Positions 1 to 64,000 of a stretch of DNA of 64,000 nucleotides are shown piece by piece. Position 1 is the first letter of the stretch; every line of letters begins with the position of its first letter. This DNA is from Acinetobacter sp. C26M (GTDB lineage Bacteria > Pseudomonadota > Gammaproteobacteria > Pseudomonadales > Moraxellaceae). The position numbers and the translations under genes were made by a program. The DNA lies in assembly GCF_023702675.1 (NCBI RefSeq), contig NZ_CP098478.1:2232001-2296000 (forward strand). Direction: 5' to 3'. The notes beneath the pieces are model-generated. The model was given only the letters and a program-made list of their open reading frames with translations, ran no database searches and was not told the origin of the DNA.

Positions 1-1
1 T

Positions 2-499
2 GTGCACAATACGCTTGTTGGTGCAGGACTACGCAATCAAGTCAAAATTGGTGCCAGTGGAAAAATGATCAGTGCCTTTGATATTGCTAGCACCTTTGCC
101 TTAGGCGCAGACTGGGTTAACTCTGCACGCGGCTTTATGTTTGCAGTAGGGTGTATCCAAGCACAAAGCTGTCATACCAACCAGTGTCCTGTTGGTGTTG
201 CGACGCAGGATAAAGATCGCCAAAAAGCCATCGATGTGCCAAGTAAGGCTGAACGTGTGTTTAATTTCCACAAAAACACCTTGCACGCCTTATCTGAAAT
301 GATTGCAGCAGCGGGTTTGCATCATCCATCTGACATTAAAGCACATCATTTAGCACAGCGTATGAATGATCGTGAAATCAAAAACTATGCACAGATCCAC
401 TTCTTCTTAAAAGAAAATGAATTACTGCACAGCGATTTAAATGATGATGAGAATTTCTATTATCGCATGTGGAAAATGGCGGACGCCAATCAATTTTAA
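2..499 (+). CDS. FMN-binding glutamate synthase-like protein, C-terminal part (5' end outside window)
   Basis: The reading frame is open to the left window edge, so only the C-terminal ~165 residues are seen. They match the end of the glutamate synthase FMN/central domain: an RGFMFAVGCIQAQSC-type stretch with three cysteines spaced C-x5-C-x4-C, as in the 3Fe-4S ligand site of GltB-type enzymes, followed by CPVGVATQD. The family transfers glutamine amide nitrogen to 2-oxoglutarate, but stand-alone FMN-binding members lacking the amidotransferase domain are common and their substrate is often unknown. A strong terminator follows directly. The methionine-like codon at base 2 is internal, not the true start. 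Confidence 0.85.
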   Translation: MHNTLVGAGLRNQVKIGASGKMISAFDIASTFALGADWVNSARGFMFAVGCIQAQSCHTNQCPVGVATQDKDRQKAIDVPSKAERVFNFHKNTLHALSEMIAAAGLHHPSDIKAHHLAQRMNDREIKNYAQIHFFLKENELLHSDLNDDENFYYRMWKMADANQF

Positions 500-505
500 T
501 GACTA

Positions 506-529
506 AAAAGCCACCGCAAGGTGGCTTTT
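506..529 (+). terminator. Rho-independent terminator after the glutamate synthase-like gene
   Basis: A 10-bp stem AAAAGCCACC / GGTGGCTTTT closes on a GCAA loop and runs into T-rich sequence, 7 bases after the stop codon. Confidence 0.85.
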
Positions 530-550
530 CTTTGGTCAAATATCTAAAAG

Positions 551-1183
551 TTAGCGACTAACCAATCGATAAATACCAAAAATAGCAACCATTAAAATCA
601 CTAGAAATTTGAGATAAGAGGTCCAATTATATTGCGAACCTTTACCCTGCCAGACCTGTACCTCAACAGACTGAAATTGAATATTTGTGGCTTCCGTCAA
701 TTCGGCATGAACACCATAATTCATACCGTTATTTTGTTCACTGACTGAGAATGGATCCGAACTAATGACCAGTAATAAAGGCTGATTTAAATCATAGGAA
801 TGTTTATCATCACTTTGAAAAACCTCAGGATGATAGCCATTAGAGGATTCACTCTGCACACCTCCAATCCATTTTAACTCGACTTTGCCCTGTTGCTGCG
901 CAGTTCCTTTCGCGACAATAACAAAACGATATGGATTTTTGCTGGGATCAGCTTGAAAACTAATGCCTATATTCGGTCTTTTAAAAGTATCCTTTGGTTT
1001 TTCAATAACAGCTTTATTCAATGCATCAATTTCACTCGAGGTTAAAAGAACTGAATTAACTAAGCTTTCCCCGTATTCACCAACTTTAGGCTCGTGGGCA
1101 ACTTTTCCACACGCAGCTAAACTAAGCGTCATGAAGAATAGAAATGTGGATTTAACCAATTGGTTTCTTAAATTTATATACAT
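551..1183 (-). CDS. Putative lipoprotein with C-terminal membrane segment, unknown function
   Basis: A 210-residue protein. The N-terminus is a lipoprotein signal peptide: basic residues, a hydrophobic run and the lipobox LAAC with the acceptor Cys near residue 25. The last ~20 residues (YLKFLVILMVAIFGIYRLV) form a hydrophobic helix ending in basic residues, so the protein may be held at both ends. The middle is polar and beta-rich in appearance with no motif I recognise. It lies 20 bases after the 1204-1932 gene on the same strand and is probably co-transcribed with it. I cannot assign a function; an envelope location is inferred from the signal sequence. Confidence 0.6.
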   Translation of the reverse strand: MYINLRNQLVKSTFLFFMTLSLAACGKVAHEPKVGEYGESLVNSVLLTSSEIDALNKAVIEKPKDTFKRPNIGISFQADPSKNPYRFVIVAKGTAQQQGKVELKWIGGVQSESSNGYHPEVFQSDDKHSYDLNQPLLLVISSDPFSVSEQNNGMNYGVHAELTEATNIQFQSVEVQVWQGKGSQYNWTSYLKFLVILMVAIFGIYRLVSR

Positions 1184-1203
1184 TTTTCGATCAAAACCTT
1201 CAT

Positions 1204-1932
1204 TTAAAAAACACTCACCGAAATATGTCTATTTAACATCCAACGAATCACTGGCGCTTGTTGATCTAAAGGTAGAGACAAAATATATTCGAAAGTTCGA
1301 ATGACTACTTCACACTGTTTATTTTTGTCTTGCGCAGTTTCTCCAGCATTGAGTAAGTCTGCATCCTGACCATAATCTTGTCGTAATTTGTCTGCAATCT
1401 GCGCCCATGCTTGTGGAGTTTGCATACGATCGATGGAAGAATGAGTTCCTTGATGGGTTAGCATATATGTTAATGCAGCTACAGTTTGCTGCTGTGTAGC
1501 TGAACTCAGTAGTGCCCTTCGCTCATCCATATTTGTTTTACCATATAACGGGAAAGCAATCGGAAAACAATTCCCTTTACGCTTAGCATCATACAACTGT
1601 TGTAAATATGCCTTTGTCCATAATTTTTGCCCCTCATCATCTGCCTGTTTTTCCACAATATCACGCAGTTTCCACCACAATGTGCTACTTACGGCAGCAA
1701 GCATTTCTTCAGGCTGCACTGACGCATTTGCAGTTTGCTGTAGAGTTTCATAATCCTTGGGCAAGTGTTGCTTTAAGGGTTGCAATAAAGCAATTTGATT
1801 TAAAGCCTGTTGTCGTTGTTCAATTGGATTATGATTAATGGACTGATCTGCTGTTACATCGCGATGAGAACAACGATTTAACAAGAAAAAAGTTGCAAAA
1901 ATGACCCCAATTACAATAAATGCTGCTTTCAC
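1204..1932 (-). CDS. Membrane-anchored hypothetical protein
   Basis: A 242-residue protein opening with a single hydrophobic segment (MKAAFIVIGVIFATFFLLN) followed by Cys-Ser, so it is either an uncleaved anchor or an atypical lipoprotein signal. The rest is polar and alpha-helical in character, rich in Gln and Leu, with four cysteines. No family motif is recognised. It sits between two other minus-strand envelope genes (49 bases downstream of the DUF4124-like gene and 20 bases upstream of the lipoprotein), suggesting a small envelope operon. Function unknown. Confidence 0.55.
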   Translation of the reverse strand: MKAAFIVIGVIFATFFLLNRCSHRDVTADQSINHNPIEQRQQALNQIALLQPLKQHLPKDYETLQQTANASVQPEEMLAAVSSTLWWKLRDIVEKQADDEGQKLWTKAYLQQLYDAKRKGNCFPIAFPLYGKTNMDERRALLSSATQQQTVAALTYMLTHQGTHSSIDRMQTPQAWAQIADKLRQDYGQDADLLNAGETAQDKNKQCEVVIRTFEYILSLPLDQQAPVIRWMLNRHISVSVF

Positions 1933-1981
1933 TACTGATTACCATCTTTTAATATTTATCAATCAATGTCTTAAAAAACAT

Positions 1982-2500
1982 CTACCTTTTGAATGGACAA
2001 GTCGGGCTGGTCTGGGTCAACAATGTATTGGTGGCTGCATTACAACTCACATATACACTGCCGTCGTCTGTACAAACTCTTGCCGCATAAAATCGACTGT
2101 TATTTTCCACTAGCTGAGACCGACGATCAGAATAACGAGCAAATCTCTGCAAAGCCATAATACGTTGTTTACATTCATGAAATTCAACAATTGTTCTTTG
2201 AAACTCCGATTGTCTCGTTTCTGTTCGGGTTTTATTATTTGCTAAGTCCTGTGTATAAGCGTTTTTTTCATAAGACATCCCTTGCTGCCTTTGCTGTTCC
2301 ATAGAACGACAATCACCCGAAAAGCCATCAGCAACTGAGCCTGTACATGCTGTCCTTTGTGCCGTCTTGGTTGCGCATGGTCTGCTTTGATATGTTGTTC
2401 CTTGATTGGTTACGCACTTATATAACTCTTGTGCGAAAACAGGAAAAGAAAAACATAACAATATAAAGACACAAAAACCCCTTAATGTACCTTCTTTCAT
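1982..2500 (-). CDS. DUF4124-like secreted protein
   Basis: A protein of about 172 residues with a clear Sec signal peptide ending in FPVFA. Directly after it comes ELYKCVTNQGTTYQSRPC, the signature of the DUF4124 domain: a short periplasmic beta-structure with a conserved Cys pair around a K-C-x(n)-Y-x(2)-x-P-C pattern. Several further cysteines downstream may be disulfide-bonded. I choose the ATG at 2500 over the one at 2515 because a GGGG ribosome-binding motif lies 5 bases upstream of it. It is the first gene of a minus-strand run of three envelope proteins. No biochemical role is known for this family. Confidence 0.6.
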   Translation of the reverse strand: MKEGTLRGFCVFILLCFSFPVFAQELYKCVTNQGTTYQSRPCATKTAQRTACTGSVADGFSGDCRSMEQQRQQGMSYEKNAYTQDLANNKTRTETRQSEFQRTIVEFHECKQRIMALQRFARYSDRRSQLVENNSRFYAARVCTDDGSVYVSCNAATNTLLTQTSPTCPFKR

Positions 2501-2584
2501 TATTACCCCAAACATCTAATTTATTGATATTTTTTTTAAAATCTGAAAAATTCTATCATTTAAATAGTAAGGAAAAAAGTAAAA

Positions 2585-3613
2585 TTAATAGTAATGATGA
2601 TTTGGTTTAGCATGCAGGAAAGCTGGAATTAAACCCGTCAATGCAGCACGAATATCTGCTCGTTCATTAATCAATTGATGCGAGCCTTCCTCCAGCATTA
2701 ACAAAGTCTGCAATCTAAACTTACGGCGAATATACTCAATATTATAACGCCAATCTACGGTTTGATCTAAAGCACCTTGTGCGAGCCACACAGGAATACG
2801 ACATGCAGGTCGTTGTTCCATTTCTAGCATCCATTTTGACATGGCCAGAATCCAGTCCATACCCATCATACGGGGTTGCAAAGGATCTTTTAAACGAACA
2901 AACCGAAGAAACTCTGGATTATGGTTATTACGGCGGAAATGTCGTGGTACTTGGCTCTTGATCCGACGGATTATGCCCAGACCAACCGAATTATGCCACC
3001 ATGCCGTTTTTGCGGGTCGGATCAATGGAGACAACAGCAATACACGGTCAACAATAGGATCTTCTCTACGTTCTGCAAATTCAAGTAAATGATGCATCCA
3101 AATTGCACCACCTGTACTTTGCCCAATGCCTAACCACGGCTTCGGTAATTGTTTCGCACCGCGCACGGCATCATAAACGGAATGTAACACTTGCTGATAA
3201 TGATCAAAATTCTGAATACTGGCTGGTGAGCCATTGCTTAAACCATGTCCAGGCAGATCGTAAGTGACGATACTAAAGCCTTGATCTAGAATTTCTTTAA
3301 TAATGGGCTGATAAATACCACTATGTTCCAAATAGCCATGTAGCAAACACACTGTACCTTGGACTTTTTGTTGTTTGGGTTGAAATACTTGTACATGTAC
3401 GCGGAACAATGGCATTTCGACATAACCCTGCCAATGTTCACAGTCCAATAAATGTAAGCCATATAACTTACGATAGGCTTGCAATGGCTTGGATAGCTCA
3501 GTGACGCCAGATAAATCCAAAGGTTCAAGCACCTGTGGTGTTGTCTCTCGATTTGGTACAGGTAAATCCAGTTGTTTTAAAATTGTCGGATTTAAAAATG
3601 GAAGATCGGACAT
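2585..3613 (-). CDS. Alpha/beta hydrolase (lysophospholipase-like)
   Basis: A 342-residue cytoplasmic alpha/beta-hydrolase fold protein of the monoacylglycerol lipase/lysophospholipase type. Visible landmarks in order are an oxyanion-loop HGYLEHSG, the nucleophile elbow GQSTGG, an acid-bearing QGALDQTVD segment and the terminal catalytic His in EEGSHQLINE. The start at 3613 is chosen because it overlaps the stop codon of the preceding YdcF-like gene in a TAATG arrangement, implying translational coupling; an upstream in-frame ATG would run well into that gene. It is the last gene of the ptp-murB-ydcF operon. The likely substrate is a lipid ester, but this is not shown by the sequence. Confidence 0.8.
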   Translation of the reverse strand: MSDLPFLNPTILKQLDLPVPNRETTPQVLEPLDLSGVTELSKPLQAYRKLYGLHLLDCEHWQGYVEMPLFRVHVQVFQPKQQKVQGTVCLLHGYLEHSGIYQPIIKEILDQGFSIVTYDLPGHGLSNGSPASIQNFDHYQQVLHSVYDAVRGAKQLPKPWLGIGQSTGGAIWMHHLLEFAERREDPIVDRVLLLSPLIRPAKTAWWHNSVGLGIIRRIKSQVPRHFRRNNHNPEFLRFVRLKDPLQPRMMGMDWILAMSKWMLEMEQRPACRIPVWLAQGALDQTVDWRYNIEYIRRKFRLQTLLMLEEGSHQLINERADIRAALTGLIPAFLHAKPNHHYY

Positions 3614-4761
3614 TATGGTATCTCTCGACAATCACTTGAGCCAAATAACATATCACGTATCGTTGCCAACATTTCGTAGTTCGCACGACGGCTATGATCA
3701 TAGTTTTGTTCACTTGGACGCCATTCGGTTAACTTTGTTGGCATCGGCGCAACCACAGGAATCGTTTCAATTCCATTTAAAGCAAACAAACGTCGTGTCC
3801 GAGGCATGTGGTATTCATCTGTAATGAGGATCACTGTTGGAGCACCACCTTTCTTTTGTAGTAATAAAGAACTGAATCGAGAGTTTTCACAAGTATTCAT
3901 GCTGCGATTCTCAAGTAGTTTCGCTTCAACACCGCGCTCTTTTAACCATGCTTGCATATAAGGCGCTTCAACACCACTCAGTACGATAGGTAATGCATAT
4001 TTCTTCTCAACTTGTAATGTCTTTTCTAAACGCAAGCGAGTGTAATTATTCACGACAATATCTTTGCCATTGGCACCCAACGTTAATCCACCACCCAATA
4101 CAACAATTGCATTGGGTTGGGAAATACTTTGCTGCTCAACCACATTATCTTTGTTCTTTTTTAACTCGATCAAATCTTTGTCAGTCTGATCCTTGTCATC
4201 CTCATTCACGGGTAACGCGATTGGATAAGTTTCTAAGAACGCAATATATTTCCCCATCAGTGCCTGATTATCGGGTGTATTCCATCGCAGAAAATCTAAA
4301 GGTGTATTCATTACAACAGCTGAACTTTCTTGATCTTGTTCCGGTTGTTGTTCACTCATTAATGGAATACTAGGTTGCTTTTTTTCATCTTGGTTTTCTT
4401 TTTCCTGCTCTTCGGCAATCAGCTCTTGAAGTAGCTTATAACGCGCTTGAATTAACCTTAAATCTTCTGGTTTTTCAGATTGGAAGGTTTTTTCCATGAG
4501 CTTAAGATAAGCTTGTCGAGCAATCCACAAGTTCGAACCTGGTTCTAAGGTCTCATGTTCACTCAATGCAGCAGGTCGTTGACTTTGTGCAGCGACTTCA
4601 TTGACATCAACAGGGACAAAACGATTCAATCCTTTTACAACCAGTTGTGAATAAAAAGGCGAATATAAAAAAAGCATAAAGCAGCCCAGTAGTACGAATA
4701 ATATAGTAATTATCCTTACTAAACTGACCATCCAATGCACTGTCGCCATAGATTTCTTCAT
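3613..4761 (-). CDS. YdcF/ElyC-family (DUF218) membrane protein
   Basis: A 382-residue protein with one N-terminal transmembrane segment (about residues 12-35), a long charged Glu/Gln-rich linker, and a C-terminal DUF218 domain beginning at [13 protein letters not shown] and containing the conserved [11 protein letters not shown] segment. Relatives (ElyC, SanA, YdcF) act in envelope and peptidoglycan-precursor homeostasis at the inner membrane. The neighbour murB, whose stop codon overlaps this start (ATGA), fits a cell-wall link. The linker makes it longer than typical ~250-residue members. Its precise biochemical activity is unknown. Confidence 0.8.
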
Positions 4762-5792
4762 CCAAGATGAGCTTGAATTAACCCTTGCTCACTATATAAC
4801 ACAGGTTCAGGTTCCAATTGAATACTAAACTTTTGTTTTACATCACTTTGTACGGCTTGATAGGTATTTCGTACATCCGTTAGTGTTGCATCAGCATAAT
4901 TAACCAATACCAAAGCCTGTTTATGGAACATGCCAACTGAACCCAACTGTTTACCTTTCCAACCTGCTTGATCGATTAACCAACCTGCAGCCACTTTAAC
5001 ATTGCTATTTGTCTGCGGATAATGTGGAATGTTTGGAAATTGTTGAGTAATTTTGTCAAACTCTGTTTGTGTCAAAATTGGATTCTTAAAAAAACTACCA
5101 ACATTTGGAAACTCTTTGGGATTTGGTAATTTACTCTGGCGAATATGAATCACCTGATTTTGTAAGTTCTCTGCGGTCAGTTCATCACCCACTGCTTGCT
5201 TAAGATCACCATAATTCAGTTTCAAATCAGCTTGTTTGAGAAGCTTAAAAGTCACACTGGTAATAATGTAACGATTAGGCTGATCTTTAAAAATACTGTG
5301 ACGATACGCAAAATGGCAATCTTGTGCTGCAATCGAAGTAAACTGCTTAAGTTCACGATCGTAAACTTGCACAGATTCAATAAACTCACCGGCTTCAACG
5401 CCATAAGCGCCAATATTCTGTACAGGCGAAGCGCCCACCAAACCTGGAATTAAAGCAAGATTTTGCAATCCGAACCATTGCTGTTGAGTGCTATATAAAA
5501 CAAAATCATGCCATACTTGCCCAGCACCTACTTTAACGGTAATAGTATTTTCATCTTCAGAAAGTATTTCAATGCCCTGAATATTTAAATGCATCACCAA
5601 GGCTTGTATTTGCTGTGGCAATAAAACATTACTGCCTCCCGAGAGTACTAAAACGTTTAAATGCTGCTGTTCCGCTAATGCTAATGCCGTAATGACGTCA
5701 TCTGGATGATTGATTTGCACATAATGTGAAGCAATCGCATTCAAATTTAATGTATTTAAGTTTTTAAGCTGAACCTGCGCTTGTAGCTGCAT
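4758..5792 (-). CDS. murB: UDP-N-acetylenolpyruvoylglucosamine reductase MurB
   Basis: A 344-residue FAD-dependent enzyme that uses NADPH to reduce UDP-GlcNAc-enolpyruvate to UDP-MurNAc, the second committed step of peptidoglycan synthesis in the cytoplasm. Seen in order are the FAD-binding [20 protein letters not shown], a YRHSIFK segment typical of type I MurB, GSFFKNP with the catalytic Ser region, and [12 protein letters not shown] near the C-terminus. Length equals the E. coli type I enzyme. It lies 13 bases after the tyrosine phosphatase gene and overlaps the YdcF-like gene by ATGA, so the four genes form one operon. Confidence 0.95.
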
Positions 5793-5805
5793 ATTAAATT
5801 AAATC

Positions 5806-6315
5806 CTATTGCCCTGCTTTCATTTGCTTTTTAAAAATATCAACCCATGCTTGGCTGCTGGATTCACACTGATCGAGTACTCGATCAAAACCATCTGCAC
5901 CACCATAGTATGGATCTGGTACGGCTTGCTGTTTAAACTGATGATCATGCTCACTCATCAATGCCAACTTGGCACGAATTTGATGTGTACCAAACTGTTG
6001 CACCGCCTGTGACATGAGTATCTGGATATCATCAAAATTCTCATGATCCATCGCTAAAATGAGATCAAACTTGATGAAATCTTCTAAAATAATCTGTCTG
6101 GCACGTAAATCAGATAAATCATATCCACGCTGTGCAGCATGTTTTTGGCTACGTAGATCAGGTGCTTTATTGGGATGGTAATTGCTGGTACCAGCAGAGT
6201 CGACCATAATATTTAGGCCATGTACGTCACAATAATGCCTGAGAATCGCTTCTGCTGTTGGAGAGCGACAAATATTCCCTAAACAGACACATAACACCTT
6301 ATATTCTGTTGTCAT
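5806..6315 (-). CDS. Low-molecular-weight protein-tyrosine phosphatase
   Basis: A 169-residue cytoplasmic phosphatase. The P-loop VCLGNICRSPTAE at the N-terminus carries the catalytic CX5R signature, and DPYYGGADGFD near the C-terminus supplies the general-acid Asp of the DP(Y/W) loop. Bacterial relatives (Wzb, Etp, Ptp) dephosphorylate BY-kinases and control capsule export, but no kinase or polysaccharide gene is visible here. It is the first clear gene of the minus-strand operon leading into murB. Length and motif order are normal for the family. Confidence 0.9.
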   Translation of the reverse strand: MTTEYKVLCVCLGNICRSPTAEAILRHYCDVHGLNIMVDSAGTSNYHPNKAPDLRSQKHAAQRGYDLSDLRARQIILEDFIKFDLILAMDHENFDDIQILMSQAVQQFGTHQIRAKLALMSEHDHQFKQQAVPDPYYGGADGFDRVLDQCESSSQAWVDIFKKQMKAGQ

Positions 6316-6679
6316 CAGGAAAACATTCCAACATTTTGTTTTATAAGTAAATTAAAATATTGCATGCAAAATTCCTGCAAAATAAACGCAAAACGATTAA
6401 ATGTCATTATGCCTGAATTGACCTTTCTGACATCAGCTATTTTGTCAAAAATTGCTTTGATTTGAAAGGAAATAGTGTTTGTCTCTTTTGAATATTCTGT
6501 ATGAATATGTACTTTTTTGGAATTAACAATATGTGCCACCTACATACAAGCTGATAAAGAAACTTAATTTTTAAAGATCAATTGTATAAGGCTCAAATGT
6601 AAAAAACCGCTTAAATAAACGGTTCTTACATATGAAGTTCTTGACCAGTGAAGCTTTTCTTTGATCAAGGCTTTTACAT

Positions 6680-7627
6680 TTAACTCTTGATTCGGGTGAA
6701 TTTCTGCTCCAACATTTTTTTACCCCATTGGTTCCCGTCCCATTCATGAGCCAATGTAAATCCAAAAATTTCATATAAATTTCTTGCTGCGTTAAGACCA
6801 CTAAAAGTCCATAGCTGAACAGCAGAAAAAGATTTTTCATCACAGAATCCAATTGCTTGATCTAAAAGTCTTTTTCCAACTCCTTGACCTCTGCATTCAT
6901 CACTTAAAATAAACCATCTAAGATGAGCTTCATTATTTCCTAGGTCTTCGCCATCAATCGCAACAGATCCGACTATTTTATTGTTTCGAATTGCTAACCA
7001 TATATGATTAGATGGGTTAGACATACGGACTGAAAATTCAGCCAAATCCTTTGCTACTCTTGCTTCAAAAAAGTATCCAAAATCAAAATTTTCAGAATAA
7101 TAGGTACCGTGCATTTCGGCAATTCGACCAATCATTCCTGCGCGATAGCCACTTACTATTTCAATATCACTATGAATCACATCATTTTTATTATTTCGAC
7201 AATTAATTAAAGATTGAGCATACGCTGTCAAACCTTGAGCGATCTCTTTCTGTTTATATTTATTTATCTTTTCAATAGCCTGAACAACTCTCAACTCCCC
7301 GTACTGATTAATTTTCTTAACAGTATCTCTTCCCTTTAAAGTCAGTCTTAAAGTCTTAGATCGAGCATCTGTCACGTCTTGCTCTTCAACAATTTCACCG
7401 TTCTTAATTAACTTAACTAGCATTCTGCTAATACTAGACTTTTCAAGCCCAAGAATTTCCCCCAACTGAACAGCTGTTATAAAATTTCTATTTTCAAGCT
7501 CAAGAAGTGTATGGACTGCTGATGGAGAATAATTTGTTGCAGCAAGAGTTGTATTCAGGAAACCGAGCTCCCGCACCATGATTCTTGAAGAGCAACGAAT
7601 TTCATCAATTATTTTTTGGTCTAACAC
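6680..7627 (-). CDS. MarR-type regulator fused to GNAT N-acetyltransferase
   Basis: A protein of about 315 residues. The N-terminal ~140 residues form a MarR winged helix-turn-helix (LEKSSISRMLVKLIKNGEIV, then the wing with DARSKTLRLT). The C-terminal ~150 residues are a GNAT domain with the acetyl-CoA motif CRGQGVGKRLLDQA and a terminal ARNLYEIFGF segment. Bifunctional MarR-GNAT proteins are a known group, mostly of unmapped function. I prefer a GTG start at 7627 because a GAGG motif lies 9 bases upstream and the alternative ATG at 7666 falls inside a long palindrome that looks like its own operator. No partner gene is adjacent. Confidence 0.8.
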   Translation of the reverse strand: MLDQKIIDEIRCSSRIMVRELGFLNTTLAATNYSPSAVHTLLELENRNFITAVQLGEILGLEKSSISRMLVKLIKNGEIVEEQDVTDARSKTLRLTLKGRDTVKKINQYGELRVVQAIEKINKYKQKEIAQGLTAYAQSLINCRNNKNDVIHSDIEIVSGYRAGMIGRIAEMHGTYYSENFDFGYFFEARVAKDLAEFSVRMSNPSNHIWLAIRNNKIVGSVAIDGEDLGNNEAHLRWFILSDECRGQGVGKRLLDQAIGFCDEKSFSAVQLWTFSGLNAARNLYEIFGFTLAHEWDGNQWGKKMLEQKFTRIKS

Positions 7628-7643
7628 GAGAATACGCCTCAAA

Positions 7644-7668
7644 ATATAGTTGCATAATACAACCATAT
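7644..7668. promoter_or_regulatory. Candidate MarR operator palindrome
   Basis: A 25-bp imperfect palindrome with matching arms ATAT-n-GTTG-n-AT around the centre and AT-n-CAAC-n-ATAT on the other side. It lies 17 bases upstream of the GTG start of the MarR-GNAT gene, where autorepression would act. A TTGACT hexamer on the minus strand (7682-7687) lies just upstream and could be the -35 element. Confidence 0.55.
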
Positions 7669-8299
7669 TTTCAAAAAAGCAGTCAAGTATTTTTAGTTTT
7701 ACATTTAAATTCTATCTGTTAGATGATTCATCAAATTAACAAAATATCCGAGCATTTGAATGATCTTACTCGGTGTATTTAGCTAACGGCAAAACAACAA
7801 AATTCGATTTTGATCATTGCTCTTTATATGGTTGGAAGAATTATCCATTTCAAGCAGTACCCCAATTCCCCATGCACAAATTCCGATCACAATGTACTAA
7901 GTATGGATAAGTTATGACTTATACATATTTTTAAATTAACAGTTCCTATTAAGTACCAGTTTCTTAATCTCAACCTGAAATAAGTTTTCTACTAACGAAT
8001 AGTTGAGCGCATAAAAAATATTTTTGTTAAGTTATTTAAAATAATAATCAACTATTACATAGATTAAATTAACTAAATATAAACCAATAAAATGTCAAAT
8101 AAATACATGAAATATAATATAGTTTTAATATTTCAAAAACAAAATCAAGATTAAAAATAAAACAAACAATAAAATTAAGTATTTAATTTAAATAATTTAT
8201 TTTACATTTAATATTTTTTGTTTATCATTATTTTCGATTCCAAGGTAACTTTAACAACTTATTTTGGAATTTATTTTTAATTAAAATATCGGAAATTTC
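7669..8299. other. AT-rich intergenic region between MarR-GNAT and the NucB-like gene
   Basis: About 630 bases with no convincing gene. The right half (8000-8280) is extremely AT-rich with long A and T runs, of the kind bound by H-NS-like proteins and typical of horizontally acquired DNA. It must hold the promoter of the DNase gene at 8300 and that of the MarR-GNAT gene. I saw no clear repeat or RNA gene. Confidence 0.5.
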
Positions 8300-9361
8300 A
8301 TGTTAAATATAACAAAATATATAATGGCTTTAGCTACTGTATTTACAGTAATAGATAGTTATGCAGCCAGTGCTTTAGATGTATCACCAATTTGTAAAAC
8401 AGTCGGTAAAGATCTTGATAGCTTTATAAGCAGAGGTTCACACTGTCTAGTATCAGATCAACGTGAAATTGCTCTAACTGATGCACAAGGCCTAAATGTA
8501 GGTACTGCCAAAGTTACGGCTTATGTATATTCCAATAATCCTAAAAATGCATTAACTTGGACTTATAAATATAAATTGCGTACACAAATTATTGGAAAAC
8601 CAGGTGAATCTTTAAAAATACGTCCAGAATTGTATTGTTATGATTGTTCGGTAAAAACCGTATACGGTAATCCAATTAATTTAGTCAATGGCTTATCAGC
8701 AGAATCAAGCACAACATTTACTCCTTCCAGCTCTTCTCTCGCTGTATCGAATCCATTGTTTTTATCTCCAAATGTTAGTTTTCAGGTTGTAAAAGCAAAA
8801 GAATCTTTTGATAATGCGGCTAATTTTGATCCAGGTCTTTATAATCCTAGTGTACGTTGTGATATTGGTAAGGCTAAAGCAAATACAAAGGGATGTGTCT
8901 ATCCTACTGCACCAGCTATCATGACTACAATTAAGCTTACTGATCCAGACGTAGATGAATCTGCAAAGCATATCAAAGAAGCATTTTTAGCAGGAAAAGA
9001 AGGTGAGTTTATTCCTAGCGCTCCAAACTCTTTATTTAGAACATCGAATTCTAGACCTTTAAATCGCCTTAGGGATGCAGGTGACCGCAAAAAAAATCGT
9101 GAAATATCTGTAAAAAGTTGTAAAGCAAAATATGGTCCAACTGTTGGCTCGAAATGTTTCTTTACAGGTGATTCGGATGAAGTTGCAACTGATTGTGATT
9201 GTGATGAATTCCCTTTTGCCGCGACAAAACAAGGTGGCGTAAATGCTTCTGTGAAAAAAATTGATGCCTCTGATAATCGGAGGGCTGGTGCTCGTTTAGG
9301 TGCTTTTTTTAATGAGGAAAGAGTGCTAGATGATGATGAATTCTTTTTAAAAGTTGATTGA
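8300..9361 (+). CDS. Secreted protein with C-terminal NucA/NucB-type DNase domain
   Basis: A 353-residue protein with a Sec signal peptide (about residues 1-25), an N-terminal domain with several Cys (residues 30-200) that I do not recognise, and a C-terminal region matching the Bacillus NucA/NucB sporulation/competence nuclease pattern: ESAKHIKEAFLAG (220-232), CDCDEFPFA (299-307) and ASVKKIDASDNRRAGARLG (316-334), equivalent to the AKHIEDA, DRDEWPMA and ASVEYISPADNRGAG blocks of NucB. The DE(F/W)P(F/M)A motif is the family hallmark. The EGGEG block of NucB is QGGVN here, so a metal-site residue may differ. It likely cuts DNA outside the cytoplasm. The MoeA-fold gene follows after 53 bases and may be its partner. 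Confidence 0.7.
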   Translation: MLNITKYIMALATVFTVIDSYAASALDVSPICKTVGKDLDSFISRGSHCLVSDQREIALTDAQGLNVGTAKVTAYVYSNNPKNALTWTYKYKLRTQIIGKPGESLKIRPELYCYDCSVKTVYGNPINLVNGLSAESSTTFTPSSSSLAVSNPLFLSPNVSFQVVKAKESFDNAANFDPGLYNPSVRCDIGKAKANTKGCVYPTAPAIMTTIKLTDPDVDESAKHIKEAFLAGKEGEFIPSAPNSLFRTSNSRPLNRLRDAGDRKKNREISVKSCKAKYGPTVGSKCFFTGDSDEVATDCDCDEFPFAATKQGGVNASVKKIDASDNRRAGARLGAFFNEERVLDDDEFFLKVD

Positions 9362-9375
9362 TTATTAATTAAAAA

Positions 9376-9399
9376 AGGTAACTCCAATCAGAGTTACCT
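9376..9399. repeat. Inverted repeat between the DNase-like and MoeA-like genes
   Basis: A perfect 9-bp stem AGGTAACTC / GAGTTACCT with a 6-base loop. On the minus strand it is followed by a T run and would be a textbook terminator, but no minus-strand gene ends here. On the plus strand it lies in the gap between two genes and could act as an attenuator or mRNA processing/stabilising site. Confidence 0.5.
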
Positions 9400-9414
9400 C
9401 TTGGACTTATACTT

Positions 9415-10821
9415 ATGCATAAACTTCCTGTCCCTGAAGATCTTCCATATGATCTGACTACAATTTACTATCGCCTTTTTATGCAGCTTCCTCTAGGTGA
9501 GTTAAAGGATACTGTAGATTTAGAAGCAGCGCTGAATCAAGTGAATGCTCGTGATGTTCACGCCTTACAGGACTATCCAACCAATAATCTATCAGCTTAT
9601 ATAGGTTGGGCTATTAATTCAGAGTCAACTCAAAATGCAAGTAAACAGCGACCTGTATTCATCAATTCCCTATACTGCTGGGGACAACAACTCTATCGTT
9701 CATTAAACCCTTATAAACTAGATCTGAGCGGTAAAAATCTACTTAGAATTCCACAATATACAAAATTACCTGAATCTATTGATGCCATTATTCCAGAAGA
9801 CGATAAGCGTTTAGATATTTCTGATTACGATAATAAAAAAATTACAGCGCCAATATCTGCAATGCAAGGCGTTATCCAGAAAGGAAGTGTAATTAAACAA
9901 GGTAATCTGATTCTAGCTAAAAATGAGAAAATCTCACCAGAGAAATTGATTGCTCTAAGACGGGCTGGAATTAAAGAGCTAACAATTTATAGAGATCCAC
10001 GAATTCTTGTTGTGAGTATGCATACCTTTGATAGTGAGCATACGTTTTGTGAAGAAAGTTTGTATGTTAAAGACTTATTGAAATCATGGGGCTATAAGCA
10101 TATCGAGATAAAACTGCTTAAGCCGCAGCGTTATGATTCTGCATTTAATAGTCTTAAGAAGGAAAAAGATCCTGCTTTAGATGATAAATTAACAACAAAC
10201 TGGGAGGATTATAATCAATTTTTTGAAGATCATATTCCTAATTTTGATGTGATGATTCTATGTTCTCATAAAGACATTGGTGGTTCATTATTTTCAATTG
10301 GTAGACTTACCGCCTTTGATCCTGGCAGTATGACCTCAAATTTCCAAACACGCTCTATCCCAGCGAATGAACTGAGCATCATTAGAAGTATGCCTAGAAC
10401 ACTCCCGATGCGTGAAACGGTTCAATTGTATGATGATCAAGGTAACCATAAAGGCTCAAAAGTCATCACGACAGAAGATAAGACAACGATCATTAATTTA
10501 CCTGGTGATATACAAGATATTTCCCTACTCATGCATTTCATGGTGAAATATATTTTAAATAAACATGATCCCGATTTTCTCAACAAAATATTTATAAAAG
10601 GTCGTACTAAACAAAAAATTGAGACTGATCAAAATAAAAGAAAATTGTTATGGGGTAAATATCAATTGCAAGATGATGGTCAATATTCATTAGAGATCGT
10701 TGAACAACAACACACATATCAGGTAGAGCCTTTTCTCAAGGCTAATTGCATTGTGATTGTCCCATTTGCTGAGCAACCAATTCAATCAAATGACGAGATT
10801 TATTTCATGAAGATTGACTAA
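9415..10821 (+). CDS. MoeA-fold protein with altered active-site motif
   Basis: A 468-residue protein that follows the MoeA/gephyrin-E domain order: a start-domain pattern around residues 35-70 (LEAALNQVNARDVHALQDYP), LPESIDAIIPED (118-129), the domain II/III bridge VIQKGSVIKQGNLILAKNE with ISPEKLIALRRAGI (153-185), DPRILVVSMHTFDSE (194-208), NLPGDIQDIS (361-370, the LPGNPVS equivalent) and a C-terminal domain ending NDEIYFMKID. The catalytic TGG-VS-GD motif of molybdopterin molybdotransferases is replaced by CSHKDIGGSLFSIG (283-296), so ordinary molybdate insertion is doubtful. It lies 53 bases after the secreted DNase gene on the same strand, with a weak ribosome-binding site. No other moa/moe gene is nearby. 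A regulatory or immunity-like role is only an inference. Confidence 0.6.
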   Translation: MHKLPVPEDLPYDLTTIYYRLFMQLPLGELKDTVDLEAALNQVNARDVHALQDYPTNNLSAYIGWAINSESTQNASKQRPVFINSLYCWGQQLYRSLNPYKLDLSGKNLLRIPQYTKLPESIDAIIPEDDKRLDISDYDNKKITAPISAMQGVIQKGSVIKQGNLILAKNEKISPEKLIALRRAGIKELTIYRDPRILVVSMHTFDSEHTFCEESLYVKDLLKSWGYKHIEIKLLKPQRYDSAFNSLKKEKDPALDDKLTTNWEDYNQFFEDHIPNFDVMILCSHKDIGGSLFSIGRLTAFDPGSMTSNFQTRSIPANELSIIRSMPRTLPMRETVQLYDDQGNHKGSKVITTEDKTTIINLPGDIQDISLLMHFMVKYILNKHDPDFLNKIFIKGRTKQKIETDQNKRKLLWGKYQLQDDGQYSLEIVEQQHTYQVEPFLKANCIVIVPFAEQPIQSNDEIYFMKID

Positions 10822-10848
10822 TTTTTAAGTTCAGGAATCAGCTAAAAA

Positions 10849-10877
10849 GAAGCCCACAAATCGTGGGCTAATCTTTT
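10849..10877. terminator. Terminator-like hairpin after the MoeA-like gene
   Basis: A stem AGCCCAC / GTGGGCT with a 5-base loop, followed by a short T-rich stretch on the plus strand. It ends the DNase/MoeA-like unit. Confidence 0.6.
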
Positions 10878-10908
10878 AACAACTTCAATATGATCATAGA
10901 TATCTAAA

Positions 10909-11229
10909 TCAAGATCTCCTATACCCCAATTGGCGCTCATCGGTACGCGAGCTTGAAACCTCTGTAATATTATTGGTTAAATCTTGAAATGAAACGATAT
11001 TTCGACCATCCAGATCCTCTCGAGTAAAAACCTTGACCGATTGAGGAGTATCACGAAGCGATAAATTTTGTTTTGTTGATGTATTGGTGCTTTTTACTGC
11101 ATAGCTTTCGGAGCCTTCTGTTACAGCAGGATTTTTCTGCTGCTTTAATTCTTTGTTACACGGCAGCAAAACTTCTGAACAAAAGCCAATATGAATAACT
11201 ATCTTTATTAATGAGTAATGAAGAATCAT
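10909..11229 (-). pseudogene. Fragment of a TonB-dependent siderophore receptor (plug start only)
   Basis: The reading frame holds the start of a TonB-dependent receptor plug domain: TKQNLSLRDTPQSVKVFTRE followed by a DL-x-GRNIVSFQDLTNNI segment, the usual TonB-box/plug entry of siderophore receptors. It stops after about 105 residues, whereas receptors have 650-800. No beta-barrel sequence follows in any frame nearby. The N-terminus (MILHYSLIKIVIHIG) is not a convincing signal peptide. This is a deletion remnant, not a working receptor, and shows that this island has been rearranged. Confidence 0.75.
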
Positions 11230-11318
11230 TATTTTTTTAACTTACATAATAAATAAGAAAAATCGAATTTGGATATTTAAGCATCTTTCAAGTTCTCAAT
11301 ATTTTATTATCGTAATAA

Positions 11319-11340
11319 ATAGCCCGCTAATGAGGGCTAT
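11319..11340 (-). terminator. Terminator of the beta-lactamase gene
   Basis: A stem ATAGCCC / GGGCTAT that, read on the minus strand, runs into a T/A-rich tail, 27 bases past the beta-lactamase stop codon. Confidence 0.7.
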
Positions 11341-11366
11341 CTATCTGATCTAATGAATAACCGTCT

Positions 11367-12224
11367 TTATTTAATCAAATGTTCTTTTACAATATGATCA
11401 CTTAAAAGCTTAATTACTTCTGAACGTTCATCTAGAGAAGTTTCACTCTTTCTCACATAAATACTAATAAATACAGGCGCATGACTTTCCGACCATACCA
11501 TTGATGTTAAACCTCTAATGCCATAATCACTGGCACCTGTACGATCTGCAATTTTCCATCCTTTAGGTAACGCAGCTCTTAACATATTATCTGCAACTTT
11601 GTTCCCTATCATCCATTCTTTTAATTGTTCTTTTGAGCTTGTAGATAGCACATTGCCCACCAATAATTTTTTCATACTGGTATTCATAGCATTGGGGCTA
11701 GTTGTATCTCGGATATCACCTTCGGGATTAATGACTAGATCAGGTTCATATCTATCAGATCTTGTAACTTTATCACCAATTGAACGCATAAATGAGGTGA
11801 GACCTACAGGTCCTCCACCTGCCTCTATAGCAAAATTTGCTGCTGTATTATCACTATATGCAGTTGTAATTTCGCATGCTTGTTTGATCGTCAGTTTTTT
11901 ATTTACATAATCTTTGACAACTGGCGAATAAGTAACAAGGTCTTTTTGCTGAATCGTTTTTGAATGATCTAAGCTAAGTTTTTTAGCATCGACTTTTGCT
12001 AAAACATTCGCACAAGCAAGCGCTTTTACCGTGCTATCTAATGGAAAGCGTTTATCTCCATTGATCGAAATCAACTTATCATCCATATCCAATATAGATA
12101 CACCAATCTGCCACCCCTTATCAGATAGTGTTTTGATCTGATCTTCTAGAGTAGCAGCCATGGTAGCTGACACCGAAGAACCAAACAAAACCACAGCCAT
12201 GGCAGATTTCAATAACGATTTCAT
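11367..12224 (-). CDS. Class A beta-lactamase, CARB/PSE-like
   Basis: A 285-residue periplasmic serine beta-lactamase with a signal peptide ending near ATMAA. Motifs in order are the active-site STVK (residues 64-67), SDN (124-126), the omega-loop RYEPDLVIN with Glu at 160, and RTG (228-230) in place of the usual KTG. RTG/RSG is typical of carbenicillinases (CARB/PSE), and the surrounding DLVTYSPV, DNTAAN, GDIRDTTSP and VWSESHAP blocks also follow that group. Cys 71 and 117 could form the 77-123 disulfide. Oddly, the residue four after the omega-loop Glu, normally Asn170, is Val. The start at 12224 gives a proper signal peptide; an in-frame start at 12338 does not. It sits alone in an island with a receptor fragment, suggesting acquisition. 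Confidence 0.9.
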   Translation of the reverse strand: MKSLLKSAMAVVLFGSSVSATMAATLEDQIKTLSDKGWQIGVSILDMDDKLISINGDKRFPLDSTVKALACANVLAKVDAKKLSLDHSKTIQQKDLVTYSPVVKDYVNKKLTIKQACEITTAYSDNTAANFAIEAGGGPVGLTSFMRSIGDKVTRSDRYEPDLVINPEGDIRDTTSPNAMNTSMKKLLVGNVLSTSSKEQLKEWMIGNKVADNMLRAALPKGWKIADRTGASDYGIRGLTSMVWSESHAPVFISIYVRKSETSLDERSEVIKLLSDHIVKEHLIK

Positions 12225-12581
12225 ATTGCATCCATATATTAAAAATTTAAAAAAATAAGCGCAGCCAAGTATATATCTAAAAATAAAATTACGAATTAAA
12301 TCAAACATTTTAGCAACCAATAAAATACTTAAATGCATTCAAGAATAACGCCACAATTAAAGGGCTTTTACACATTTACCAACATGAATATTGTTGTTCA
12401 TCGTATGTGCCATACGATTAGGAAAAAAGAACAAAATACGGAGGATAGCAAGTCCACCTAGCACTTGACTGCCACCTTTATTTCAACGTGAAAATTGATC
12501 AGCAGCATCAATAATGGAGATTTTTTTGCCATTAAATATAAAAGCCCATCTTTCAATGAGCTTTAGTCATTAACTATGTTG
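12225..12581. other. Intergenic region with possible decayed coding remnant
   Basis: It holds the beta-lactamase promoter and, at 12361-12540 on the minus strand, a frame encoding about 60 residues (including GGSQVLGGLAILRILFFF) broken by a stop codon. I do not recognise the source gene. An imperfect terminator hairpin (12541-12564) belongs to the gene starting at 13052. Confidence 0.35.
12541..12564 (-). terminator. Terminator of the 12582-13052 gene
   Basis: Imperfect hairpin AAAGCCCAT / AATGAGCTTT. On the minus strand the one mismatch becomes a G-U wobble and the stem is followed by T-rich sequence. Related hairpins recur after other small minus-strand genes in this window. Confidence 0.6.
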
Positions 12582-13052
12582 TTATTCCCCAATTGGGATT
12601 GAAAATTTAAGTTGATTATTTCTCTGATCCAATGGTACCGGATTATGCTTCGCAATTCTTTGCTGGTAGTCTTTTTCAGACATTAAACCTCTATTTTTTG
12701 CCTTTAAAATTGAGTTGAACTGTTGCTCATGCCCTTGTGCATTCAAAGCATCGAAATGTCTATGTTCCAAATAATATTGAGACCTATCATGTGGACTCAT
12801 ATTGGATGTATGTTGTTGTGCTACATGCGCTTGCTCTAATTCATAATTGCGTTGATCGATACGATCTTGTTCTTGTTGCTTCATCGACTCAAAGAAATCA
12901 AATTGCTCGCTACTTTTGATCTCTTTCTGAGGCCCTTCATTATTTAGAATTAAAAGTGATTTATCCTTGTTGAAGATATCATCTGCACTATACACCGAAC
13001 CACAAACTACCGTACTTATAAGAAGAATTACTATTTTTTTCACCAAAAACAC
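12582..13052 (-). CDS. Small secreted protein, Gln-rich helical, unknown function
   Basis: A 156-residue protein with a Sec signal peptide (MFLVKKIVILLISTVVCGSVYSA). The mature part is strongly hydrophilic, rich in Gln, Glu and His, and probably mostly helical or disordered (KQQEQDRIDQRNYELEQ). No domain is recognised. It stands alone between intergenic stretches with its own terminator. The periplasm or outside is the expected location. Such orphan secreted proteins are common in Acinetobacter-like accessory DNA. Confidence 0.5.
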   Translation of the reverse strand: MFLVKKIVILLISTVVCGSVYSADDIFNKDKSLLILNNEGPQKEIKSSEQFDFFESMKQQEQDRIDQRNYELEQAHVAQQHTSNMSPHDRSQYYLEHRHFDALNAQGHEQQFNSILKAKNRGLMSEKDYQQRIAKHNPVPLDQRNNQLKFSIPIGE

Positions 13053-13236
13053 TCAACATAAAACAAAATAAAGACAAGTGTATATTTTATTATTTCTTCA
13101 CAATTATTTCAAATTAAATATTAAAAACAAAAACTTATGATTAATTAATAAAATCATAACTCCTCTTCTCGACTATTAATGATATGACTATTTTGGAGTT
13201 TTTTTACTTCACAAATAAACTAAATACCCAATAACA

Positions 13237-13258
13237 AAAACCTCCCGAAGGAGGTTTT
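13237..13258 (-). terminator. Terminator of the 13274-13474 gene
   Basis: A perfect 9-bp stem AAAACCTCC / GGAGGTTTT with a CGAA loop, and T-rich on the minus-strand exit. Confidence 0.8.
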
Positions 13259-13273
13259 AATTTCTTGATTTGA

Positions 13274-13474
13274 TTAAAGATCCGTACCTATAAACACGCT
13301 AGAAATAAAGAATTCCGCATCTTCATCATCAGTTGAATCAAACTCTACTTCAAGGTGAATCACTTCAGCGCCTGTCTTTTCTTTGAACGCTGCAAATTTC
13401 TTCTCAAGGAAATCCGAAATCTCATTTTCTAATGTTGCTCGTTCTTCGCGATATTGTTCTATTGCTTCTTTCAT
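13274..13474 (-). CDS. Small acidic protein, unknown function
   Basis: A 66-residue acidic protein. The first ~35 residues look like an amphipathic helix (EQYREERATLENEISDFLEKKFAAF), followed by a predicted beta pair (VIHLEVEFDST, AEFFISSVFIG). A ribosome-binding AGGAA lies a few bases upstream of the ATG and a strong terminator follows, so it is likely expressed. No signal peptide or known domain is seen. The size and fold pattern resemble small partner or phage-derived proteins, but I have no firm match. Confidence 0.5.
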   Translation of the reverse strand: MKEAIEQYREERATLENEISDFLEKKFAAFKEKTGAEVIHLEVEFDSTDDEDAEFFISSVFIGTDL

Positions 13475-14126
13475 GATGAGTTCCTAAGAAATTGAATAAC
13501 CATAAAAGCAAAATATTGTGAAAATAACAAGACAACAGAAAGCTCATCTTACGATGAGTTTCAAATTCTCTTCTTTGTTCTAGATATCAACTCTATAAAT
13601 GCCTGACTTTCCCTCACAACTTCATAAACTGCATGGAGAAATTGATTTACTTAGCGCCTATCTAAAGGATCACCCTAATTAATAACCATCCAATCACCAA
13701 TAGCCTTATCAGCTACTTTTTATTTATCTATGAGATTGAGCCTTCTGCAAATCTTAGGACCTTGGAGAAGAGCATAAATCGAGGATGGAATCATCTGGAA
13801 CAATGTCGATTGTTGCTATTACACTACTTTTCCCAGAGGTGAGATAAAAATTGGCTGCAAAACTATAGCTTCAGCTATTGTTTTCGTTATGTTCTAAAAG
13901 TACTATTTTTGCGATAATTTTAGGTGAAATAACACCATTAAATATTATAATTTCAATAGGATGAATAGACGAAAAGACCTGATATCTTATAGGGCATTTG
14001 GGACGGCATAATCACTTCAAAGCTACACTTTTGAACGGCGTCTTATGCTAATTTACTGAAACAGTAAAACCCATAGTTACTTGATATAAAAATATTGTAT
14101 TTATTGTGAAAAATAAGGATGTATGT
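13475..14126. other. 650-base intergenic region, probably decayed DNA
   Basis: No intact gene. A terminator-like hairpin (about 13542-13559, CTCATC / GATGAG) points to a former minus-strand gene to its right. A 27-codon frame at 13599-13682 (starts MPDFPSQLHKLHGEID) lacks a ribosome-binding site and is not called. The right end must carry the promoter of the alcohol dehydrogenase gene. Confidence 0.4.
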
Positions 14127-15287
14127 ATGAACCCGTTTCAATTTCAAACTGTTCCCAACATCATTGCGGGACTCGGTTCGATACAAGAACTTAAAAATGT
14201 TTTAACACAACAAAAGTACCATAAAGCCTTGCTGGTAACAGATGCAGGTATGATCCAGCATCAACTACATCTACCTATCTTAGAAATTTTAGCTCAGATT
14301 GAGCTTGAGCATATTATTTATTCAGACATTCAAGCTGACCCACCAGAGCATATTGTGCTTGAGGCTGTTGATTTTGCTAAACAAGAACGGATTGATGTGA
14401 TTATCGGGTTTGGTGGTGGCAGTTCAATGGATGTGGCAAAAATTATCGCGCTACTCGCTCATCCAGAACAGCAACAAAACTTAAGTGAAATCTATGGCGT
14501 AAATCAAGCCAGAGCACCACGTTTACCCTTGATTCTCATCCCCACAACAGCAGGGACAGGTTCTGAGGTTACACCTATATCGATTGTCACCACAGGTGCA
14601 ACCACAAAAATGGGGATTGTTTCACCCCTTTTATATGCCGACGTTGCCATTTTAGATGCGACATTCACTCAGGGCCTACCTGCACACATCACTGCTGCAA
14701 CAGGTATCGATGCTATGGTACATGCCATTGAAGCCTATACTTCAAGCATTAAAAAGAACTTTTATGCGGATATGTTAGCCAAAAATGCGCTGAAATTATT
14801 AAATCATAACTTAGCCAAAGTCTTGAAAAATGGCGCTGATCTAGAAGCTCGCCAAAATATGTTGGTTGGTTCAATGCTTGCAGGTCAAGCATTTGCCAAT
14901 GCTCCTGTAGCGGCTGTGCATGCACTCGCCTATCCTCTTGGCGGACATTTTCACCTTTCCCATGGTCATACCAATGCTCTGGTGCTAGTCGAAGTTTTAA
15001 AATTTAATGCACCTCAAGCCAAACAATACTATGCAGAATTAATGCAACTATTAGATCCTCGTAGCACAGGTTGTACCGATGGCCTATGTGATCTATTCAT
15101 AGATCATATGCAAAATCATTTAGACCAAAGTGGACTGACCTTGAAATTAAAAGACCTAGATATCCCAGAGTCAAAATTACCGCAACTCGCCAAAGATGCC
15201 ATGTTGCAAACCCGATTGTTGCAAAATAATCCTAGAGAAATGACCGAACAAGACGCTTTACAGATCTATCAGGCGATTTATGCATGA
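14127..15287 (+). CDS. Iron-containing alcohol dehydrogenase
   Basis: A protein of about 386 residues of the group III Fe-dependent alcohol dehydrogenase family, which oxidises or reduces alcohols/aldehydes with NAD(P). The nucleotide-binding GGGSSMDVAK and PTTAGTGSEVTPI are clear; the metal ligands are the Asp in ATGIDAMVHAIEAY plus the histidines in HALAYPLGGHFHLSHGHTNA. I choose the ATG at 14127 because AAGGA lies 7 bases upstream; the GTG at 14106 lacks a good site. The next gene, a thioesterase, overlaps its stop codon by ATGA, so they are translated together. The substrate is unknown; the pair could serve a short carboxylic-acid or aromatic-degradation step. Confidence 0.88.
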   Translation: MNPFQFQTVPNIIAGLGSIQELKNVLTQQKYHKALLVTDAGMIQHQLHLPILEILAQIELEHIIYSDIQADPPEHIVLEAVDFAKQERIDVIIGFGGGSSMDVAKIIALLAHPEQQQNLSEIYGVNQARAPRLPLILIPTTAGTGSEVTPISIVTTGATTKMGIVSPLLYADVAILDATFTQGLPAHITAATGIDAMVHAIEAYTSSIKKNFYADMLAKNALKLLNHNLAKVLKNGADLEARQNMLVGSMLAGQAFANAPVAAVHALAYPLGGHFHLSHGHTNALVLVEVLKFNAPQAKQYYAELMQLLDPRSTGCTDGLCDLFIDHMQNHLDQSGLTLKLKDLDIPESKLPQLAKDAMLQTRLLQNNPREMTEQDALQIYQAIYA

Positions 15288-15724
15288 GCAAACCAACTTT
15301 AAAACAACGAGAACAATTTAGCTTTTTTTTACCCATTCAAACCCGTTGGGCAGATAACGATATTTATGGTCATGTCAATAACGTGACCTACTATAGTTAT
15401 TTTGATACGGCGGCCAATTCATTATTGATTCAAAAAACAGGCTTTGATATTCACAACAGTGAAATCATTGGCTTAGTGGTCGATTCAGCTTGTAGCTTCC
15501 TACAGGAACTGTCATTCCCGGAAATGATTGAGGTCGGTGTTGCAATTGGAAAAATTGGTAATTCATCGCTTAGATATGAGCTGGCTATTTTTAAACAAGG
15601 TCAGCAACATGCTGCTGCACAGGGGCATTTTGTGCATGTGTTTGTTGATAGAGAAAAACGAAAAAGTACCGCTATTCCCCAAGCGATGCGAGATGTACTG
15701 CACCAATATTTACTTATAGATTAA
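15284..15724 (+). CDS. Acyl-CoA thioesterase (hot-dog fold, 4-hydroxybenzoyl-CoA type)
   Basis: A 146-residue single hot-dog domain. The segment TRWADNDIYGHVNNVTYYSYFD carries the Asp of the 4HBT/YbgC thioesterase active site. These cytoplasmic enzymes hydrolyse acyl-CoA thioesters. It overlaps the alcohol dehydrogenase gene by 4 bases (ATGA) and is followed by a strong bidirectional terminator, so the operon has two genes. Substrate not determinable from sequence. Confidence 0.85.
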   Translation: MSKPTLKQREQFSFFLPIQTRWADNDIYGHVNNVTYYSYFDTAANSLLIQKTGFDIHNSEIIGLVVDSACSFLQELSFPEMIEVGVAIGKIGNSSLRYELAIFKQGQQHAAAQGHFVHVFVDREKRKSTAIPQAMRDVLHQYLLID

Positions 15725-15726
15725 AG

Positions 15727-15758
15727 AAGAAAGGCAAAGATAAAACTTTGCCTTTCTT
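15727..15758. terminator. Bidirectional terminator between thioesterase and dnaX
   Basis: A 13-bp perfect stem AAGAAAGGCAAAG / CTTTGCCTTTCTT with a 6-base loop separates two convergent genes. Confidence 0.9.
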
Positions 15759-15765
15759 ATACAAA

Positions 15766-17811
15766 TTATGGTTTTAACTGAATATTCTGCAATTCAGCAT
15801 CAAAGGTTTCAACCAAAGTTTTAATGGTCGGTTCCTGTTGTAATAGCTCAAAAGCACGATGAAAAGCTTTTTCTTTACGCGCATGTTGCATTAACAACGG
15901 TGTATTCGAAGTAACCGCGCCATACTGCACTGTAAATTGCGTGTTAGGCCATTGTGTTTTGAGTGCCTCTTCTAAGCCATGCTGTAATTGCGATAGCATT
16001 CCTTCATATTCTTGTGGAATATGAAAAATAGAAGCACCATCAATCTGACCTTGCATGACGCCATGCTGCGCTAACTCTTGAACAGCTGGAGAGAGTTGGC
16101 TGGTTCTAAACCAATATTCCCATTTTTCTAGATTCCACTCACCTTCTAAAACTTGCTCACGTAGTTTCAGAATGTCTTGCGGCATTAAATCACTTTGTTC
16201 ATTCTCAACAGATGAAATCAGAGTTGTAGCCGAAGTTTCAACATATTCGATGTCGACATTTTGAGTAACTTCTGAAACGACTGGAGTAAACTGTTCTTGC
16301 TCTAATACTGTGCTTTGTTCAATTTCATGTTGCTCTATCTGAGTTTGAACTTCATGCTGCTCAACAGGAAAAATAAGAACATCATCAGATTCTAGAATAC
16401 TAGACTGAATTTTTTCTGGTTCTGCTGAAACATCCAACCCAAGCAATTGACCTTCTTCTGCATCAAAAACCATGATGTTAGGATTTTGGACTTCAGGTTC
16501 AGGTTCAGGTTCAGGTTCAGGTTCAGGTTCAGGTTCAGGTTCAGGTTCAGGTTCAGGTTCAGGTTCAGGTTCAGGTTCAGGTTCAGGTTCAGGTTCAGGT
16601 TCAACATGAGCCACTTGCTGATGAACTGCAAGCGGAATGTCTGCTCTGAGATTTTGTGAAGCTTGCTGAACCTCATGTACTTTAATCTGAGTAACGGGTG
16701 TCGCACTTACTGTCACTTCATGCACAGTCATTGGTCTGAATGCCAGTAAGCGTAATACGGTCATTTCAAAACCTTGTTCTTGCGTCACCGCAAGTTGCAG
16801 CTCAGCGCGCCCTTTGCATGCAATTTGATAATAAAGCTGTAAATCTTGGGCAGAAATCAGTTTAGATAGTTGCAAAATTTTCTGGTTAATTTCTTCACTA
16901 TACTTCAATGCCAGATCTGGTAAATATTGCAACATTGCTAGTTCATGCAAGGTTGAAACCAATTGATCCAACACCAAGGAAACATCTAAGGCCTGCTGCC
17001 TAAATTGCAGCAACAACTGACTTACACGCGCCTGTTGATTTTGATGAATCGCTAGAATTAAATCATAAATAATTGTTCGATCAATCAACCCCAACATGTC
17101 TTTAACATCTTGGTGATGAACTGCACCTTGACCATAGGCAATGGCTTGATCAGTTAAAGACAAAGCATCACGCAACGAGCCTTGGGCAGATTCAGCAATT
17201 TGCCAAATCGCATCCTGATCTGCTTCGATATGTTCTTTACTTAAAATCGCGGAGAGATGTTCTGTAATCTCATCAACCGCTAAAGGTCTTAAAGTAAATT
17301 GCAAACAACGTGAGATCACGGTAATTGGAAGTTTTTGTGGATCTGTTGTTGCGAACAGGAATTTGACATGTTCAGGTGGTTCTTCCAGTGTCTTTAACAA
17401 CGCATTAAACGAATGCGTTGAAAGCATGTGCACTTCATCGATCAGATAAACTTTAAAACGACCTTGTGTCGGTGCATATGGGACATTGTCTAAAAGCTCA
17501 CGTGTATCTTCAACTTTGGTTCGTGATGCCGCATCGATTTCGATTAAATCAATAAAACGCCCTTCATTTACCGCTTTACAGGTTGCACATACTTCACATG
17601 GGGTCGAAGTAACTCCAGTTTCACAGTTCAAACATTTGGCCAAAATACGGGCAATCGTTGTTTTACCAACACCACGTGTCCCTGTAAACAAATAAGCATG
17701 ATGCAAACGCCCACGTTCTAAAGCGCTAGTTAAAGCACGAGAAACATGGTTTTGCCCCACTAACTCATTGAAATTACGTGGTCGGTATTTTCTTGCCAGT
17801 ACTTGATACAT
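15766..17811 (-). CDS. dnaX: DNA polymerase III subunit gamma/tau
   Basis: A clamp-loader subunit of about 681 residues. Domain I-II features are YQVLARKYRP at the start, Walker A GTRGVGKTT, a four-Cys zinc site (CLNCETGVTSTPCEVCATC), Walker B DEVHML, and sensor-1 FATTDPQK. Domain III follows to about residue 370. Between it and the tau-specific C-terminus lies an uninterrupted run of ~18 Glu-Pro pairs encoded by a (TTCAGG)n repeat. The start at 17811 has GGGAG a few bases upstream and gives the conserved N-terminus; a frame extension to 17874 is not needed. Tau binds the polymerase and DnaB helicase, so the repeat sets the length of a flexible tether. Confidence 0.95.
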   Translation of the reverse strand: MYQVLARKYRPRNFNELVGQNHVSRALTSALERGRLHHAYLFTGTRGVGKTTIARILAKCLNCETGVTSTPCEVCATCKAVNEGRFIDLIEIDAASRTKVEDTRELLDNVPYAPTQGRFKVYLIDEVHMLSTHSFNALLKTLEEPPEHVKFLFATTDPQKLPITVISRCLQFTLRPLAVDEITEHLSAILSKEHIEADQDAIWQIAESAQGSLRDALSLTDQAIAYGQGAVHHQDVKDMLGLIDRTIIYDLILAIHQNQQARVSQLLLQFRQQALDVSLVLDQLVSTLHELAMLQYLPDLALKYSEEINQKILQLSKLISAQDLQLYYQIACKGRAELQLAVTQEQGFEMTVLRLLAFRPMTVHEVTVSATPVTQIKVHEVQQASQNLRADIPLAVHQQVAHVEPEPEPEPEPEPEPEPEPEPEPEPEPEPEPEPEPEPEVQNPNIMVFDAEEGQLLGLDVSAEPEKIQSSILESDDVLIFPVEQHEVQTQIEQHEIEQSTVLEQEQFTPVVSEVTQNVDIEYVETSATTLISSVENEQSDLMPQDILKLREQVLEGEWNLEKWEYWFRTSQLSPAVQELAQHGVMQGQIDGASIFHIPQEYEGMLSQLQHGLEEALKTQWPNTQFTVQYGAVTSNTPLLMQHARKEKAFHRAFELLQQEPTIKTLVETFDAELQNIQLKP
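16492..16603. repeat. Hexanucleotide microsatellite (TTCAGG)x18.7 inside dnaX
   Basis: 112 bases of perfect TTCAGG repeat on the plus strand, coding for alternating Glu-Pro on the minus strand. The unit is a multiple of three, so slippage would change length by two residues without breaking the frame. Confidence 0.97.
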
Positions 17812-18013
17812 GTATGCTCCCTTTTCGCATGTTAAGGATACTGCTTTTTTGAAAGACTGTGAATGAATCGGCATCTAATTGATCAAGATTAAATACATTA
17901 CGCGACTTTATATGTCGCTTTTCTACAATAATCTGTGTTTTAAGCAAGACTTGCACCGATTTGCAACTCAAGGGACAATACACACTATTTTATACGTTGT
18001 TGGTTTCTTTCCC

Positions 18014-19174
18014 ATGTCTCAATCTTTAGCGGTACTCGGCGGCATTACCGCAGAACAATTTTTATCTGAATATTGGCAAAAAAAACCATTATTGGTTCGA
18101 AATGCAATGCCTGAAATTATTGGTTTACTTGAACCTGAAGACGTGCAGGAACTTGCTTTAGAAGAACATGTCACGGCTCGCCTCATTCGTCAGAAAAATA
18201 AAAATCCAAATGAATGGCATGTGAAATCATCACCACTTACCAAAGGCGATTTCCAAAAGCTACCGAATCTTTGGACACTTTTAGTACAAGCAGTTGATCA
18301 TTATTCATTTGATATTTCAGAACTTTGGAAAAAGTTTCCTTTTATTCCGCAATGGCGTCGCGACGATATTATGGTGTCTTATGCACCTAAAGGTGGTTCT
18401 GTAGGTAAGCATTTCGATTTTTATGATGTGTTCTTGGTACAAGGTCATGGTCACCGTCGCTGGCAGCTCGGCCAAATGTGCGATGAATCAACTGAATTTT
18501 TGCCAGATCAGCCCCTAAAACTATTAGCAGATTTAGACATTCATTTTGATGAAGTCCTTGCACCAGGCGATTTACTATATGTACCACCAGGCCTTGCACA
18601 TTACGGTGTAGCTGAAGATGATTGTTTAACCTTCTCTTTTGGCTTCCGCATGCCAAATCTGTCAGAAATGATTGATCAGGTCAGCGATAAATTTGCAGAA
18701 AATACGTCGCTTAAAAATCCATTGATTGATATTGCACGTCAACAAACTGCCCATTTAGGTGAAATCAACAACACCGAGTTTTCATATTTAAAAACTCAAT
18801 TACTCGATTATCTCACTCAAGCACCTGAATTTGATGCAGCCATCATGGCCTATATGAGTGAAGCGAGCTATCCAAACAATATTCCAGAACCAGAAGAAAT
18901 TGAAGCAGATGATTTAACTGAAATTATCAATGCAGATTACCAACTCATTCTCGAACCCGCTTCAAGAGTACTTTACAGAAAACAAGCTGAGTCTTTTGAG
19001 TTTTGGGCAAATGGAGATACTGTCTGTGTTTCCGAAGCATTCACGCCATACTTAAAACAAATTGCTGATGGTGAAAGCCTAATCTTAGATGAACGTTTTA
19101 ATGCAGCTGAAATGCTCGAAGATATCGCACAATTAATGAACTCAGCAATTGTGATGTTATTACCTCCAAACTAA
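18014..19174 (+). CDS. Ribosomal protein arginine hydroxylase (RoxA/YcfD-like cupin)
   Basis: A protein of about 386 residues with a JmjC-type cupin fold, an Fe(II)/2-oxoglutarate oxygenase family whose E. coli member YcfD hydroxylates Arg81 of ribosomal protein L16. The metal triad appears as HFD in GKHFDFYDVFLVQGHGHRRW and the distal His in VPPGLAHYGVAED. The N-terminal YWQKKPLLVRNA is characteristic. The C-terminal ~130 residues match the dimerisation/winged-helix part. I start it at MSQSLAV (18014), because the upstream in-frame extension shows no family similarity. It is divergent from dnaX. Confidence 0.88.
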   Translation: MSQSLAVLGGITAEQFLSEYWQKKPLLVRNAMPEIIGLLEPEDVQELALEEHVTARLIRQKNKNPNEWHVKSSPLTKGDFQKLPNLWTLLVQAVDHYSFDISELWKKFPFIPQWRRDDIMVSYAPKGGSVGKHFDFYDVFLVQGHGHRRWQLGQMCDESTEFLPDQPLKLLADLDIHFDEVLAPGDLLYVPPGLAHYGVAEDDCLTFSFGFRMPNLSEMIDQVSDKFAENTSLKNPLIDIARQQTAHLGEINNTEFSYLKTQLLDYLTQAPEFDAAIMAYMSEASYPNNIPEPEEIEADDLTEIINADYQLILEPASRVLYRKQAESFEFWANGDTVCVSEAFTPYLKQIADGESLILDERFNAAEMLEDIAQLMNSAIVMLLPPN

Positions 19175-19196
19175 AAAATTCTATAATACCCAGTTA

Positions 19197-19230
19197 GAAT
19201 AGAGTTGTATCTTATTGAACAACTCTATTC
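19197..19230 (+). terminator. Terminator after the roxA-like gene
   Basis: A 12-bp perfect stem GAATAGAGTTGT / ACAACTCTATTC followed by a T run. Confidence 0.9.
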
Positions 19231-19384
19231 ACTTTTTTGTGTAAGATAAATAAAATCCCTACTTTTTATAATGATTACATTTTAAGGCTTGAATAAGAAT
19301 AAAAAATTTATAGACTGGATTAAACCGATTATAAAAACATTTGATAGAAATCATCTTCTTATATAACAGTAAAGAGTAGCACTT

Positions 19385-20440
19385 ATGTTCAAAAAAATAC
19401 TATGCCTTTCCTTTCTAACGACATCTTTAGCTTTACAAACAAGCCATGCCTGCACCCGTGCGGTCTACTTAGGCAATAATGACCACATCATCACCGCACG
19501 CTCCATGGACTGGAAAGTCGACGTGGGAACCAATCTATGGATTTTACCAAGTGGTGTACTTCGAGACAGCAATGCAGGTCCAAAATCTTTAAAGTGGAAA
19601 GCAAAATACGGCAGTGTGATTGCCACAGGCTATGATATTTCAACAACTGATGGCATGAATGAAAAAGGCCTAGTCGCAAATGTATTATGGTTAGTCGAAT
19701 CACAATACCCAGATACTAAAAAATCTCAAAAACCACAACTGAGTATTTCAGCTTGGGCACAATACGTATTGGACAATTTTGCCAGTGTTTCTGAAGCGGT
19801 GAATGCGTTAGAAAAAGAGCCTTTTGACCTGATTACCGACAGTGTTCCAGGTGAACAACGCCTTGCAACCCTACATTTATCCATATCAGATAAAACAGGT
19901 GATAGTGCGATTATTGAATATATCGGGGGTAAGCAAGTCATTCATCATAATAAAAAATACCAAGTCATGACCAATTCACCGATTTTTGACCAACAACTTG
20001 CACTGAATACCTATTGGCAACAAATTGGTGGGACAGTTATGCTACCAGGTACCAACCGAGCTGCAGACCGATTTGCTCGTGCATCCTTTTATATCAATGC
20101 GATACCCAAAAATGATAACCCTAAAGATGCTTTAGCTTCTGTTTTTAGTGTGATTCGCAATGCATCTGTGCCATATGGCTTAAATACAGCAGAAGAACCA
20201 AATATCTCGTCTACGCGCTGGAGAACGGTTGCAGATCACAAACAACAGCTTTATTTCTTTGAATCTGCTGTTTCGCCTAATGTATTTTGGGTAGATTTGA
20301 AGAAAATTAACTTTAAAGATGGTTTAACGCGTAAACTTGACCTTGGCAAAGATCAACAAAATACGTTTGCTGGCGATGCAACCGATCAATTTAAGGTATC
20401 AAAACCATTTGAATTTCTTGGCCCACAATTACATCATTAA
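19385..20440 (+). CDS. Choloylglycine hydrolase / penicillin V acylase-family amidase, exported
   Basis: A 351-residue Ntn-hydrolase of the linear amide C-N hydrolase family. The signal peptide ends just before a Cys (TSHA then CTRAVYLG), so signal cleavage exposes the catalytic N-terminal Cys, as in Gram-negative penicillin V acylases. Other conserved residues are the Arg-Asp in ITARSMDW, the Asn in MTNSPIFDQQ and the Arg in SSTRWRTVADH. Periplasmic Gram-negative members hydrolyse penicillin V and often N-acyl homoserine lactones; bile salts are less likely. The lipoprotein gene starts 36 bases downstream and may be co-transcribed. Confidence 0.88.
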   Translation: MFKKILCLSFLTTSLALQTSHACTRAVYLGNNDHIITARSMDWKVDVGTNLWILPSGVLRDSNAGPKSLKWKAKYGSVIATGYDISTTDGMNEKGLVANVLWLVESQYPDTKKSQKPQLSISAWAQYVLDNFASVSEAVNALEKEPFDLITDSVPGEQRLATLHLSISDKTGDSAIIEYIGGKQVIHHNKKYQVMTNSPIFDQQLALNTYWQQIGGTVMLPGTNRAADRFARASFYINAIPKNDNPKDALASVFSVIRNASVPYGLNTAEEPNISSTRWRTVADHKQQLYFFESAVSPNVFWVDLKKINFKDGLTRKLDLGKDQQNTFAGDATDQFKVSKPFEFLGPQLHH

Positions 20441-20476
20441 TACTGAAATATTTAGTACGCCCTAGAGAGTTGAAAG

Positions 20477-20986
20477 ATGAATAAAACTTTATGTTTACTT
20501 AGCCTTTGTATTGTTATGAGTGGTTGCTCAACCTTACCAGACTCTTCTGTACCTTCAACAACAGACAATCTAGCAACTGCAGGTTCTTTAACCTGTAAAA
20601 CAAACGAACTTTGTCCTAATGTTTTTGTTGAATGGGACAAACAACATAAAGAGCAATTAAGAGTCGAAACCGTTCTAAACAGTAGTTATGACTACTACGA
20701 TATCAAAGGGATAACTTTCTTTATCGATGGTAAAAATTTTGCTTACACACCTGTAGGACCAACACAGCAAAAAAATATCAACCGACTGATTCCAAGACGC
20801 TCATCAAATAGCTTCATTCTTCCAAGCACATTCTTGTCCGAGTTAAACAAAGCACAAAATGTTGAGCTGGTTATCGAAACAGATAAGGGGAAAATTAAAC
20901 GCTCAGTCTACACCCCAAGCCAGCAATCGATGCTTTATCATAACTTTGTAAAACTGATTAGCACGCTGCCGACTCAACAAAAATAA
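20477..20986 (+). CDS. Putative lipoprotein, unknown function
   Basis: A 169-residue protein with a lipoprotein signal (MNKTLCLLSLCIVMSGCS; lipobox MSGC). The body appears beta-rich (YDIKGITFFIDGKNFAYTPVG, VELVIETDKGKIKRSVYTP). A ribosome-binding GAGAG lies upstream. It follows the exported amidase gene by 36 bases on the same strand. No family is recognised. Confidence 0.6.
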   Translation: MNKTLCLLSLCIVMSGCSTLPDSSVPSTTDNLATAGSLTCKTNELCPNVFVEWDKQHKEQLRVETVLNSSYDYYDIKGITFFIDGKNFAYTPVGPTQQKNINRLIPRRSSNSFILPSTFLSELNKAQNVELVIETDKGKIKRSVYTPSQQSMLYHNFVKLISTLPTQQK

Positions 20987-21472
20987 AACCTGAAATAGAA
21001 AATTATGCGATTAAAGTCAGTTATTTATTTTAACTATAAGTAACTGACTTTTTAAGCATAAGAAATAGAACAAAAATAAGCCCAAGGTAAAATTATCAAA
21101 ACAGATTCGTTTCTTTAATATACATAGCCTACAAACAAGAATAAGTCTCAATATAACCGTTACTCTAAAATCAAAAATAAGTAAAAAAGTAGTTATCCTT
21201 TGAAAACAATTAGATGAATAATCACCAATAAAATAAATTTAAATATTTCTCATCTTTTATTGTGTTTTAAGATTTTATTAATAGTTATTTTCTATAGATA
21301 TACAATATTATTTTTAGTCTCTAGACTTGAAAATATAAGCCGAGGAATCATTTAAATAAATAATCTTATTTTTCCCTATGATATTTTCAAAATACCATGT
21401 AAAATCCCTGCCAAAATTGCATGATGAAATGCAACATGATGCTCTTGGCGATGGGCGAACTCGAGGCGTTGT
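20987..21472. other. 486-base intergenic region upstream of the tetR-type gene
   Basis: AT-rich with no gene visible. Near the right end lies the palindrome at 21417-21434. No strong terminator for the lipoprotein gene is obvious. Confidence 0.45.
21417..21434. promoter_or_regulatory. Palindrome upstream of the TetR-type gene, candidate operator
   Basis: Arms TTGCAT / ATGCAA separated by 6 bases, 38 bases before the start codon of the TetR-type regulator. Position and size suit TetR autoregulation. Confidence 0.4.
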
Positions 21473-22039
21473 ATGTCAAAAAAAGAAGATATTATTAGCA
21501 CAGCATTAAGACTTTTTAATTCGCACAGCTATAACTCGATCGGAGTAGATCGAATCATTAGTGAATCAGGCGTTGCAAAAATGACTTTCTACAAATACTT
21601 CCCTTCAAAAGAAAAGTTAATTGAAGAGTGTTTGGTGCAACGTAACATCAATCTCCAAACTTCATTAAATGCTACTTTGGCAGAATGTGAACAAGACGAT
21701 TATCTTGGTCAACTTAAAGCTATTTTTGGATGGTATGCTGCTTGGTTTAATAGTGAAGATTTTAACGGCTGTATGTTTCAGAAAGCATTAGAAGAAGTGA
21801 TTAAGATCTACCCTTCAACACTACAGCCCGCAACTCAGTACAAAATTTGGCTAACAGCTTTAGTCGAAAATTTACTTAAGAATCAAGATATCCACAACCC
21901 TACCCATCTTGCGACACTGATTGTCAGTATTTTAGATGGTATGACGATTCAAGCCCATGTCAACAAGCACTCTGTTGAAATGGATGAATACTGGAAACGT
22001 GTTGAACATTTGATCAATTTTGAAAAAGCGCTGGCCTAA
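21473..22039 (+). CDS. TetR-family transcriptional regulator
   Basis: A 188-residue regulator. The N-terminal helix-turn-helix is clear (IISTALRLFNSHSYNSIGVDRI, then VAKMTFYKYFPSKEKLI). The C-terminal ligand domain contains GWYAAWF and the CMFQKALEE segment seen in AcrR/YxaF-like members. A GAGG motif precedes the ATG and a strong terminator follows, so it is monocistronic. The usual target of a TetR protein is an adjacent divergent gene, but none is present, so its regulon is unknown. Confidence 0.88.
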   Translation: MSKKEDIISTALRLFNSHSYNSIGVDRIISESGVAKMTFYKYFPSKEKLIEECLVQRNINLQTSLNATLAECEQDDYLGQLKAIFGWYAAWFNSEDFNGCMFQKALEEVIKIYPSTLQPATQYKIWLTALVENLLKNQDIHNPTHLATLIVSILDGMTIQAHVNKHSVEMDEYWKRVEHLINFEKALA

Positions 22040-22046
22040 ATCTACG

Positions 22047-22072
22047 ATATCCCTTTAAAAATAAAGGGATAT
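22047..22072 (+). terminator. Terminator after the TetR-type gene
   Basis: A 10-bp stem ATATCCCTTT / AAAGGGATAT followed by six T. Confidence 0.9.
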
Positions 22073-22600
22073 TTTTTAAAAAGTTGAAAAATAAGATATA
22101 CTTGAATAAAAAAAATAAAGCGTGATTTATAATTATTATTGTGGCTCACGCTTGCGTCTGAGTGTAAAAAGAATAATAAATATTATTACCCTCTGGCCGT
22201 TGCACTTTCGCGCTTCGGATCCTTCTTATGCAGACAGATCGTTCTGTCTTGTTTCTAATTATATATGTTTTTATCTAAAGCACAATCTTTTTTTAATTTT
22301 TTTTATATTTATTAATTATATTAACCACTTAATTTTATTGTTTAGTATTTTTAATGAATAGGATAATTCGATATATCAGGCCATATCTTATAACAGGATA
22401 AAAATCTATAAAAACCACGATAATGTGAATTAAATCACAAATAATTAACTATTAATGAAATATTATGCAGTATTCAACTTATTTATCACTTTTACTAATA
22501 TCCATTTTCATTAAAAACCATTGCAATTATTCAGTTTTACTACAATTTTTCCTTTGGCTGACTTTATACTAGCCACGGCTGTAACCTAGAGAGTATATGC
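22073..22600. other. Intergenic region with a G+C-richer segment, possible small RNA
   Basis: Most is very AT-rich, but 22140-22250 is distinctly richer in G+C and ends in a hairpin AGACAGA / TCTGTCT with a TCGT tetraloop (22232-22249) followed by a T-rich stretch. This is the look of a small transcript with its own terminator. A 79-codon frame crossing it has no coding character. Confidence 0.35.
22555..22575. promoter_or_regulatory. Palindrome upstream of the ArsR-type gene, candidate operator
   Basis: TGGCT-N11-AGCCA, a 21-bp palindrome with TTTATACT-like sequence in its centre that could be the -10 element. It lies 25 bases before the start codon of the ArsR-family regulator. Confidence 0.5.
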
Positions 22601-22912
22601 ATGCAAAAGGATTTCGAGATCGAGGCAATGAGAGAGTCAGCTGGTACAATTGTTAATGTACTAAAATCTCTGGCTAATACGGATCGGTTAATTATTTTGT
22701 GTCATTTAGCTAAGCAAGAACTTAATGTTTCACAAATTGAAGAATTGACCCAAATCTTTCAACCCACCCTTTCCCAGCAACTCATGATGTTAAGAAAGAG
22801 TAATGTGGTATCGACACGTCGTGATGGTAAACAAATTTTCTACTCGATTTTAGATCCAAAATTGAAAATCGTTTTGAATACCTTATATGAGAATTATTGC
22901 CCCCACGTATAA
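22601..22912 (+). CDS. ArsR-family regulator, BigR/SqrR-like
   Basis: A 103-residue winged-helix repressor. SLANTDRLIILCHLAKQELNV and QPTLSQQLMMLRKSNVVSTRRDGKQIFYSI match the ArsR family, most closely the BigR/SqrR branch that senses persulfide through two cysteines, one in the helix (LCHL, residue ~37) and one near the C-terminus (NYCPHV, ~100). Both are present. Oxidation to a bridge would release DNA. The next gene, 81 bases downstream on the same strand, is a SulP anion transporter, consistent with a sulfur-linked unit. The persulfide-sensing role is inferred. Confidence 0.8.
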   Translation: MQKDFEIEAMRESAGTIVNVLKSLANTDRLIILCHLAKQELNVSQIEELTQIFQPTLSQQLMMLRKSNVVSTRRDGKQIFYSILDPKLKIVLNTLYENYCPHV

Positions 22913-22993
22913 TTCTTAGGAAAAATTTACCTATACCTTCTTTAGCATTTTTTCTGCATAATATATACAAATTTATGATTTAGACTATTAGGC

Positions 22994-24694
22994 ATGAAAT
23001 TGTTGAAGCTAGAGTTATCTAAACTATTTCCTGCGAGAAAATGGTTAAGTCATTATCGATTTTCAAGTTTTAAGTCTGATCTTATAGCAGCCTGCATTGT
23101 ATTGGCCATGTTGGTACCTCAAGGTATGGCCTATGCAATGTTAGCAGGGCTACCTCCAATCATGGGGATATATGCCAGTATATTACCCATGATTGTATAT
23201 GCCTTTACAGGCAGTAGTACGACCCTTTCAATTGGTCCTGTCGCTATTATTTCGATGATGGTCTTCGCAACATTGGACCCTCTATTTGCAACTGGATCAA
23301 CTGCCTACATAGAAGCTGCGTACTTACTGGCTTTACTGGTTGGAATTATTTCTCTTATTTTAGGTTTACTACGCTTTGGTTTTCTCATTCAGCTGATTAG
23401 TCATCCTGTTATTCAAAGCTTTATCATCGCATCTGCCCTGCTGATTGCCTTGGGACAGTTTAAATTTTTGCTTGATATCCCATTACAAGCAGGGAATATC
23501 CCTGAATTTGTATTGAGCTTATCTGAGAGCTCCCATAAAATCACCTTGTCAGGTATTAGCTTTGGGCTTATTTGTGTCCTATTGCTCTTTGTTTTTCCAA
23601 AATTTATTCGTTCAGATTTCCTCAATAAAACATTCCCTTTATTCGTAGTTTTATTCTCTATAGCAATTATTAGCTTTATCGGAAACGATGATCAATCAAT
23701 CAAAACAGTTGGCGTCATTCCAACAGGTTTACCAAATTTTCATTTCCCGAGCTGGGACATTGAGCTGATACTGCAACTGCTGCCGAGCGCATTTATGATT
23801 GCAATGATTAGCTTTGTGGAGTCACTTGCAATTGCACAAGCCACTGCTTTACAAAAACGCGATAACTTGGACAGTAATCAAGAACTCATCGCTTTAGGTT
23901 TTGCCAACATTGCTGCTGGCCTCAATTCAGGCTTTGCCGTCTCTGGTAGCCTATCTCGCACGGTGGTAAATGCAGATGCGGGTGCAAAAACACCAATATC
24001 AGGTGTAATTTCATCATTACTCATGATTGCTGTTAGCCTCTATTTCACAGGATTTTTCCAAAACTTACCGTTGGCGGTATTAGCCGCAACTATTTTTGTG
24101 TCTATCTGGAAACTGGTCAGCCTAACTCCATTTATTGATACCTGGAAATATTCAAAAGCCGATGGAATTGCAATGTGGGTTACCTTTTTCGGTGTGACCT
24201 GTATAGATATTTCGACTGGGCTAATTATTGGTATTGTACTCACATTTATTCTTCTGCTTTGGCGAATTAGTCGCCCACATATTGCCGTGATCGGATTAAT
24301 TGAAGGAACTCAACACTTTAGAAATATATCAAACTACAATGTAATTACAACACCAGCGGTGGTCTCTTTTCGTGTAGATGAGAATCTGAGTTTTCTAAAT
24401 GCACATGTACTCAAAGGCCATGTGATTACTGAGGTCAGTCAAAATCCTCTGCTACAACATGTTGTGATCAATTGTTCCAGTATTAGTAATATTGATCTTA
24501 GTGCACTGGAGATGTTAGAAGACCTTAATCATGAATTAGCCCAACTTCATATTCAAATGCACTTATCTGAAGTAAAAAGCCCCGTCATGGATCGGTTGTG
24601 TAAATCACAGCTTAAAAATGATCTGTCTGGCCAAATATTTTTATCACATTATCAAGCAATACAAACACTTTCGCCTGAAATGCTTGTAGAATGA
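22994..24694 (+). CDS. SulP-family inorganic anion transporter with STAS domain
   Basis: A 566-residue inner-membrane transporter. The N-terminal ~430 residues carry about 12-14 hydrophobic helices, including the SulP signature region VPQGMAYAMLAGLPPIMGIYAS. The C-terminus (about 440-556) is a cytoplasmic STAS domain (VVINCSSISNIDLSALEMLEDL). Family substrates include sulfate, bicarbonate and dicarboxylates. The adjacent BigR/SqrR-like regulator suggests sulfate or sulfite export or import tied to sulfide stress. Confidence 0.9.
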   Translation: MKLLKLELSKLFPARKWLSHYRFSSFKSDLIAACIVLAMLVPQGMAYAMLAGLPPIMGIYASILPMIVYAFTGSSTTLSIGPVAIISMMVFATLDPLFATGSTAYIEAAYLLALLVGIISLILGLLRFGFLIQLISHPVIQSFIIASALLIALGQFKFLLDIPLQAGNIPEFVLSLSESSHKITLSGISFGLICVLLLFVFPKFIRSDFLNKTFPLFVVLFSIAIISFIGNDDQSIKTVGVIPTGLPNFHFPSWDIELILQLLPSAFMIAMISFVESLAIAQATALQKRDNLDSNQELIALGFANIAAGLNSGFAVSGSLSRTVVNADAGAKTPISGVISSLLMIAVSLYFTGFFQNLPLAVLAATIFVSIWKLVSLTPFIDTWKYSKADGIAMWVTFFGVTCIDISTGLIIGIVLTFILLLWRISRPHIAVIGLIEGTQHFRNISNYNVITTPAVVSFRVDENLSFLNAHVLKGHVITEVSQNPLLQHVVINCSSISNIDLSALEMLEDLNHELAQLHIQMHLSEVKSPVMDRLCKSQLKNDLSGQIFLSHYQAIQTLSPEMLVE

Positions 24695-24891
24695 GCGGCT
24701 TTTATTGGATTTTTTTTAAACAAAAGGATGTGTCATGTTTTCATAATTTTTTTTTAAAAACATTGTGTTAATTTTTTCGGTATTTTTAAAGTAATTGAAT
24801 TGCAAAAAAAATTTTATTATTCACGGTTCTTAGGTATAGAATACCGCGCTTGTTTAACCTTAAACCGTGCATAGGTTTATAAGGCCTTTAT

Positions 24892-26094
24892 ATGTTTAAT
24901 GTACTGTCTCGCTTGAGCTTAGTTAGCAAAATTATTATCGCTATTTTTCTAGGGATTGGCGTCGCTCTGCTGTTTCCTAACTTTACGCCTTACTTAAGCT
25001 TATTGGGTGAATTATTCATTAAAGCATTAAAGTCTGTTGCACCGATTTTAGTTTTTGTTCTGGTTCTATCTTCAATTGCAAATTTTCAGGTTGGTCAAAA
25101 TTCAAATATTAGACCCGTACTTGTTTTGTACGTCGTAGGCATGCTGCTTGCTGCATTTAGTGCAGTAACTGCTAGTGTCTTGTTTCCAAGCCAATTGTTT
25201 TTACACTTACCTGCAGAAACAGGACTTCAAGCACCAGGCAGCTTGGCTGAAATCTTAAAGAATTTACTTTTAAGTTTTATTGCGAACCCTGTACAAGCAA
25301 TTGGCGAAGCTAACTTTATTGGTATTTTGGCTTGGGCCATTGGTCTAGGACTAGCTTTACGTCATAGCTCAGATACAACCAAGCAAGTTTTGACAGATGT
25401 GGCAGGTGCAGTCAATAAAATCATTCATACCGTGATTGGTTTTGCTCCGGTCGGTATTTTTGGTTTAGTTGCCGTGACATTTGCAGATGCAGGACTTGCA
25501 ACACTGACCAGTTATGCACATTTGTTGGCAGTATTAGTTGGTACGATGCTCTTCGTTGCGCTTGTGATTAATCCAATCTTGGTTGCAATCACCATGAAAG
25601 CCAACCCATATCCTTTAGTATTTACCTGCTTAAAAGAAAGTGGTATCACCGCCTTCTTTACCCGTAGCTCAGCAGCCAACATTCCTGTGAACTTAGACTT
25701 AGCACAGCGTTTAGGAGTCAATGAAGCAACAGCAAGTGTATCTATTCCATTGGGCGCGACTATCAACATGGCAGGTGCCGCAGTGACCATTACTGTGCTT
25801 ACCCTAGCTGCTGTACATACACTCGGTATCCCAGTTGACTTGAGCACAATGATTATTTTATCTGTGGTTGCAACAGTTTCAGCTTGTGGTGCTTCAGGTG
25901 TTGCTGGTGGGTCTTTACTGTTAATCCCTGTTGCTTGTAGCTTGTTTGGTATATCATCTGAGATTGCAATGCAAATTGTTGCGATTGGTATGATTATCAG
26001 TGTATTGCAAGATTCAACGGAAACAGCATTAAACTCATCAACTGATGTATTGTTTACCGCTGCTGTAGATTTTAGAGACCATCCAAGATCATAG
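24892..26094 (+). CDS. sstT: Serine/threonine:sodium symporter SstT
   Basis: A 400-residue inner-membrane transporter of the dicarboxylate/amino acid:cation symporter family with Na+-coupled serine and threonine uptake. The N-terminus [21 protein letters not shown], the serine-rich loop [14 protein letters not shown] and [17 protein letters not shown] are characteristic of SstT; the latter forms the substrate and sodium site. Length is normal for the family. The next two genes follow at 6 and 3 bases, so all three are probably one operon. Confidence 0.93.
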
Positions 26095-26100
26095 GTTGAT

Positions 26101-26781
26101 ATGCCACTTCAACGTTTACCCAACTGGATTCAACTCGGTGCTTTCTTACTAGCACTGAATGCCGGGATGGTAAACGTTCTGGGCTTATTTACAGTCCTAC
26201 ATCAATCCGTGTCACACATGACAGGCAATGTCAGTATGTTAGCAATGAGTTTGCTCGACTGGCAGCCTGAACATTTTGTCTACCTCAGCCTTGTGGTCAT
26301 TTGCTTTGTCATCGGCTCTTTTTACAGTGGTCTGATTCTTGGTAATGGTAACGTCGCATTCGGACGGCGCTATGGTCTTCCCCTCAGTTTAGTTGCGATC
26401 TTTCTATTCCTCACTTGGTTATTGCTTCCGTATTTTCCACGCTATGGCTTATTATGGGCTTGTGTTGCAATGGGTGTACAAAATGCCATGGTGAGCCATT
26501 ATAAAGGTGCAATTATTCGCACAACGCACTTATCTGGTGTACTTACTGATATTGGTTTAGCATTAGGCTATAAAGCACGCGGCTTAAAAGTAGAAAAACG
26601 CCGTATTTTTCTGCATCTATTAATCTTTATTGGTTTTTTATGTGGTGGACTGATTGCGAGTGTGCTTTATCCTTATTTAAACTTACAAACCTTTCTCGTC
26701 CCTGCTGGGCTTAGTCTCTCGATGAGTATCGCCTACTGGGTTTTCTATTTTCGCTCTTTATCAAACTCAAATTTGGATTGA
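26101..26781 (+). CDS. DUF1275 (YoaK-like) membrane protein
   Basis: A 226-residue inner-membrane protein with about six hydrophobic helices. The start LLALNAGMVNVLGLFTVLHQSVSHMTGNVSML is the DUF1275 hallmark (G-x-x-D/N-x-x-x-F with SHMTGN). The later MGVQNAMVSHYKGAIIRTTHLSGVLTDIG is also conserved. Function is not established for the family; transport has been suggested. It lies 6 bases after sstT. Confidence 0.88.
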   Translation: MPLQRLPNWIQLGAFLLALNAGMVNVLGLFTVLHQSVSHMTGNVSMLAMSLLDWQPEHFVYLSLVVICFVIGSFYSGLILGNGNVAFGRRYGLPLSLVAIFLFLTWLLLPYFPRYGLLWACVAMGVQNAMVSHYKGAIIRTTHLSGVLTDIGLALGYKARGLKVEKRRIFLHLLIFIGFLCGGLIASVLYPYLNLQTFLVPAGLSLSMSIAYWVFYFRSLSNSNLD

Positions 26782-26784
26782 ATT

Positions 26785-27324
26785 ATGGTTAAAAATGCAT
26801 TGCAAGCTCAACTACTAAAAGCGGGTTTGGTCGATAATAAAAAAGCAAAGAAATTAACCAAGCAAGCACAACATGAGCAACGTACTGGACAAAATGATGA
26901 TGTGGCATTGAAAGCTGAAATTGATCGCGCCAAGCGAGAAAAGTTAGCCAAAGACCAAGCATTAAATTTAGAAAAGCAGAACGTATTAGAAGAAAAAGCC
27001 TTAAAAGCATCTATCATCCAAATGATCAAGCATCACAAAGTTAAAGATATAGATGGTGATGTAATCTATCAATTTATTGATGAAGGTAAAATCAAAAAAG
27101 TCTATCTTTCACAACAAGTTTATAATGCACTTGTTTCTGGTTCACTTGTGATTGCCAAAGACCAAGACAACTATGCTTACTTACCTAAAGCACTTGCAGA
27201 AAAAATTGATCAGAAAATGCAAGGTTTTATCTTGGTGAATAACAATACCGAGAAAAATGATCAAACCACTGATGAGGAAGATCCATATGCAGCATATGTG
27301 ATTCCTGATGATCTCATGTGGTAA
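26785..27324 (+). CDS. DUF2058 (YaiL-like) protein
   Basis: A 179-residue, highly charged cytoplasmic protein beginning MVKNALQAQLLKAGLVDNKKAKK, typical of DUF2058/YaiL nucleoprotein-like proteins. A Lys/Glu-rich coiled-coil-like half precedes a small globular C-terminal half (VYNALVSGSLVIAKDQDNYAYLP). It follows the DUF1275 gene by 3 bases. The family is associated with nucleic acids in E. coli, but its function is not known. Confidence 0.85.
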   Translation: MVKNALQAQLLKAGLVDNKKAKKLTKQAQHEQRTGQNDDVALKAEIDRAKREKLAKDQALNLEKQNVLEEKALKASIIQMIKHHKVKDIDGDVIYQFIDEGKIKKVYLSQQVYNALVSGSLVIAKDQDNYAYLPKALAEKIDQKMQGFILVNNNTEKNDQTTDEEDPYAAYVIPDDLMW

Positions 27325-27444
27325 TCCTCTTCATCGTTATGTAAAAACGCCTTTACAAATCGTATATAAACTGTGATCAAGTTAATATAAAACACCATTA
27401 CGCCTTACAATTTCCGCTCAAAGAATTTATAAGGTGTTTTGGGT

Positions 27445-28686
27445 TTGGATTATTTAAAGTATATGCGTAGCGAGTTAAGCCATTACCCATGGCTAGAAAC
27501 AGCGGTTGCATTAACAATTTTGATTTTGTTTGCAGTGCTTGCAAACTTTATTGCTAAAAGAATTATTGTTCGTGGTATTCGCCATTTAATTACAAAATTT
27601 AAATCCCCAAATCAATCAATTTTCGCACAGCATAGTGTGACACGGCGTTTTGCAAATATCGTTCCTGCAATTGTGATAATGAATGGTATTAGTACGATTC
27701 CACATTTACCAGAGAAATTCATTAGCTTTGTACAAATGGGTGCTCAGGCTTTCATATTCCTGACGCTTGCACTCACTGTGAGCGAAGCACTGAATATTTT
27801 TAACTTAATCTATCAGCGCAACCCCAAATCAAGAAACAAGCCAATTAAAGGCTATTTACAGCTTGTTAAACTGATCTTATTTGTCGTCTGTGGCTTGATG
27901 ATTCTAGGTACTTTCCTGAAAAAAGATGTGTTTACTTTACTTGCAGGCTTCGGTGCTATGGCTGCAGTATTGATGTTGGTATTCCAGAACACGATTCTTT
28001 CTTTAGTTGCCAGTGTGCAAATTGCTTCTTATGACATGGTTCGTATTGGTGATTGGATCGAAATGCCCTCGTTAAATGCGGATGGTGATGTCATTGATAT
28101 GTCATTACATACCGTGACTGTACAGAATTTTGATAAGACTTTTACCACAATCCCAACCAACAAACTGGTCACTGATACCTTTAGAAACTGGCGTGGTATG
28201 AGCCAATCTGGCTGCCGTCGCATTAAACGTTCACTGTTCCTCGATCAAAGCAGTGTTCACTTCATGAGTGATGAAGAACAGCAAAAGTTAAAAGACTTCT
28301 TGCTATTAGATCAATACCTCGATGTTAAAAAATCAGAAATTGAAGAGTTCAATAATCACTTGAGTAACCAGTCTCAATATAATCAACGTCGTTTAACCAA
28401 TCTTGGGACATTCCGGGCTTATGTTGAGTTCTATTTACGTCAGCATCAAGGAATTGCCCAAAACCAAACAATCTTGGTACGTCAAATGCAACCCACTAGC
28501 GAAGGCTTACCTTTAGAGATCTATGCCTTTACCAATACCATTGCGTGGGCTTCATATGAGGCTATTCAATCTGATATTTTCGATCATTTGATTGCCATTA
28601 TTCCTGAATTCGGCTTAAGAATTTATCAGGCGCCATCAGGTCATGATTTTCAAGCACTCACTGCTGAACAAACCAATAAAGCCTAA
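27445..28686 (+). CDS. Mechanosensitive ion channel (MscS/YbdG-like)
   Basis: An inner-membrane channel protein of about 413 residues. Several N-terminal hydrophobic helices precede the pore helix TLLAGFGAMAAVLMLVFQNT and the MscS beta-domain start VRIGDWIEMPSLNADGDVIDMSLHTVTVQNFD. The long inserts and extended C-terminus resemble YbdG/MscM-type channels that open on hypo-osmotic shock. The start is a TTG at 27445, because AAGGTG lies 7 bases upstream; the TTG at 27439 is too close to that site and the next ATG is at 27463. Confidence 0.85.
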   Translation: MDYLKYMRSELSHYPWLETAVALTILILFAVLANFIAKRIIVRGIRHLITKFKSPNQSIFAQHSVTRRFANIVPAIVIMNGISTIPHLPEKFISFVQMGAQAFIFLTLALTVSEALNIFNLIYQRNPKSRNKPIKGYLQLVKLILFVVCGLMILGTFLKKDVFTLLAGFGAMAAVLMLVFQNTILSLVASVQIASYDMVRIGDWIEMPSLNADGDVIDMSLHTVTVQNFDKTFTTIPTNKLVTDTFRNWRGMSQSGCRRIKRSLFLDQSSVHFMSDEEQQKLKDFLLLDQYLDVKKSEIEEFNNHLSNQSQYNQRRLTNLGTFRAYVEFYLRQHQGIAQNQTILVRQMQPTSEGLPLEIYAFTNTIAWASYEAIQSDIFDHLIAIIPEFGLRIYQAPSGHDFQALTAEQTNKA

Positions 28687-28697
28687 TCTAAACAATT

Positions 28698-28726
28698 AAA
28701 AAAAGCACCAGATGGTGCTTTTTTTA
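28698..28726. terminator. Bidirectional terminator after the MscS-type gene
   Basis: AAAAAAAGCACCA / TGGTGCTTTTTTT stem with a 2-3-base loop, between convergent genes. Confidence 0.9.
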
Positions 28727-28978
28727 ATGATTAATCTCGAAGTACTTCCGACACCCTTGCATCCACTCCGCTGATACAGGTGCCTCATTTGGATTCTCTG
28801 TATTCGCCAATTCACAATCTGCAACATTGTTCAATTCATTATCTATGGGGAAAGAATAGCCATAGTAACCATCACTATTTTTTTTATAGCCCCCTGTCTG
28901 CCTGTAGTCCCAATATAGGTAGCCCACTAAGGCCAATACCAGTCCTAATAAAGTAAGGAATAGCCCTTTTAAGTTCAT
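28724..28978 (-). CDS. Small membrane-anchored protein, unknown function
   Basis: An 84-residue protein with an N-terminal hydrophobic helix (LKGLFLTLLGLVLALVGYLYW) then a short polar domain with two Cys (VADCELANT, WMQGCRKYF) that could form a disulfide in the periplasm. No family recognised. It stands alone and shares a terminator with the MscS-type gene. Confidence 0.5.
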   Translation of the reverse strand: MNLKGLFLTLLGLVLALVGYLYWDYRQTGGYKKNSDGYYGYSFPIDNELNNVADCELANTENPNEAPVSAEWMQGCRKYFEINH

Positions 28979-29124
28979 TATTCGTTCTACTGAATGTTTT
29001 ATACATTATAAACAATTTTATTAAACATTTAAGGAAAGATTAAATATCTATAACGAGTAAAACCAATAACTGAAGCTTGTTATATCAGTACAATCACAGA
29101 GTAAACATCTTCGGGTACGAAATA

Positions 29125-29152
29125 AAAAGCCCCAATAAAATCAGGGCTTTTT
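29125..29152 (-). terminator. Terminator of the 29167-29448 gene
   Basis: AAAAAGCCC / GGGCTTTTT stem with a loop of about 11 bases. Confidence 0.8.
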
Positions 29153-29166
29153 ACAGTCTTGAAAAC

Positions 29167-29448
29167 TCAGTCCCACTCTAGCTGAAACTGGATATTGGTA
29201 TTGGTAAAATTAGGATTTAGAAAAACTCGATAACCTGCTGTCTTCAACTCATCTACAACGATATCCGCATCTTCACTACTCACTTCGTGTTTTGAGAATT
29301 GTTGTAGTGCATCTCGATCACCATCACTGGCTCTTAATTTAATCGTACTGGAAATCTTTGAGAGAATTTTATCTACAGTTAACTTTTTAACATTTGCATT
29401 TGAAATTGCAGTCGCTCGTGAAGCAGGTAACAAAATTTCTTCGTTCAC
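29167..29448 (-). CDS. Small hypothetical protein
   Basis: A 93-residue cytoplasmic protein without signal peptide. The first half looks helical (LPASRATAISNANVKKLTVDKILSKIS in two parts), and the second half has HEVSSEDADIVVDELKTAGYRVFLNP, a pattern of small alpha/beta proteins often found in prophages. A terminator follows directly. I have no firm family match. Confidence 0.5.
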   Translation of the reverse strand: MNEEILLPASRATAISNANVKKLTVDKILSKISSTIKLRASDGDRDALQQFSKHEVSSEDADIVVDELKTAGYRVFLNPNFTNTNIQFQLEWD

Positions 29449-29612
29449 CGTATTCCGCCTGTGATATCAGAATAAGAAAAAATTATAATATGTTCTATTT
29501 CCAGTTTTTCAAGTCCATACACCTAACTAAACGACAGATTTTGGCGCACAGCCACAAGAATGAGTATTTCATGCTCTAAATAAGTAATCGCAAGCGTTTC
29601 TGCTGACTTATG

Positions 29613-30125
29613 CTACCGACTTCTCGTTAATGGTTTCATTTCAACCTTCTTCTGAGGTGGAATAATAATTTGAACACGTTTGTTAGATGTACCTTGAGCT
29701 TCAATATCACCTATTGTCAAATTATATCTCAAGGTGTCACCTGAGATACTTGAACCATCCAAGATCATCGATGCATTGCCTTTTAATACGATCTCTGTTG
29801 CTGTGGTGGTGTACTCGACACGATTGGCTTTACCATAGGCCATGCCTTTTGCTTCGCTTACTTTCTGCTGAAACTTGACTGGACTTCCTGTAAGCGTAAG
29901 TTGATAAGGCTGCCCATTTCGTAATGTTCCGATCGCTTTCGTAGCTTGAATATCGATCGTACCTTGTTTGATTTGGATATTAGAAGCAGTAAAAGTACTC
30001 TGGTTTGGGCTATAGTGCGTATTTTCAGCTTCTATATAAATGGATTGTTGGAAGTCAGATTCCATTGCGAAAACTGGTGTACTGCACATCAAAATCGAGA
30101 TAATCGAAAAACATTTCTTTATCAT
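29613..30125 (-). CDS. LptA/OstA-like periplasmic protein (orphan paralogue)
   Basis: A 170-residue protein with a Sec signal peptide ending STPVFA, followed by a beta-jellyroll OstA/LptA domain: IYIEAENTHYSPNQSTFTASNIQIKQGTIDIQA and VEYTTTATEIVLKGNASMILDGSSISGDTLRYNLT. LptA shuttles lipopolysaccharide across the periplasm, but the true lptA normally sits with lptC and lptB, which are absent here. It is therefore a second copy or relative, with possible lipid or LPS binding. Confidence 0.75.
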   Translation of the reverse strand: MIKKCFSIISILMCSTPVFAMESDFQQSIYIEAENTHYSPNQSTFTASNIQIKQGTIDIQATKAIGTLRNGQPYQLTLTGSPVKFQQKVSEAKGMAYGKANRVEYTTTATEIVLKGNASMILDGSSISGDTLRYNLTIGDIEAQGTSNKRVQIIIPPQKKVEMKPLTRSR

Positions 30126-30293
30126 AATGTTATTTTAAGTCGGTAAATTTAGAAGCAGAGAATATTAACATATTTATCAAGTCTGCTTAGAAAAGATGAG
30201 ATTAATTCTTATTTTCTATACTCATAAACAAGAAATTTCTCAAAATATCACTCATTAGAGAATAAGAGAGGAAAATCCTCTCTCTACAAGTCT

Positions 30294-30626
30294 TTACTTA
30301 CATGTAATATCAAGCTTTTCTGCATAATAATCAGTGGATACTTTAAGATCTGATATCAATTTTTCTTGTGTATAGTCTTTGGGTGCAAGTTTTAGCAGAG
30401 CAGGAATATATTTTGATTCGTATAGCTTTGGATAGTCTTTACATAAAACACGCGTCTGCACGTCTTTAGGTGTATCAGGGTTATCTAAAATATCCATATA
30501 TTCGGAAATTTTGTTATCTACGACTTCAAAGCTCTCTTGCGCCTGCTCATTTTTCACTTCAGGCTGCTTATTACAACCAACAAATAAAATTGAGATGAGG
30601 CTTAGGAATAGAATTTTGGTTTTCAT
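30294..30626 (-). CDS. Putative lipoprotein, unknown function
   Basis: A 110-residue protein with a lipoprotein signal (KILFLSLISILFVGCNKQ; lipobox FVGC). The mature part is acidic and helical with two Cys (VLCKDY, LDITCK). I start it at the Met (30626) just before KTKILF, since six extra upstream residues would spoil the signal peptide. No family recognised. Confidence 0.55.
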   Translation of the reverse strand: MKTKILFLSLISILFVGCNKQPEVKNEQAQESFEVVDNKISEYMDILDNPDTPKDVQTRVLCKDYPKLYESKYIPALLKLAPKDYTQEKLISDLKVSTDYYAEKLDITCK

Positions 30627-30876
30627 AAAAATACTGTGCGCCAAAGTTGATCAAAGTCCACAAAGGTGGATTGCTCTCTTAATCTACCATCAAAGATCAG
30701 CACCATAGATATCTTTTGTGCCTGTTAGGTAAGAAAATTTAACGATGTATGAGCAAGCTAAAATACTATAAGTACAAGACTAGTACTCATTATCGATAAT
30801 TTCCTAAAAACTACATCAATGATAAAAATTGAAGTGGTTTGTTTTAATTGCAAACCACTTCACATCTAGATATTAC

Positions 30877-32748
30877 TTATAGATAAATCTCTGGTGGGTA
30901 TGGTGTATTATCGTTCACTGGTGCATATAGTGTATTTTCTACAAAGAACCCATTCGGTGCCTTACCTATATCAATCGTCACAGAATCTTGCATGACTTGA
31001 GGATAGGCCCAAATAAGCTGCTTCATCAGCCCTAATGAGTTATTATTCTGCATATCCCCAAAAACACGCTGCCAAATTGGTGTTCGATAAGATTTTGTTT
31101 TATCAAATCCATACAGATGTGCAATCGAAGAATCAGGAACAAATCCGGCTAAATAAGCCACTTTATCCGCAGGATAGTTCAGATCTTGGCTTGGAATTTC
31201 AGCAACAGCTTGATGGGCTAAATCTAAGTGTGCTTCCAAAATCCAATCATAAGCTTCTGTCATAATGTAATCAAAATTTGGATATGTGTAGTGCTCGCTA
31301 GGAAAATTAATATCCGTTGCTAAAGTTTCAATTGGAGTCCGAATGGTTGGAAAGAAAATTAATGGACACACTTTTGCATTTGGATATTTAGTTTTAACCA
31401 CAGTTCGAATATCTCGACAAGTTTGTCCCAACTTGTTTCTTAACCATGCTTTAAACTGATCATACGGCGTCCCCGTTTTATGCATTGCGTCATAGATCGT
31501 CCCCAAGTCTGGTGCATACAAACCAGTATCTGCGTTAAACGCGAGTTTAGTCGGATAATCATAAACACAAGGTAAGTCTGTGCCTTGGTTATACCACCAC
31601 CAAGGTTCACCAATTTGCATATTCACGGGACAGCCACCGACAACCATCGTATCGGCAAACTCAATAAATGCTTTGTGCAGATAAGCCAAGGCATGCTGAT
31701 CACATGGGCTAAAGAAATAACTCGGAGGTTCATAACCGGTACGACCTAAATTACTATTCCAGTCTCGTTGCGCCCAAAACTCATTTGCACCTAATGAGTA
31801 CATTTCAAAACTGACACCAAATACAGGCTGCATACCAGCACTCTGTAATGCCTGAGAAAAGCGCTCATGCCATTTACGTGTACAAGGATTCACGACAGCT
31901 TGATTGGTCAATAGAGTATCTGGAATTTGCCATTTGTTGATATCACTTTTCCATGACATCTCAGGATATTTAGACATCCCACAATAATGATTAATCAAGC
32001 CGTGATAGCCCAATGCCTGCATATTATCAACCAATCGCTGCGGATTGAGATCATAATGATCGTCATAACTGGTACACATACCATAATTATGCTGTGGCAC
32101 AGACACACGCTTTAGCGTGAGTTTAGCATTTGGACCTGTTGTCACGGAGTTAGTAACACGGATATAACCATCTTCAGCCTGTGCCAATGGTTGTGTCGAA
32201 TTTCCATTATAACTTGAGCTAAAACCTGAAAATGAAATTCGCTGAATATTTGTAACAGGAATAGTATCAGTTGCCGAGAAGCCCGCTTTAACAGTATTCC
32301 AATTAATATGAATATGCGCTGAGCGTGAAGCAGGTTGGCTGGCATAATTGAATAAAACAATATACGCAACTTTATCTACACCATTGGCTTTGTATTGAAC
32401 TGTGAGTGTTGGTGTTAAGGTTGGATTGTTTAACACGGGCATCGATGGAGATAATTCAATGTCAAAATCCCAGACCACACCGGTGTAATCGTATTTAGTT
32501 TCATATGCGAGAAACTTATGGTCTTTTGCATCGTAAGAATCCCAAATAACTCCAGCTAAATCTGATGTTGTTCGTGAACGAAACGACGCTTCAAAACCAT
32601 TTGCGTAATTGGTAATCGCAAAAGACATCGTCTGTGGACCATCAATACGCCAGTATTTCGGGCTAAACCGATCAATAATCGAAGTACCAACGTTCAAAGT
32701 GGGAGATGTTTTTAAATTTTTTTGTTTATATTCAAAATTATGTGTCAT
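30877..32748 (-). CDS. Large TIM-barrel-like protein, possibly phage tail-derived
   Basis: A 623-residue protein without signal peptide. The first ~210 residues look like a beta-sandwich; from YGMCTSYDDHYDLNPQRLV on, the pattern suggests a glycoside-hydrolase-type TIM barrel (NMQALGYHGLINHY, FGVSFEMYSLG, GEPWWWYNQGT, DYIMTEAYDWI). Acidic residues in GEPWW and TEAYDW sit where barrel catalytic residues would. Similar architecture is known in phage and gene-transfer-agent tail-associated TIM-barrel proteins, including non-contractile tail sheath proteins; I rely on general resemblance, not an alignment. No other phage structural gene is adjacent. The ribosome-binding site is weak. Confidence 0.45.
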   Translation of the reverse strand: MTHNFEYKQKNLKTSPTLNVGTSIIDRFSPKYWRIDGPQTMSFAITNYANGFEASFRSRTTSDLAGVIWDSYDAKDHKFLAYETKYDYTGVVWDFDIELSPSMPVLNNPTLTPTLTVQYKANGVDKVAYIVLFNYASQPASRSAHIHINWNTVKAGFSATDTIPVTNIQRISFSGFSSSYNGNSTQPLAQAEDGYIRVTNSVTTGPNAKLTLKRVSVPQHNYGMCTSYDDHYDLNPQRLVDNMQALGYHGLINHYCGMSKYPEMSWKSDINKWQIPDTLLTNQAVVNPCTRKWHERFSQALQSAGMQPVFGVSFEMYSLGANEFWAQRDWNSNLGRTGYEPPSYFFSPCDQHALAYLHKAFIEFADTMVVGGCPVNMQIGEPWWWYNQGTDLPCVYDYPTKLAFNADTGLYAPDLGTIYDAMHKTGTPYDQFKAWLRNKLGQTCRDIRTVVKTKYPNAKVCPLIFFPTIRTPIETLATDINFPSEHYTYPNFDYIMTEAYDWILEAHLDLAHQAVAEIPSQDLNYPADKVAYLAGFVPDSSIAHLYGFDKTKSYRTPIWQRVFGDMQNNNSLGLMKQLIWAYPQVMQDSVTIDIGKAPNGFFVENTLYAPVNDNTPYPPEIYL

Positions 32749-32882
32749 TTGAAAATGCTCTAATTAATCATTGAGCTTTTATCTTAATCGATCATCAATT
32801 TTTAACTGTTTGCATAGGTAAGTGTTGATCAAAACATCATCAATTTTAACGACTTTATGTAACCCCGTATCTTAGACATAAA

Positions 32883-32908
32883 AAAGGCTTATCTATCAAT
32901 AAGCCTTT
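32883..32908 (-). terminator. Terminator of the outer-membrane barrel gene
   Basis: AAAGGCTTAT / ATAAGCCTTT, 10-bp perfect stem, 6-base loop. Confidence 0.85.
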
Positions 32909-32930
32909 ATAATCAATAGTAATTATTCAC

Positions 32931-33584
32931 TTAAAAATTATAGCGGATACCTGCTTTGTATGTAATTCCGTCCATATCTAAGATATCTGATGCAGTACCA
33001 TCACAAAAATAGCCACTACAAACATCATCAAAGTTCTCTATATATAGCCATTTATAGCCCAGTCCAACATAACCAGCGACATTTGATTGAATATAATGAC
33101 CAAGCTCAAACTCAATCGGTAATGTGACATAACGTAGCTTAACATCATGATTATCAGCTTTGAGCCATGCATAGCCTACACCTATACTTGCATTTGCATA
33201 GGTATTGTCATAGTTGTAGAACTTGTATCCCCCTTTCACACTAATTTCCGTACTTTTCCAATCCGCATTCTTCTGATAGTTCAGACCAAATGTTGAATTC
33301 AACGTATCTAAAGCAGTAAAGGTAATCCCCGTTCCAATTCCATTTAATTTTTCGTGACCATCAATCTCATCTGACTTTAATCTTGAGCCATAATATTCTG
33401 CAAATATAGACCTCTCGATCCCACTACTTGTTTCACTTCGATAAGATTGTTCGATTGGCTGGACAGTACGTTGTCCTAACGCTTGAGGCGTACCATAATT
33501 GACTTGTAACGGTTCATCTGCCCATCCATTTACTGTCATTAAGCATGCTGCTAATCCAATCACCCCAACAACTATTTTTTTCAT
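32931..33584 (-). CDS. Outer-membrane beta-barrel protein
   Basis: A protein of about 217 residues with a Sec signal peptide ending NGWADE and a mature part of alternating short beta strands (SVKGGYKFYNYDNTYANAS, VAGYVGLGYKW) closing with YKAGIRYNF. The terminal Phe preceded by alternate aromatic residues is the usual outer-membrane assembly signal. It looks like an 8-stranded OmpW/OprF-like barrel of unknown cargo. The ATG at 33584 is preferred, having AGGTG 5 bases upstream. Confidence 0.75.
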   Translation of the reverse strand: MKKIVVGVIGLAACLMTVNGWADEPLQVNYGTPQALGQRTVQPIEQSYRSETSSGIERSIFAEYYGSRLKSDEIDGHEKLNGIGTGITFTALDTLNSTFGLNYQKNADWKSTEISVKGGYKFYNYDNTYANASIGVGYAWLKADNHDVKLRYVTLPIEFELGHYIQSNVAGYVGLGYKWLYIENFDDVCSGYFCDGTASDILDMDGITYKAGIRYNF

Positions 33585-33683
33585 CCTCACACCTATTTTT
33601 ATTTGAATTTAAGCACTTAGATAATAATTTATTTTTGATTTTTAAAAAATATTTTTGACTTAAATATTTAAAATAAAAACTAA

Positions 33684-33717
33684 AACCCGATATTTGGTCA
33701 ATTCATCAATCGGGTTT
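33684..33717 (-). terminator. Terminator-like hairpin
   Basis: AAACCCGAT / ATCGGGTTT stem with a 15-base loop, between the barrel gene and the 33773-34078 gene; read on the minus strand it would end that second gene. Confidence 0.6.
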
Positions 33718-33772
33718 ATGAAGTTTTTATACAATAGTACTTATTACTGCTATTTAAATTTTTTTTGCTCTG

Positions 33773-34078
33773 CTATTTCTTATCAATATCTTGATACAAA
33801 CAGCGAGAGATCCAATTGATAAAAGCGGTTTTATTCTGAAATGAAGGTGTATTGAACAAATTAATATCTAATTCAAAATGATCAAAATTCAGTAGCTTAT
33901 ATATTCCACCACCTAAAGGAACTAAATTTGTGTATGGATATTTTATTACTTTTAAAGCATTCACTAAAAACTGCGCTTTGATTTGCATCTCACTATTTTT
34001 ATGATTTTGATAGTTTTGCGAATGTATGAATAAGTCATATTCTCGATCTAAGCGTTGAATCATCTGTGAAATAACCAC
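33773..34078 (-). CDS. Small hypothetical protein
   Basis: A protein of about 101 residues if started at the GTG at 34078, which has a consensus AAGGAG 6 bases upstream; in-frame ATGs further upstream overlap or precede that site. It seems cytoplasmic, opening with a helical segment (QMIQRLDREYDLFIHSQ) and including KVIKYPYTNLVPLGGGIYKLLNFDHFELD in its second half. No family recognised. Confidence 0.5.
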   Translation of the reverse strand: MVISQMIQRLDREYDLFIHSQNYQNHKNSEMQIKAQFLVNALKVIKYPYTNLVPLGGGIYKLLNFDHFELDINLFNTPSFQNKTAFINWISRCLYQDIDKK

Positions 34079-34123
34079 ATTAATCTCCTTGTACATTAGA
34101 AATATTTTTATAGCACAGAAAAA

Positions 34124-34150
34124 CAGAAAGCCCATCTATTGATGAGCTTT
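34124..34150 (-). terminator. Terminator of the 34173-34367 gene
   Basis: AAAGCCCATC / GATGAGCTTT stem with a TATT loop; the single mismatch is a G-U pair in minus-strand RNA. It is nearly the same sequence as the hairpins at 12541 and 59657. Confidence 0.75.
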
Positions 34151-34172
34151 TATACCAATAAAACTGTAATTT

Positions 34173-34367
34173 TTAGTGAATACTCAACTCTTCATCTTTA
34201 GCAATGATTACAGAAGTGAGCATCGGTACACCAAGGATAATCGGAACCACAATAATCCACAAATCTGTCGTTAACTTACTCGAAAAGAAGAAATGAATAA
34301 TGATGGCAGCCAATGCCAATACCATAAATAGGACACCCATGAATCGTATTGCAAATTTAACAAGCAT
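34173..34367 (-). CDS. Small inner-membrane protein
   Basis: A 64-residue protein with two hydrophobic helices (FAIRFMGVLFMVLALAAIIIHFFF and LWIIVVPIILGVPMLTSVII), probably a hairpin in the inner membrane. No family recognised; own terminator. Confidence 0.5.
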   Translation of the reverse strand: MLVKFAIRFMGVLFMVLALAAIIIHFFFSSKLTTDLWIIVVPIILGVPMLTSVIIAKDEELSIH

Positions 34368-34478
34368 TTTTGAGCCTATGTAATTCTAGTACTTGTATAC
34401 AGTATACGCCTACTTTCTAAGCTACAGTATTTTCATTTTCTATTGCACTATAAAACCAAGTTATATATTTCTAAAATC

Positions 34479-34508
34479 AAAAAAAGCCCAACATAAAGTG
34501 GGCTTTCC
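34479..34508 (-). terminator. Terminator of the 34522-34839 gene
   Basis: AAAGCCCA / TGGGCTTT stem preceded by an A run that gives a T tail on the minus strand. Confidence 0.75.
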
Positions 34509-34521
34509 TATAAAACAAAGA

Positions 34522-34839
34522 TTATTTCGCTTCGTTTACACCAACGATAAACTGGCTACAATTTGAACCTTCCGATGCATTTGCTAACTGTTTTTCAGAG
34601 AAATTGAATTTAGAAGCAACAGATTGATAGTCTTTCTTAAGGCTTTGACCAGTCAGTACGCCTAACTGTTTAACCTGTTCTGGAGTTAACAGCTCATTCT
34701 CTACTGCTTGGTTCATCATTACACACGCTGTTGTCATTGCATCATAACGAGCTGCTGTTTTTGAATAGCCCAAAGAACCAATTAAACCACCGACAACTAA
34801 ACCAATAACCGTAGACAAAATAATATGCTTTTTATTCAT
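34522..34839 (-). CDS. Small exported or membrane-anchored protein
   Basis: A 105-residue protein with an N-terminal hydrophobic glycine-rich segment (IILSTVIGLVVGGLIGSLGYS), either an anchor or signal. The rest is helical with a Cys pair (TTACVMMN, GSNCSQF). Own terminator. Function unknown. Confidence 0.55.
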   Translation of the reverse strand: MNKKHIILSTVIGLVVGGLIGSLGYSKTAARYDAMTTACVMMNQAVENELLTPEQVKQLGVLTGQSLKKDYQSVASKFNFSEKQLANASEGSNCSQFIVGVNEAK

Positions 34840-35366
34840 TAATAAACCTTTACAACAAAAATAAAATTAAGTGCATAAATATATTGTATTTTTTAATAAA
34901 AACAATGCGCCTTCTGTTCTCGTCTTGGAGTACTTTGCAATATTTTGGCTACAGAATGTAATTTTTGGGCCATTTCGCTCATCCATCTAGAACAAATGAT
35001 TAAAGAAACGTTGCTAAATGCTTCATTTAATATCCATCCGCATCTTCAAGCATAAATTTATACCGACTTAAATGCATAGAAATCATCCTATCGAATCATT
35101 TCTTATAATAAAGGTCAATTGGTCTCTACAACTAAAATCTCTAGCAGAATTCAACATGTTCTGAAATAAACAACTATTAAATTAAATGCTTAAATTTACT
35201 GGAATTTTACTCTTTGTTTATTCAAATCTTTTGCAGCTACTGTTCATACATAGCAATGTCTAATTGTTAACCACATCACATATTTTAAAGCTGTTTTTTT
35301 TAATTTACTCTAGCGATCTGAGAGAGCCTTTTTACTCTCTTGACGGTTCATATTTTAAGGATATCT
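34840..35366. other. 527-base intergenic region upstream of gltS
   Basis: No gene seen. AT-rich. Near the right end GAGAG and CTCTC arms flank a T run (about 35320-35339) just before TTGACG, which may be promoter or leader sequence for gltS. Confidence 0.4.
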
Positions 35367-36596
35367 ATGGATTTCATACTTAATCCAACATATACGCTCA
35401 TGCTAGCGGTGTTGGTCCTCTATGTAGGACGCATTTTAAATAAGCACATCCCCTTTTTAACCAAATACAATATCCCAGAACCCGTCGCAGGCGGTTTGGT
35501 CGGTGCAATTATTTTCTATTTAATTCATCAATTTGCGGGTTATACCATCTCTGTTAATAAGCCAATGCAAGATACTTTCATGCTCATGTTCTTCGCATCG
35601 ATTGGCTTGAGTGCTAATTTTGCCAAACTTAAGGAAGGTGGCAAGCCCTTAATTATCTTCTTAATTGCGATTTCTTTCTTTGTCATTATTCAAAATGGCG
35701 TCGGTATGACAATTGCCTCTCTCGTGGGTCTAGATCCATTAATGGGTGTTGTCGCAGGTTCTATTGCCTTAGTCGGTGGATTAGGTACAGCAGGTGCTTG
35801 GGGCCCAATTTTTGAGACTAAATATGCGGTTGAAGGTGCATTACCAATGGGGATTGCAAGTGCAACCTTTGGTATGGTTGTAGGTGGTCTAATGGGCGGC
35901 CCATTAGCACGTTATCTTATTCGTAAGCATAATCTGGCGTCGCCTTTAAACGCTGAAATACGCGAAGAGAATAAGGATGCTCCACTTACTGATAGCGAGT
36001 ACACATTTGAAGCACCACAAAAAGTTCGTTTGATCACAGCGGATAATGCCATTGTCACTTTAGGTATGTTTGCCTTTGCTTTGGCTTTTGCTGAAACCAT
36101 GAAAAACCTGACGATTGGTACTGCAATTGAATTGCCTACCTTTGTATGGGCATTGGGTGGCGGTATTCTTTTGCGTAATGTCTTAGAAACAGGCTTGAAG
36201 CAAGAAATCTTTGATCGTTCGATAGACGTATTTGGTAATACGGCGCTCGCATTATTCTTGGCCATGGCTCTGGTTTCATTGAAATTATGGCAGTTGGCAG
36301 ATCTTGCGATTCCTATGATCATCTTATTGATTGCTCAGTCTATCGCGATGTGGGTCTTTGCAGTTTATATCTCATTCCGTGTGATGGGGAAAAACTACGA
36401 TTCAGCAGTACTGGCCTCTGGCCTGTGTGGTTTTGGTATGGGAGCAACACCAAATGCGATTGCGAATATGCAAGCCATTACCAATATGTATGGTCCATCT
36501 CACAAAGCCTTTTTAATTGTTCCACTTGTCGGTGCATTCTTTATTGACCTTGTCAACGTTGTTGTCATTCAGAGTATTTTACAAATCTTTGGCTAA
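35367..36596 (+). CDS. gltS: Sodium/glutamate symporter GltS
   Basis: A protein of about 409 residues in the inner membrane with around ten hydrophobic helices. Landmarks are the start NPTYTLMLAVLVLYVGRILN, GGLVGAIIF, GLGTAGAWGPIF and SGLCGFGMGATPNAIANMQAI, the two glycine-rich re-entrant loops characteristic of GltS. It imports glutamate with Na+. The start at 35367 has AAGGATAT directly upstream; the longer frame from 35340 begins with an unlikely TTG. A terminator follows. Confidence 0.93.
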   Translation: MDFILNPTYTLMLAVLVLYVGRILNKHIPFLTKYNIPEPVAGGLVGAIIFYLIHQFAGYTISVNKPMQDTFMLMFFASIGLSANFAKLKEGGKPLIIFLIAISFFVIIQNGVGMTIASLVGLDPLMGVVAGSIALVGGLGTAGAWGPIFETKYAVEGALPMGIASATFGMVVGGLMGGPLARYLIRKHNLASPLNAEIREENKDAPLTDSEYTFEAPQKVRLITADNAIVTLGMFAFALAFAETMKNLTIGTAIELPTFVWALGGGILLRNVLETGLKQEIFDRSIDVFGNTALALFLAMALVSLKLWQLADLAIPMIILLIAQSIAMWVFAVYISFRVMGKNYDSAVLASGLCGFGMGATPNAIANMQAITNMYGPSHKAFLIVPLVGAFFIDLVNVVVIQSILQIFG

Positions 36597-36637
36597 TCAC
36601 CAAGCTATAGAAATGGCTGTTTGATTGGGTCTATTTA

Positions 36638-36667
36638 AGCCATATCTCCAATAGATATGGCTTTTTT
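36638..36667 (+). terminator. Terminator after gltS
   Basis: AGCCATATCT / AGATATGGCT, 10-bp stem followed by T6. Confidence 0.88.
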
Positions 36668-36829
36668 ATGTCTGTTTTTTAAAACATTATTAAGCAAAAA
36701 ACTTCATATTTTATCCTTAAAATCGGTTAAAACCTTATTTTTGTCCTATATGCACATGGTGAACAATTTTACTCAATGCTAAAAATTACCTATTCAAATT
36801 GATTCGTAATTTAATATTGGGTGACAGGT

Positions 36830-37777
36830 ATGATCACAGAGAATCATCAGCTTAAAGCTAGAAAAGTACATTTTGATTTTTCAGAGTCTTCCGTTTGTTG
36901 GATGCCAAACGATCCTTTATGCTCTCACATTGCCAATGGCATCAATATGTTGTTACCCGCTGGTGAATTTTGGTTCTGCCGTGTTTTTAATAAGGCAGTA
37001 CCCTACGTCACTGATGAAAATCTAAAACAAGAAGTGATTGGATTTGTTCGCCAAGAAGCAGCGCATGCGCGTGCACATGAAAAAGCACAAGATTTCTTGA
37101 GAGAAAATGGCTATGACATCCAAGACCCGTTAAATCGAGCTCACTTTATTTTTAATATTCTTCTAGGAGACAAGCCTTTAGGTATTCCTTATCTAAAAGG
37201 TGAAAAGCTAGATGAGTACTGGTTGTTATTCCGCGTTGGTGTGATCGCCGCGATTGAGCACTTCACTGGAACAATTGGTCAGTGGACACTTGATAGTAAA
37301 TCATGGGATACAGCAGACCCTGCAATGACCGATTTGTTTCGTTGGCATCTAGCCGAAGAAGTTGAACATCGCTGTGTCGCATATGACCTTTTTGAACATT
37401 TACTCACCAACAAGTTCGGCTTTTATATCTCTAGGCAAGTGATCATGATGGGCGTGTTCCCACTGTTCATCTTCTTCCTCGCAGATTTTGCACGCAGCCT
37501 TGGTCAACAAGATTTAGAACATCAAGATATTCAAAAACTAATGCGCCGTGGATTCTTTAGCTTTATCCGCGAATTTGAAAAAACAGCGACCCAAACTGAC
37601 AATCTGCCAACCATTAAATATTTATGGAAAGCAACATTACGTTGGACATCTCCAAAATTTAACCCAGTCCATGAAGGAGATACTGCACAGGCGTTGGCTT
37701 ATATGGCCCGCTCACCAGCAGTACAGTATTTTGAGCAAATGACACAAAATTCAGGCAAGACACCTGTAGCAAGTTAA
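36830..37777 (+). CDS. Predicted metal-dependent hydrolase (PF10118-type)
   Basis: A protein of about 315 residues. A ferritin-like helical pattern with carboxylate/His repeats is visible: FVRQEAAHARAHEKAQDFL, AAIEHFTGTIGQW and HLAEEVEHRCVAYDLFEH, the EEhxH-type motifs that would bind two metals. This matches the family annotated as predicted metal-dependent hydrolase, which may in fact act as a di-iron oxygenase. A hydrophobic helix (MMGVFPLFIFFLADFA) suggests membrane association. It is followed by a terminator and has no operon partner. Substrate unknown. Confidence 0.78.
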   Translation: MITENHQLKARKVHFDFSESSVCWMPNDPLCSHIANGINMLLPAGEFWFCRVFNKAVPYVTDENLKQEVIGFVRQEAAHARAHEKAQDFLRENGYDIQDPLNRAHFIFNILLGDKPLGIPYLKGEKLDEYWLLFRVGVIAAIEHFTGTIGQWTLDSKSWDTADPAMTDLFRWHLAEEVEHRCVAYDLFEHLLTNKFGFYISRQVIMMGVFPLFIFFLADFARSLGQQDLEHQDIQKLMRRGFFSFIREFEKTATQTDNLPTIKYLWKATLRWTSPKFNPVHEGDTAQALAYMARSPAVQYFEQMTQNSGKTPVAS

Positions 37778-37822
37778 ATTCTTTACAATTTCCTTCTGAT
37801 CAATATCATACTTTTAGACATC

Positions 37823-37846
37823 ACACCCTTAACTTATTAAGGGTGT
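37823..37846. terminator. Bidirectional terminator
   Basis: ACACCCTTAA / TTAAGGGTGT, 10-bp perfect stem with a CTTA loop, between convergent genes. Confidence 0.8.
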
Positions 37847-37901
37847 TATCCGTCAAGAACCAAATTAAATATAAATATAATAAGTTATAAATAACAGTTA
37901 C

Positions 37902-38294
37902 TTAACAAGGAAACCTCGTTTGTTTTAACTCATTTTTAAGTGCTGCATAATTTTTCTGTGCTTCATTTTGAGTAAAATTAAATTCATTTTTTTCCATGAC
38001 ACTGACAGCCGCATCTTGCATATAGCCCTGATACTCTAAATAATGCTCAATAATCAATTTATGTAGATTCACTTTACTCTTTTCAACCAAACATTCTTTT
38101 TGTTTTGCTTCTAACTGCTCGTTTTTCGACTTTACTTTTCCTCTTAATCCATATTCAAATTGAATTTGCTCATCTATAGATTTGAAATAAACATCAGATA
38201 AATTAATGTAATCATCTTTAAAAGATTTAGCATTCGTGACACAAGATATACTGAATAAAAACATAAGTATAACTATGAATATTATTTTCATCAC
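37902..38294 (-). CDS. Small exported protein, unknown function
   Basis: A 130-residue protein with a signal peptide (KIIFIVILMFLFSISCVTNA) that has Cys in its hydrophobic end; LFSISC is a possible lipobox, so it may be a lipoprotein. The mature part is strongly helical, Lys/Glu/Gln-rich, with Cys in QKECLVEK and at the C-terminus (TRFPC). No family recognised. Confidence 0.5.
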   Translation of the reverse strand: MMKIIFIVILMFLFSISCVTNAKSFKDDYINLSDVYFKSIDEQIQFEYGLRGKVKSKNEQLEAKQKECLVEKSKVNLHKLIIEHYLEYQGYMQDAAVSVMEKNEFNFTQNEAQKNYAALKNELKQTRFPC

Positions 38295-38469
38295 CGTTTC
38301 TATATATATTAATTTTCATCCATTATACCACAATAAAGATCAAAAAATCGCCTTAAAACAGGCTTATATAGTTTTAGAAAAACAAAATTAAATATTAAAA
38401 ATAACTAAATAAAATAATTAGAATGTATTTTTTAAAATAATAAAATTTGTTTTAAGATAAACTTTTCAA

Positions 38470-38658
38470 TCAAAAATTGATATCAATATTCTTTACTATT
38501 GCTGAAGCTACATCCACTACACCATTTCCCATTTCAATAACAATTTCAACTAAATCTATAGGATTGACATCAATTGAATGTACAGCAGAATTCTGTTGCT
38601 GTTGGTCTTCATTTTCTGATTGTGCTAGTTCATCCATTTTATTTTCTTGGTGATTCAT
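38470..38658 (-). CDS. Very small acidic protein with hydrophobic C-terminal half
   Basis: A 62-residue protein with an AGAGG ribosome-binding motif 5 bases before the ATG at 38658. The first half is polar and Gln/Glu-rich (MNHQENKMDELAQSENEDQ), the second half alternates hydrophobic and acidic residues (PIDLVEIVIEMGNGVVDVA). This two-part layout is like a leader plus core or a small secreted peptide, but no double-Gly leader site or modification gene is visible. Real expression is uncertain. Confidence 0.4.
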   Translation of the reverse strand: MNHQENKMDELAQSENEDQQQQNSAVHSIDVNPIDLVEIVIEMGNGVVDVASAIVKNIDINF

Positions 38659-38937
38659 TTCCACCTCTATTATTGATCATTGCATTTAACAACGAACACC
38701 CTACTATAAAAATAATTATTGAGCATGATTAAAATAATTTCACTAGTTTTATAAACCCAATACTTACTATTGCCATCGTCTATTCATCTAATAGCTCTTC
38801 TTCTCTTAAAATAGAAGTTTAATCTTTTGCTACTTTTCATTTCTTATCATTTATTTTCTTTTGCCATCTTCTGTCAGGTTTTCTGATATCCTACCAAGGT
38901 AAGCTGAATCGTACTGTATAACGAGAGGAAAAGCGGC

Positions 38938-40785
38938 ATGCTGCAATGGTTTGAAAAATTAGTTGATCCCTATCCAACGAAAGACTTAAACAAACCATTA
39001 CCAACTACTTTCTTTGCTTTCGTTTGGCAATCAACCAAAGGTATCCGCCCTTATCTATTTATTTTGATTGCGTGTACCGCAGCTGCGGCCAGTTTTGAAG
39101 CACTATTTTTTTCTTATATTGGAAAATTGGTCGATTGGCTGGCGCAAAGCCAACCCAGCACATTCCTAGAAAACAACCAACAGAACCTCACTATCCTTAT
39201 TAGCATTCTTTTTGCAAATATCTTCTTTGTCAGCCTGCAATCTGTGGTCAAACATCAAGTTTTGTTTAGTAATTTCCCAATGCGCATGCGTTGGCGCTTC
39301 CATAACTTGTTATTACAACAGAGCCTAGAATTTTTCCATACTGACTTCGCAGGTCGCCTTTCAGCCAAGGTGATGCAAACAGCTTTGGCTGTACGCGAAT
39401 TCTGGATGATTTTAGGCGATATGCTGGTTTATGTACTGATCTACTTCATTACCATTAGTGTGGTCTTGGGATCAATTTCTCCTGTACTAATTATTCCCTT
39501 AATGTTGTGGCTGGTTTTTTTCATTGTAATTGCCAGCTATTTTATCCCCCGTTTAGGTAAAATTTCCAAAAAACAAGCAGATTCACGTGCTGTCATGACA
39601 GGTCGTATAACCGATGCTTATACCAATATCCAAACTGTAAAACTTTTTGCGCATGCAGGCCGTGAAAGCCAATATGCCAAAGAATCCATGCAAGAGTTTA
39701 TGGTGACGGTTTATAAGCAAATGCGTTTAGGGGTCAAATACGAAATCAGCATTCGGTTACTCAGTGCATTTCTATACATTGGTGTGATTGGCACTTCTGT
39801 TTGGTTATGGACACAAGGGCAAGCAGCGATTGGGGTAATTGCAGCCACTACAGCAATGGTACTGAAGCTAGACAGTATGGCTGAGTTTTTAATGTGGCAT
39901 GTCACCATGTTGTTTGAAAATGTCGGTACCATTCAGGATGGTATGACAACTCTAGGTAAACAGATCCAAATTCAAGACAAGAAAGATGCGACTGAATTAA
40001 AAGTTCAACGTGGTGAAATCCGATTCGAGGACGTTAGCTTTGCTTATAACCAAAAAAATGTCATTGAGCATTTTAATCTGACCATCAAACCTGGTGAAAA
40101 AATTGGTGTTGTTGGGCGTTCTGGTGCTGGTAAATCAACACTAATCCAATTACTACTACATTTTTACAATATCAACCAAGGTCGTATTTTGATTGATGGT
40201 CAAAATATTCATGATGTTACTCAAGACAGCTTACGCGCCAATATTGCATTAGTCACGCAAGATACTTCGTTACTACATCGTACTGTAGCTGAAAATATTA
40301 AATACGGTCGTCCAAATGCGACTGAAGCTGAAGTCGAGCTCGCGGTGAAAAAAGCCAGAGCAGAAGAGTTCATTCCACAACTGACAGATCAAAAAGGTCG
40401 TGTTGGATTTGATGCCTACGTTGGTGAACGTGGTGTGAAGCTTTCTGGTGGACAGCGTCAACGTATTGCGATATCGCGTGTTTTCCTCAAAGATGCACCG
40501 ATTCTCATCCTCGATGAAGCAACCAGTGCACTTGATTCAGAAGTCGAAGCAGCGATTCAAAGTAGTTTAAATGACTTGATGGTTGGCAAAACAGTCATTG
40601 CAATTGCGCACCGTTTATCTACTATTGCTCAAATGGATCGCCTTATTGTCCTTGATCAAGGTCGAATTGCTGAACAAGGAACACATGAGGAATTGATTGC
40701 TAATGATGGCTTGTATGCACAATTATGGAAACGCCAAACAGGTGGTTTTTTAGTTGAACAGCGAGTGACTCAGGACACAGAATAA
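38938..40785 (+). CDS. ABC exporter, fused membrane and ATPase domains
   Basis: A 615-residue half-transporter. The N-terminal ~340 residues have about six transmembrane helices. The ATPase part shows Walker A GRSGAGKST, signature LSGGQRQRIAISR, Walker B ILILDEATSALD and the switch His in IAIAHRLST. It forms a homodimeric exporter of the MsbA/MDR type, with lipids or drugs as usual cargo. The MaoC-like gene starts on its stop codon (TAATG), so the two are translationally coupled. Confidence 0.88.
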   Translation: MLQWFEKLVDPYPTKDLNKPLPTTFFAFVWQSTKGIRPYLFILIACTAAAASFEALFFSYIGKLVDWLAQSQPSTFLENNQQNLTILISILFANIFFVSLQSVVKHQVLFSNFPMRMRWRFHNLLLQQSLEFFHTDFAGRLSAKVMQTALAVREFWMILGDMLVYVLIYFITISVVLGSISPVLIIPLMLWLVFFIVIASYFIPRLGKISKKQADSRAVMTGRITDAYTNIQTVKLFAHAGRESQYAKESMQEFMVTVYKQMRLGVKYEISIRLLSAFLYIGVIGTSVWLWTQGQAAIGVIAATTAMVLKLDSMAEFLMWHVTMLFENVGTIQDGMTTLGKQIQIQDKKDATELKVQRGEIRFEDVSFAYNQKNVIEHFNLTIKPGEKIGVVGRSGAGKSTLIQLLLHFYNINQGRILIDGQNIHDVTQDSLRANIALVTQDTSLLHRTVAENIKYGRPNATEAEVELAVKKARAEEFIPQLTDQKGRVGFDAYVGERGVKLSGGQRQRIAISRVFLKDAPILILDEATSALDSEVEAAIQSSLNDLMVGKTVIAIAHRLSTIAQMDRLIVLDQGRIAEQGTHEELIANDGLYAQLWKRQTGGFLVEQRVTQDTE

Positions 40786-41225
40786 TGTTGTATTTAGAAG
40801 ACTTAAATATTGGTGATCGTTTTAGCAGCCGCGAATATGAAATGACACTTGAAGAAGTGAAACAATTTGCAGGTCAATACGATCCTCAGCCGTTTCATTT
40901 AGATGAACAGGCAGCAGCAGAACATCCTATCTTTCAAGGATTAGCCGCGAGCGGTTGGCATACTTCTGCGGTGACCATGCGTTTATGGACGGAATGTTTT
41001 CCCGTTGCAGGTGGTCTGTTAGGCACTGAATCAAGCTTACGCTGGCCTCGCCCAACCCGTGTTGGCGATAAAATTCATGTAGAAATTGAAATTACTGCAA
41101 TTGTGCCATCTAAAACTAAAAATGATCGTGGTATCGTCAGCTACGTAACACAAGCTTTGAACCAATATGGTGATGTGCTATTAATATCAACAACCAAAAT
41201 TATGGTCTTTAGAAAACCAACTTGA
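40785..41225 (+). CDS. MaoC-family acyl dehydratase
   Basis: A 146-residue hot-dog fold protein with the hydratase-2 motif region FAGQYDPQPFHLDEQAAAEHP, where Asp and His form the catalytic pair of R-specific enoyl-CoA hydratases, and ASGWHTSAVTMRL afterwards. These act on 2-enoyl-CoA in the cytoplasm. Its start overlaps the stop codon of the ABC exporter gene, an arrangement that hints at a lipid-related cargo for the exporter. Confidence 0.85.
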   Translation: MLYLEDLNIGDRFSSREYEMTLEEVKQFAGQYDPQPFHLDEQAAAEHPIFQGLAASGWHTSAVTMRLWTECFPVAGGLLGTESSLRWPRPTRVGDKIHVEIEITAIVPSKTKNDRGIVSYVTQALNQYGDVLLISTTKIMVFRKPT

Positions 41226-41353
41226 TTCTTGAATATTCGGTGACTGTTTTGTCCAACAATTTTTATGATTGATTATTTTTTTTCATGTAAAGATGTTTAA
41301 GACTTAAATGTTTAAAAGATATTGGCAAAATTGATGAGCGCCACGGAAAGCAC

Positions 41354-42379
41354 ATGAAAACAACCTCAACTCGTCAAGATCAAGGAATACCAGGCGTCTA
41401 TGGCTTATTGCTGTTAGATGTAGTTTCTCGCTGGGGATATAGCGATGAAACATTGTTTGCACCGTTTCACTTAACCAGCGAACAACTGGCTGATCCGAAC
41501 TATCGAATTCCAACACCGATTGCGAATGAATTGGTGAAACACTCTTTGCGCCTTACAGGTGAAAGTACACTGGGCTTTCATCTAGGTACGCAGATGCGTA
41601 TTTCCATTCATGGCTTTATTGGCTATGCCATTATGACGGCGCATGACATTACCGATGCTATTGCTCTGGCAAGCCGTTTCATTCAGTTACGCCTTCCCTT
41701 TTTACAGCTCTATTTCTCTACCTTTGGTCCTAAAGCAACCTTACAGCTACAATGTGATATTGAAGTTGAGCCATTGCGTACAGAAATTATTTTAGGCTTA
41801 ACCATTGGTATTATGACCATGGCCAAAGCCTTAACCGGAATTGATGACCTTAGCGGTGAGGTTGATCTGGACTTTGCTGAACCTGCTGGCTTTGAAAAAT
41901 ATAAAGATCGATTAACCAGTACAGTACGCTTTAATCAGCCCCATCTGATTTCTAGCTTTGATAAAAAATATCTTGGCTTAAAAATGGTCAATGCAGATCC
42001 CATTGCCAGCCAGATTGCCATTAACCAATGCGAAACAGAGCTCTCTGCACTGGGCGAGCGTCGTCGTTTAGCAATGCGCGTACGTGATATTTTAACCAAT
42101 TCAGAGCAGCATTATCTCAGCATTGAAAGCGTGGCTGAGCGTTTACATATGTCGGATCGCACCTTGAAACGCCAACTTGCTGCGGAAGGTACATCCTTCT
42201 CAACCCTCGTCGATGAGGTGCGTTACCGTCATGCAACCTCTTTGCTGTCTCGAACCGATTATAGTTTGGAGCAAATTGCAGATGAACTCGGTTACTCCGA
42301 TGTCGCGAATTTCAGCCGAGCATTTAAGCGCTGGAGTGGTCGTAGCCCAAGTAACTGGCGTAAAGACCCTTACTTATAA
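41354..42379 (+). CDS. AraC-family transcriptional regulator (OruR-like)
   Basis: A 341-residue regulator. The N-terminal ~230 residues match the arabinose-binding-like AraC domain of OruR/ArgR-type regulators (LTGESTLGFHLGTQMRIS). The C-terminus holds two helix-turn-helix units: YLSIESVAERLHMSDRTLKR and YSLEQIADELGYSDVANFSR, ending in the conserved FKRWSGRSPSNWR. It lies upstream of gcvH on the same strand but with an 80-base gap. Effector unknown. Confidence 0.9.
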   Translation: MKTTSTRQDQGIPGVYGLLLLDVVSRWGYSDETLFAPFHLTSEQLADPNYRIPTPIANELVKHSLRLTGESTLGFHLGTQMRISIHGFIGYAIMTAHDITDAIALASRFIQLRLPFLQLYFSTFGPKATLQLQCDIEVEPLRTEIILGLTIGIMTMAKALTGIDDLSGEVDLDFAEPAGFEKYKDRLTSTVRFNQPHLISSFDKKYLGLKMVNADPIASQIAINQCETELSALGERRRLAMRVRDILTNSEQHYLSIESVAERLHMSDRTLKRQLAAEGTSFSTLVDEVRYRHATSLLSRTDYSLEQIADELGYSDVANFSRAFKRWSGRSPSNWRKDPYL

Positions 42380-42459
42380 ATTTACGAAAGCTTTTGTTTT
42401 TATTGAAAAGCATGTATAAACCAAATAAAAATGATACGACAGATTGTTAAGGAGTTGTC

Positions 42460-42834
42460 ATGAATCATCCAGCAGAATTGAAATATGCACGTACGCATGA
42501 GTGGGTAAGAATTGAGGGCGACCTCGTTATTACAGGGATTACTGACCATGCACAAGATGAGTTGGGTGATTTAGTCTATGTGGAAACGCCTGAAGTGGGT
42601 AGCCATGTCACCGCAACTGAACAAGCTGGCATTGTTGAATCTGTGAAAACAGCCTCTGATATTCACGCACCTGTTTCTGGAACCGTGGTTGAAGTGAATA
42701 CTGACCTTGAAGATGATCCTGATTTTGTCAATGACGAGCCTTATGGTAAGGGTTGGATCTATAAGATTAAGCCAGACAATATGGCTGATGTTGAAAAATT
42801 GCTTTCGAATAGCGAATACGAATCAGGTTTATAA
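42460..42834 (+). CDS. gcvH: Glycine cleavage system H protein
   Basis: A 124-residue lipoyl carrier that shuttles the aminomethyl group between GcvP, GcvT and Lpd. [20 protein letters not shown] carries the lipoylated Lys in the ESVKTASD motif. Length is typical. AAGGAG lies upstream of the ATG. The other glycine-cleavage genes are not in the window, so gcvH stands apart from them here, as in several Moraxellaceae. Confidence 0.95.
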
Positions 42835-42873
42835 TTTTTATAAATCAGACCGATCTATTTGGATTGATATATT

Positions 42874-42902
42874 AAAAAACCGAGTTAGACCCTCGGTTTT
42901 TT
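42874..42902. terminator. Bidirectional terminator between gcvH and the LPMO gene
   Basis: AAAAAACCGAG / CTCGGTTTTTT stem with a short loop between convergent genes. Confidence 0.88.
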
Positions 42903-42919
42903 ATTTTTTAGAACATTGA

Positions 42920-44077
42920 TTATTTCAGTAAAAGCCAAGCATCCTGCCAGTTCGAGCCTGTAGCAGGTACATATTGATGCGCTTGAATGGTACACCAACC
43001 GCTATTAGGAAAAGGTTTGCACTGATATATACGTCCATCGCTACCTAATACCTTGGTCCCTGCTTTATAAGTAGCAATACTCTTCGGATAAATAAAATCA
43101 TAAGAACCACCGCCACTGATCGGGGCACGCTCAATTTTGATTTCGACACGTTGGATACCACTATTTAAACTGCTATAAACATCATTTTTCCCACTTACAG
43201 GCACAATATCACCATTGGCATTTTTAACGCCTGCACGTAAGGCACTGTGTTCTCGATTAATAGCTTCTGCCAATAAGCGTGGCCAAACATTTCGATTGCC
43301 ATTGGCAGTACTGGTAATCCGTAATTCTGTTCTTAAATTTGGATTTTCACCATTGGTATCAAAAACTCGTGTGGATACCCGATCATTTACCAATAGGTCA
43401 TCAAGCGGATTAATATCACCAATATCGTTCCAGCTTTGAACTGGTTTCGGTGGCTGCGGATCGACTGGTGTTGTTGGACTACCTGAACCGACATTTACAT
43501 CAATGACATTATAAAAGGCATTACTGGTATCGCCGATATCCCAAACCGCAAGAATGACATGATAACCACTTCGGTCAGCAGGTACATTACATCGATGTGT
43601 TTCCACACCGGCAGGTTTTTGGTACTTACCATCTACAGTACAAAAAGGATTTAGATCAAAAGAACTACGTGCTAAAGGTGCTGAAGAGTTCCACCCTTGT
43701 TTAGTGATGAAATAACGCCAGCCTTGAGTCACATGTTGTGCTGTAAACTGCCAAGTAAAGTCATTTGCACCTGTGGGCAAATTTGTTTTGAACCATCGTG
43801 TCGGTGATTGGGCATTCAATTCTGAAAATTGACTCAAATTTGCATTGGCAATCTGTCCATCTGGTGGTCCAGACTGCGGAAAACCTTTCGGAGCTTCTAA
43901 ACTTTGCGGCTCCCACACAATGCTGCCACATTGAGTATTCTTATTTAACTTACAGGCATAAGCTCGAGATTCTGGTTTAAGCACATAACCATGAGCAAAA
44001 ACCAATGAAGGTACTACGGGTAGTACCAATATTCCCATCGAGATTAAACTACGTTTAATAAAGTGATGCATCATCAT
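42920..44077 (-). CDS. Chitin-active lytic polysaccharide monooxygenase (AA10) with CBM
   Basis: A 385-residue secreted copper enzyme that oxidatively breaks crystalline chitin or cellulose chains. The signal peptide ends VFA and the mature protein starts with His ([14 protein letters not shown]), the first copper ligand; the second His is in [18 protein letters not shown], and the axial Phe is in [11 protein letters not shown] Pro/Thr linker follows (about residues 200-215), then a middle domain, then a C-terminal CBM5/12-like chitin-binding module ([15 protein letters not shown]). Relatives such as GbpA also mediate adhesion to chitin or mucin. It is monocistronic. Confidence 0.92.
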
Positions 44078-44283
44078 TATTCTACCTTCGTTATTTCACT
44101 TATTTATTGTTGTTAAGCATTGGTGTTCTTAAGACACCTCTTAGACCATAGGTGAGCCGCTTAGACAAGACAACCACCTACTCTGTAATGATCTGTAATA
44201 TGCCAGTTGACTTGATCACAGGAATAAACAGTTGTGTTGACCCGATCAAATTATTTCACAAATCCAGTATTTTTCAGCGCAAT

Positions 44284-44319
44284 CAAAAAAGCCCAATTCG
44301 ATTTGAACTGGGCTTTTTT
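44284..44319. terminator. Terminator near the 3' end of aspA
   Basis: AAAAAAGCCCA / TGGGCTTTTTT stem with a loop of about 13 bases. Confidence 0.88.
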
Positions 44320-44339
44320 CACAACTTAATTTTCAGGTT

Positions 44340-45782
44340 CTAAGCAACATAATCGACTTGAATGCCATCAACTTCAGATACCAGATTCTCAAAAGAGAAA
44401 ATCTCATCAAGTTGAGTCTGAGTCAGTAGACCACGCTCTAGAACCACCTCTTGAATGGTTTTATTCTCAGCAATACATTGTTTACCGATTTCATCGCACA
44501 GTGCATGACCTAATAATGGATCAAGCAGCGTAATAATACCCACACTACGCATCACTGCATCATGGCAGGCTTGTTCATTTGCCTTAATACCACGCACACA
44601 CTTCTCATCCAAGCTTTGGATTGCATGTGTAAGCAGCTCGATGGATTCATTCAATGAAATCGCAATCACAGGTTCCATCACATTGAGTTGTAATTGTCCT
44701 GCTTCCGCTGCAAAAGTAATAGTGAGATCATTTCCAATTACTTTAAATGCAATTTGATTCACCACTTCAGGAATCACAGGATTTACTTTTGCAGGCATGA
44801 TCGAAGAACCAGCCTGTAATTCAGGTAACTGAATTTCACCTAAACCTGTACGCGGTCCAGAACTAAGCAAACGTAAATCATTACTGATCTTTGAAAGCTT
44901 ACATGCTAGACGCTTCAAAGCACTCGATAAAATGATGAATACACCACAGTCACTGGTTGCTTCAACATAATCTTCTGCACCCACCAGATTCAAACCTGTA
45001 ATGTCTTTTAAGCAGGAAACGGCTTTGATGGCATAACCCTTTGGTGTATTTACACCTGTGCCAATTGCAGTCGCACCCAAGTTTACTTCAAGCAATAATT
45101 CACGAGTCCGTTTGATTAAACGTACATCTTCTTTTAATAAGGTCGCAAAAGCACGGAACTCTTGACCCAATGTCATTGGAACCGCATCTTGCAATTGGGT
45201 ACGCCCCATCTTTAACACATAGCAGAATTCAATTGCTTTATTTTCAAATGACGTAATTAACTTGTCCATTTGTATGAATAAGGCATCTAAAGAACAATAA
45301 GTTGATAGGCGAAGCGCTGTTGGATATACGTCATTGGTCGATTGTGATTTATTGACATGATCATTTGGATGAATCACATCATATTGACCCTTTTGATGAC
45401 CTAATGATTCAAGCGCAATATTGGCAATCACTTCATTCGTATTCATATTAATTGATGTACCTGCCCCACCTTGATAGATATCAATTGGGAAGGAATCTCG
45501 CCATTTTTCTGTGTCAGTGATTAAAGCATCACAGGCATGCTGAATTGCTAAACTTTGAGTTTCAGTAAGTTTGCCAAAGCTTAAATTCGCTTGAGCCGAA
45601 GCTTTTTTTACTTGCGCCAATGCGCGAATAAAGTAGCCATTTTGTCCAACTTTTTGCGAAGAGATTTTAAAATTTTCAATTGCGCGTAGTGTATGAATTC
45701 CATAATAACTATCGGCTGGAATTTCTTTCGCGCCGAGCAAATCATGCTCTATTCTTATCGTTGCCGTTTGAACCGTTTCCAC
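44340..45782 (-). CDS. aspA: Aspartate ammonia-lyase
   Basis: A 480-residue cytoplasmic enzyme that deaminates L-aspartate to fumarate. The fumarase/aspartase signature [15 protein letters not shown] is present, as is [17 protein letters not shown]. The N-terminal [20 protein letters not shown] is typical of AspA rather than FumC. Length normal. It is monocistronic with a long AT-rich upstream region likely to hold its promoter. Confidence 0.93.
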
Positions 45783-46262
45783 TTTCCATTTCTCTCAGAC
45801 AATGCACCCTAATGGTGCAATGAAATAATATGAGAGATTCCACGCAATTTTTCATTAGCAAAAGCGCTTAACATTATATTTTTTTATATTCAAATTTTTC
45901 TGAATTGTTGCTGTTGTAACATTATATGTCAAAACTTCTGCCTAGTTTTTAACTGATTTAATTTAATCTACATCTGTACATTTTATAAATTGTAACTTTT
46001 GCATACATTTTGAGTTTTTTTTGCACACCGACCACTCATATTTTGATGAAAAAAAATCCTATTTTTTGAATTAAAAAATTAAGATTCATACACTTATTTT
46101 AAATTACATAAAATATACAAATTAAATACACAAACATAACAGTATTTTAAAAATCATTTGTGCTTGAATCTGTGACCTTATCAATCCCAAGAATAGTAAA
46201 TCATTTTTTTAGCTATTCAGGTGTGATTGCAAATTATGGATATGTAAGGACAGGCATCCATT
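45783..46262. other. 480-base divergent promoter region between aspA and putP
   Basis: Very AT-rich, no gene seen. It should contain the divergent promoters of aspA and putP. I could not pick a single convincing operator. Confidence 0.5.
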
Positions 46263-47759
46263 ATGAATTTTTCTAATCCCACAGTTGTTGTATTCGTGGT
46301 CTATATCCTGGCCATGCTTGGCATCGGTTTATACGCCTATTTTTCTACCAAAAACCTTGACGATTATATTCTTGGAGGCCGAAGTCTAGGCAGTTTTGTG
46401 ACCGCATTATCTGCGGGTGCATCAGACATGAGTGGTTGGTTACTCATGGGTTTACCTGGCGCAATTTACTTAACTGGCTTATCTGAATCGTGGATTGCCA
46501 TCGGTTTGATTATCGGTGCATGGCTAAACTGGTATTTGGTTGCTGGACGCTTACGTGTACATACCGAAGTCCAAAACAATGCCCTTACCTTGCCTGATTA
46601 TTTTACTGGTCGCTTTGATGATCAGAAGAAAATCCTACGCGTCACATCTGCATTGATTATTCTTGTATTCTTTGCGATTTATTGTGCTTCTGGCATGGTC
46701 GCTGGTGCACGATTATTCGAAACATTGTTCCACTTGCCATATAGCACAGCCTTATGGTTAGGTGCATTTGCAACCATTGGTTATGTGTGTATTGGTGGTT
46801 TCCTTGCAATCAGCTGGACTGATACTTTCCAAGCAGGCTTAATGATTTTTGCATTATTACTCCTTCCAATCGTGACCTACATGTCTCTAGGCATTGGGAT
46901 GGAAGAGTTTACTGCAGTTGTTGAAAGTGTACGTCCGCATGCGTTTGATTTTGCGACAAACTTAAGCGTTGTTGCGATTCTTTCTGCTGCAGCTTGGGGT
47001 CTAGGCTATTTTGGTCAACCGCATATCCTTGTGCGCTTCATGGCTGCGGACTCGGTAAAATCAATTCCAGCAGCTCGCCGTATCGGTATGACATGGATGA
47101 TTCTATGTCTTGCTGGCGCAGTTGGTTCAGGCTTTATCGGTATTGCTTATTTCCAAATGCATCCTGAATTTGCAGCAGCAGTTACAGCTAACCCTGAAAC
47201 CGTATTTATGGAACTCACCAAAATCTTATTCAACCCTTGGGTTGTTGGTGTGATCCTTGCTGCAATTCTCTCTGCAATCATGAGTACGTTAAGCTGTCAG
47301 CTTCTGGTATGTTCTAGCGCTTTGACAGAAGACTTGTACAAAGGCTTTATCCGTAAAAATGCATCTCAAAAAGAGTTGGTTTGGATTGGTCGTGGAATGG
47401 TAATTGCAGTTGCAATGCTTGCGCTTGCACTTGCACAAAATCCGGACAGTAAGGTTCTTGGCCTAGTTGCTTATGCTTGGGCTGGTTTTGGTGCAGCATT
47501 TGGTCCATTGATTATTCTTTCATTGTTCTGGAAACGTATGACCTTGAACGGTGCATTGGCAGGTATGGTTGTTGGTGCTGTGACGGTAATCCTATGGAAA
47601 AACTTCTTCGGTTACACAGGCATCTATGAAATTATTCCAGGCTTCGTTTTTGCCTTGATCAGTATCGTTGTAGTGAGCTTACTTGGTAAAGCACCAAATG
47701 CAGCGGTAACAAGTCGCTTCGAACAAGCTGATGAAATTTATGCGCGTGAAATGAAATAA
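46263..47759 (+). CDS. putP: Sodium/proline symporter PutP
   Basis: A 498-residue SSS-family inner-membrane transporter with about 13 hydrophobic helices. GGRSLGSFVTALSAGASDMSGWLLMGLPGA is the PutP Na+/proline-site region, and GYFGQPHILVRFMAADSVKS and AILSAIMSTLSCQLLVCSSAL are the other conserved blocks. It imports proline for PutA, two genes away. A terminator follows its stop codon. Confidence 0.94.
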   Translation: MNFSNPTVVVFVVYILAMLGIGLYAYFSTKNLDDYILGGRSLGSFVTALSAGASDMSGWLLMGLPGAIYLTGLSESWIAIGLIIGAWLNWYLVAGRLRVHTEVQNNALTLPDYFTGRFDDQKKILRVTSALIILVFFAIYCASGMVAGARLFETLFHLPYSTALWLGAFATIGYVCIGGFLAISWTDTFQAGLMIFALLLLPIVTYMSLGIGMEEFTAVVESVRPHAFDFATNLSVVAILSAAAWGLGYFGQPHILVRFMAADSVKSIPAARRIGMTWMILCLAGAVGSGFIGIAYFQMHPEFAAAVTANPETVFMELTKILFNPWVVGVILAAILSAIMSTLSCQLLVCSSALTEDLYKGFIRKNASQKELVWIGRGMVIAVAMLALALAQNPDSKVLGLVAYAWAGFGAAFGPLIILSLFWKRMTLNGALAGMVVGAVTVILWKNFFGYTGIYEIIPGFVFALISIVVVSLLGKAPNAAVTSRFEQADEIYAREMK

Positions 47760-47774
47760 TTCTGATAAAAATTT

Positions 47775-47794
47775 AAGGGGCTTTCGAGCCCCTT
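47775..47794. terminator. Terminator between putP and the AsnC-type gene
   Basis: AAGGGGCT / AGCCCCTT stem closed by a stable TTCG tetraloop and followed by T-rich sequence. Confidence 0.92.
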
Positions 47795-47803
47795 TTCTTT
47801 TGC

Positions 47804-48295
47804 TTAAAATTTTGATTTTGATTTAATTTTTATTTTAGAGCTGTCTTTCACCACCTGCATGACTGGGTAGCTTCGTGTTTCCTTCACACCAGGCAACTGC
47901 CATAAGATCTGCCCTGCAATCCGACGAAATTCCTCCATGCCTGCACTCCGCAGTTTGATCAAGAAATCAAATCCACCACTAACCATATGGCATTCCACAA
48001 TCTCAGGATATTGAGTCACTGCATCAATAAAATCATCCAATACATGTGGTGTGGTCTTATCAAGCAACACTTCCACGAACACTAAAAAGTTCGCATTAAG
48101 CTTATTTGGATTGAGTTTTGCCTCATATCCCAAGATAAATTCATCCTTGGTCAGCTTCTGCACGCGCGCCATTACCGCAGTCGGTGATAGGTTCACTAAT
48201 TCTGCTAATTTACTATTAGAAATTCTCCCATCTGCTTGAAGAATATCCAGAATTTTCAGATCAGTACGATCTAACGCATAAATAGGGCCATTCAA
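47804..48295 (-). CDS. Lrp/AsnC-family regulator, likely proline-responsive PutR
   Basis: A 163-residue regulator: N-terminal helix-turn-helix (LDILQADGRISNSKLAELVNLS) and C-terminal RAM ligand domain (VECHMVSGGFDFLIKLRSAG). It lies divergently 120 bases from putA and convergent with putP. Because this PutA has no DNA-binding domain of its own, an AsnC-type activator is the expected control, as in other non-enteric proteobacteria. The role is inferred from position. Confidence 0.88.
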   Translation of the reverse strand: MNGPIYALDRTDLKILDILQADGRISNSKLAELVNLSPTAVMARVQKLTKDEFILGYEAKLNPNKLNANFLVFVEVLLDKTTPHVLDDFIDAVTQYPEIVECHMVSGGFDFLIKLRSAGMEEFRRIAGQILWQLPGVKETRSYPVMQVVKDSSKIKIKSKSKF

Positions 48296-48415
48296 CTGAA
48301 TTTTCCTCTAAAAAATAAGTAAATTATAGTGAGTTACTCGGGATTCATTCTGTAATCATAAATTATCTAAACCTCTCTACTCAATATGTTCTAGAGATTG
48401 TTATTGGAATTTAGT

Positions 48416-51400
48416 ATGAATACATTGGATACTCCCGCACAAATGGAAACAGCTCACATCGACGGTTATATTACCGAATTTAAAGAAAAAAGTGAGTTTG
48501 AGCAACGCATTAATACAGCTTGGCGACGTGCTGAGCCTGAAGCAGTCGCTGTACTTGCTGAAGCAGCAGATATTTCCCCTGATCTTGACCACAAAATTTA
48601 TGAACTTGCATTTAGCCTAGCGCATAATTTGCGTGAACGTAAAAGCTCGGCTGGTAAAGCAGGTATTGTTCAAGGTCTTCTACAAGAATTCTCACTTTCG
48701 TCACAGGAAGGTGTAGCGTTGATGTGTTTGGCAGAAGCTTTACTTCGTATTCCAGATACAGCAACTCGTGATTTATTGATTCGTGACAAAATCAACCAAG
48801 GTAACTGGAAAGATCACGTCGGTCAAAGTAACTTGATGTTCGTAAATGCTGCTGCATGGGGCTTAATGTTAACTGGCAAGTTAATGGAAACACCAAAGCA
48901 AACCAGCTTATCGAGTGTTTTGACGGGTCTTTTAGCACGTAGTGGTCGCGGTATTATCCGTAAAGCCGTTGACGTTGCAATGCGTATGATGGGTGAGCAA
49001 TTCGTTACGGGTGAGACCATCCAAGAAGCACTTGAGCATGCAAAACCATTTGAACACAAAGGTTTCCGCTACTCATACGACATGTTAGGTGAAGCAGCGC
49101 TAACTGAACATGATGCAGATCGTTATTACAACGATTACACCCAAGCAATTCATGCCATTGGTAAAGCATCAAATGGTCGCGGTGTTTATGATGGCCCTGG
49201 TATTTCAATCAAGCTATCTGCTTTGCACCCACGTTACCAACGTGCACAAATCGACCGCGTTCATCACGAACTTTATAACAAAGTTTTCGAGCTTGCTTGC
49301 TTGGCAAAACAATATGACATCGGCTTAAACATCGATGCTGAAGAATCTGAGCGTTTAGAAATTTCACTCGAGTTACTTGAGCGTTTATGCTTCGAGCCAA
49401 AACTTGCGGATTGGAAAGGTATTGGCTTCGTAATTCAAGCCTACCAAAAGCGTTGCTTCTACGTTGTGGATTATATCGTTGACCTTGCAAAACGCAGCAA
49501 CAAACGCCTGATGATCCGTTTGGTGAAAGGCGCATATTGGGACAGCGAAATCAAGAAAGCACAAATTGATGGTATGACTGACTACCCTGTGTTTACCCGT
49601 AAAGTTCACACTGACTTGTCATACATCGCTTGTGCGAAAAAACTTCTTGCTGCACCTGATCAAGTGTATCCACAGTTTGCAACACACAATGCGCAATCAC
49701 TTGCAACGATCTATACCTTGGCCGATCCAAGCAAATATTATCCAGGTCAATACGAGTTCCAATGCTTACACGGTATGGGTGAGCCATTGTACGAACAAGT
49801 GGTTGGGTCTAAAGAAGATGGTAAGTTAGGTGTTCCATGTCGTGTTTATGCACCTGTTGGTAACCATGAAACTTTACTCGCTTACTTGGTACGTCGTTTA
49901 CTTGAAAATGGTGCAAATACATCATTCGTAAACCGTATTGCTGATAAGACTTTAAAAGTTGAAGATTTGATTCAATCTCCAATCAAAGATATTCAAACTT
50001 CTGCGAAAGACGAAGGTCAGTTGGGATTAAAACATCCTGCAATTCCACTTCCGCATGATCTGTACCCATTACGCCCTAACTCAAATGGTTTTGATCTGAA
50101 TAATGATCAACCTTTAACAGATTTAGATGCAACTGCACAGAAACTTCGTAGCCACGTTTGGAAAAGTGCACCATTGCTTGGTTTTGAATCGACAGTTCAT
50201 GATGAAAGTAATGCACTTGCAATTACAAACCCTGCACAGAATAGTGAAGTTGTAGGCTATGTAAATGAAGCAACCAGTGCAGATGTACAGCTTGCACTTG
50301 AAGCAGCAGTACAAGCACAACAAAGCTGGGCTGCAACAGATAAAGTAGAACGTGCTGCTTGCTTAAAACGCGCTGCAGATTTGATGGAAGCTCGCATTCA
50401 AGAGTTGATGGTATTGCTTTGCCGTGAAAGTGGTAAAACCTATGCCAATGCGATTGCTGAAGTACGTGAAGCAGTAGATTTCTTGCGTTATTACGCAACT
50501 CAAATCGAAGCATTACCTGTAAATGCACAAGTAAAACCACTGGGTACCGTATTGTGTATTAGCCCATGGAACTTCCCTCTTGCGATTTTCTCTGGTCAGA
50601 TTGCAGCTGCATTGGTCAGTGGTAACTGTGTTATTGCCAAACCTGCTGAACAAACACCATTGATTGCAGCACAAGCAGTTCAAATGCTTTGGGAAGCTGG
50701 CGTGCCACACGGCGTTGTTCAACTTCTTCCAGGTCGCGGTGAAACCGTTGGTGCGCAATTAAGCCAAGATGATCGTGTTCAAGGCATCATGTTCACAGGT
50801 TCGACTGAAGTTGCAAAAATTTTGCAAAAGACTGTCGCAAAACGCTTGTCTCCAAACGGTCAACCAATTCCGTTAATCGCGGAAACGGGTGGTCAAAATG
50901 CGATGATCGTTGATTCATCTGCGTTGACTGAACAAGTGGTTCTCGATGTTGTCAGTTCTGCATTTGACAGTGCGGGTCAACGTTGTTCTGCACTTCGTAT
51001 CTTATGTGTGCAAGAAGACAGCGCTGCAACAGTTATCAAAATGTTGAAAGGTGCAATGCAACAGTTGATCGTTGGCAACCCTGCGATCTTAAAAACTGAC
51101 ATTGGCCCAGTAATTGATACTGAAGCAAAACAAACCATCGATACGCACATTCAAAAGATGAAATCTAAGGGCTACCCTGTTCATCAATTGATGTTTAACG
51201 ATGCGGTAAGCCAACAAGCGCTTGCACAAGGTACATTTGTTCCGCCAACAGCGATTGAATTGCCAAACCTTGACGATCTAGAACGCGAAGTGTTTGGTCC
51301 TGTATTGCACATCATCACTTATAAGTATGGCGAACTTGAGCAACTGATCGACCGTATCAATGCTAAAGGCTATGGCTTAACTATGGGTCTCCATACACGT

Positions 51401-52177
51401 ATTGATGAAACTATCAATACTGTGATCCAACGTGCTGAGGTGGGTAACTTATATATCAACCGCAACATCGTGGGTGCTGTTGTAGGCGTTCAACCATTTG
51501 GTGGTGAAGGCTTATCGGGTACAGGTCCTAAAGCTGGTGGTCCACTTTATATGTACCGCTTGATGGAACATTGTTCAGAGAAAGTATTGGCGACCCCATT
51601 TGCGGTGAAAGCTGAAATCTCTCAGTTTGATGCAGTTTCAAATGTTGCTTATCAAAGCTTATTGGCTTGGGCAAACCAAAACATGCCTCAAGCAATTCCA
51701 ACGATTCCAGCATTTGGTGTAGGTAAGTTCTACGAGTTGCAAGGTCCTACTGGTGAAAGCAACCAATACATTATCTTGCCTCGTCATCGTGTACTTTCGA
51801 TTGCGAATGATGAAGCAAGCCAGCTTCAACAATTACTTGCGATTTTCTCTGTCAGCAGTACTGCGGCTGTGTTGAAAGACAATGCATTCTTAGTAAAACA
51901 CAAAGCGTCTTTACCAAAAGATGTCTTAGATGCAATCACCGTGATTTCAAGTGTTGAAAAAGATGCGTTTGATGCCGTGCTTCATCATGGTTCTGTTGAA
52001 CAGTTGCAAGACTTGCAAACTAAAGTTGCGAATCGTTCAGGTGCGATTGTCGGGATTACCCAGTTACAAGCAAATGAACAAATCCCTTTAGAACGCCTAG
52101 TCATTGAACGAGCAATTAGCGTAAACACAGCAGCAGCAGGTGGTAATGCGAGTTTAATGACTTTATCTGAAGACTAA
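48416..52177 (+). CDS. putA: Bifunctional proline dehydrogenase / P5C dehydrogenase PutA
   Basis: A protein of about 1253 residues that oxidises proline to glutamate in two steps. The FAD-dependent proline dehydrogenase half includes YSYDMLGEAALTEHDADRYY and RLVKGAYWDSEIK. The aldehyde dehydrogenase half includes PWNFPLAIFSGQIAAAL, GSTEV, catalytic Glu in IAETGGQN and catalytic Cys in SAGQRCSALR. A C-terminal ~150-residue extension is present. The N-terminus lacks the ribbon-helix-helix repressor domain found in E. coli PutA (1320 residues). The start at 48416 fits; the frame extended to 48398 is not needed. Confidence 0.95.
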   Translation: MNTLDTPAQMETAHIDGYITEFKEKSEFEQRINTAWRRAEPEAVAVLAEAADISPDLDHKIYELAFSLAHNLRERKSSAGKAGIVQGLLQEFSLSSQEGVALMCLAEALLRIPDTATRDLLIRDKINQGNWKDHVGQSNLMFVNAAAWGLMLTGKLMETPKQTSLSSVLTGLLARSGRGIIRKAVDVAMRMMGEQFVTGETIQEALEHAKPFEHKGFRYSYDMLGEAALTEHDADRYYNDYTQAIHAIGKASNGRGVYDGPGISIKLSALHPRYQRAQIDRVHHELYNKVFELACLAKQYDIGLNIDAEESERLEISLELLERLCFEPKLADWKGIGFVIQAYQKRCFYVVDYIVDLAKRSNKRLMIRLVKGAYWDSEIKKAQIDGMTDYPVFTRKVHTDLSYIACAKKLLAAPDQVYPQFATHNAQSLATIYTLADPSKYYPGQYEFQCLHGMGEPLYEQVVGSKEDGKLGVPCRVYAPVGNHETLLAYLVRRLLENGANTSFVNRIADKTLKVEDLIQSPIKDIQTSAKDEGQLGLKHPAIPLPHDLYPLRPNSNGFDLNNDQPLTDLDATAQKLRSHVWKSAPLLGFESTVHDESNALAITNPAQNSEVVGYVNEATSADVQLALEAAVQAQQSWAATDKVERAACLKRAADLMEARIQELMVLLCRESGKTYANAIAEVREAVDFLRYYATQIEALPVNAQVKPLGTVLCISPWNFPLAIFSGQIAAALVSGNCVIAKPAEQTPLIAAQAVQMLWEAGVPHGVVQLLPGRGETVGAQLSQDDRVQGIMFTGSTEVAKILQKTVAKRLSPNGQPIPLIAETGGQNAMIVDSSALTEQVVLDVVSSAFDSAGQRCSALRILCVQEDSAATVIKMLKGAMQQLIVGNPAILKTDIGPVIDTEAKQTIDTHIQKMKSKGYPVHQLMFNDAVSQQALAQGTFVPPTAIELPNLDDLEREVFGPVLHIITYKYGELEQLIDRINAKGYGLTMGLHTRIDETINTVIQRAEVGNLYINRNIVGAVVGVQPFGGEGLSGTGPKAGGPLYMYRLMEHCSEKVLATPFAVKAEISQFDAVSNVAYQSLLAWANQNMPQAIPTIPAFGVGKFYELQGPTGESNQYIILPRHRVLSIANDEASQLQQLLAIFSVSSTAAVLKDNAFLVKHKASLPKDVLDAITVISSVEKDAFDAVLHHGSVEQLQDLQTKVANRSGAIVGITQLQANEQIPLERLVIERAISVNTAAAGGNASLMTLSED

Positions 52178-52217
52178 TTTTCAGTCTCTTGCGGAACTTC
52201 AAACGTTCCTCATCCTA

Positions 52218-52250
52218 GCCCGAATCATGTTTACATGGTTCGGGTTTTTT
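52218..52250 (+). terminator. Terminator after putA
   Basis: CCCGAATCATG / CATGGTTCGGG stem (one mismatch) followed by T6. Confidence 0.85.
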
Positions 52251-52301
52251 ATTATTTTAACGTTACCTTTAAAATAGCAATAATAAAATGAGACCATTTA
52301 G

Positions 52302-52784
52302 ATGCATTTTTTCTCAGCTCCTGAATATCAACCCAACTGCGCTCAGCTTTTTGAGGATTATAAAAATAAAATCCAGCAACTTATTCCTTTTGCAATTGTT
52401 GAACATATAGGTTCATCTGCTATTGCTAACGCAATTTCAAAAGGTGATCTCGATATTTATATTGAAGTACCCGCCCATCAATTTTTAGATTCAATTGAAA
52501 AATTACAACAGTTTAATTTTAAAGAAAAATTTGATACATTGCGTACCCACGAACTGTGTATGCTGGAATCTTTAGAACATGATGTAGCCTTACAAGTTGT
52601 GGTAACAGGTTCAGAATTTTGCAATTTCATCACCTTTCGGGATCTATTAAGAAACTCGCCCAGCTTGACCCAACAATATAATCAGCTCAAACAAAGGTGT
52701 GTTGGCTTATCTCAAGACCAATATCGGAAAATTAAAGCAGATTTTATCCAATCTGTACTCTCTATAGATGCAGCATCTAAATAA
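52302..52784 (+). CDS. GrpB-family protein (nucleotidyltransferase-like)
   Basis: A 160-residue protein of the GrpB/UPF0157 family, which has a nucleotidyltransferase-like fold. VEHIGSSAIANAISKGDLDIYIEV contains the G-S-S/T-A...K-G-D-x-D pattern for metal and nucleotide binding. The family has no settled function; some members are fused to CoaE. Single gene. Confidence 0.8.
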   Translation: MHFFSAPEYQPNCAQLFEDYKNKIQQLIPFAIVEHIGSSAIANAISKGDLDIYIEVPAHQFLDSIEKLQQFNFKEKFDTLRTHELCMLESLEHDVALQVVVTGSEFCNFITFRDLLRNSPSLTQQYNQLKQRCVGLSQDQYRKIKADFIQSVLSIDAASK

Positions 52785-52865
52785 GTGAATGTCATAATTT
52801 CCTGCACCTTAGCGTGCTTTTTTGATACCATTCCCGTTTAGATTTCACCTGTAGTTTTCTTTTTT

Positions 52866-53951
52866 ATGACCATATCTTACCAACAGCAACTTCAAGAGAA
52901 AGTTGAACGTATTACTACACAGTTTGCATCGTTCAATCCACCAGCTTTAGAAGTGTTTCAATCGCCTGAACAACATTTCCGTATGCGTGCAGAATTTCGT
53001 ATCTGGCATACCGAAGATGATTTGTTCTATGCCATGTTTGAACGTGCTGAAGATGGAAAACAAAAAGAAGTTATCCGCGTGGATGAGTTTCCGATTGCAG
53101 ATCAAAGCATCAATGATTTGATGCCACGTTTATTAGATGAATTAAAAGCAGTTCCTATTTTATCGCAACGTGTTTTTGAAGCAGACTTTCTCTCAACCTT
53201 AAGTGGAGAGATACTGGTCACGCTGATTTACCACCGTAAATTAGATGCTGAATGGGAAACCACGGCTAAAGCACTAGCTGAAAAACTGAATATTAAAATC
53301 ATGGGTCGTAGCCGTGGCCAAAAAGTGATTATTGGCGAAGACTATGTAGTTGAACAACTTAATGTTCATGGTCGTACCTTTAAATACAAACAAATTGAAA
53401 GCAGCTTTACCCAGCCGAATGCGCAAGTGTGTCAACATATGTTGGAATGGGCTTGTGATGCTGCACGAAAGTCCGAAAAAGACCTTCTAGAATTGTATTG
53501 TGGTAACGGTAACTTTACTTTGCCACTGTCTTTGAAATTTAAGCGTGTTCTCGCAACTGAACTTGCTAAATCTTCAGTCTACGCAGCGCAATGGAATATT
53601 GAGCAAAACCAGATTGAGAATATTCAAGTGGCGCGTTTATCTGCCGAAGAGTTTACTCAGGCATATCAAGGCGAACGCGAATTTAGACGTCTACAAGAAG
53701 CCAATATTGATATTCAAGGCTATGACTTTGACACGGTTTTTGTTGATCCTCCTCGCGCAGGAATCGATGATGAAACGCTCAAGCTATTACAAGGTTTTGA
53801 ACGTATTCTCTATATTTCATGTAACCCAGATACCTTGCATGACAACTTAAAAACACTTAGCCAAACCCATCGAATTGTGAAGTTCGCGATGTTCGATCAA
53901 TTCCCTTTTACTCATCATGTGGAATCAGGTGTTTTGCTTGAAAAGATTTAA
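52866..53951 (+). CDS. trmA: tRNA (uracil-5-)-methyltransferase TrmA
   Basis: A 361-residue enzyme that methylates U54 in the T-loop of tRNA using S-adenosylmethionine. [16 protein letters not shown] is the SAM motif, [13 protein letters not shown] the substrate-binding DPPR block, YISCNPDTL the catalytic Cys, and [13 protein letters not shown] the C-terminal Glu. No iron-sulfur cysteines of RlmC/RlmD type are present, which supports TrmA. A terminator follows. Confidence 0.94.
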
Positions 53952-53981
53952 ACAAATTATTTCAACGTAACAGTAATTTAT

Positions 53982-54002
53982 AAAGGGTTCGAGTAACCCT
54001 TT
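53982..54002 (+). terminator. Terminator after trmA
   Basis: AAAGGGTT / AACCCTTT stem with a 5-base loop, then a T-rich tail. Confidence 0.85.
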
Positions 54003-54200
54003 ATTTTTATTCAAAGTATATTTATAAAAAAATGATATTTTTCAAAGGTCAAGTCATTCAAATGTCATAATTTCGTTAAACTTTAAAAGACTCATCGAAA
54101 AAATTGAAGTTTAACTGCTGCTTTTATCACTTAAGCTGACTTGTATTTTATTTTAAAGCGGCTATATTTCGACCTATGTTAGGTTGTATATGAAGGCTCT

Positions 54201-54428
54201 ATGAGTTTTTGGCAAAAACTGTTCAATGCAGATGAACAATATAATGAACACAAGAACCAAACTTCTTGCGTTGAAAATGATTGTTCATGCAAAACCAATG
54301 AACAACTGTTGGATGCTTTAGTTAAAGCAACAGATGAAGATGTCATTAAAGGCATCAAGAAAGTACTGATTTCTCGAGGCTACAGCCGCAAAGAATTACT
54401 TGCGATGATCAAGCCGCCGATCCAATAA
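54201..54428 (+). CDS. Small Cys-containing hypothetical protein
   Basis: A 75-residue cytoplasmic protein. A Cys cluster (SCVENDCSCKTN) sits in the first third, perhaps binding metal, followed by a helical region (EQLLDALVKATDEDVIKGIKKVL) and GYSRKELLAMI. Its ATG follows a stretch with GAAGG. No family recognised. Confidence 0.55.
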   Translation: MSFWQKLFNADEQYNEHKNQTSCVENDCSCKTNEQLLDALVKATDEDVIKGIKKVLISRGYSRKELLAMIKPPIQ

Positions 54429-54478
54429 AAATAAGCCCACCCTGATCTCTTTCTATCAAGAGATTAGGGTCATCAGCA

Positions 54479-55216
54479 TTACATGCATTTCTCTCTATTC
54501 ACTTCTGCAACGATTGGCCCTAAGTTAAAACGCTTATCGTGACGTTTGGTTTGTGCTAAGTAGATACTGGAAATCGAGCCATCTAAATACAATGCATTGT
54601 CTATTTTCAATTGCTGCTTAAAAAACTGAGCAAATTGGTAAAAACTGACACGTTGCTGTGAAATCACAAAATACAACTGATTACCTTTAACACCAACCCC
54701 ATTTCTAATTTTTAATGAATTCGAGTCAGCAATAAACTGGCTGTTGATTTTCCCCTGATAGATCAACATCGGCCCTGACTGTGTTGCAAATTTAGCTTTA
54801 AATCGATCATGCTTATAATCAGCAGTGCTTTTAATCACAGCGTGATGATCATTCCAAGCAACCACACCATTCGGCTGCATAAAAAAATTACCAAAGCCCT
54901 TCGCGACATTGAGCTTAGCCAACTCCTTGCCCTTTTCGATATACAAACCTACAGGTTGAAAATCTGCATGATACATTCCAGCATTCATTGCAAAATTGAG
55001 TTTCTCACAAGCAGGTAGTGCTTTCTGAATTGCTGCAAACTTCTGATAATAACGATCGCTCTGGGGTTGCTTTAAAAATAATTGCAGCTGATTTAGGTCC
55101 TCAACTTTAATCACATCATATTTTTGTTGATCCAATTGCAAAGTTTCATGCTGCATCGCATACACAGGTGAACTGGCTAAAAATGCAAATGATAGGAAAA
55201 ACCATTTTTTCATCAT
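54479..55216 (-). CDS. Phosphodiester glycosidase-family protein (NAGPA/DUF2233), exported
   Basis: A protein of about 245 residues with a Sec signal peptide ending SSPVYA. The domain contains FAMNAGMYHADFQPVGLYIEKG, VKGNQLYFVIS and ALYLDGSISSIYLA, the M-N-G-M / L-D-G pattern of the NAGPA-like phosphodiester glycosidases, which hydrolyse sugar phosphodiesters at the cell surface. The start is set at Met 55216, immediately before KKWFFLS, because the frame extended upstream would not be a signal peptide. Substrate unknown. Confidence 0.78.
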   Translation of the reverse strand: MMKKWFFLSFAFLASSPVYAMQHETLQLDQQKYDVIKVEDLNQLQLFLKQPQSDRYYQKFAAIQKALPACEKLNFAMNAGMYHADFQPVGLYIEKGKELAKLNVAKGFGNFFMQPNGVVAWNDHHAVIKSTADYKHDRFKAKFATQSGPMLIYQGKINSQFIADSNSLKIRNGVGVKGNQLYFVISQQRVSFYQFAQFFKQQLKIDNALYLDGSISSIYLAQTKRHDKRFNLGPIVAEVNREKCM

Positions 55217-55381
55217 AAATACGAAGTTTAAACATTGATTTGCCTCATTGTCCCATAGCAAGGCATACCGCAAAATAGCAGATACAAACGCCACACATAA
55301 TCTTGAACTTGAGGGTGCAAATAGGCTCGATTGATTCCCAATTTTTCACTAAAATAATAGTGTAAACATCATAGTATCGAC

Positions 55382-55915
55382 ATGCAGCAAAAACACCCGC
55401 GCTATTCGATTGGCGCTCACCTCATCGTAAAACACTTTGGCTATAGCCATCATGGTATCTATGCAGGTCGTGGACGGGTTATTCATTATTCTGGGTTTGC
55501 TCATATTTTTAAAAAGCATCCGATTGAAATGACCTCTATCCAGCGTTTTGCCCGTGGTAAGCCAATTTATACGAGACATTACCATTCCCCACGCTACAAA
55601 GCCAAAGCTGTTGTACGGCGTATGCGCTCACGCATGCATGAAAACCATTATCACCTCATTATTAATAACTGTGAGCATTTATGTACATGGGCAATCACAG
55701 GTATTGAATCCAGTACTCAAGTTGAGCGGATGCAGCGTCGTTTAGCAACCATTGGTTACGTTAGCTCTGTAATGAGTTATATGAATAGTCTGATGCTCAC
55801 CGTTGCCACCGCATGTTTTGCCATCGTGTTATATATTAAAGTTATGCTACGTCGGCAAGCAAAGAAATCTGTACCAGCTTACTTGCGACTCAAAGAAAAA
55901 CGACCCAAAAAATAA
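55382..55915 (+). CDS. LRAT/NlpC-P60-like protein with C-terminal membrane helix
   Basis: A 177-residue protein of the lecithin-retinol acyltransferase group. The N-terminal domain has GAHLIVKHFGYSHHGIYAGR with the catalytic His, a second His in VIHYSG, and the Cys in the NNCEHLC motif (His-x-Cys order as in LRAT/H-Rev107 proteins). A hydrophobic helix near residues 135-155 (LTVATACFAIVLYIKVML) precedes a basic tail. Eukaryotic members are thiol acyltransferases or phospholipases; bacterial ones are little studied. It is not linked to a neighbour. Confidence 0.78.
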   Translation: MQQKHPRYSIGAHLIVKHFGYSHHGIYAGRGRVIHYSGFAHIFKKHPIEMTSIQRFARGKPIYTRHYHSPRYKAKAVVRRMRSRMHENHYHLIINNCEHLCTWAITGIESSTQVERMQRRLATIGYVSSVMSYMNSLMLTVATACFAIVLYIKVMLRRQAKKSVPAYLRLKEKRPKK

Positions 55916-55987
55916 GATTCTCATACCTAGATATGTTATTTTTCACACAATTATTGCTTTTTAATTTATCTTGCATTACTATTTCTA

Positions 55988-56006
55988 GCGATACACATCG
56001 TATCGC
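55988..56006. promoter_or_regulatory. Palindrome upstream of the YjhX-like toxin gene
   Basis: Perfect GCGATAC / GTATCGC arms around a 5-base centre, 141 bases before the toxin start codon. It could be a regulator binding site. It is followed by GAGGG and a short frame of eight codons (56024-56050, MLEIAVIW) and a GGCTT/AAGCC hairpin, so the toxin has a structured leader. Confidence 0.45.
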
Positions 56007-56146
56007 ATCCATATCGAGGGTTTTATGTTGGAGATAGCAGTAATCTGGTAACTACATTTCAATCAAATATTGAAATTGGTTATCTTCGCGAATTTTTTGG
56101 CTTCAAGCCTAACTTTGCTTCTGATTACTTATATCTGGATAACAAC

Positions 56147-56404
56147 ATGAACTTATCTAAGTCCGAACAACGGACACTTCACGTCTTGGCTAAAGGCGGA
56201 AAAATCGTAAAACTTCGCAATGACGCTGGTCAAACCATCGCTGTAGAATGCTATAGCAGAGAAGGTTTCTTGCTGTCCGATTGCAACCTCGAAGTTTTTA
56301 ATAAGCTAAGAAAGAAAAGACTGATCAAATCCTGTAATGGACAGCCCTATCAAATTAATCTACATGGGCTTAGATCTGTACGCCCTCAGTTAGACAATCG
56401 TTAA
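56147..56404 (+). CDS. YjhX-family toxin homologue (UPF0386)
   Basis: An 85-residue protein that matches the YjhX/UPF0386 family along its length: [52 protein letters not shown] and a C-terminal VRPQLDNR. In E. coli YjhX is a toxin with GNAT-family YjhQ as proposed antitoxin. It resembles a small winged helix. Here the next gene on the same strand is an HD-GNAT fusion rather than a simple YjhQ. Toxicity of this copy is not shown. Confidence 0.85.
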
Positions 56405-56516
56405 TCAACAATCATAGGCTTTGGATAAACCCATGATTGGTCTTAGATATGTCTATCCTACTGTTGAGTCAATCGGGTCTATCCAAATTAGATATGGTTT
56501 ATTTTTGAGAAAGAAA

Positions 56517-57584
56517 ATGGAACTAAACGTAATTCAAAATCGCTTAACATTTTTACGTGAAGCGGAAAAATTAAAAAACGTGATTCGCTTTTCACATACA
56601 TCGAATGGCCGTCAGGAAAGCACCGCAGAACACAGCTGGCGTTTATGCTTAATGGCAGTGGTTTTTGCTGATCAATTTAAAGACATTGATTTTGAGAAGT
56701 TACTAAAAATGTGTTTAATTCATGACCTTGGTGAAGCGATTCATGGTGATATTCCAGCCATTCTGAAAGATCAATTTCCAACGAAGAATCAGCAGGAAAA
56801 ACAAGATCTTTACCAATTAACTGAATGTTTAGATGATCAACCTCAAATGTTAATTCGATCACTTTGGCAAGAATATGAAGATGCAACAACACCCGAAGCA
56901 AAAATCGTCAAGGCATTAGATAAGTTAGAAACCATCCTTCAACACAATCAAGGAATCAACTCACCTGATTTTGATTATGAATTTAACTTAAGTTATGGAG
57001 AGAAATATACAAATGACTCTCCGATACTCAAACAAATTCGAGCAATTTTAGATGAGGAAACGCAAGAGAAAATTAAGATGAATATACATATTCGTGATGA
57101 AAACCCATCTGACATTCAGAGCATTTTTGATTTAACCCAAGCTGCTTTTGCAACAGAAGTACATTCAAGCCATACTGAACAATTCATTGTGAATGCACTA
57201 CGTGATTCCAATCAGCTCACGCTTTCCCTAGTCGCGGAATGTAGTAATAAGATTATTGGTCATATTGCCTTTTCACCCGTGCAGATTTCTGATGGCACAA
57301 CAGGTTGGTATGGGCTTGGTCCGATCTCAGTACTCCCAGAATATCAGGGTCAAGGAATCGGTTCTCAACTTATGCACGCTGGCTTGGAAGCACTCAAAGA
57401 TTTAGATGCTGTTGGCTGCGTTCTACTTGGTGACCCACAGTATTACGGCCGATTCGGTTTTAAAGCAGACTCAAGACTGATATTAGCTGATGTCCCTGCC
57501 GAATATTTCCAAGCCTTGCCTTTTACAGAACATGTACCGACAGGTGAAGTGGTTTATAGTGATGCATTTAATGCCACAGCATAA
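56517..57584 (+). CDS. HD-domain phosphohydrolase fused to GNAT acetyltransferase
   Basis: A protein of about 355 residues in one frame. Residues 1-185 form an HD domain of the YfbR/5'-deoxynucleotidase type: RQESTAEHSWRLCL (His 39), CLIHDLGEAIHGDIPA (His-Asp 69-70) and KALDKLETIL (Asp 135). From Met 188 a GNAT domain follows with LGPISVLPEYQGQGIGSQLMHAG for acetyl-CoA and YYGRFGFKAD near the end, close to YhbS/YjhQ. The start at 56517 gives an intact HD domain with GAGAAAG upstream. It lies 112 bases after the YjhX-like gene; it could be a fused antitoxin or a chance neighbour. Confidence 0.85.
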   Translation: MELNVIQNRLTFLREAEKLKNVIRFSHTSNGRQESTAEHSWRLCLMAVVFADQFKDIDFEKLLKMCLIHDLGEAIHGDIPAILKDQFPTKNQQEKQDLYQLTECLDDQPQMLIRSLWQEYEDATTPEAKIVKALDKLETILQHNQGINSPDFDYEFNLSYGEKYTNDSPILKQIRAILDEETQEKIKMNIHIRDENPSDIQSIFDLTQAAFATEVHSSHTEQFIVNALRDSNQLTLSLVAECSNKIIGHIAFSPVQISDGTTGWYGLGPISVLPEYQGQGIGSQLMHAGLEALKDLDAVGCVLLGDPQYYGRFGFKADSRLILADVPAEYFQALPFTEHVPTGEVVYSDAFNATA

Positions 57585-57607
57585 GCTCACAGACTGAATC
57601 ACATTCA

Positions 57608-57644
57608 AATAGAAGTTCGTATCAAATCGGTATGAACTTCTATT
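57608..57644. terminator. Long inverted repeat between the HD-GNAT gene and the phage endolysin
   Basis: Perfect 11-bp arms AATAGAAGTTC / GAACTTCTATT flank a 15-base centre, between convergent genes. It may terminate in both directions and marks the right limit of host DNA before the prophage remnant. Confidence 0.65.
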
Positions 57645-57647
57645 CCC

Positions 57648-58199
57648 TCAACAGGACAAAAGCGTAACTTCAGAAGCTTGCAAGACCGCCTCAAATGTCT
57701 CTGCATATCCTGCGATCAACTCGGCCTTATCTGTCCCATTAATGATTCGCCTAGCACCTATATAGTCTTTATGATTCAGCTTGATATAATCAGATAGTTT
57801 TTTACCCGTAAACATACCCTTTTTCATTCCAACAATCATGACACGGGCTGCAATATCTGCTTGTAAAGCCAGTTTTGGATTTTTCACTAAATCAATTTTT
57901 AAATAATCCCCCATTCGCTTATAGTTTGCCAACCATGTTAGTTGCACATAGCCATAGCCGATATAGGGATAATATTGCTTAGACTTTAAATACTTTTCTG
58001 AACCATACTCAATTACAGGTTGCATCGTTTTAGCCGTTTCGTGCCAAGCCGTTGCCAATATATAAGCCGCTTGGGCAGATGTAATCGTCCCATCTTCATC
58101 CAGCACTGAAACCAGAAAATTCATTCCATCGACTTGAAGCTGAGTTAATTTTCCAAATGTGTGGCGCAAAATATCAAAACCGTGTTGTGTTATTTTCAT
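57648..58199 (-). CDS. Phage endolysin, GH19-type
   Basis: A 183-residue enzyme of the glycoside hydrolase 19/chitinase-like lysozyme group that cuts peptidoglycan. AYILATAWHETAKTMQPVIEY holds the first catalytic Glu region, then YIGYGYVQLTWLANYKRMGDYL, the conserved G-Y-x-Q-L-T-x-x-x-N-Y block. AGAGGAAAA precedes the ATG at 58199. It has no signal peptide, so it would depend on a holin for release. The putative holin lies just upstream on the same strand, making a lysis cassette. Confidence 0.85.
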   Translation of the reverse strand: MKITQHGFDILRHTFGKLTQLQVDGMNFLVSVLDEDGTITSAQAAYILATAWHETAKTMQPVIEYGSEKYLKSKQYYPYIGYGYVQLTWLANYKRMGDYLKIDLVKNPKLALQADIAARVMIVGMKKGMFTGKKLSDYIKLNHKDYIGARRIINGTDKAELIAGYAETFEAVLQASEVTLLSC

Positions 58200-58215
58200 G
58201 TCATTTTCCTCTTTA

Positions 58216-58240
58216 TAATAAAAAACCGCCCGAAGGCGGC
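58216..58240 (-). terminator. Hairpin between holin and endolysin genes
   Basis: CCGCC / GGCGG stem with a CGAA loop and, on the minus strand, a T run. It would partly terminate transcription between the two lysis genes. Confidence 0.7.
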
Positions 58241-58256
58241 ATTGGATTGTTTTTCT

Positions 58257-58652
58257 TTAGAATTTGTCTTTAAAGTCTTTCACCTCTTTTGCTACATCCA
58301 AGATGGTTGAATCTTCTCGTGCATTAATATAATTAAAGGTCCAACGAATAATCGCCCATACCGGCAAACCACAAAGGAAGTACAAACCGCCTAAGGCAAA
58401 TGCGCCATACGGGTTTTGACTCCATTCTTGTAAGCCAAAATGCTGAATCACAAAAGCACCTCCTGCAATACTGCCAACGGCTGTTGAAATAAGTGAAACC
58501 ACCCATTCACGTCGAGACTTGGGTAACCGTGTCATAATCACCACCATCCATGCCAAAAACATAAAAGTGAGTGCCATGACAACAATAAAAAATACTCCAT
58601 AAGATTTAATTACGGCTGCAATCCCTGCACCCGTTGAAACAAACTCTGTCAT
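58257..58652 (-). CDS. Putative phage holin
   Basis: A 131-residue membrane protein with about three to four hydrophobic helices (VFFIVVMALTFMFLAWMVVIM, ISTAVGSIAGGAFVIQH, ALGGLYFLCGLPVWAIIRW) and a charged C-terminal tail (EVKDFKDKF), typical of holins next to an endolysin. GGAGGAG precedes the ATG at 58652. The holin call rests on topology and position, not on a known motif. Confidence 0.65.
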   Translation of the reverse strand: MTEFVSTGAGIAAVIKSYGVFFIVVMALTFMFLAWMVVIMTRLPKSRREWVVSLISTAVGSIAGGAFVIQHFGLQEWSQNPYGAFALGGLYFLCGLPVWAIIRWTFNYINAREDSTILDVAKEVKDFKDKF

Positions 58653-58674
58653 TATTTCTCCTCCATAAATAGAA

Positions 58675-58700
58675 AGGCCTTAACTTATGTAAAGTTAAGA
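58675..58700 (-). terminator. Hairpin after the 58791-59531 gene
   Basis: GGCCTTAACTT / AAGTTAAG-type stem (imperfect) that on the minus strand leads into T-rich sequence before the holin gene. Confidence 0.5.
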
Positions 58701-58790
58701 CCTAGGCTGACATTTTAAGCAAAGCCACGTAGCGGACTACTCTCAATTTATTTTGATCACCATTGCTTAATTATTTACTTTAAATTCATA

Positions 58791-59531
58791 CTATTGCGGA
58801 TAATGCATCATCTCTCTTTGTTGGTGGTGAAACTGTACAAAATCACCTGCATTCACTTGTAAGCCCAAGATTTCACCTTTACTGGTTAAGTGATAATAGA
58901 TATTGTCTTCAAGCGCAGATGGCATTTTATAATCCAGGCTGACATAGGCCTCTCGCAGATCAAAATCCAACTGCTTTAAATCCTCTTGTGCCACAATGTG
59001 ATAATACTTCGGCAATTTTAGGGAGTTGGTTGAATGCCACTCTCCAACAAGTTCATAGTCAACATAGACCTTCATCGATTGAGAACCAGCAATCTCAAAG
59101 GTCACAATTGGGTTTTCTGATGGGTTAGCTTCAATAAAAGTGACGTTATTCAGACTATTATATTCGCCCAAAGTCACCACAAATTTATCATCCAAAAAAT
59201 AGCTATGAATGACAAATCCACGCTCAATTTGGCTTAACCTCACCTGATGTTCAGGTTGATGATCCACACCTAAAATAACGATTGACCGTTGCGCTGTATT
59301 TGCACTGCTAAAAGAAAATTGACCTCTCTGTGCTTGGAAATAAGCAGATAAAGGTAGTTGGTACTCACCCTTCACTTTGACAGAACCTAATTGAGCATTC
59401 CCTTCGATATATGCAATCGCTGTGAGATCAGGTGTTGTTTGCATGATTGCAGACACAATCTCAGCATAAGAAAGAATATCTAAGTGTTTAATTGAAAAAG
59501 AACCCAACATCATATTATTGACACAATTCAT
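58791..59531 (-). CDS. Hypothetical prophage-region protein
   Basis: A protein of about 246 residues, beta-rich in appearance and without signal peptide or membrane helix. The start at 59531 has AAGGTG 6 bases upstream. The N-terminal half includes SYAEIVSAIMQTTPDLTAIAYIEGN and the later part GSQSMKVYVDYELVGEWHST, which suggest a beta-sandwich, perhaps tail-fibre or baseplate-like, but no match is clear. It sits between the lysis genes and the other unknown genes of the remnant. Confidence 0.5.
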   Translation of the reverse strand: MNCVNNMMLGSFSIKHLDILSYAEIVSAIMQTTPDLTAIAYIEGNAQLGSVKVKGEYQLPLSAYFQAQRGQFSFSSANTAQRSIVILGVDHQPEHQVRLSQIERGFVIHSYFLDDKFVVTLGEYNSLNNVTFIEANPSENPIVTFEIAGSQSMKVYVDYELVGEWHSTNSLKLPKYYHIVAQEDLKQLDFDLREAYVSLDYKMPSALEDNIYYHLTSKGEILGLQVNAGDFVQFHHQQREMMHYPQ

Positions 59532-59882
59532 TTTAATCACCTTGCGTTATTGAGCGGCTTTTAAAGCATCCACTTATAAAATGAAAATGGACGATTGCTT
59601 ATCTTCAGATATAAAAAAACTCGGCTCCTGACGGATACCGAGTTTTTAGGCAATAAAAAAGCCCATCTATCAAATGAGCTTTTTAATTATGATCGAAAAT
59701 TTTATATTACGACCAGTATAATAAAACTATAGCTTAGTTTCCTCAAAAATGGAATCATTAAATCATTGGCTCTTTGTAAATATTTCTTTCCTTATTTTTT
59801 AACCCATGTATAAATCCTAAAATTAATCAACCTAATCAAAGTTCAATCATTAAATCATTTATATACGCTTTTGATATCTTTC
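59532..59882. other. Intergenic region with two terminators in the prophage remnant
   Basis: 351 bases without a gene. It contains hairpins AAAACTCGG / CCGAGTTTT (59616-59646) and the AAAGCCCATC / AAATGAGCTTT type (59657-59687). The rest is AT-rich with no feature seen. Confidence 0.6.
59657..59687 (-). terminator. Terminator of the 59883-60137 gene
   Basis: AAAAAAGCCCAT / ATGAGCTTTTT stem related to those at 12541 and 34124. Confidence 0.65.
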
Positions 59883-60137
59883 TTATTTAGAATTAAAAAG
59901 GTTTACGCAATATTTGTAGTTTTCCTCTATACTTACATGCCCACCAACATGAACACATGAGCAAAAATTTTCCATCTGATTGTATTTTATTGATTTAGGT
60001 ACATCAACACCATAGCATCTAGAATCTAATCGAACAGGCTTCCTCGGAAACAATGAATTCGAGCTATACATTGAATAGAAAATTCCGCCACAGACAATAA
60101 CGATTAAAGTCAAAATAGATGAATGTTTTTTTAACAT
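59883..60137 (-). CDS. Small exported or anchored protein
   Basis: An 84-residue protein with an N-terminal hydrophobic segment (SILTLIVIVCGGIFYSMYSS) and a mature part with Cys residues (SRCYGVDVP, FCSCVHVGG, YKYCVNLF) likely to form disulfides. A consensus AAGGAG lies 7 bases upstream of the ATG at 60137. No family recognised. Confidence 0.55.
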   Translation of the reverse strand: MLKKHSSILTLIVIVCGGIFYSMYSSNSLFPRKPVRLDSRCYGVDVPKSIKYNQMENFCSCVHVGGHVSIEENYKYCVNLFNSK

Positions 60138-60181
60138 TAATAGTCTCCTTGTTATTAGATATATTTATATTCCACACATAT

Positions 60182-60212
60182 TAAAAGCCCACATTAAAAT
60201 GAGCTTTTTAAT
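60182..60212 (-). terminator. Terminator of the 60281-60832 gene
   Basis: AAAAGCCCACATT / AATGAGCTTTTT hairpin, another member of the recurring terminator family. Confidence 0.6.
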
Positions 60213-60280
60213 AAAGAATACTTAAATAATAAAATTAGAATAAATGCAAGTATAAAGTTGATAATTATATCAATAAAATA

Positions 60281-60832
60281 TCATGCTTTCATTATATTAT
60301 AAGTATCTCTTCTATATTTTTCTATTGCTATTTCTGCTTCTTGAATTGCAGTTTCAAGCACATTTATGAGTTTAATCTCGTAGCATTTCCATGTCTTTCT
60401 ATAACAATCAACACTCATTTGATGGCGGCTAATCCCAGCATAAGCCAGACGCCCTTTTGCAGTATAGTTTTCCTCTAAATCAGGTTCTAATACAAAATCC
60501 AATACCATCCGTGCTATCAATCCTGCCAAATGGTGCATCGCAATACGTTCTGGCTCTCGTTTTTTATCTCGTAGGGCTTGTTCAATAAATACTTTAGCCA
60601 AATGCTGACAGACATCGTCATAGTCTTGCTTGCCTTTATGTTCGAACACAATCAATGCCGTGACCGACTTTGCCAATTGGTTTTGCATTGAGGCAATCAC
60701 ACCTAAACGATCTTCATAACTCAATGTTCTCTCACCTGTTCCACGCACAAAAGGCTCTAAATTTGGCGAACACAAGCTTAGCCCCTGCATTAACCATTCA
60801 AATTTTTCAAACTTTGCTACATTTGCATTCAT
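60281..60832 (-). CDS. Hypothetical prophage-region protein, possible late regulator
   Basis: A 183-residue cytoplasmic protein, alpha-helical throughout, with two-thirds of its length in helical segments such as DRLGVIASMQNQLAKSVTAL and HLAGLIARMVLDFVLE. Position between the early regulators and lysis genes resembles that of antitermination (Q-like) or small regulatory proteins in lambdoid phages, but no zinc site or known motif is visible. AGAGGTG precedes the ATG. Confidence 0.5.
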   Translation of the reverse strand: MNANVAKFEKFEWLMQGLSLCSPNLEPFVRGTGERTLSYEDRLGVIASMQNQLAKSVTALIVFEHKGKQDYDDVCQHLAKVFIEQALRDKKREPERIAMHHLAGLIARMVLDFVLEPDLEENYTAKGRLAYAGISRHQMSVDCYRKTWKCYEIKLINVLETAIQEAEIAIEKYRRDTYNIMKA

Positions 60833-60892
60833 TACTTCACCTCTTACTGATTTATATATTTTGTGATTTAGCGATCATTGTATTTGTTGCGT

Positions 60893-61300
60893 TTAGTGAT
60901 ACTTTTCTCTCGCTTCTACAATATTCATAGCCTGTTGAATTTCTTCAAATCTAGCTTTTGTACATGGCCGAGTTGCACTTTTGATTTGAGAAATATAACT
61001 ATGTGCACAGCCTAAAATACCTACCAATGCTTTTGCCCGTCCCTTGTGTGCATCTAACCACTGGCTAAACATCTGAATTTGGACATCTGTTGCCTGATTG
61101 GCGATTCTTATACTTTTCTTTAACTCTTTTTCTGTTTTTTCTGGTGATACAAACTTAACAATATGACTTGGTCTTGCTTTCAAGCGTTGCTCATATGTAT
61201 TTTGGATCTTTGTAATTACATTACCTTGAGCCAACCATGCTTCGATTTCCGCATCAAGATTTTGCTTAATATGCATGTTTGGATTGATTGCCTTGTTCAT
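60893..61300 (-). CDS. Cro/YdaS-like phage DNA-binding protein
   Basis: A 135-residue protein whose C-terminal ~45 residues form a helix-turn-helix of the Cro/YdaS type (AKALVGILGCAHSYISQIKS followed by ARFEEIQQAMN). The N-terminal part is a longer charged helical extension. GGAGG lies 6 bases before the ATG at 61300. It is divergent from the LexA-like repressor across a region with three matching operators, so it is the Cro counterpart of the switch. Confidence 0.75.
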   Translation of the reverse strand: MNKAINPNMHIKQNLDAEIEAWLAQGNVITKIQNTYEQRLKARPSHIVKFVSPEKTEKELKKSIRIANQATDVQIQMFSQWLDAHKGRAKALVGILGCAHSYISQIKSATRPCTKARFEEIQQAMNIVEAREKYH

Positions 61301-61341
61301 GCCGCACCTCCAGCATTTAACCTAATGAATAAGACAATTAT

Positions 61342-61402
61342 ATTAGCAAACTAATATCAATTCAATAAGAATACTAATTTGACTTCACATTAGCTTGCTA
61401 AT
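61342..61402. promoter_or_regulatory. Tripartite operator of the prophage switch
   Basis: Three copies of ATTAG-N4-CTAAT: 61342-61355 exact, 61365-61378 with one change (ATAAG), 61389-61402 exact (ATTAGCTTGCTAAT, extended palindrome). Centres are 23 and 24 bases apart, so all lie on the same face of the helix about every two turns, as in lambda right operator. The region separates the Cro-like and repressor genes. Confidence 0.85.
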
Positions 61403-61434
61403 ATTCTTAATTTATTGATTTAAGGTGCATTAAA

Positions 61435-62112
61435 ATGCTTAAAGATCGGCTCAAAGAAGCAAGAAAAAAAGCCAAGAAGTCGCAGAAAGATGTGGTTGCT
61501 GCTGTTGGCATTACCCAATCCGCGCTCAGCCAGCTTGAAACAGGACTGGTAAGCTCCTCATCACATTTACCTTCGATTGCTAATTTTCTAGGTGTAGATG
61601 CTTATTGGTTACAAACAGGTCAAGGACATGCCGCACTGAAAGAATCTGGCCATGAAGATGCTTCAAATATCTCCCCTGTAAAAGCCAATATGGCTCCAGT
61701 GCTTTCTTGGGTACAAGCGGGTGTTTTTACTAATGTTGAATCGGTTGATATCACACAAGTTGAGGAATGGCTGCCATTGCCAGACGATTGTGATGACTGC
61801 TTCTACTTAAAAGTACAAGGTCTCAGTAATTATCCTGTCTTTCATGAGGGTGATTACATCTTGGTTGATCCAACCGTGCAATATAGCGATATGCAGTCAG
61901 GTGACATGATTGTGGTGAGAAAGCATGAAGATGCAACATTTAAGCGCCTAGTGGTCGAAACTGATAATTCAAGATATCTGCAAGCATTGAATCCAGAATT
62001 CAAACCCAACATCATTCCACTGGATGAAGAATGTATTTTTGTCGGTGAAGTGGTAGACTCCATTCGTTATATTTACCAATCCAAACGCCGATCGAAGATA
62101 AAACATAGCTAA
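61435..62112 (+). CDS. LexA-like (S24) phage repressor
   Basis: A 225-residue CI-type repressor. The N-terminal helix-turn-helix is SQKDVVAAVGITQSALSQLE, and the C-terminal domain is an S24 peptidase with cleavage site Ala95-Gly96 (WVQAGVF), catalytic Ser131 in QGLSNYPVFHEGD and Lys170 in ATFKRLV. Spacing is like LexA and CI, so RecA-stimulated self-cleavage should be possible. The gene starts 32 bases after the third operator. Confidence 0.9.
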   Translation: MLKDRLKEARKKAKKSQKDVVAAVGITQSALSQLETGLVSSSSHLPSIANFLGVDAYWLQTGQGHAALKESGHEDASNISPVKANMAPVLSWVQAGVFTNVESVDITQVEEWLPLPDDCDDCFYLKVQGLSNYPVFHEGDYILVDPTVQYSDMQSGDMIVVRKHEDATFKRLVVETDNSRYLQALNPEFKPNIIPLDEECIFVGEVVDSIRYIYQSKRRSKIKHS

Positions 62113-62129
62113 TGGATAAAGACTTATTT

Positions 62130-62168
62130 ATTAGTATTCTTATTTAAAGCTAATATTAGTATTTTAAT
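62130..62168. promoter_or_regulatory. Second operator pair downstream of the repressor gene
   Basis: 62130-62143 is ATTAGTATTCTTAT, the exact reverse complement of the middle operator at 61365-61378. 62155-62168 (ATTAGTATTTTAAT) is the same consensus with one change. Centres are 25 bases apart. This resembles a left operator whose operon is now missing. Confidence 0.75.
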
Positions 62169-62191
62169 TATTTATATCATCAAACTCATAT

Positions 62192-62223
62192 AAAAAAGCC
62201 TAGATGATGATCTAGGCTTTTTT
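62192..62223. terminator. Bidirectional terminator, likely prophage/host boundary
   Basis: Perfect 14-bp stem AAAAAAGCCTAGAT / ATCTAGGCTTTTTT with a GATG loop, directly after the YceI stop codon on the minus strand. Confidence 0.95.
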
Positions 62224-62236
62224 ATTCAATGTCATA

Positions 62237-62815
62237 TTACTTTGCAGCAGTTGCTTCAGTTGTAATATTCACCGTGATCTTATCACCGACATTGGGTACG
62301 TAGTTGCCGATACCGAATGCTGAACGGTTAAAACTGGTTGTTGCATTAAAACCGATTGCAGGTACTTTCGCCATTGGATGCTCGCCTTGTTTATTCAGTA
62401 CAGCATCTAATACCACAGGTTTAGTCACACCTTTAACCGTTAAATCACCTGTAATTTTGAAGTGTTTTTTGTCTTTGGTTTCTACTTTAGTACTTTTAAA
62501 AGTAATGTTTGGATATTTCGCAGCATTAAACCAAGCTTCTTCTTGGAACTCTTTATCCAAAGCAGCAACATTGGTATTTACACTGCTTAAAGGAATAGTT
62601 ACTTCTACAGATGAATTTGCAGGTTTTGCAGTATCAACTTTAATCGTACCTTGGATGTCAGTGAAATTTGCACTTGGTGTAGAGAAACCAAAGTGATTCC
62701 AGCTGAATACGGTCGCAGTATGCGTTGGGTCAATTTTATAGTCGACTGGTGCAGCCAAAGTTACAGAACTAGCTAAAGCGACTGCTAAACCGAGGTTTAA
62801 TGTTTTAAATTGCAT
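62237..62815 (-). CDS. YceI-family periplasmic protein
   Basis: A 192-residue exported protein with a Sec signal peptide (ALASSVTLAA) and a lipocalin-like YceI domain (YKIDPTHTATVFSWNHFGFS, then FNAAKYPNITFKSTKVET and FNRSAFGIGNYVPNVGDK). Members bind polyisoprenoid or quinone-like lipids. It is monocistronic and host-like in character. Confidence 0.9.
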   Translation of the reverse strand: MQFKTLNLGLAVALASSVTLAAPVDYKIDPTHTATVFSWNHFGFSTPSANFTDIQGTIKVDTAKPANSSVEVTIPLSSVNTNVAALDKEFQEEAWFNAAKYPNITFKSTKVETKDKKHFKITGDLTVKGVTKPVVLDAVLNKQGEHPMAKVPAIGFNATTSFNRSAFGIGNYVPNVGDKITVNITTEATAAK

Positions 62816-63042
62816 TTTTGGTATCCTTGTTTGATATAGTGATTAGTGTATAGATCAAGTATTTTTATTCACTAGTCTTTATAAAACGATATGTTTCACC
62901 AGTGCAACAATAAAAGCGTTACAGCGCTTATCAAAAATCAATATCATAAGACCATTCGATACTGGACAATTGATCAGCAAGATCACATGATCAATGGGTA
63001 TATTTTGATTTAGATACTTCACGATAAACAACAAGGTAAAAC

Positions 63043-63453
63043 ATGACACATACAGCACAAGCACTTAGTACATCTACACCTTATCGCGTTACGTTAACAG
63101 ATCCTGCTGGTCATACTTGGTATGCAGATGAGCCTACAGATAAAGGTGGTCAAGATACTGCACCCAACCCAGTTCAGCTTTTACTTTCGGCTTTAGGTGC
63201 CTGTACGACCATTACCTTAGAAATGTATGCCAATCACAAAGGGATTAAGCTTGATCATGTTCAGGTTGATTTAGCCTTAAATCCCAATGGTGAACCTGAA
63301 TCAGGTCAAAATAATATTGAACGTAAAATTATCTTAAAAGGTGAATTTACCGAAGATCAGCATAAACGTTTATTAAAAGTCGCGGAAAGTTGCCCGATTC
63401 ATAAATTGTTAACGTCAAATATTTCGATTCAGAGTGAATTGAGTATTGGGTAA
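63043..63453 (+). CDS. OsmC-family peroxiredoxin-like protein
   Basis: A 136-residue OsmC/Ohr-family protein. The two redox cysteines are in LLSALGACTTITLEMYA and ESCPIHKLL. Members reduce organic hydroperoxides in the cytoplasm; this one is nearer to the YhfA/OsmC branch by its short length. A ribosome-binding AAGG lies upstream of the ATG. Confidence 0.9.
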   Translation: MTHTAQALSTSTPYRVTLTDPAGHTWYADEPTDKGGQDTAPNPVQLLLSALGACTTITLEMYANHKGIKLDHVQVDLALNPNGEPESGQNNIERKIILKGEFTEDQHKRLLKVAESCPIHKLLTSNISIQSELSIG

Positions 63454-63465
63454 ATGGTCCTTACA

Positions 63466-63972
63466 CTAAATTTCAATCACATCCGTATGCCATTCCAATG
63501 AGCCACTCATCGAAATATCTATTGCTCGATCGACAATATTTGTGAGCTCATTTGGAATAAATGAATATAAATTTTCCCCATCGAAATGAGTCCAAAATTC
63601 AGGTGGTGGAGTGTCACAACCATCTATAAAGCCAGCCGTTTCTTTTTCACTCAAACCGTCAAACATTGATGAGTGCACATCAAATACTAATATTTTTCCC
63701 TTTAACTTTACCCAGCTTGGCATGTGATGATATTTCACCCGAGCTTGCATAGCCTCTTCAAAATAGGCCTGTATGCGATAAGCATAATCGCCGCCACCCA
63801 ATGCTTGGTCACCATTTTTGTTTTGGAAACGTTCCTGTAATGCGCGATATAAGAAATTATATTGTACGCACTGCCAAAATATTTCTTTTTTATTTAAATT
63901 TTCCAAATACCAATATTTAATATCATTTAATATTTCATCAAAAGCATGAAGTTCGAATTCTTTTTTCATCAC
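63466..63972 (-). CDS. Hypothetical protein
   Basis: A 168-residue cytoplasmic protein with no signal peptide. It contains FDEILNDIKYWYLENLNKKE, an aromatic helical region, then VKLKGKILVFDVHSSMFDG and PPPEFWTHFDGENLYSFIP in the C-terminal half. No family is recognised. The gene is complete, starting 28 bases from the right window edge. Confidence 0.55.
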   Translation of the reverse strand: MMKKEFELHAFDEILNDIKYWYLENLNKKEIFWQCVQYNFLYRALQERFQNKNGDQALGGGDYAYRIQAYFEEAMQARVKYHHMPSWVKLKGKILVFDVHSSMFDGLSEKETAGFIDGCDTPPPEFWTHFDGENLYSFIPNELTNIVDRAIDISMSGSLEWHTDVIEI

Positions 63973-64000
63973 AACACCTTAATCTTTTTAATTTTCAATG

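Follow-up and report, generated by a model that had tools for sequence, protein, structure and literature searches.

A nuclease gene and a MoeA-like gene lie side by side

The window, by which we mean the whole 64,000-nucleotide stretch of Acinetobacter sp. C26M DNA that was analyzed, carries two adjacent genes on its plus strand. The first (8300 to 9361) encodes a 353-aa DNase of the NucA/NucB family, predicted to be secreted and proposed here as the toxin of the pair. The second, an intact ORF that starts 53 nt downstream (9415 to 10821), encodes a 468-aa MoeA-fold pseudoenzyme, for which we propose a role as immunity protein or as inhibitor of the nuclease. The original prediction had placed a NucB-like secreted nuclease next to the MoeA-like gene, and this was borne out: the 353-aa protein matched PF14040 (E 5.8e-11; 43.2 bits against a curated cut-off of 23.8) and retained the catalytic residues. 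Using phmmer, weak matches to solved NucB structures were also obtained (5omt, E 9.4e-4; 6ejs, E 1.2e-3).

The first ~24 residues of the nuclease (8300 to 8371, plus strand) are hydrophobic and resemble a Sec-type signal peptide, as judged by eye from the translation, and ten cysteine columns in the nuclease alignment, each occupied in 25 to 31 of 31 rows, would fit an exported protein. The NucB catalytic core (8969 to 9277, plus strand) contains His224 (8969 to 8971), Asp302-Glu303 (9203 to 9208), and Asn326 (9275 to 9277), all invariant in the 31 aligned rows (30 distinct). These residues were matched, by alignment position and not structurally, to His53, Asp93, Glu94, and Asn117 of Bacillus licheniformis NucB, whose equivalents in Bacillus subtilis NucB are described as needed for activity (PMC5758888). 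Since the catalytic residues are invariant and B. subtilis NucB requires the corresponding ones, the window nuclease is predicted to be an active DNase. No delivery domain was recognized in it beyond the signal peptide-like start, and its N-terminal region had no Pfam match; a relative from Aquabacterium (L066) carries a PKD domain.

The gap separating the two genes contains an inverted repeat that could form an RNA hairpin (9377 to 9398, plus strand). A classical intrinsic terminator at this site was rejected, as no T run follows on the plus strand and the site was absent from the terminator scan. The hairpin folded in all eight Acinetobacter pairs examined. In the six distinct aligned sequences, 93.9% of cells paired, compared to 31.8 to 48.5% when the alignment was slid, and two base pairs changed on both sides, a number of two-sided pairs also reached by 230 of 500 shuffles; the covariation score at a slide of +1 was nearly equal (0.188 versus 0.194). 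Speculatively, the hairpin could set the ratio of nuclease to MoeA-like product. A terminator-like hairpin follows the two-gene unit (10851 to 10869, plus strand) and came from the terminator scan, in which the region had 3 terminator-like sites against a shuffle mean of 1.5. Promoter-like sites were scarcer than in shuffled sequence (6 against a mean of 16.5), and we therefore claim no promoter for the pair.

Other ORFs in the neighborhood were also noted. Downstream, a short ORF (10909 to 11229) matches part of the TonB-receptor plug domain just under the cut-off and is possibly a receptor gene remnant. It is followed by a class A β-lactamase gene (11367 to 12338; 265 bits to NCBIfam bla_class_A, cut-off 200); within the 25 models listed for this gene, none for a named subfamily scored above its cut-off. 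Upstream, a single ORF (6680 to 7666) joins a MarR-type DNA-binding domain to a GNAT acetyltransferase domain.

The MoeA-like protein keeps the fold and has lost the molybdopterin pocket

In the 468-aa protein, Pfam recognized MoeA domains I and II (MoeA_N, PF03453; residues 31 to 185, 9505 to 9969, plus strand) above the cut-off, with an E value of 6.5e-17. A MoeA domain IV-like region (MoeA_C, PF03454; residues 395 to 464, 10597 to 10806, plus strand) fell just under it (E 3.1e-4; 21.4 bits versus 22.1), while MoCF_biosynth gave no match up to E 5. To this, profile-profile comparison added the rest of the protein. Using hhalign, a profile built from 29 family members (21 remained after filtering by the program) was aligned to one of 19 ordinary MoeA proteins with a probability of 100 and an E value of 6.6e-44 over 408 columns, spanning window residues 13 to 468 and including the MoeA_C region. 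Based on this 408-column alignment, we conclude that the whole MoeA architecture is present, C-terminal domain included, as had been read from the sequence at first. Seven residues (P55, G64, P99, L167, W225, G226, and D278) were invariant in 25 sequences of the family. In a tree with an arbitrary root and long branches, the family was set apart from the 19 ordinary MoeA proteins with a support of 0.994; two 459-aa MoeA-like proteins from another cluster (L038 and L039, E about 1e-5) were kept out of it. No signal peptide was seen at the N-terminus of the 468-aa protein, Pfam found no SUKH domain in it, and neither window protein matched any PADLOC anti-phage defense model.

Pocket motifs were then counted in a joint alignment of the 29 family members and the 19 ordinary MoeA proteins. 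Whole TGDE was found in none of the family and in 16/19 ordinary MoeA, whole KPGKP in 0/29 and 10/19 (its first P was present in 21/29), and whole PGNP in 0/29 and 18/19 (its last P was present in 6/29). The D of DGYA was kept in 1/29 compared to 19/19, and the last R of RxxFLR in 0/29 compared to 17/19. Within GGVSVGD, the second G (1/29) and the S (2/29) were each present in all 19 ordinary proteins, and the first and third G were each found in 11/29 family members. The D of this motif, which we take to be Asp228 of E. coli MoeA, occurred in 1/29 and 11/19, respectively. For Asp228, a requirement in the coordination of Mg is described (PMC9458074). Structural residues were retained, namely, the G of DGYA (28/29) and the P and G of LPG (26/29 and 27/29).

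At the motif positions the window protein reads SAYIGWAI, MHTF, LCSHKDIGGSL, IPANE, NLPGDIQD, and KRKLLWG. The lost TGDE position (MHTF) lies at 10018 to 10029 and the lost TTGGVSVGD position (LCSHKDIGGSL), located in both the joint and the hhalign alignments, at 10258 to 10290. At 10498 to 10509 the joint alignment places LPGD as the counterpart of the ordinary LPGN, with LPG kept and N-P lost (all on the plus strand). The missing TGGVSxGD motif and the LPGNPVS equivalent, both part of the original prediction, were thus found as described. Its statement that no other molybdenum-cofactor gene is near applies to the window and needs refining for the genome, which has an ordinary moeA ~46 kb away, outside the window (C1:2194938-2195423 for the MoeA_N part). 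Databases name the MoeA-like and MoeA-SUKH proteins MoeA, MoaA, "molybdenum cofactor biosynthesis protein," or SMI1/KNR4.

The two genes are paired across genomes

Full-length relatives of the window nuclease were found in 8 of 175 Acinetobacter genomes. Directly downstream of every one of these eight nucleases lay a MoeA-like gene, the nuclease match ending 57 to 83 nt before the MoeA-like match. The MoeA-like family itself comprised 23 genes (one truncated) in 20 of the 175 genomes, and the hypergeometric p value for the pairing, which ignores relatedness, was 6.8e-9. Among 65 Burkholderia genomes, seven held a full-length nuclease and three more held fragments, and the partner was directly downstream of all seven intact nucleases. 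Full-length matches to this partner, a MoeA-SUKH protein, amounted to 19 genes in 18 genomes, with partial matches in 2 further genomes (hypergeometric p 4.6e-5, again ignoring relatedness). Given the 8/8 and 7/7 pairing and the hypergeometric values, chance adjacency was rejected. The same gene order was seen in Trinickia (L054, L056), Paraburkholderia (L059), and Aquabacterium (L066, L071), and the co-occurrence proposed as a check in the original prediction thus recurs in Acinetobacter and several Burkholderiales genera.

In one set of Acinetobacter loci, 7 of 17 MoeA-like genes had the nuclease directly upstream, in surroundings that mostly differed. The nuclease and partner gene trees agreed (Mantel r 0.87; 19 chosen pairs, 5000 permutations, p 0.0002), which is also compatible with plain co-inheritance of neighbors. 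Among the 80 best loci, kept from 440 nuclease relatives, a MoeA-like gene was downstream in 14 and SUKH alone in 2; at 41, neither was present in the 2.5 kb after the nuclease, and the ORF script called no nuclease ORF at the remaining 23. On the basis of these 41 and 23 loci, the association with MoeA-like or SUKH partners is restricted to one lineage of the nuclease. Only one partial nuclease match (G490) was found outside the window genome in 369 genomes drawn from the class.

Some loci called for separate treatment. A Chitinimonas locus (L061) was cut by a contig end and L062 held a partial nuclease at a contig edge, while L063, with the nuclease split over two ORFs beside a shortened MoeA-like ORF, was not counted as intact. 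At L165 and L170 a longer opposite-strand ORF hid the MoeA-like gene (and, at L170, also the nuclease), and these genes were counted from the Burkholderia genome matches. A Paraburkholderia MAG (G720), which holds the full pair of L059, also carries an N-terminally shortened nuclease (209 aa) before a 482-aa MoeA-like protein without SUKH (L147, 5283 to 7386).

SUKH domains are fused to, accompany, or replace the MoeA-like part

In Burkholderia and relatives, the partner is longer (~670 to 690 aa, longest ORFs to 721) and has a SUKH-1 domain at its C-terminus. Two scanned fusion proteins (L053 and L054) matched SUKH-1 (PF09346) with E values of 1.3e-18 and 2.3e-18, and among the 84 clusters listed, all 44 from P0131 to P0174 carried both PF03453 and PF09346. 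The fusion was found in Burkholderia, Trinickia, Paraburkholderia, and Chitinimonas, the last represented by a protein (L146) with a short nuclease-like stretch upstream. At both Aquabacterium loci with a pair (L066 and L071), SUKH is encoded by a gene of its own downstream of the MoeA-like one, and in Aquabacterium A7-Y (L100) and Ideonella (L127) SUKH comes after the nuclease with no MoeA-like gene. At the Acinetobacter MoeA-like loci examined, the SUKH profile found nothing except a broken stretch in A. amyesii, which belongs to the same subfamily and lies ~0.9 kb away from the MoeA-like gene. In L053, the SUKH portion also matched a candidate PADLOC model, PDC-M40A (E 2.6e-47).

ComI toxins are presumably of the NucA/NucB type of PF14040. 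For these toxins, the SUKH immunity superfamily is listed together with ComJ (PMC3482391). Only the MoeA part is present in Acinetobacter, and it should therefore suffice there if the protein is an inhibitor; by the same logic, SUKH should suffice at the two betaproteobacterial loci where only SUKH is present.

Another NucB domain was observed in Acinetobacter genome G215, at the end of a very large protein (3074-aa open frame) encoded on the minus strand (L176, 9023 to 15001). The nuclease match covers only query residues 296 to 348, and the protein is not among the eight full-length Acinetobacter nucleases. The gene after it had a sub-threshold SUKH match (E 0.0018), and we regard the giant protein as a candidate for another NucB-tipped toxin in the genus.

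Dependence between the two genes is one-sided

None of 18 intact close nucleases (8 from Acinetobacter, 7 from Burkholderia, and L054, L056, and L059) lacked a partner; a broken nuclease fragment without a MoeA-like partner was present in G724. MoeA-like genes were, in contrast, often alone. The original prediction had taken homologues occurring mostly without the nuclease gene as evidence against a link between the two proteins. Such a majority was indeed found in Acinetobacter, where 15 of 23 MoeA-like genes had no nuclease; in Burkholderia, tblastn of 10-kb stretches gave no nuclease trace at 9 of 19 MoeA-SUKH genes and fragments only at 3 more (one in G739, two in G771). However, immunity genes outlive their toxins, and frequent orphans would be expected of them. 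That the nuclease needs the MoeA-like gene, whereas the latter persists without it, is the pattern of a toxin with its immunity gene.

Comparison of equivalent loci showed the same asymmetry. One locus, flanked by conserved genes, holds the nuclease and the MoeA-like gene in G095, the MoeA-like gene alone in G155, and two MoeA-like genes in G157; at a second locus, G273 has both genes and G203 only the MoeA-like gene. Tandem MoeA-like copies were present in two Acinetobacter genomes (G157 and G305), and tblastn detected no nuclease remnants at nine solo Acinetobacter loci and four more. An identical orphan protein of 463 aa, with 36% identity to the window protein, is encoded on Acinetobacter plasmids of 9 and 14 kb in two strains (L178, NZ_CP044461.1, 6034 to 7425; L177, NZ_CP048674.1, 4258 to 5649). 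Neither a nuclease nor a SUKH match was found on these two plasmids, one of which also carries a gene annotated as Rhs. Orphans compared with each other had dN/dS values of 0.13 to 0.23 (six comparisons, with dS saturated at 2.3 for L032 versus L173), similar to those of paired MoeA-like genes (0.14 to 0.21). The orphans are thus under purifying selection, which would also fit an unrelated cellular function.

A proposed role as a nuclease inhibitor

Taken from the gene and profile comparisons above, the likely explanation is that the MoeA-fold pseudoenzyme inhibits its cognate NucB-type nuclease and that the pair is a nuclease/immunity cassette. The first gene would make a NucB-type DNase exported via Sec, and the second a cytosolic protein that retains the complete MoeA architecture but has no molybdopterin pocket. 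This protein would bind and inhibit the DNase, before export or on its return from a sister cell, as Nin does with NucA of B. subtilis or barstar with barnase. In Burkholderia and relatives, the C-terminal SUKH-1 domain joined to the MoeA-like part would give two inhibitory modules, whereas in Acinetobacter the MoeA-like part alone would be enough, if the inhibitor reading is right. Orphan genes may be retained as protection against the nucleases of neighbors, and the pair may thus serve in competition. Of the options raised in the original prediction (repurposed scaffold, immunity factor, assembly factor, or action on a different ligand), immunity gained from the pairing, the SUKH fusion, and the one-way dependence, and assembly lost ground to the orphans. 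With somewhat less assurance, we favor the broader view that the MoeA fold constitutes a new immunity superfamily, i.e., a pocketless scaffold that alone inhibits NucB-type DNases, is joined to SUKH in Burkholderia, and has spread as orphans on chromosomes and small plasmids. At ~470 aa, it would be large for an immunity protein.

The same inhibitor mechanism could serve another purpose. The pair may act in DNA scavenging or uptake, with a secreted DNase and a cytosolic safety inhibitor as in NucA/Nin, rather than in competition. We consider this rather unlikely, although its odds overlap with those of the cassette reading, from which it differs only in purpose. It would fit the lack of a recognized delivery module in the nuclease and the inhibition of both NucA and NucB by Nin described for B. 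subtilis (PMC5758888), but it does not readily account for inhibitor genes that are orphans, in tandem, or on plasmids unless foreign nucleases are involved.

The SUKH loci allow a different division of labor. SUKH alone could be the inhibitor in the fusion proteins, with another role for the MoeA-like part, and in the strict form of this explanation SUKH is the sole immunity factor while the MoeA-like part acts as a dimer scaffold or senses nucleotides or the products of DNA breakdown, with a regulatory or housekeeping role in Acinetobacter. The two loci with a nuclease followed by SUKH alone and the broken SUKH stretch near the A. amyesii gene speak for it, as does the existence of dimeric, protein-binding MoeA-fold scaffolds such as Glp, which binds FtsZ (PMC10522489). 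The Acinetobacter loci, however, show no SUKH other than that broken stretch, and yet a MoeA-like gene is found beside all eight full-length nucleases, which makes SUKH-only immunity unlikely.

A secretion or folding partner (a chaperone or pilot) in place of an inhibitor would suit the fixed gene order and the agreeing trees, as would any dedicated partner. The frequent orphans speak against such a dedicated assembly or folding role, since many are intact and under purifying selection and some lie on plasmids with no nuclease nearby, and so do the tandem copies. SUKH immunity domains are, moreover, fused to the MoeA-like part or replace it, and we judge such a partner role improbable. Finally, a true molybdenum insertase was rejected: whole-length profile homology and the database name MoeA would suit a divergent but working molybdenum- or tungsten-insertase that lies beside the nuclease by chance, but the family-wide loss of the pocket motifs, the ordinary moeA in the same genome, the nuclease pairing repeated in Acinetobacter and Burkholderiales, and the gene on 9- and 14-kb plasmids make this barely credible.

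If the inhibitor reading is right, a metabolic name would conceal a toxin-immunity family in the genomes of Acinetobacter and Burkholderia, because databases label its members as MoeA, MoaA, molybdenum cofactor biosynthesis proteins, or SMI1/KNR4, and a large enzyme-derived fold would be added to the immunity repertoire. With SUKH fusions, SUKH-only loci, and MoeA-only loci, nature offers a graded set in which to tell which part neutralizes the nuclease.

Comparison with known systems

A nuclease with an immunity gene is a known kind of system, and as far as we searched, a MoeA-fold partner in that role is apparently undescribed. We count this role as new because, in the open-access library searched, none of the listed titles and abstract beginnings linked MoeA to NucA/NucB, SUKH, or an immunity protein. 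Barnase and barstar are a secreted nuclease and its cytosolic inhibitor. They consist of an RNase and a small, unrelated inhibitor, unlike the window pair, and are an analogy of mechanism only. Nin is, we assume, the same protein as ComJ. NucA/Nin of B. subtilis resembles the window pair in having a NucB-type DNase and an adjacent inhibitor gene (PMC5758888), but ComJ is described as an 18-kDa product (PMC3482391), whereas the window partner has ~470 aa and the MoeA architecture. The polymorphic toxin survey of Zhang et al. (2012) likewise lists Tox-ComI with Imm-ComJ or Imm-SUKH, i.e., a ComI-type DNase gene that precedes the gene for its immunity protein, SUKH being one of the partners. It differs in having no MoeA-fold immunity protein, as the strings "MoeA" and "molybd" occur 0 times in the first 300,000 of the 357,715 characters of its main text (PMC3482391).

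The family profile aligns end to end with MoeA, the fold shared with the gephyrin E-domain, but the window family lacks the pocket, is paired with a DNase, and forms a separate group in the tree. Corynebacterium Glp is described as a paralogue of MoeA that has been repurposed for protein binding (PMC10522489). Its partners are FtsZ and GlpR, in the divisome of Actinobacteria, whereas the window family is tied to a nuclease and to SUKH in Pseudomonadota, and the window protein scored 63.3 bits against the NCBI Glp model, far below its cut-off of 475 bits. If our reading is right, the window family would stand beside Glp and gephyrin as another reuse of MoeA as a protein-binding module.
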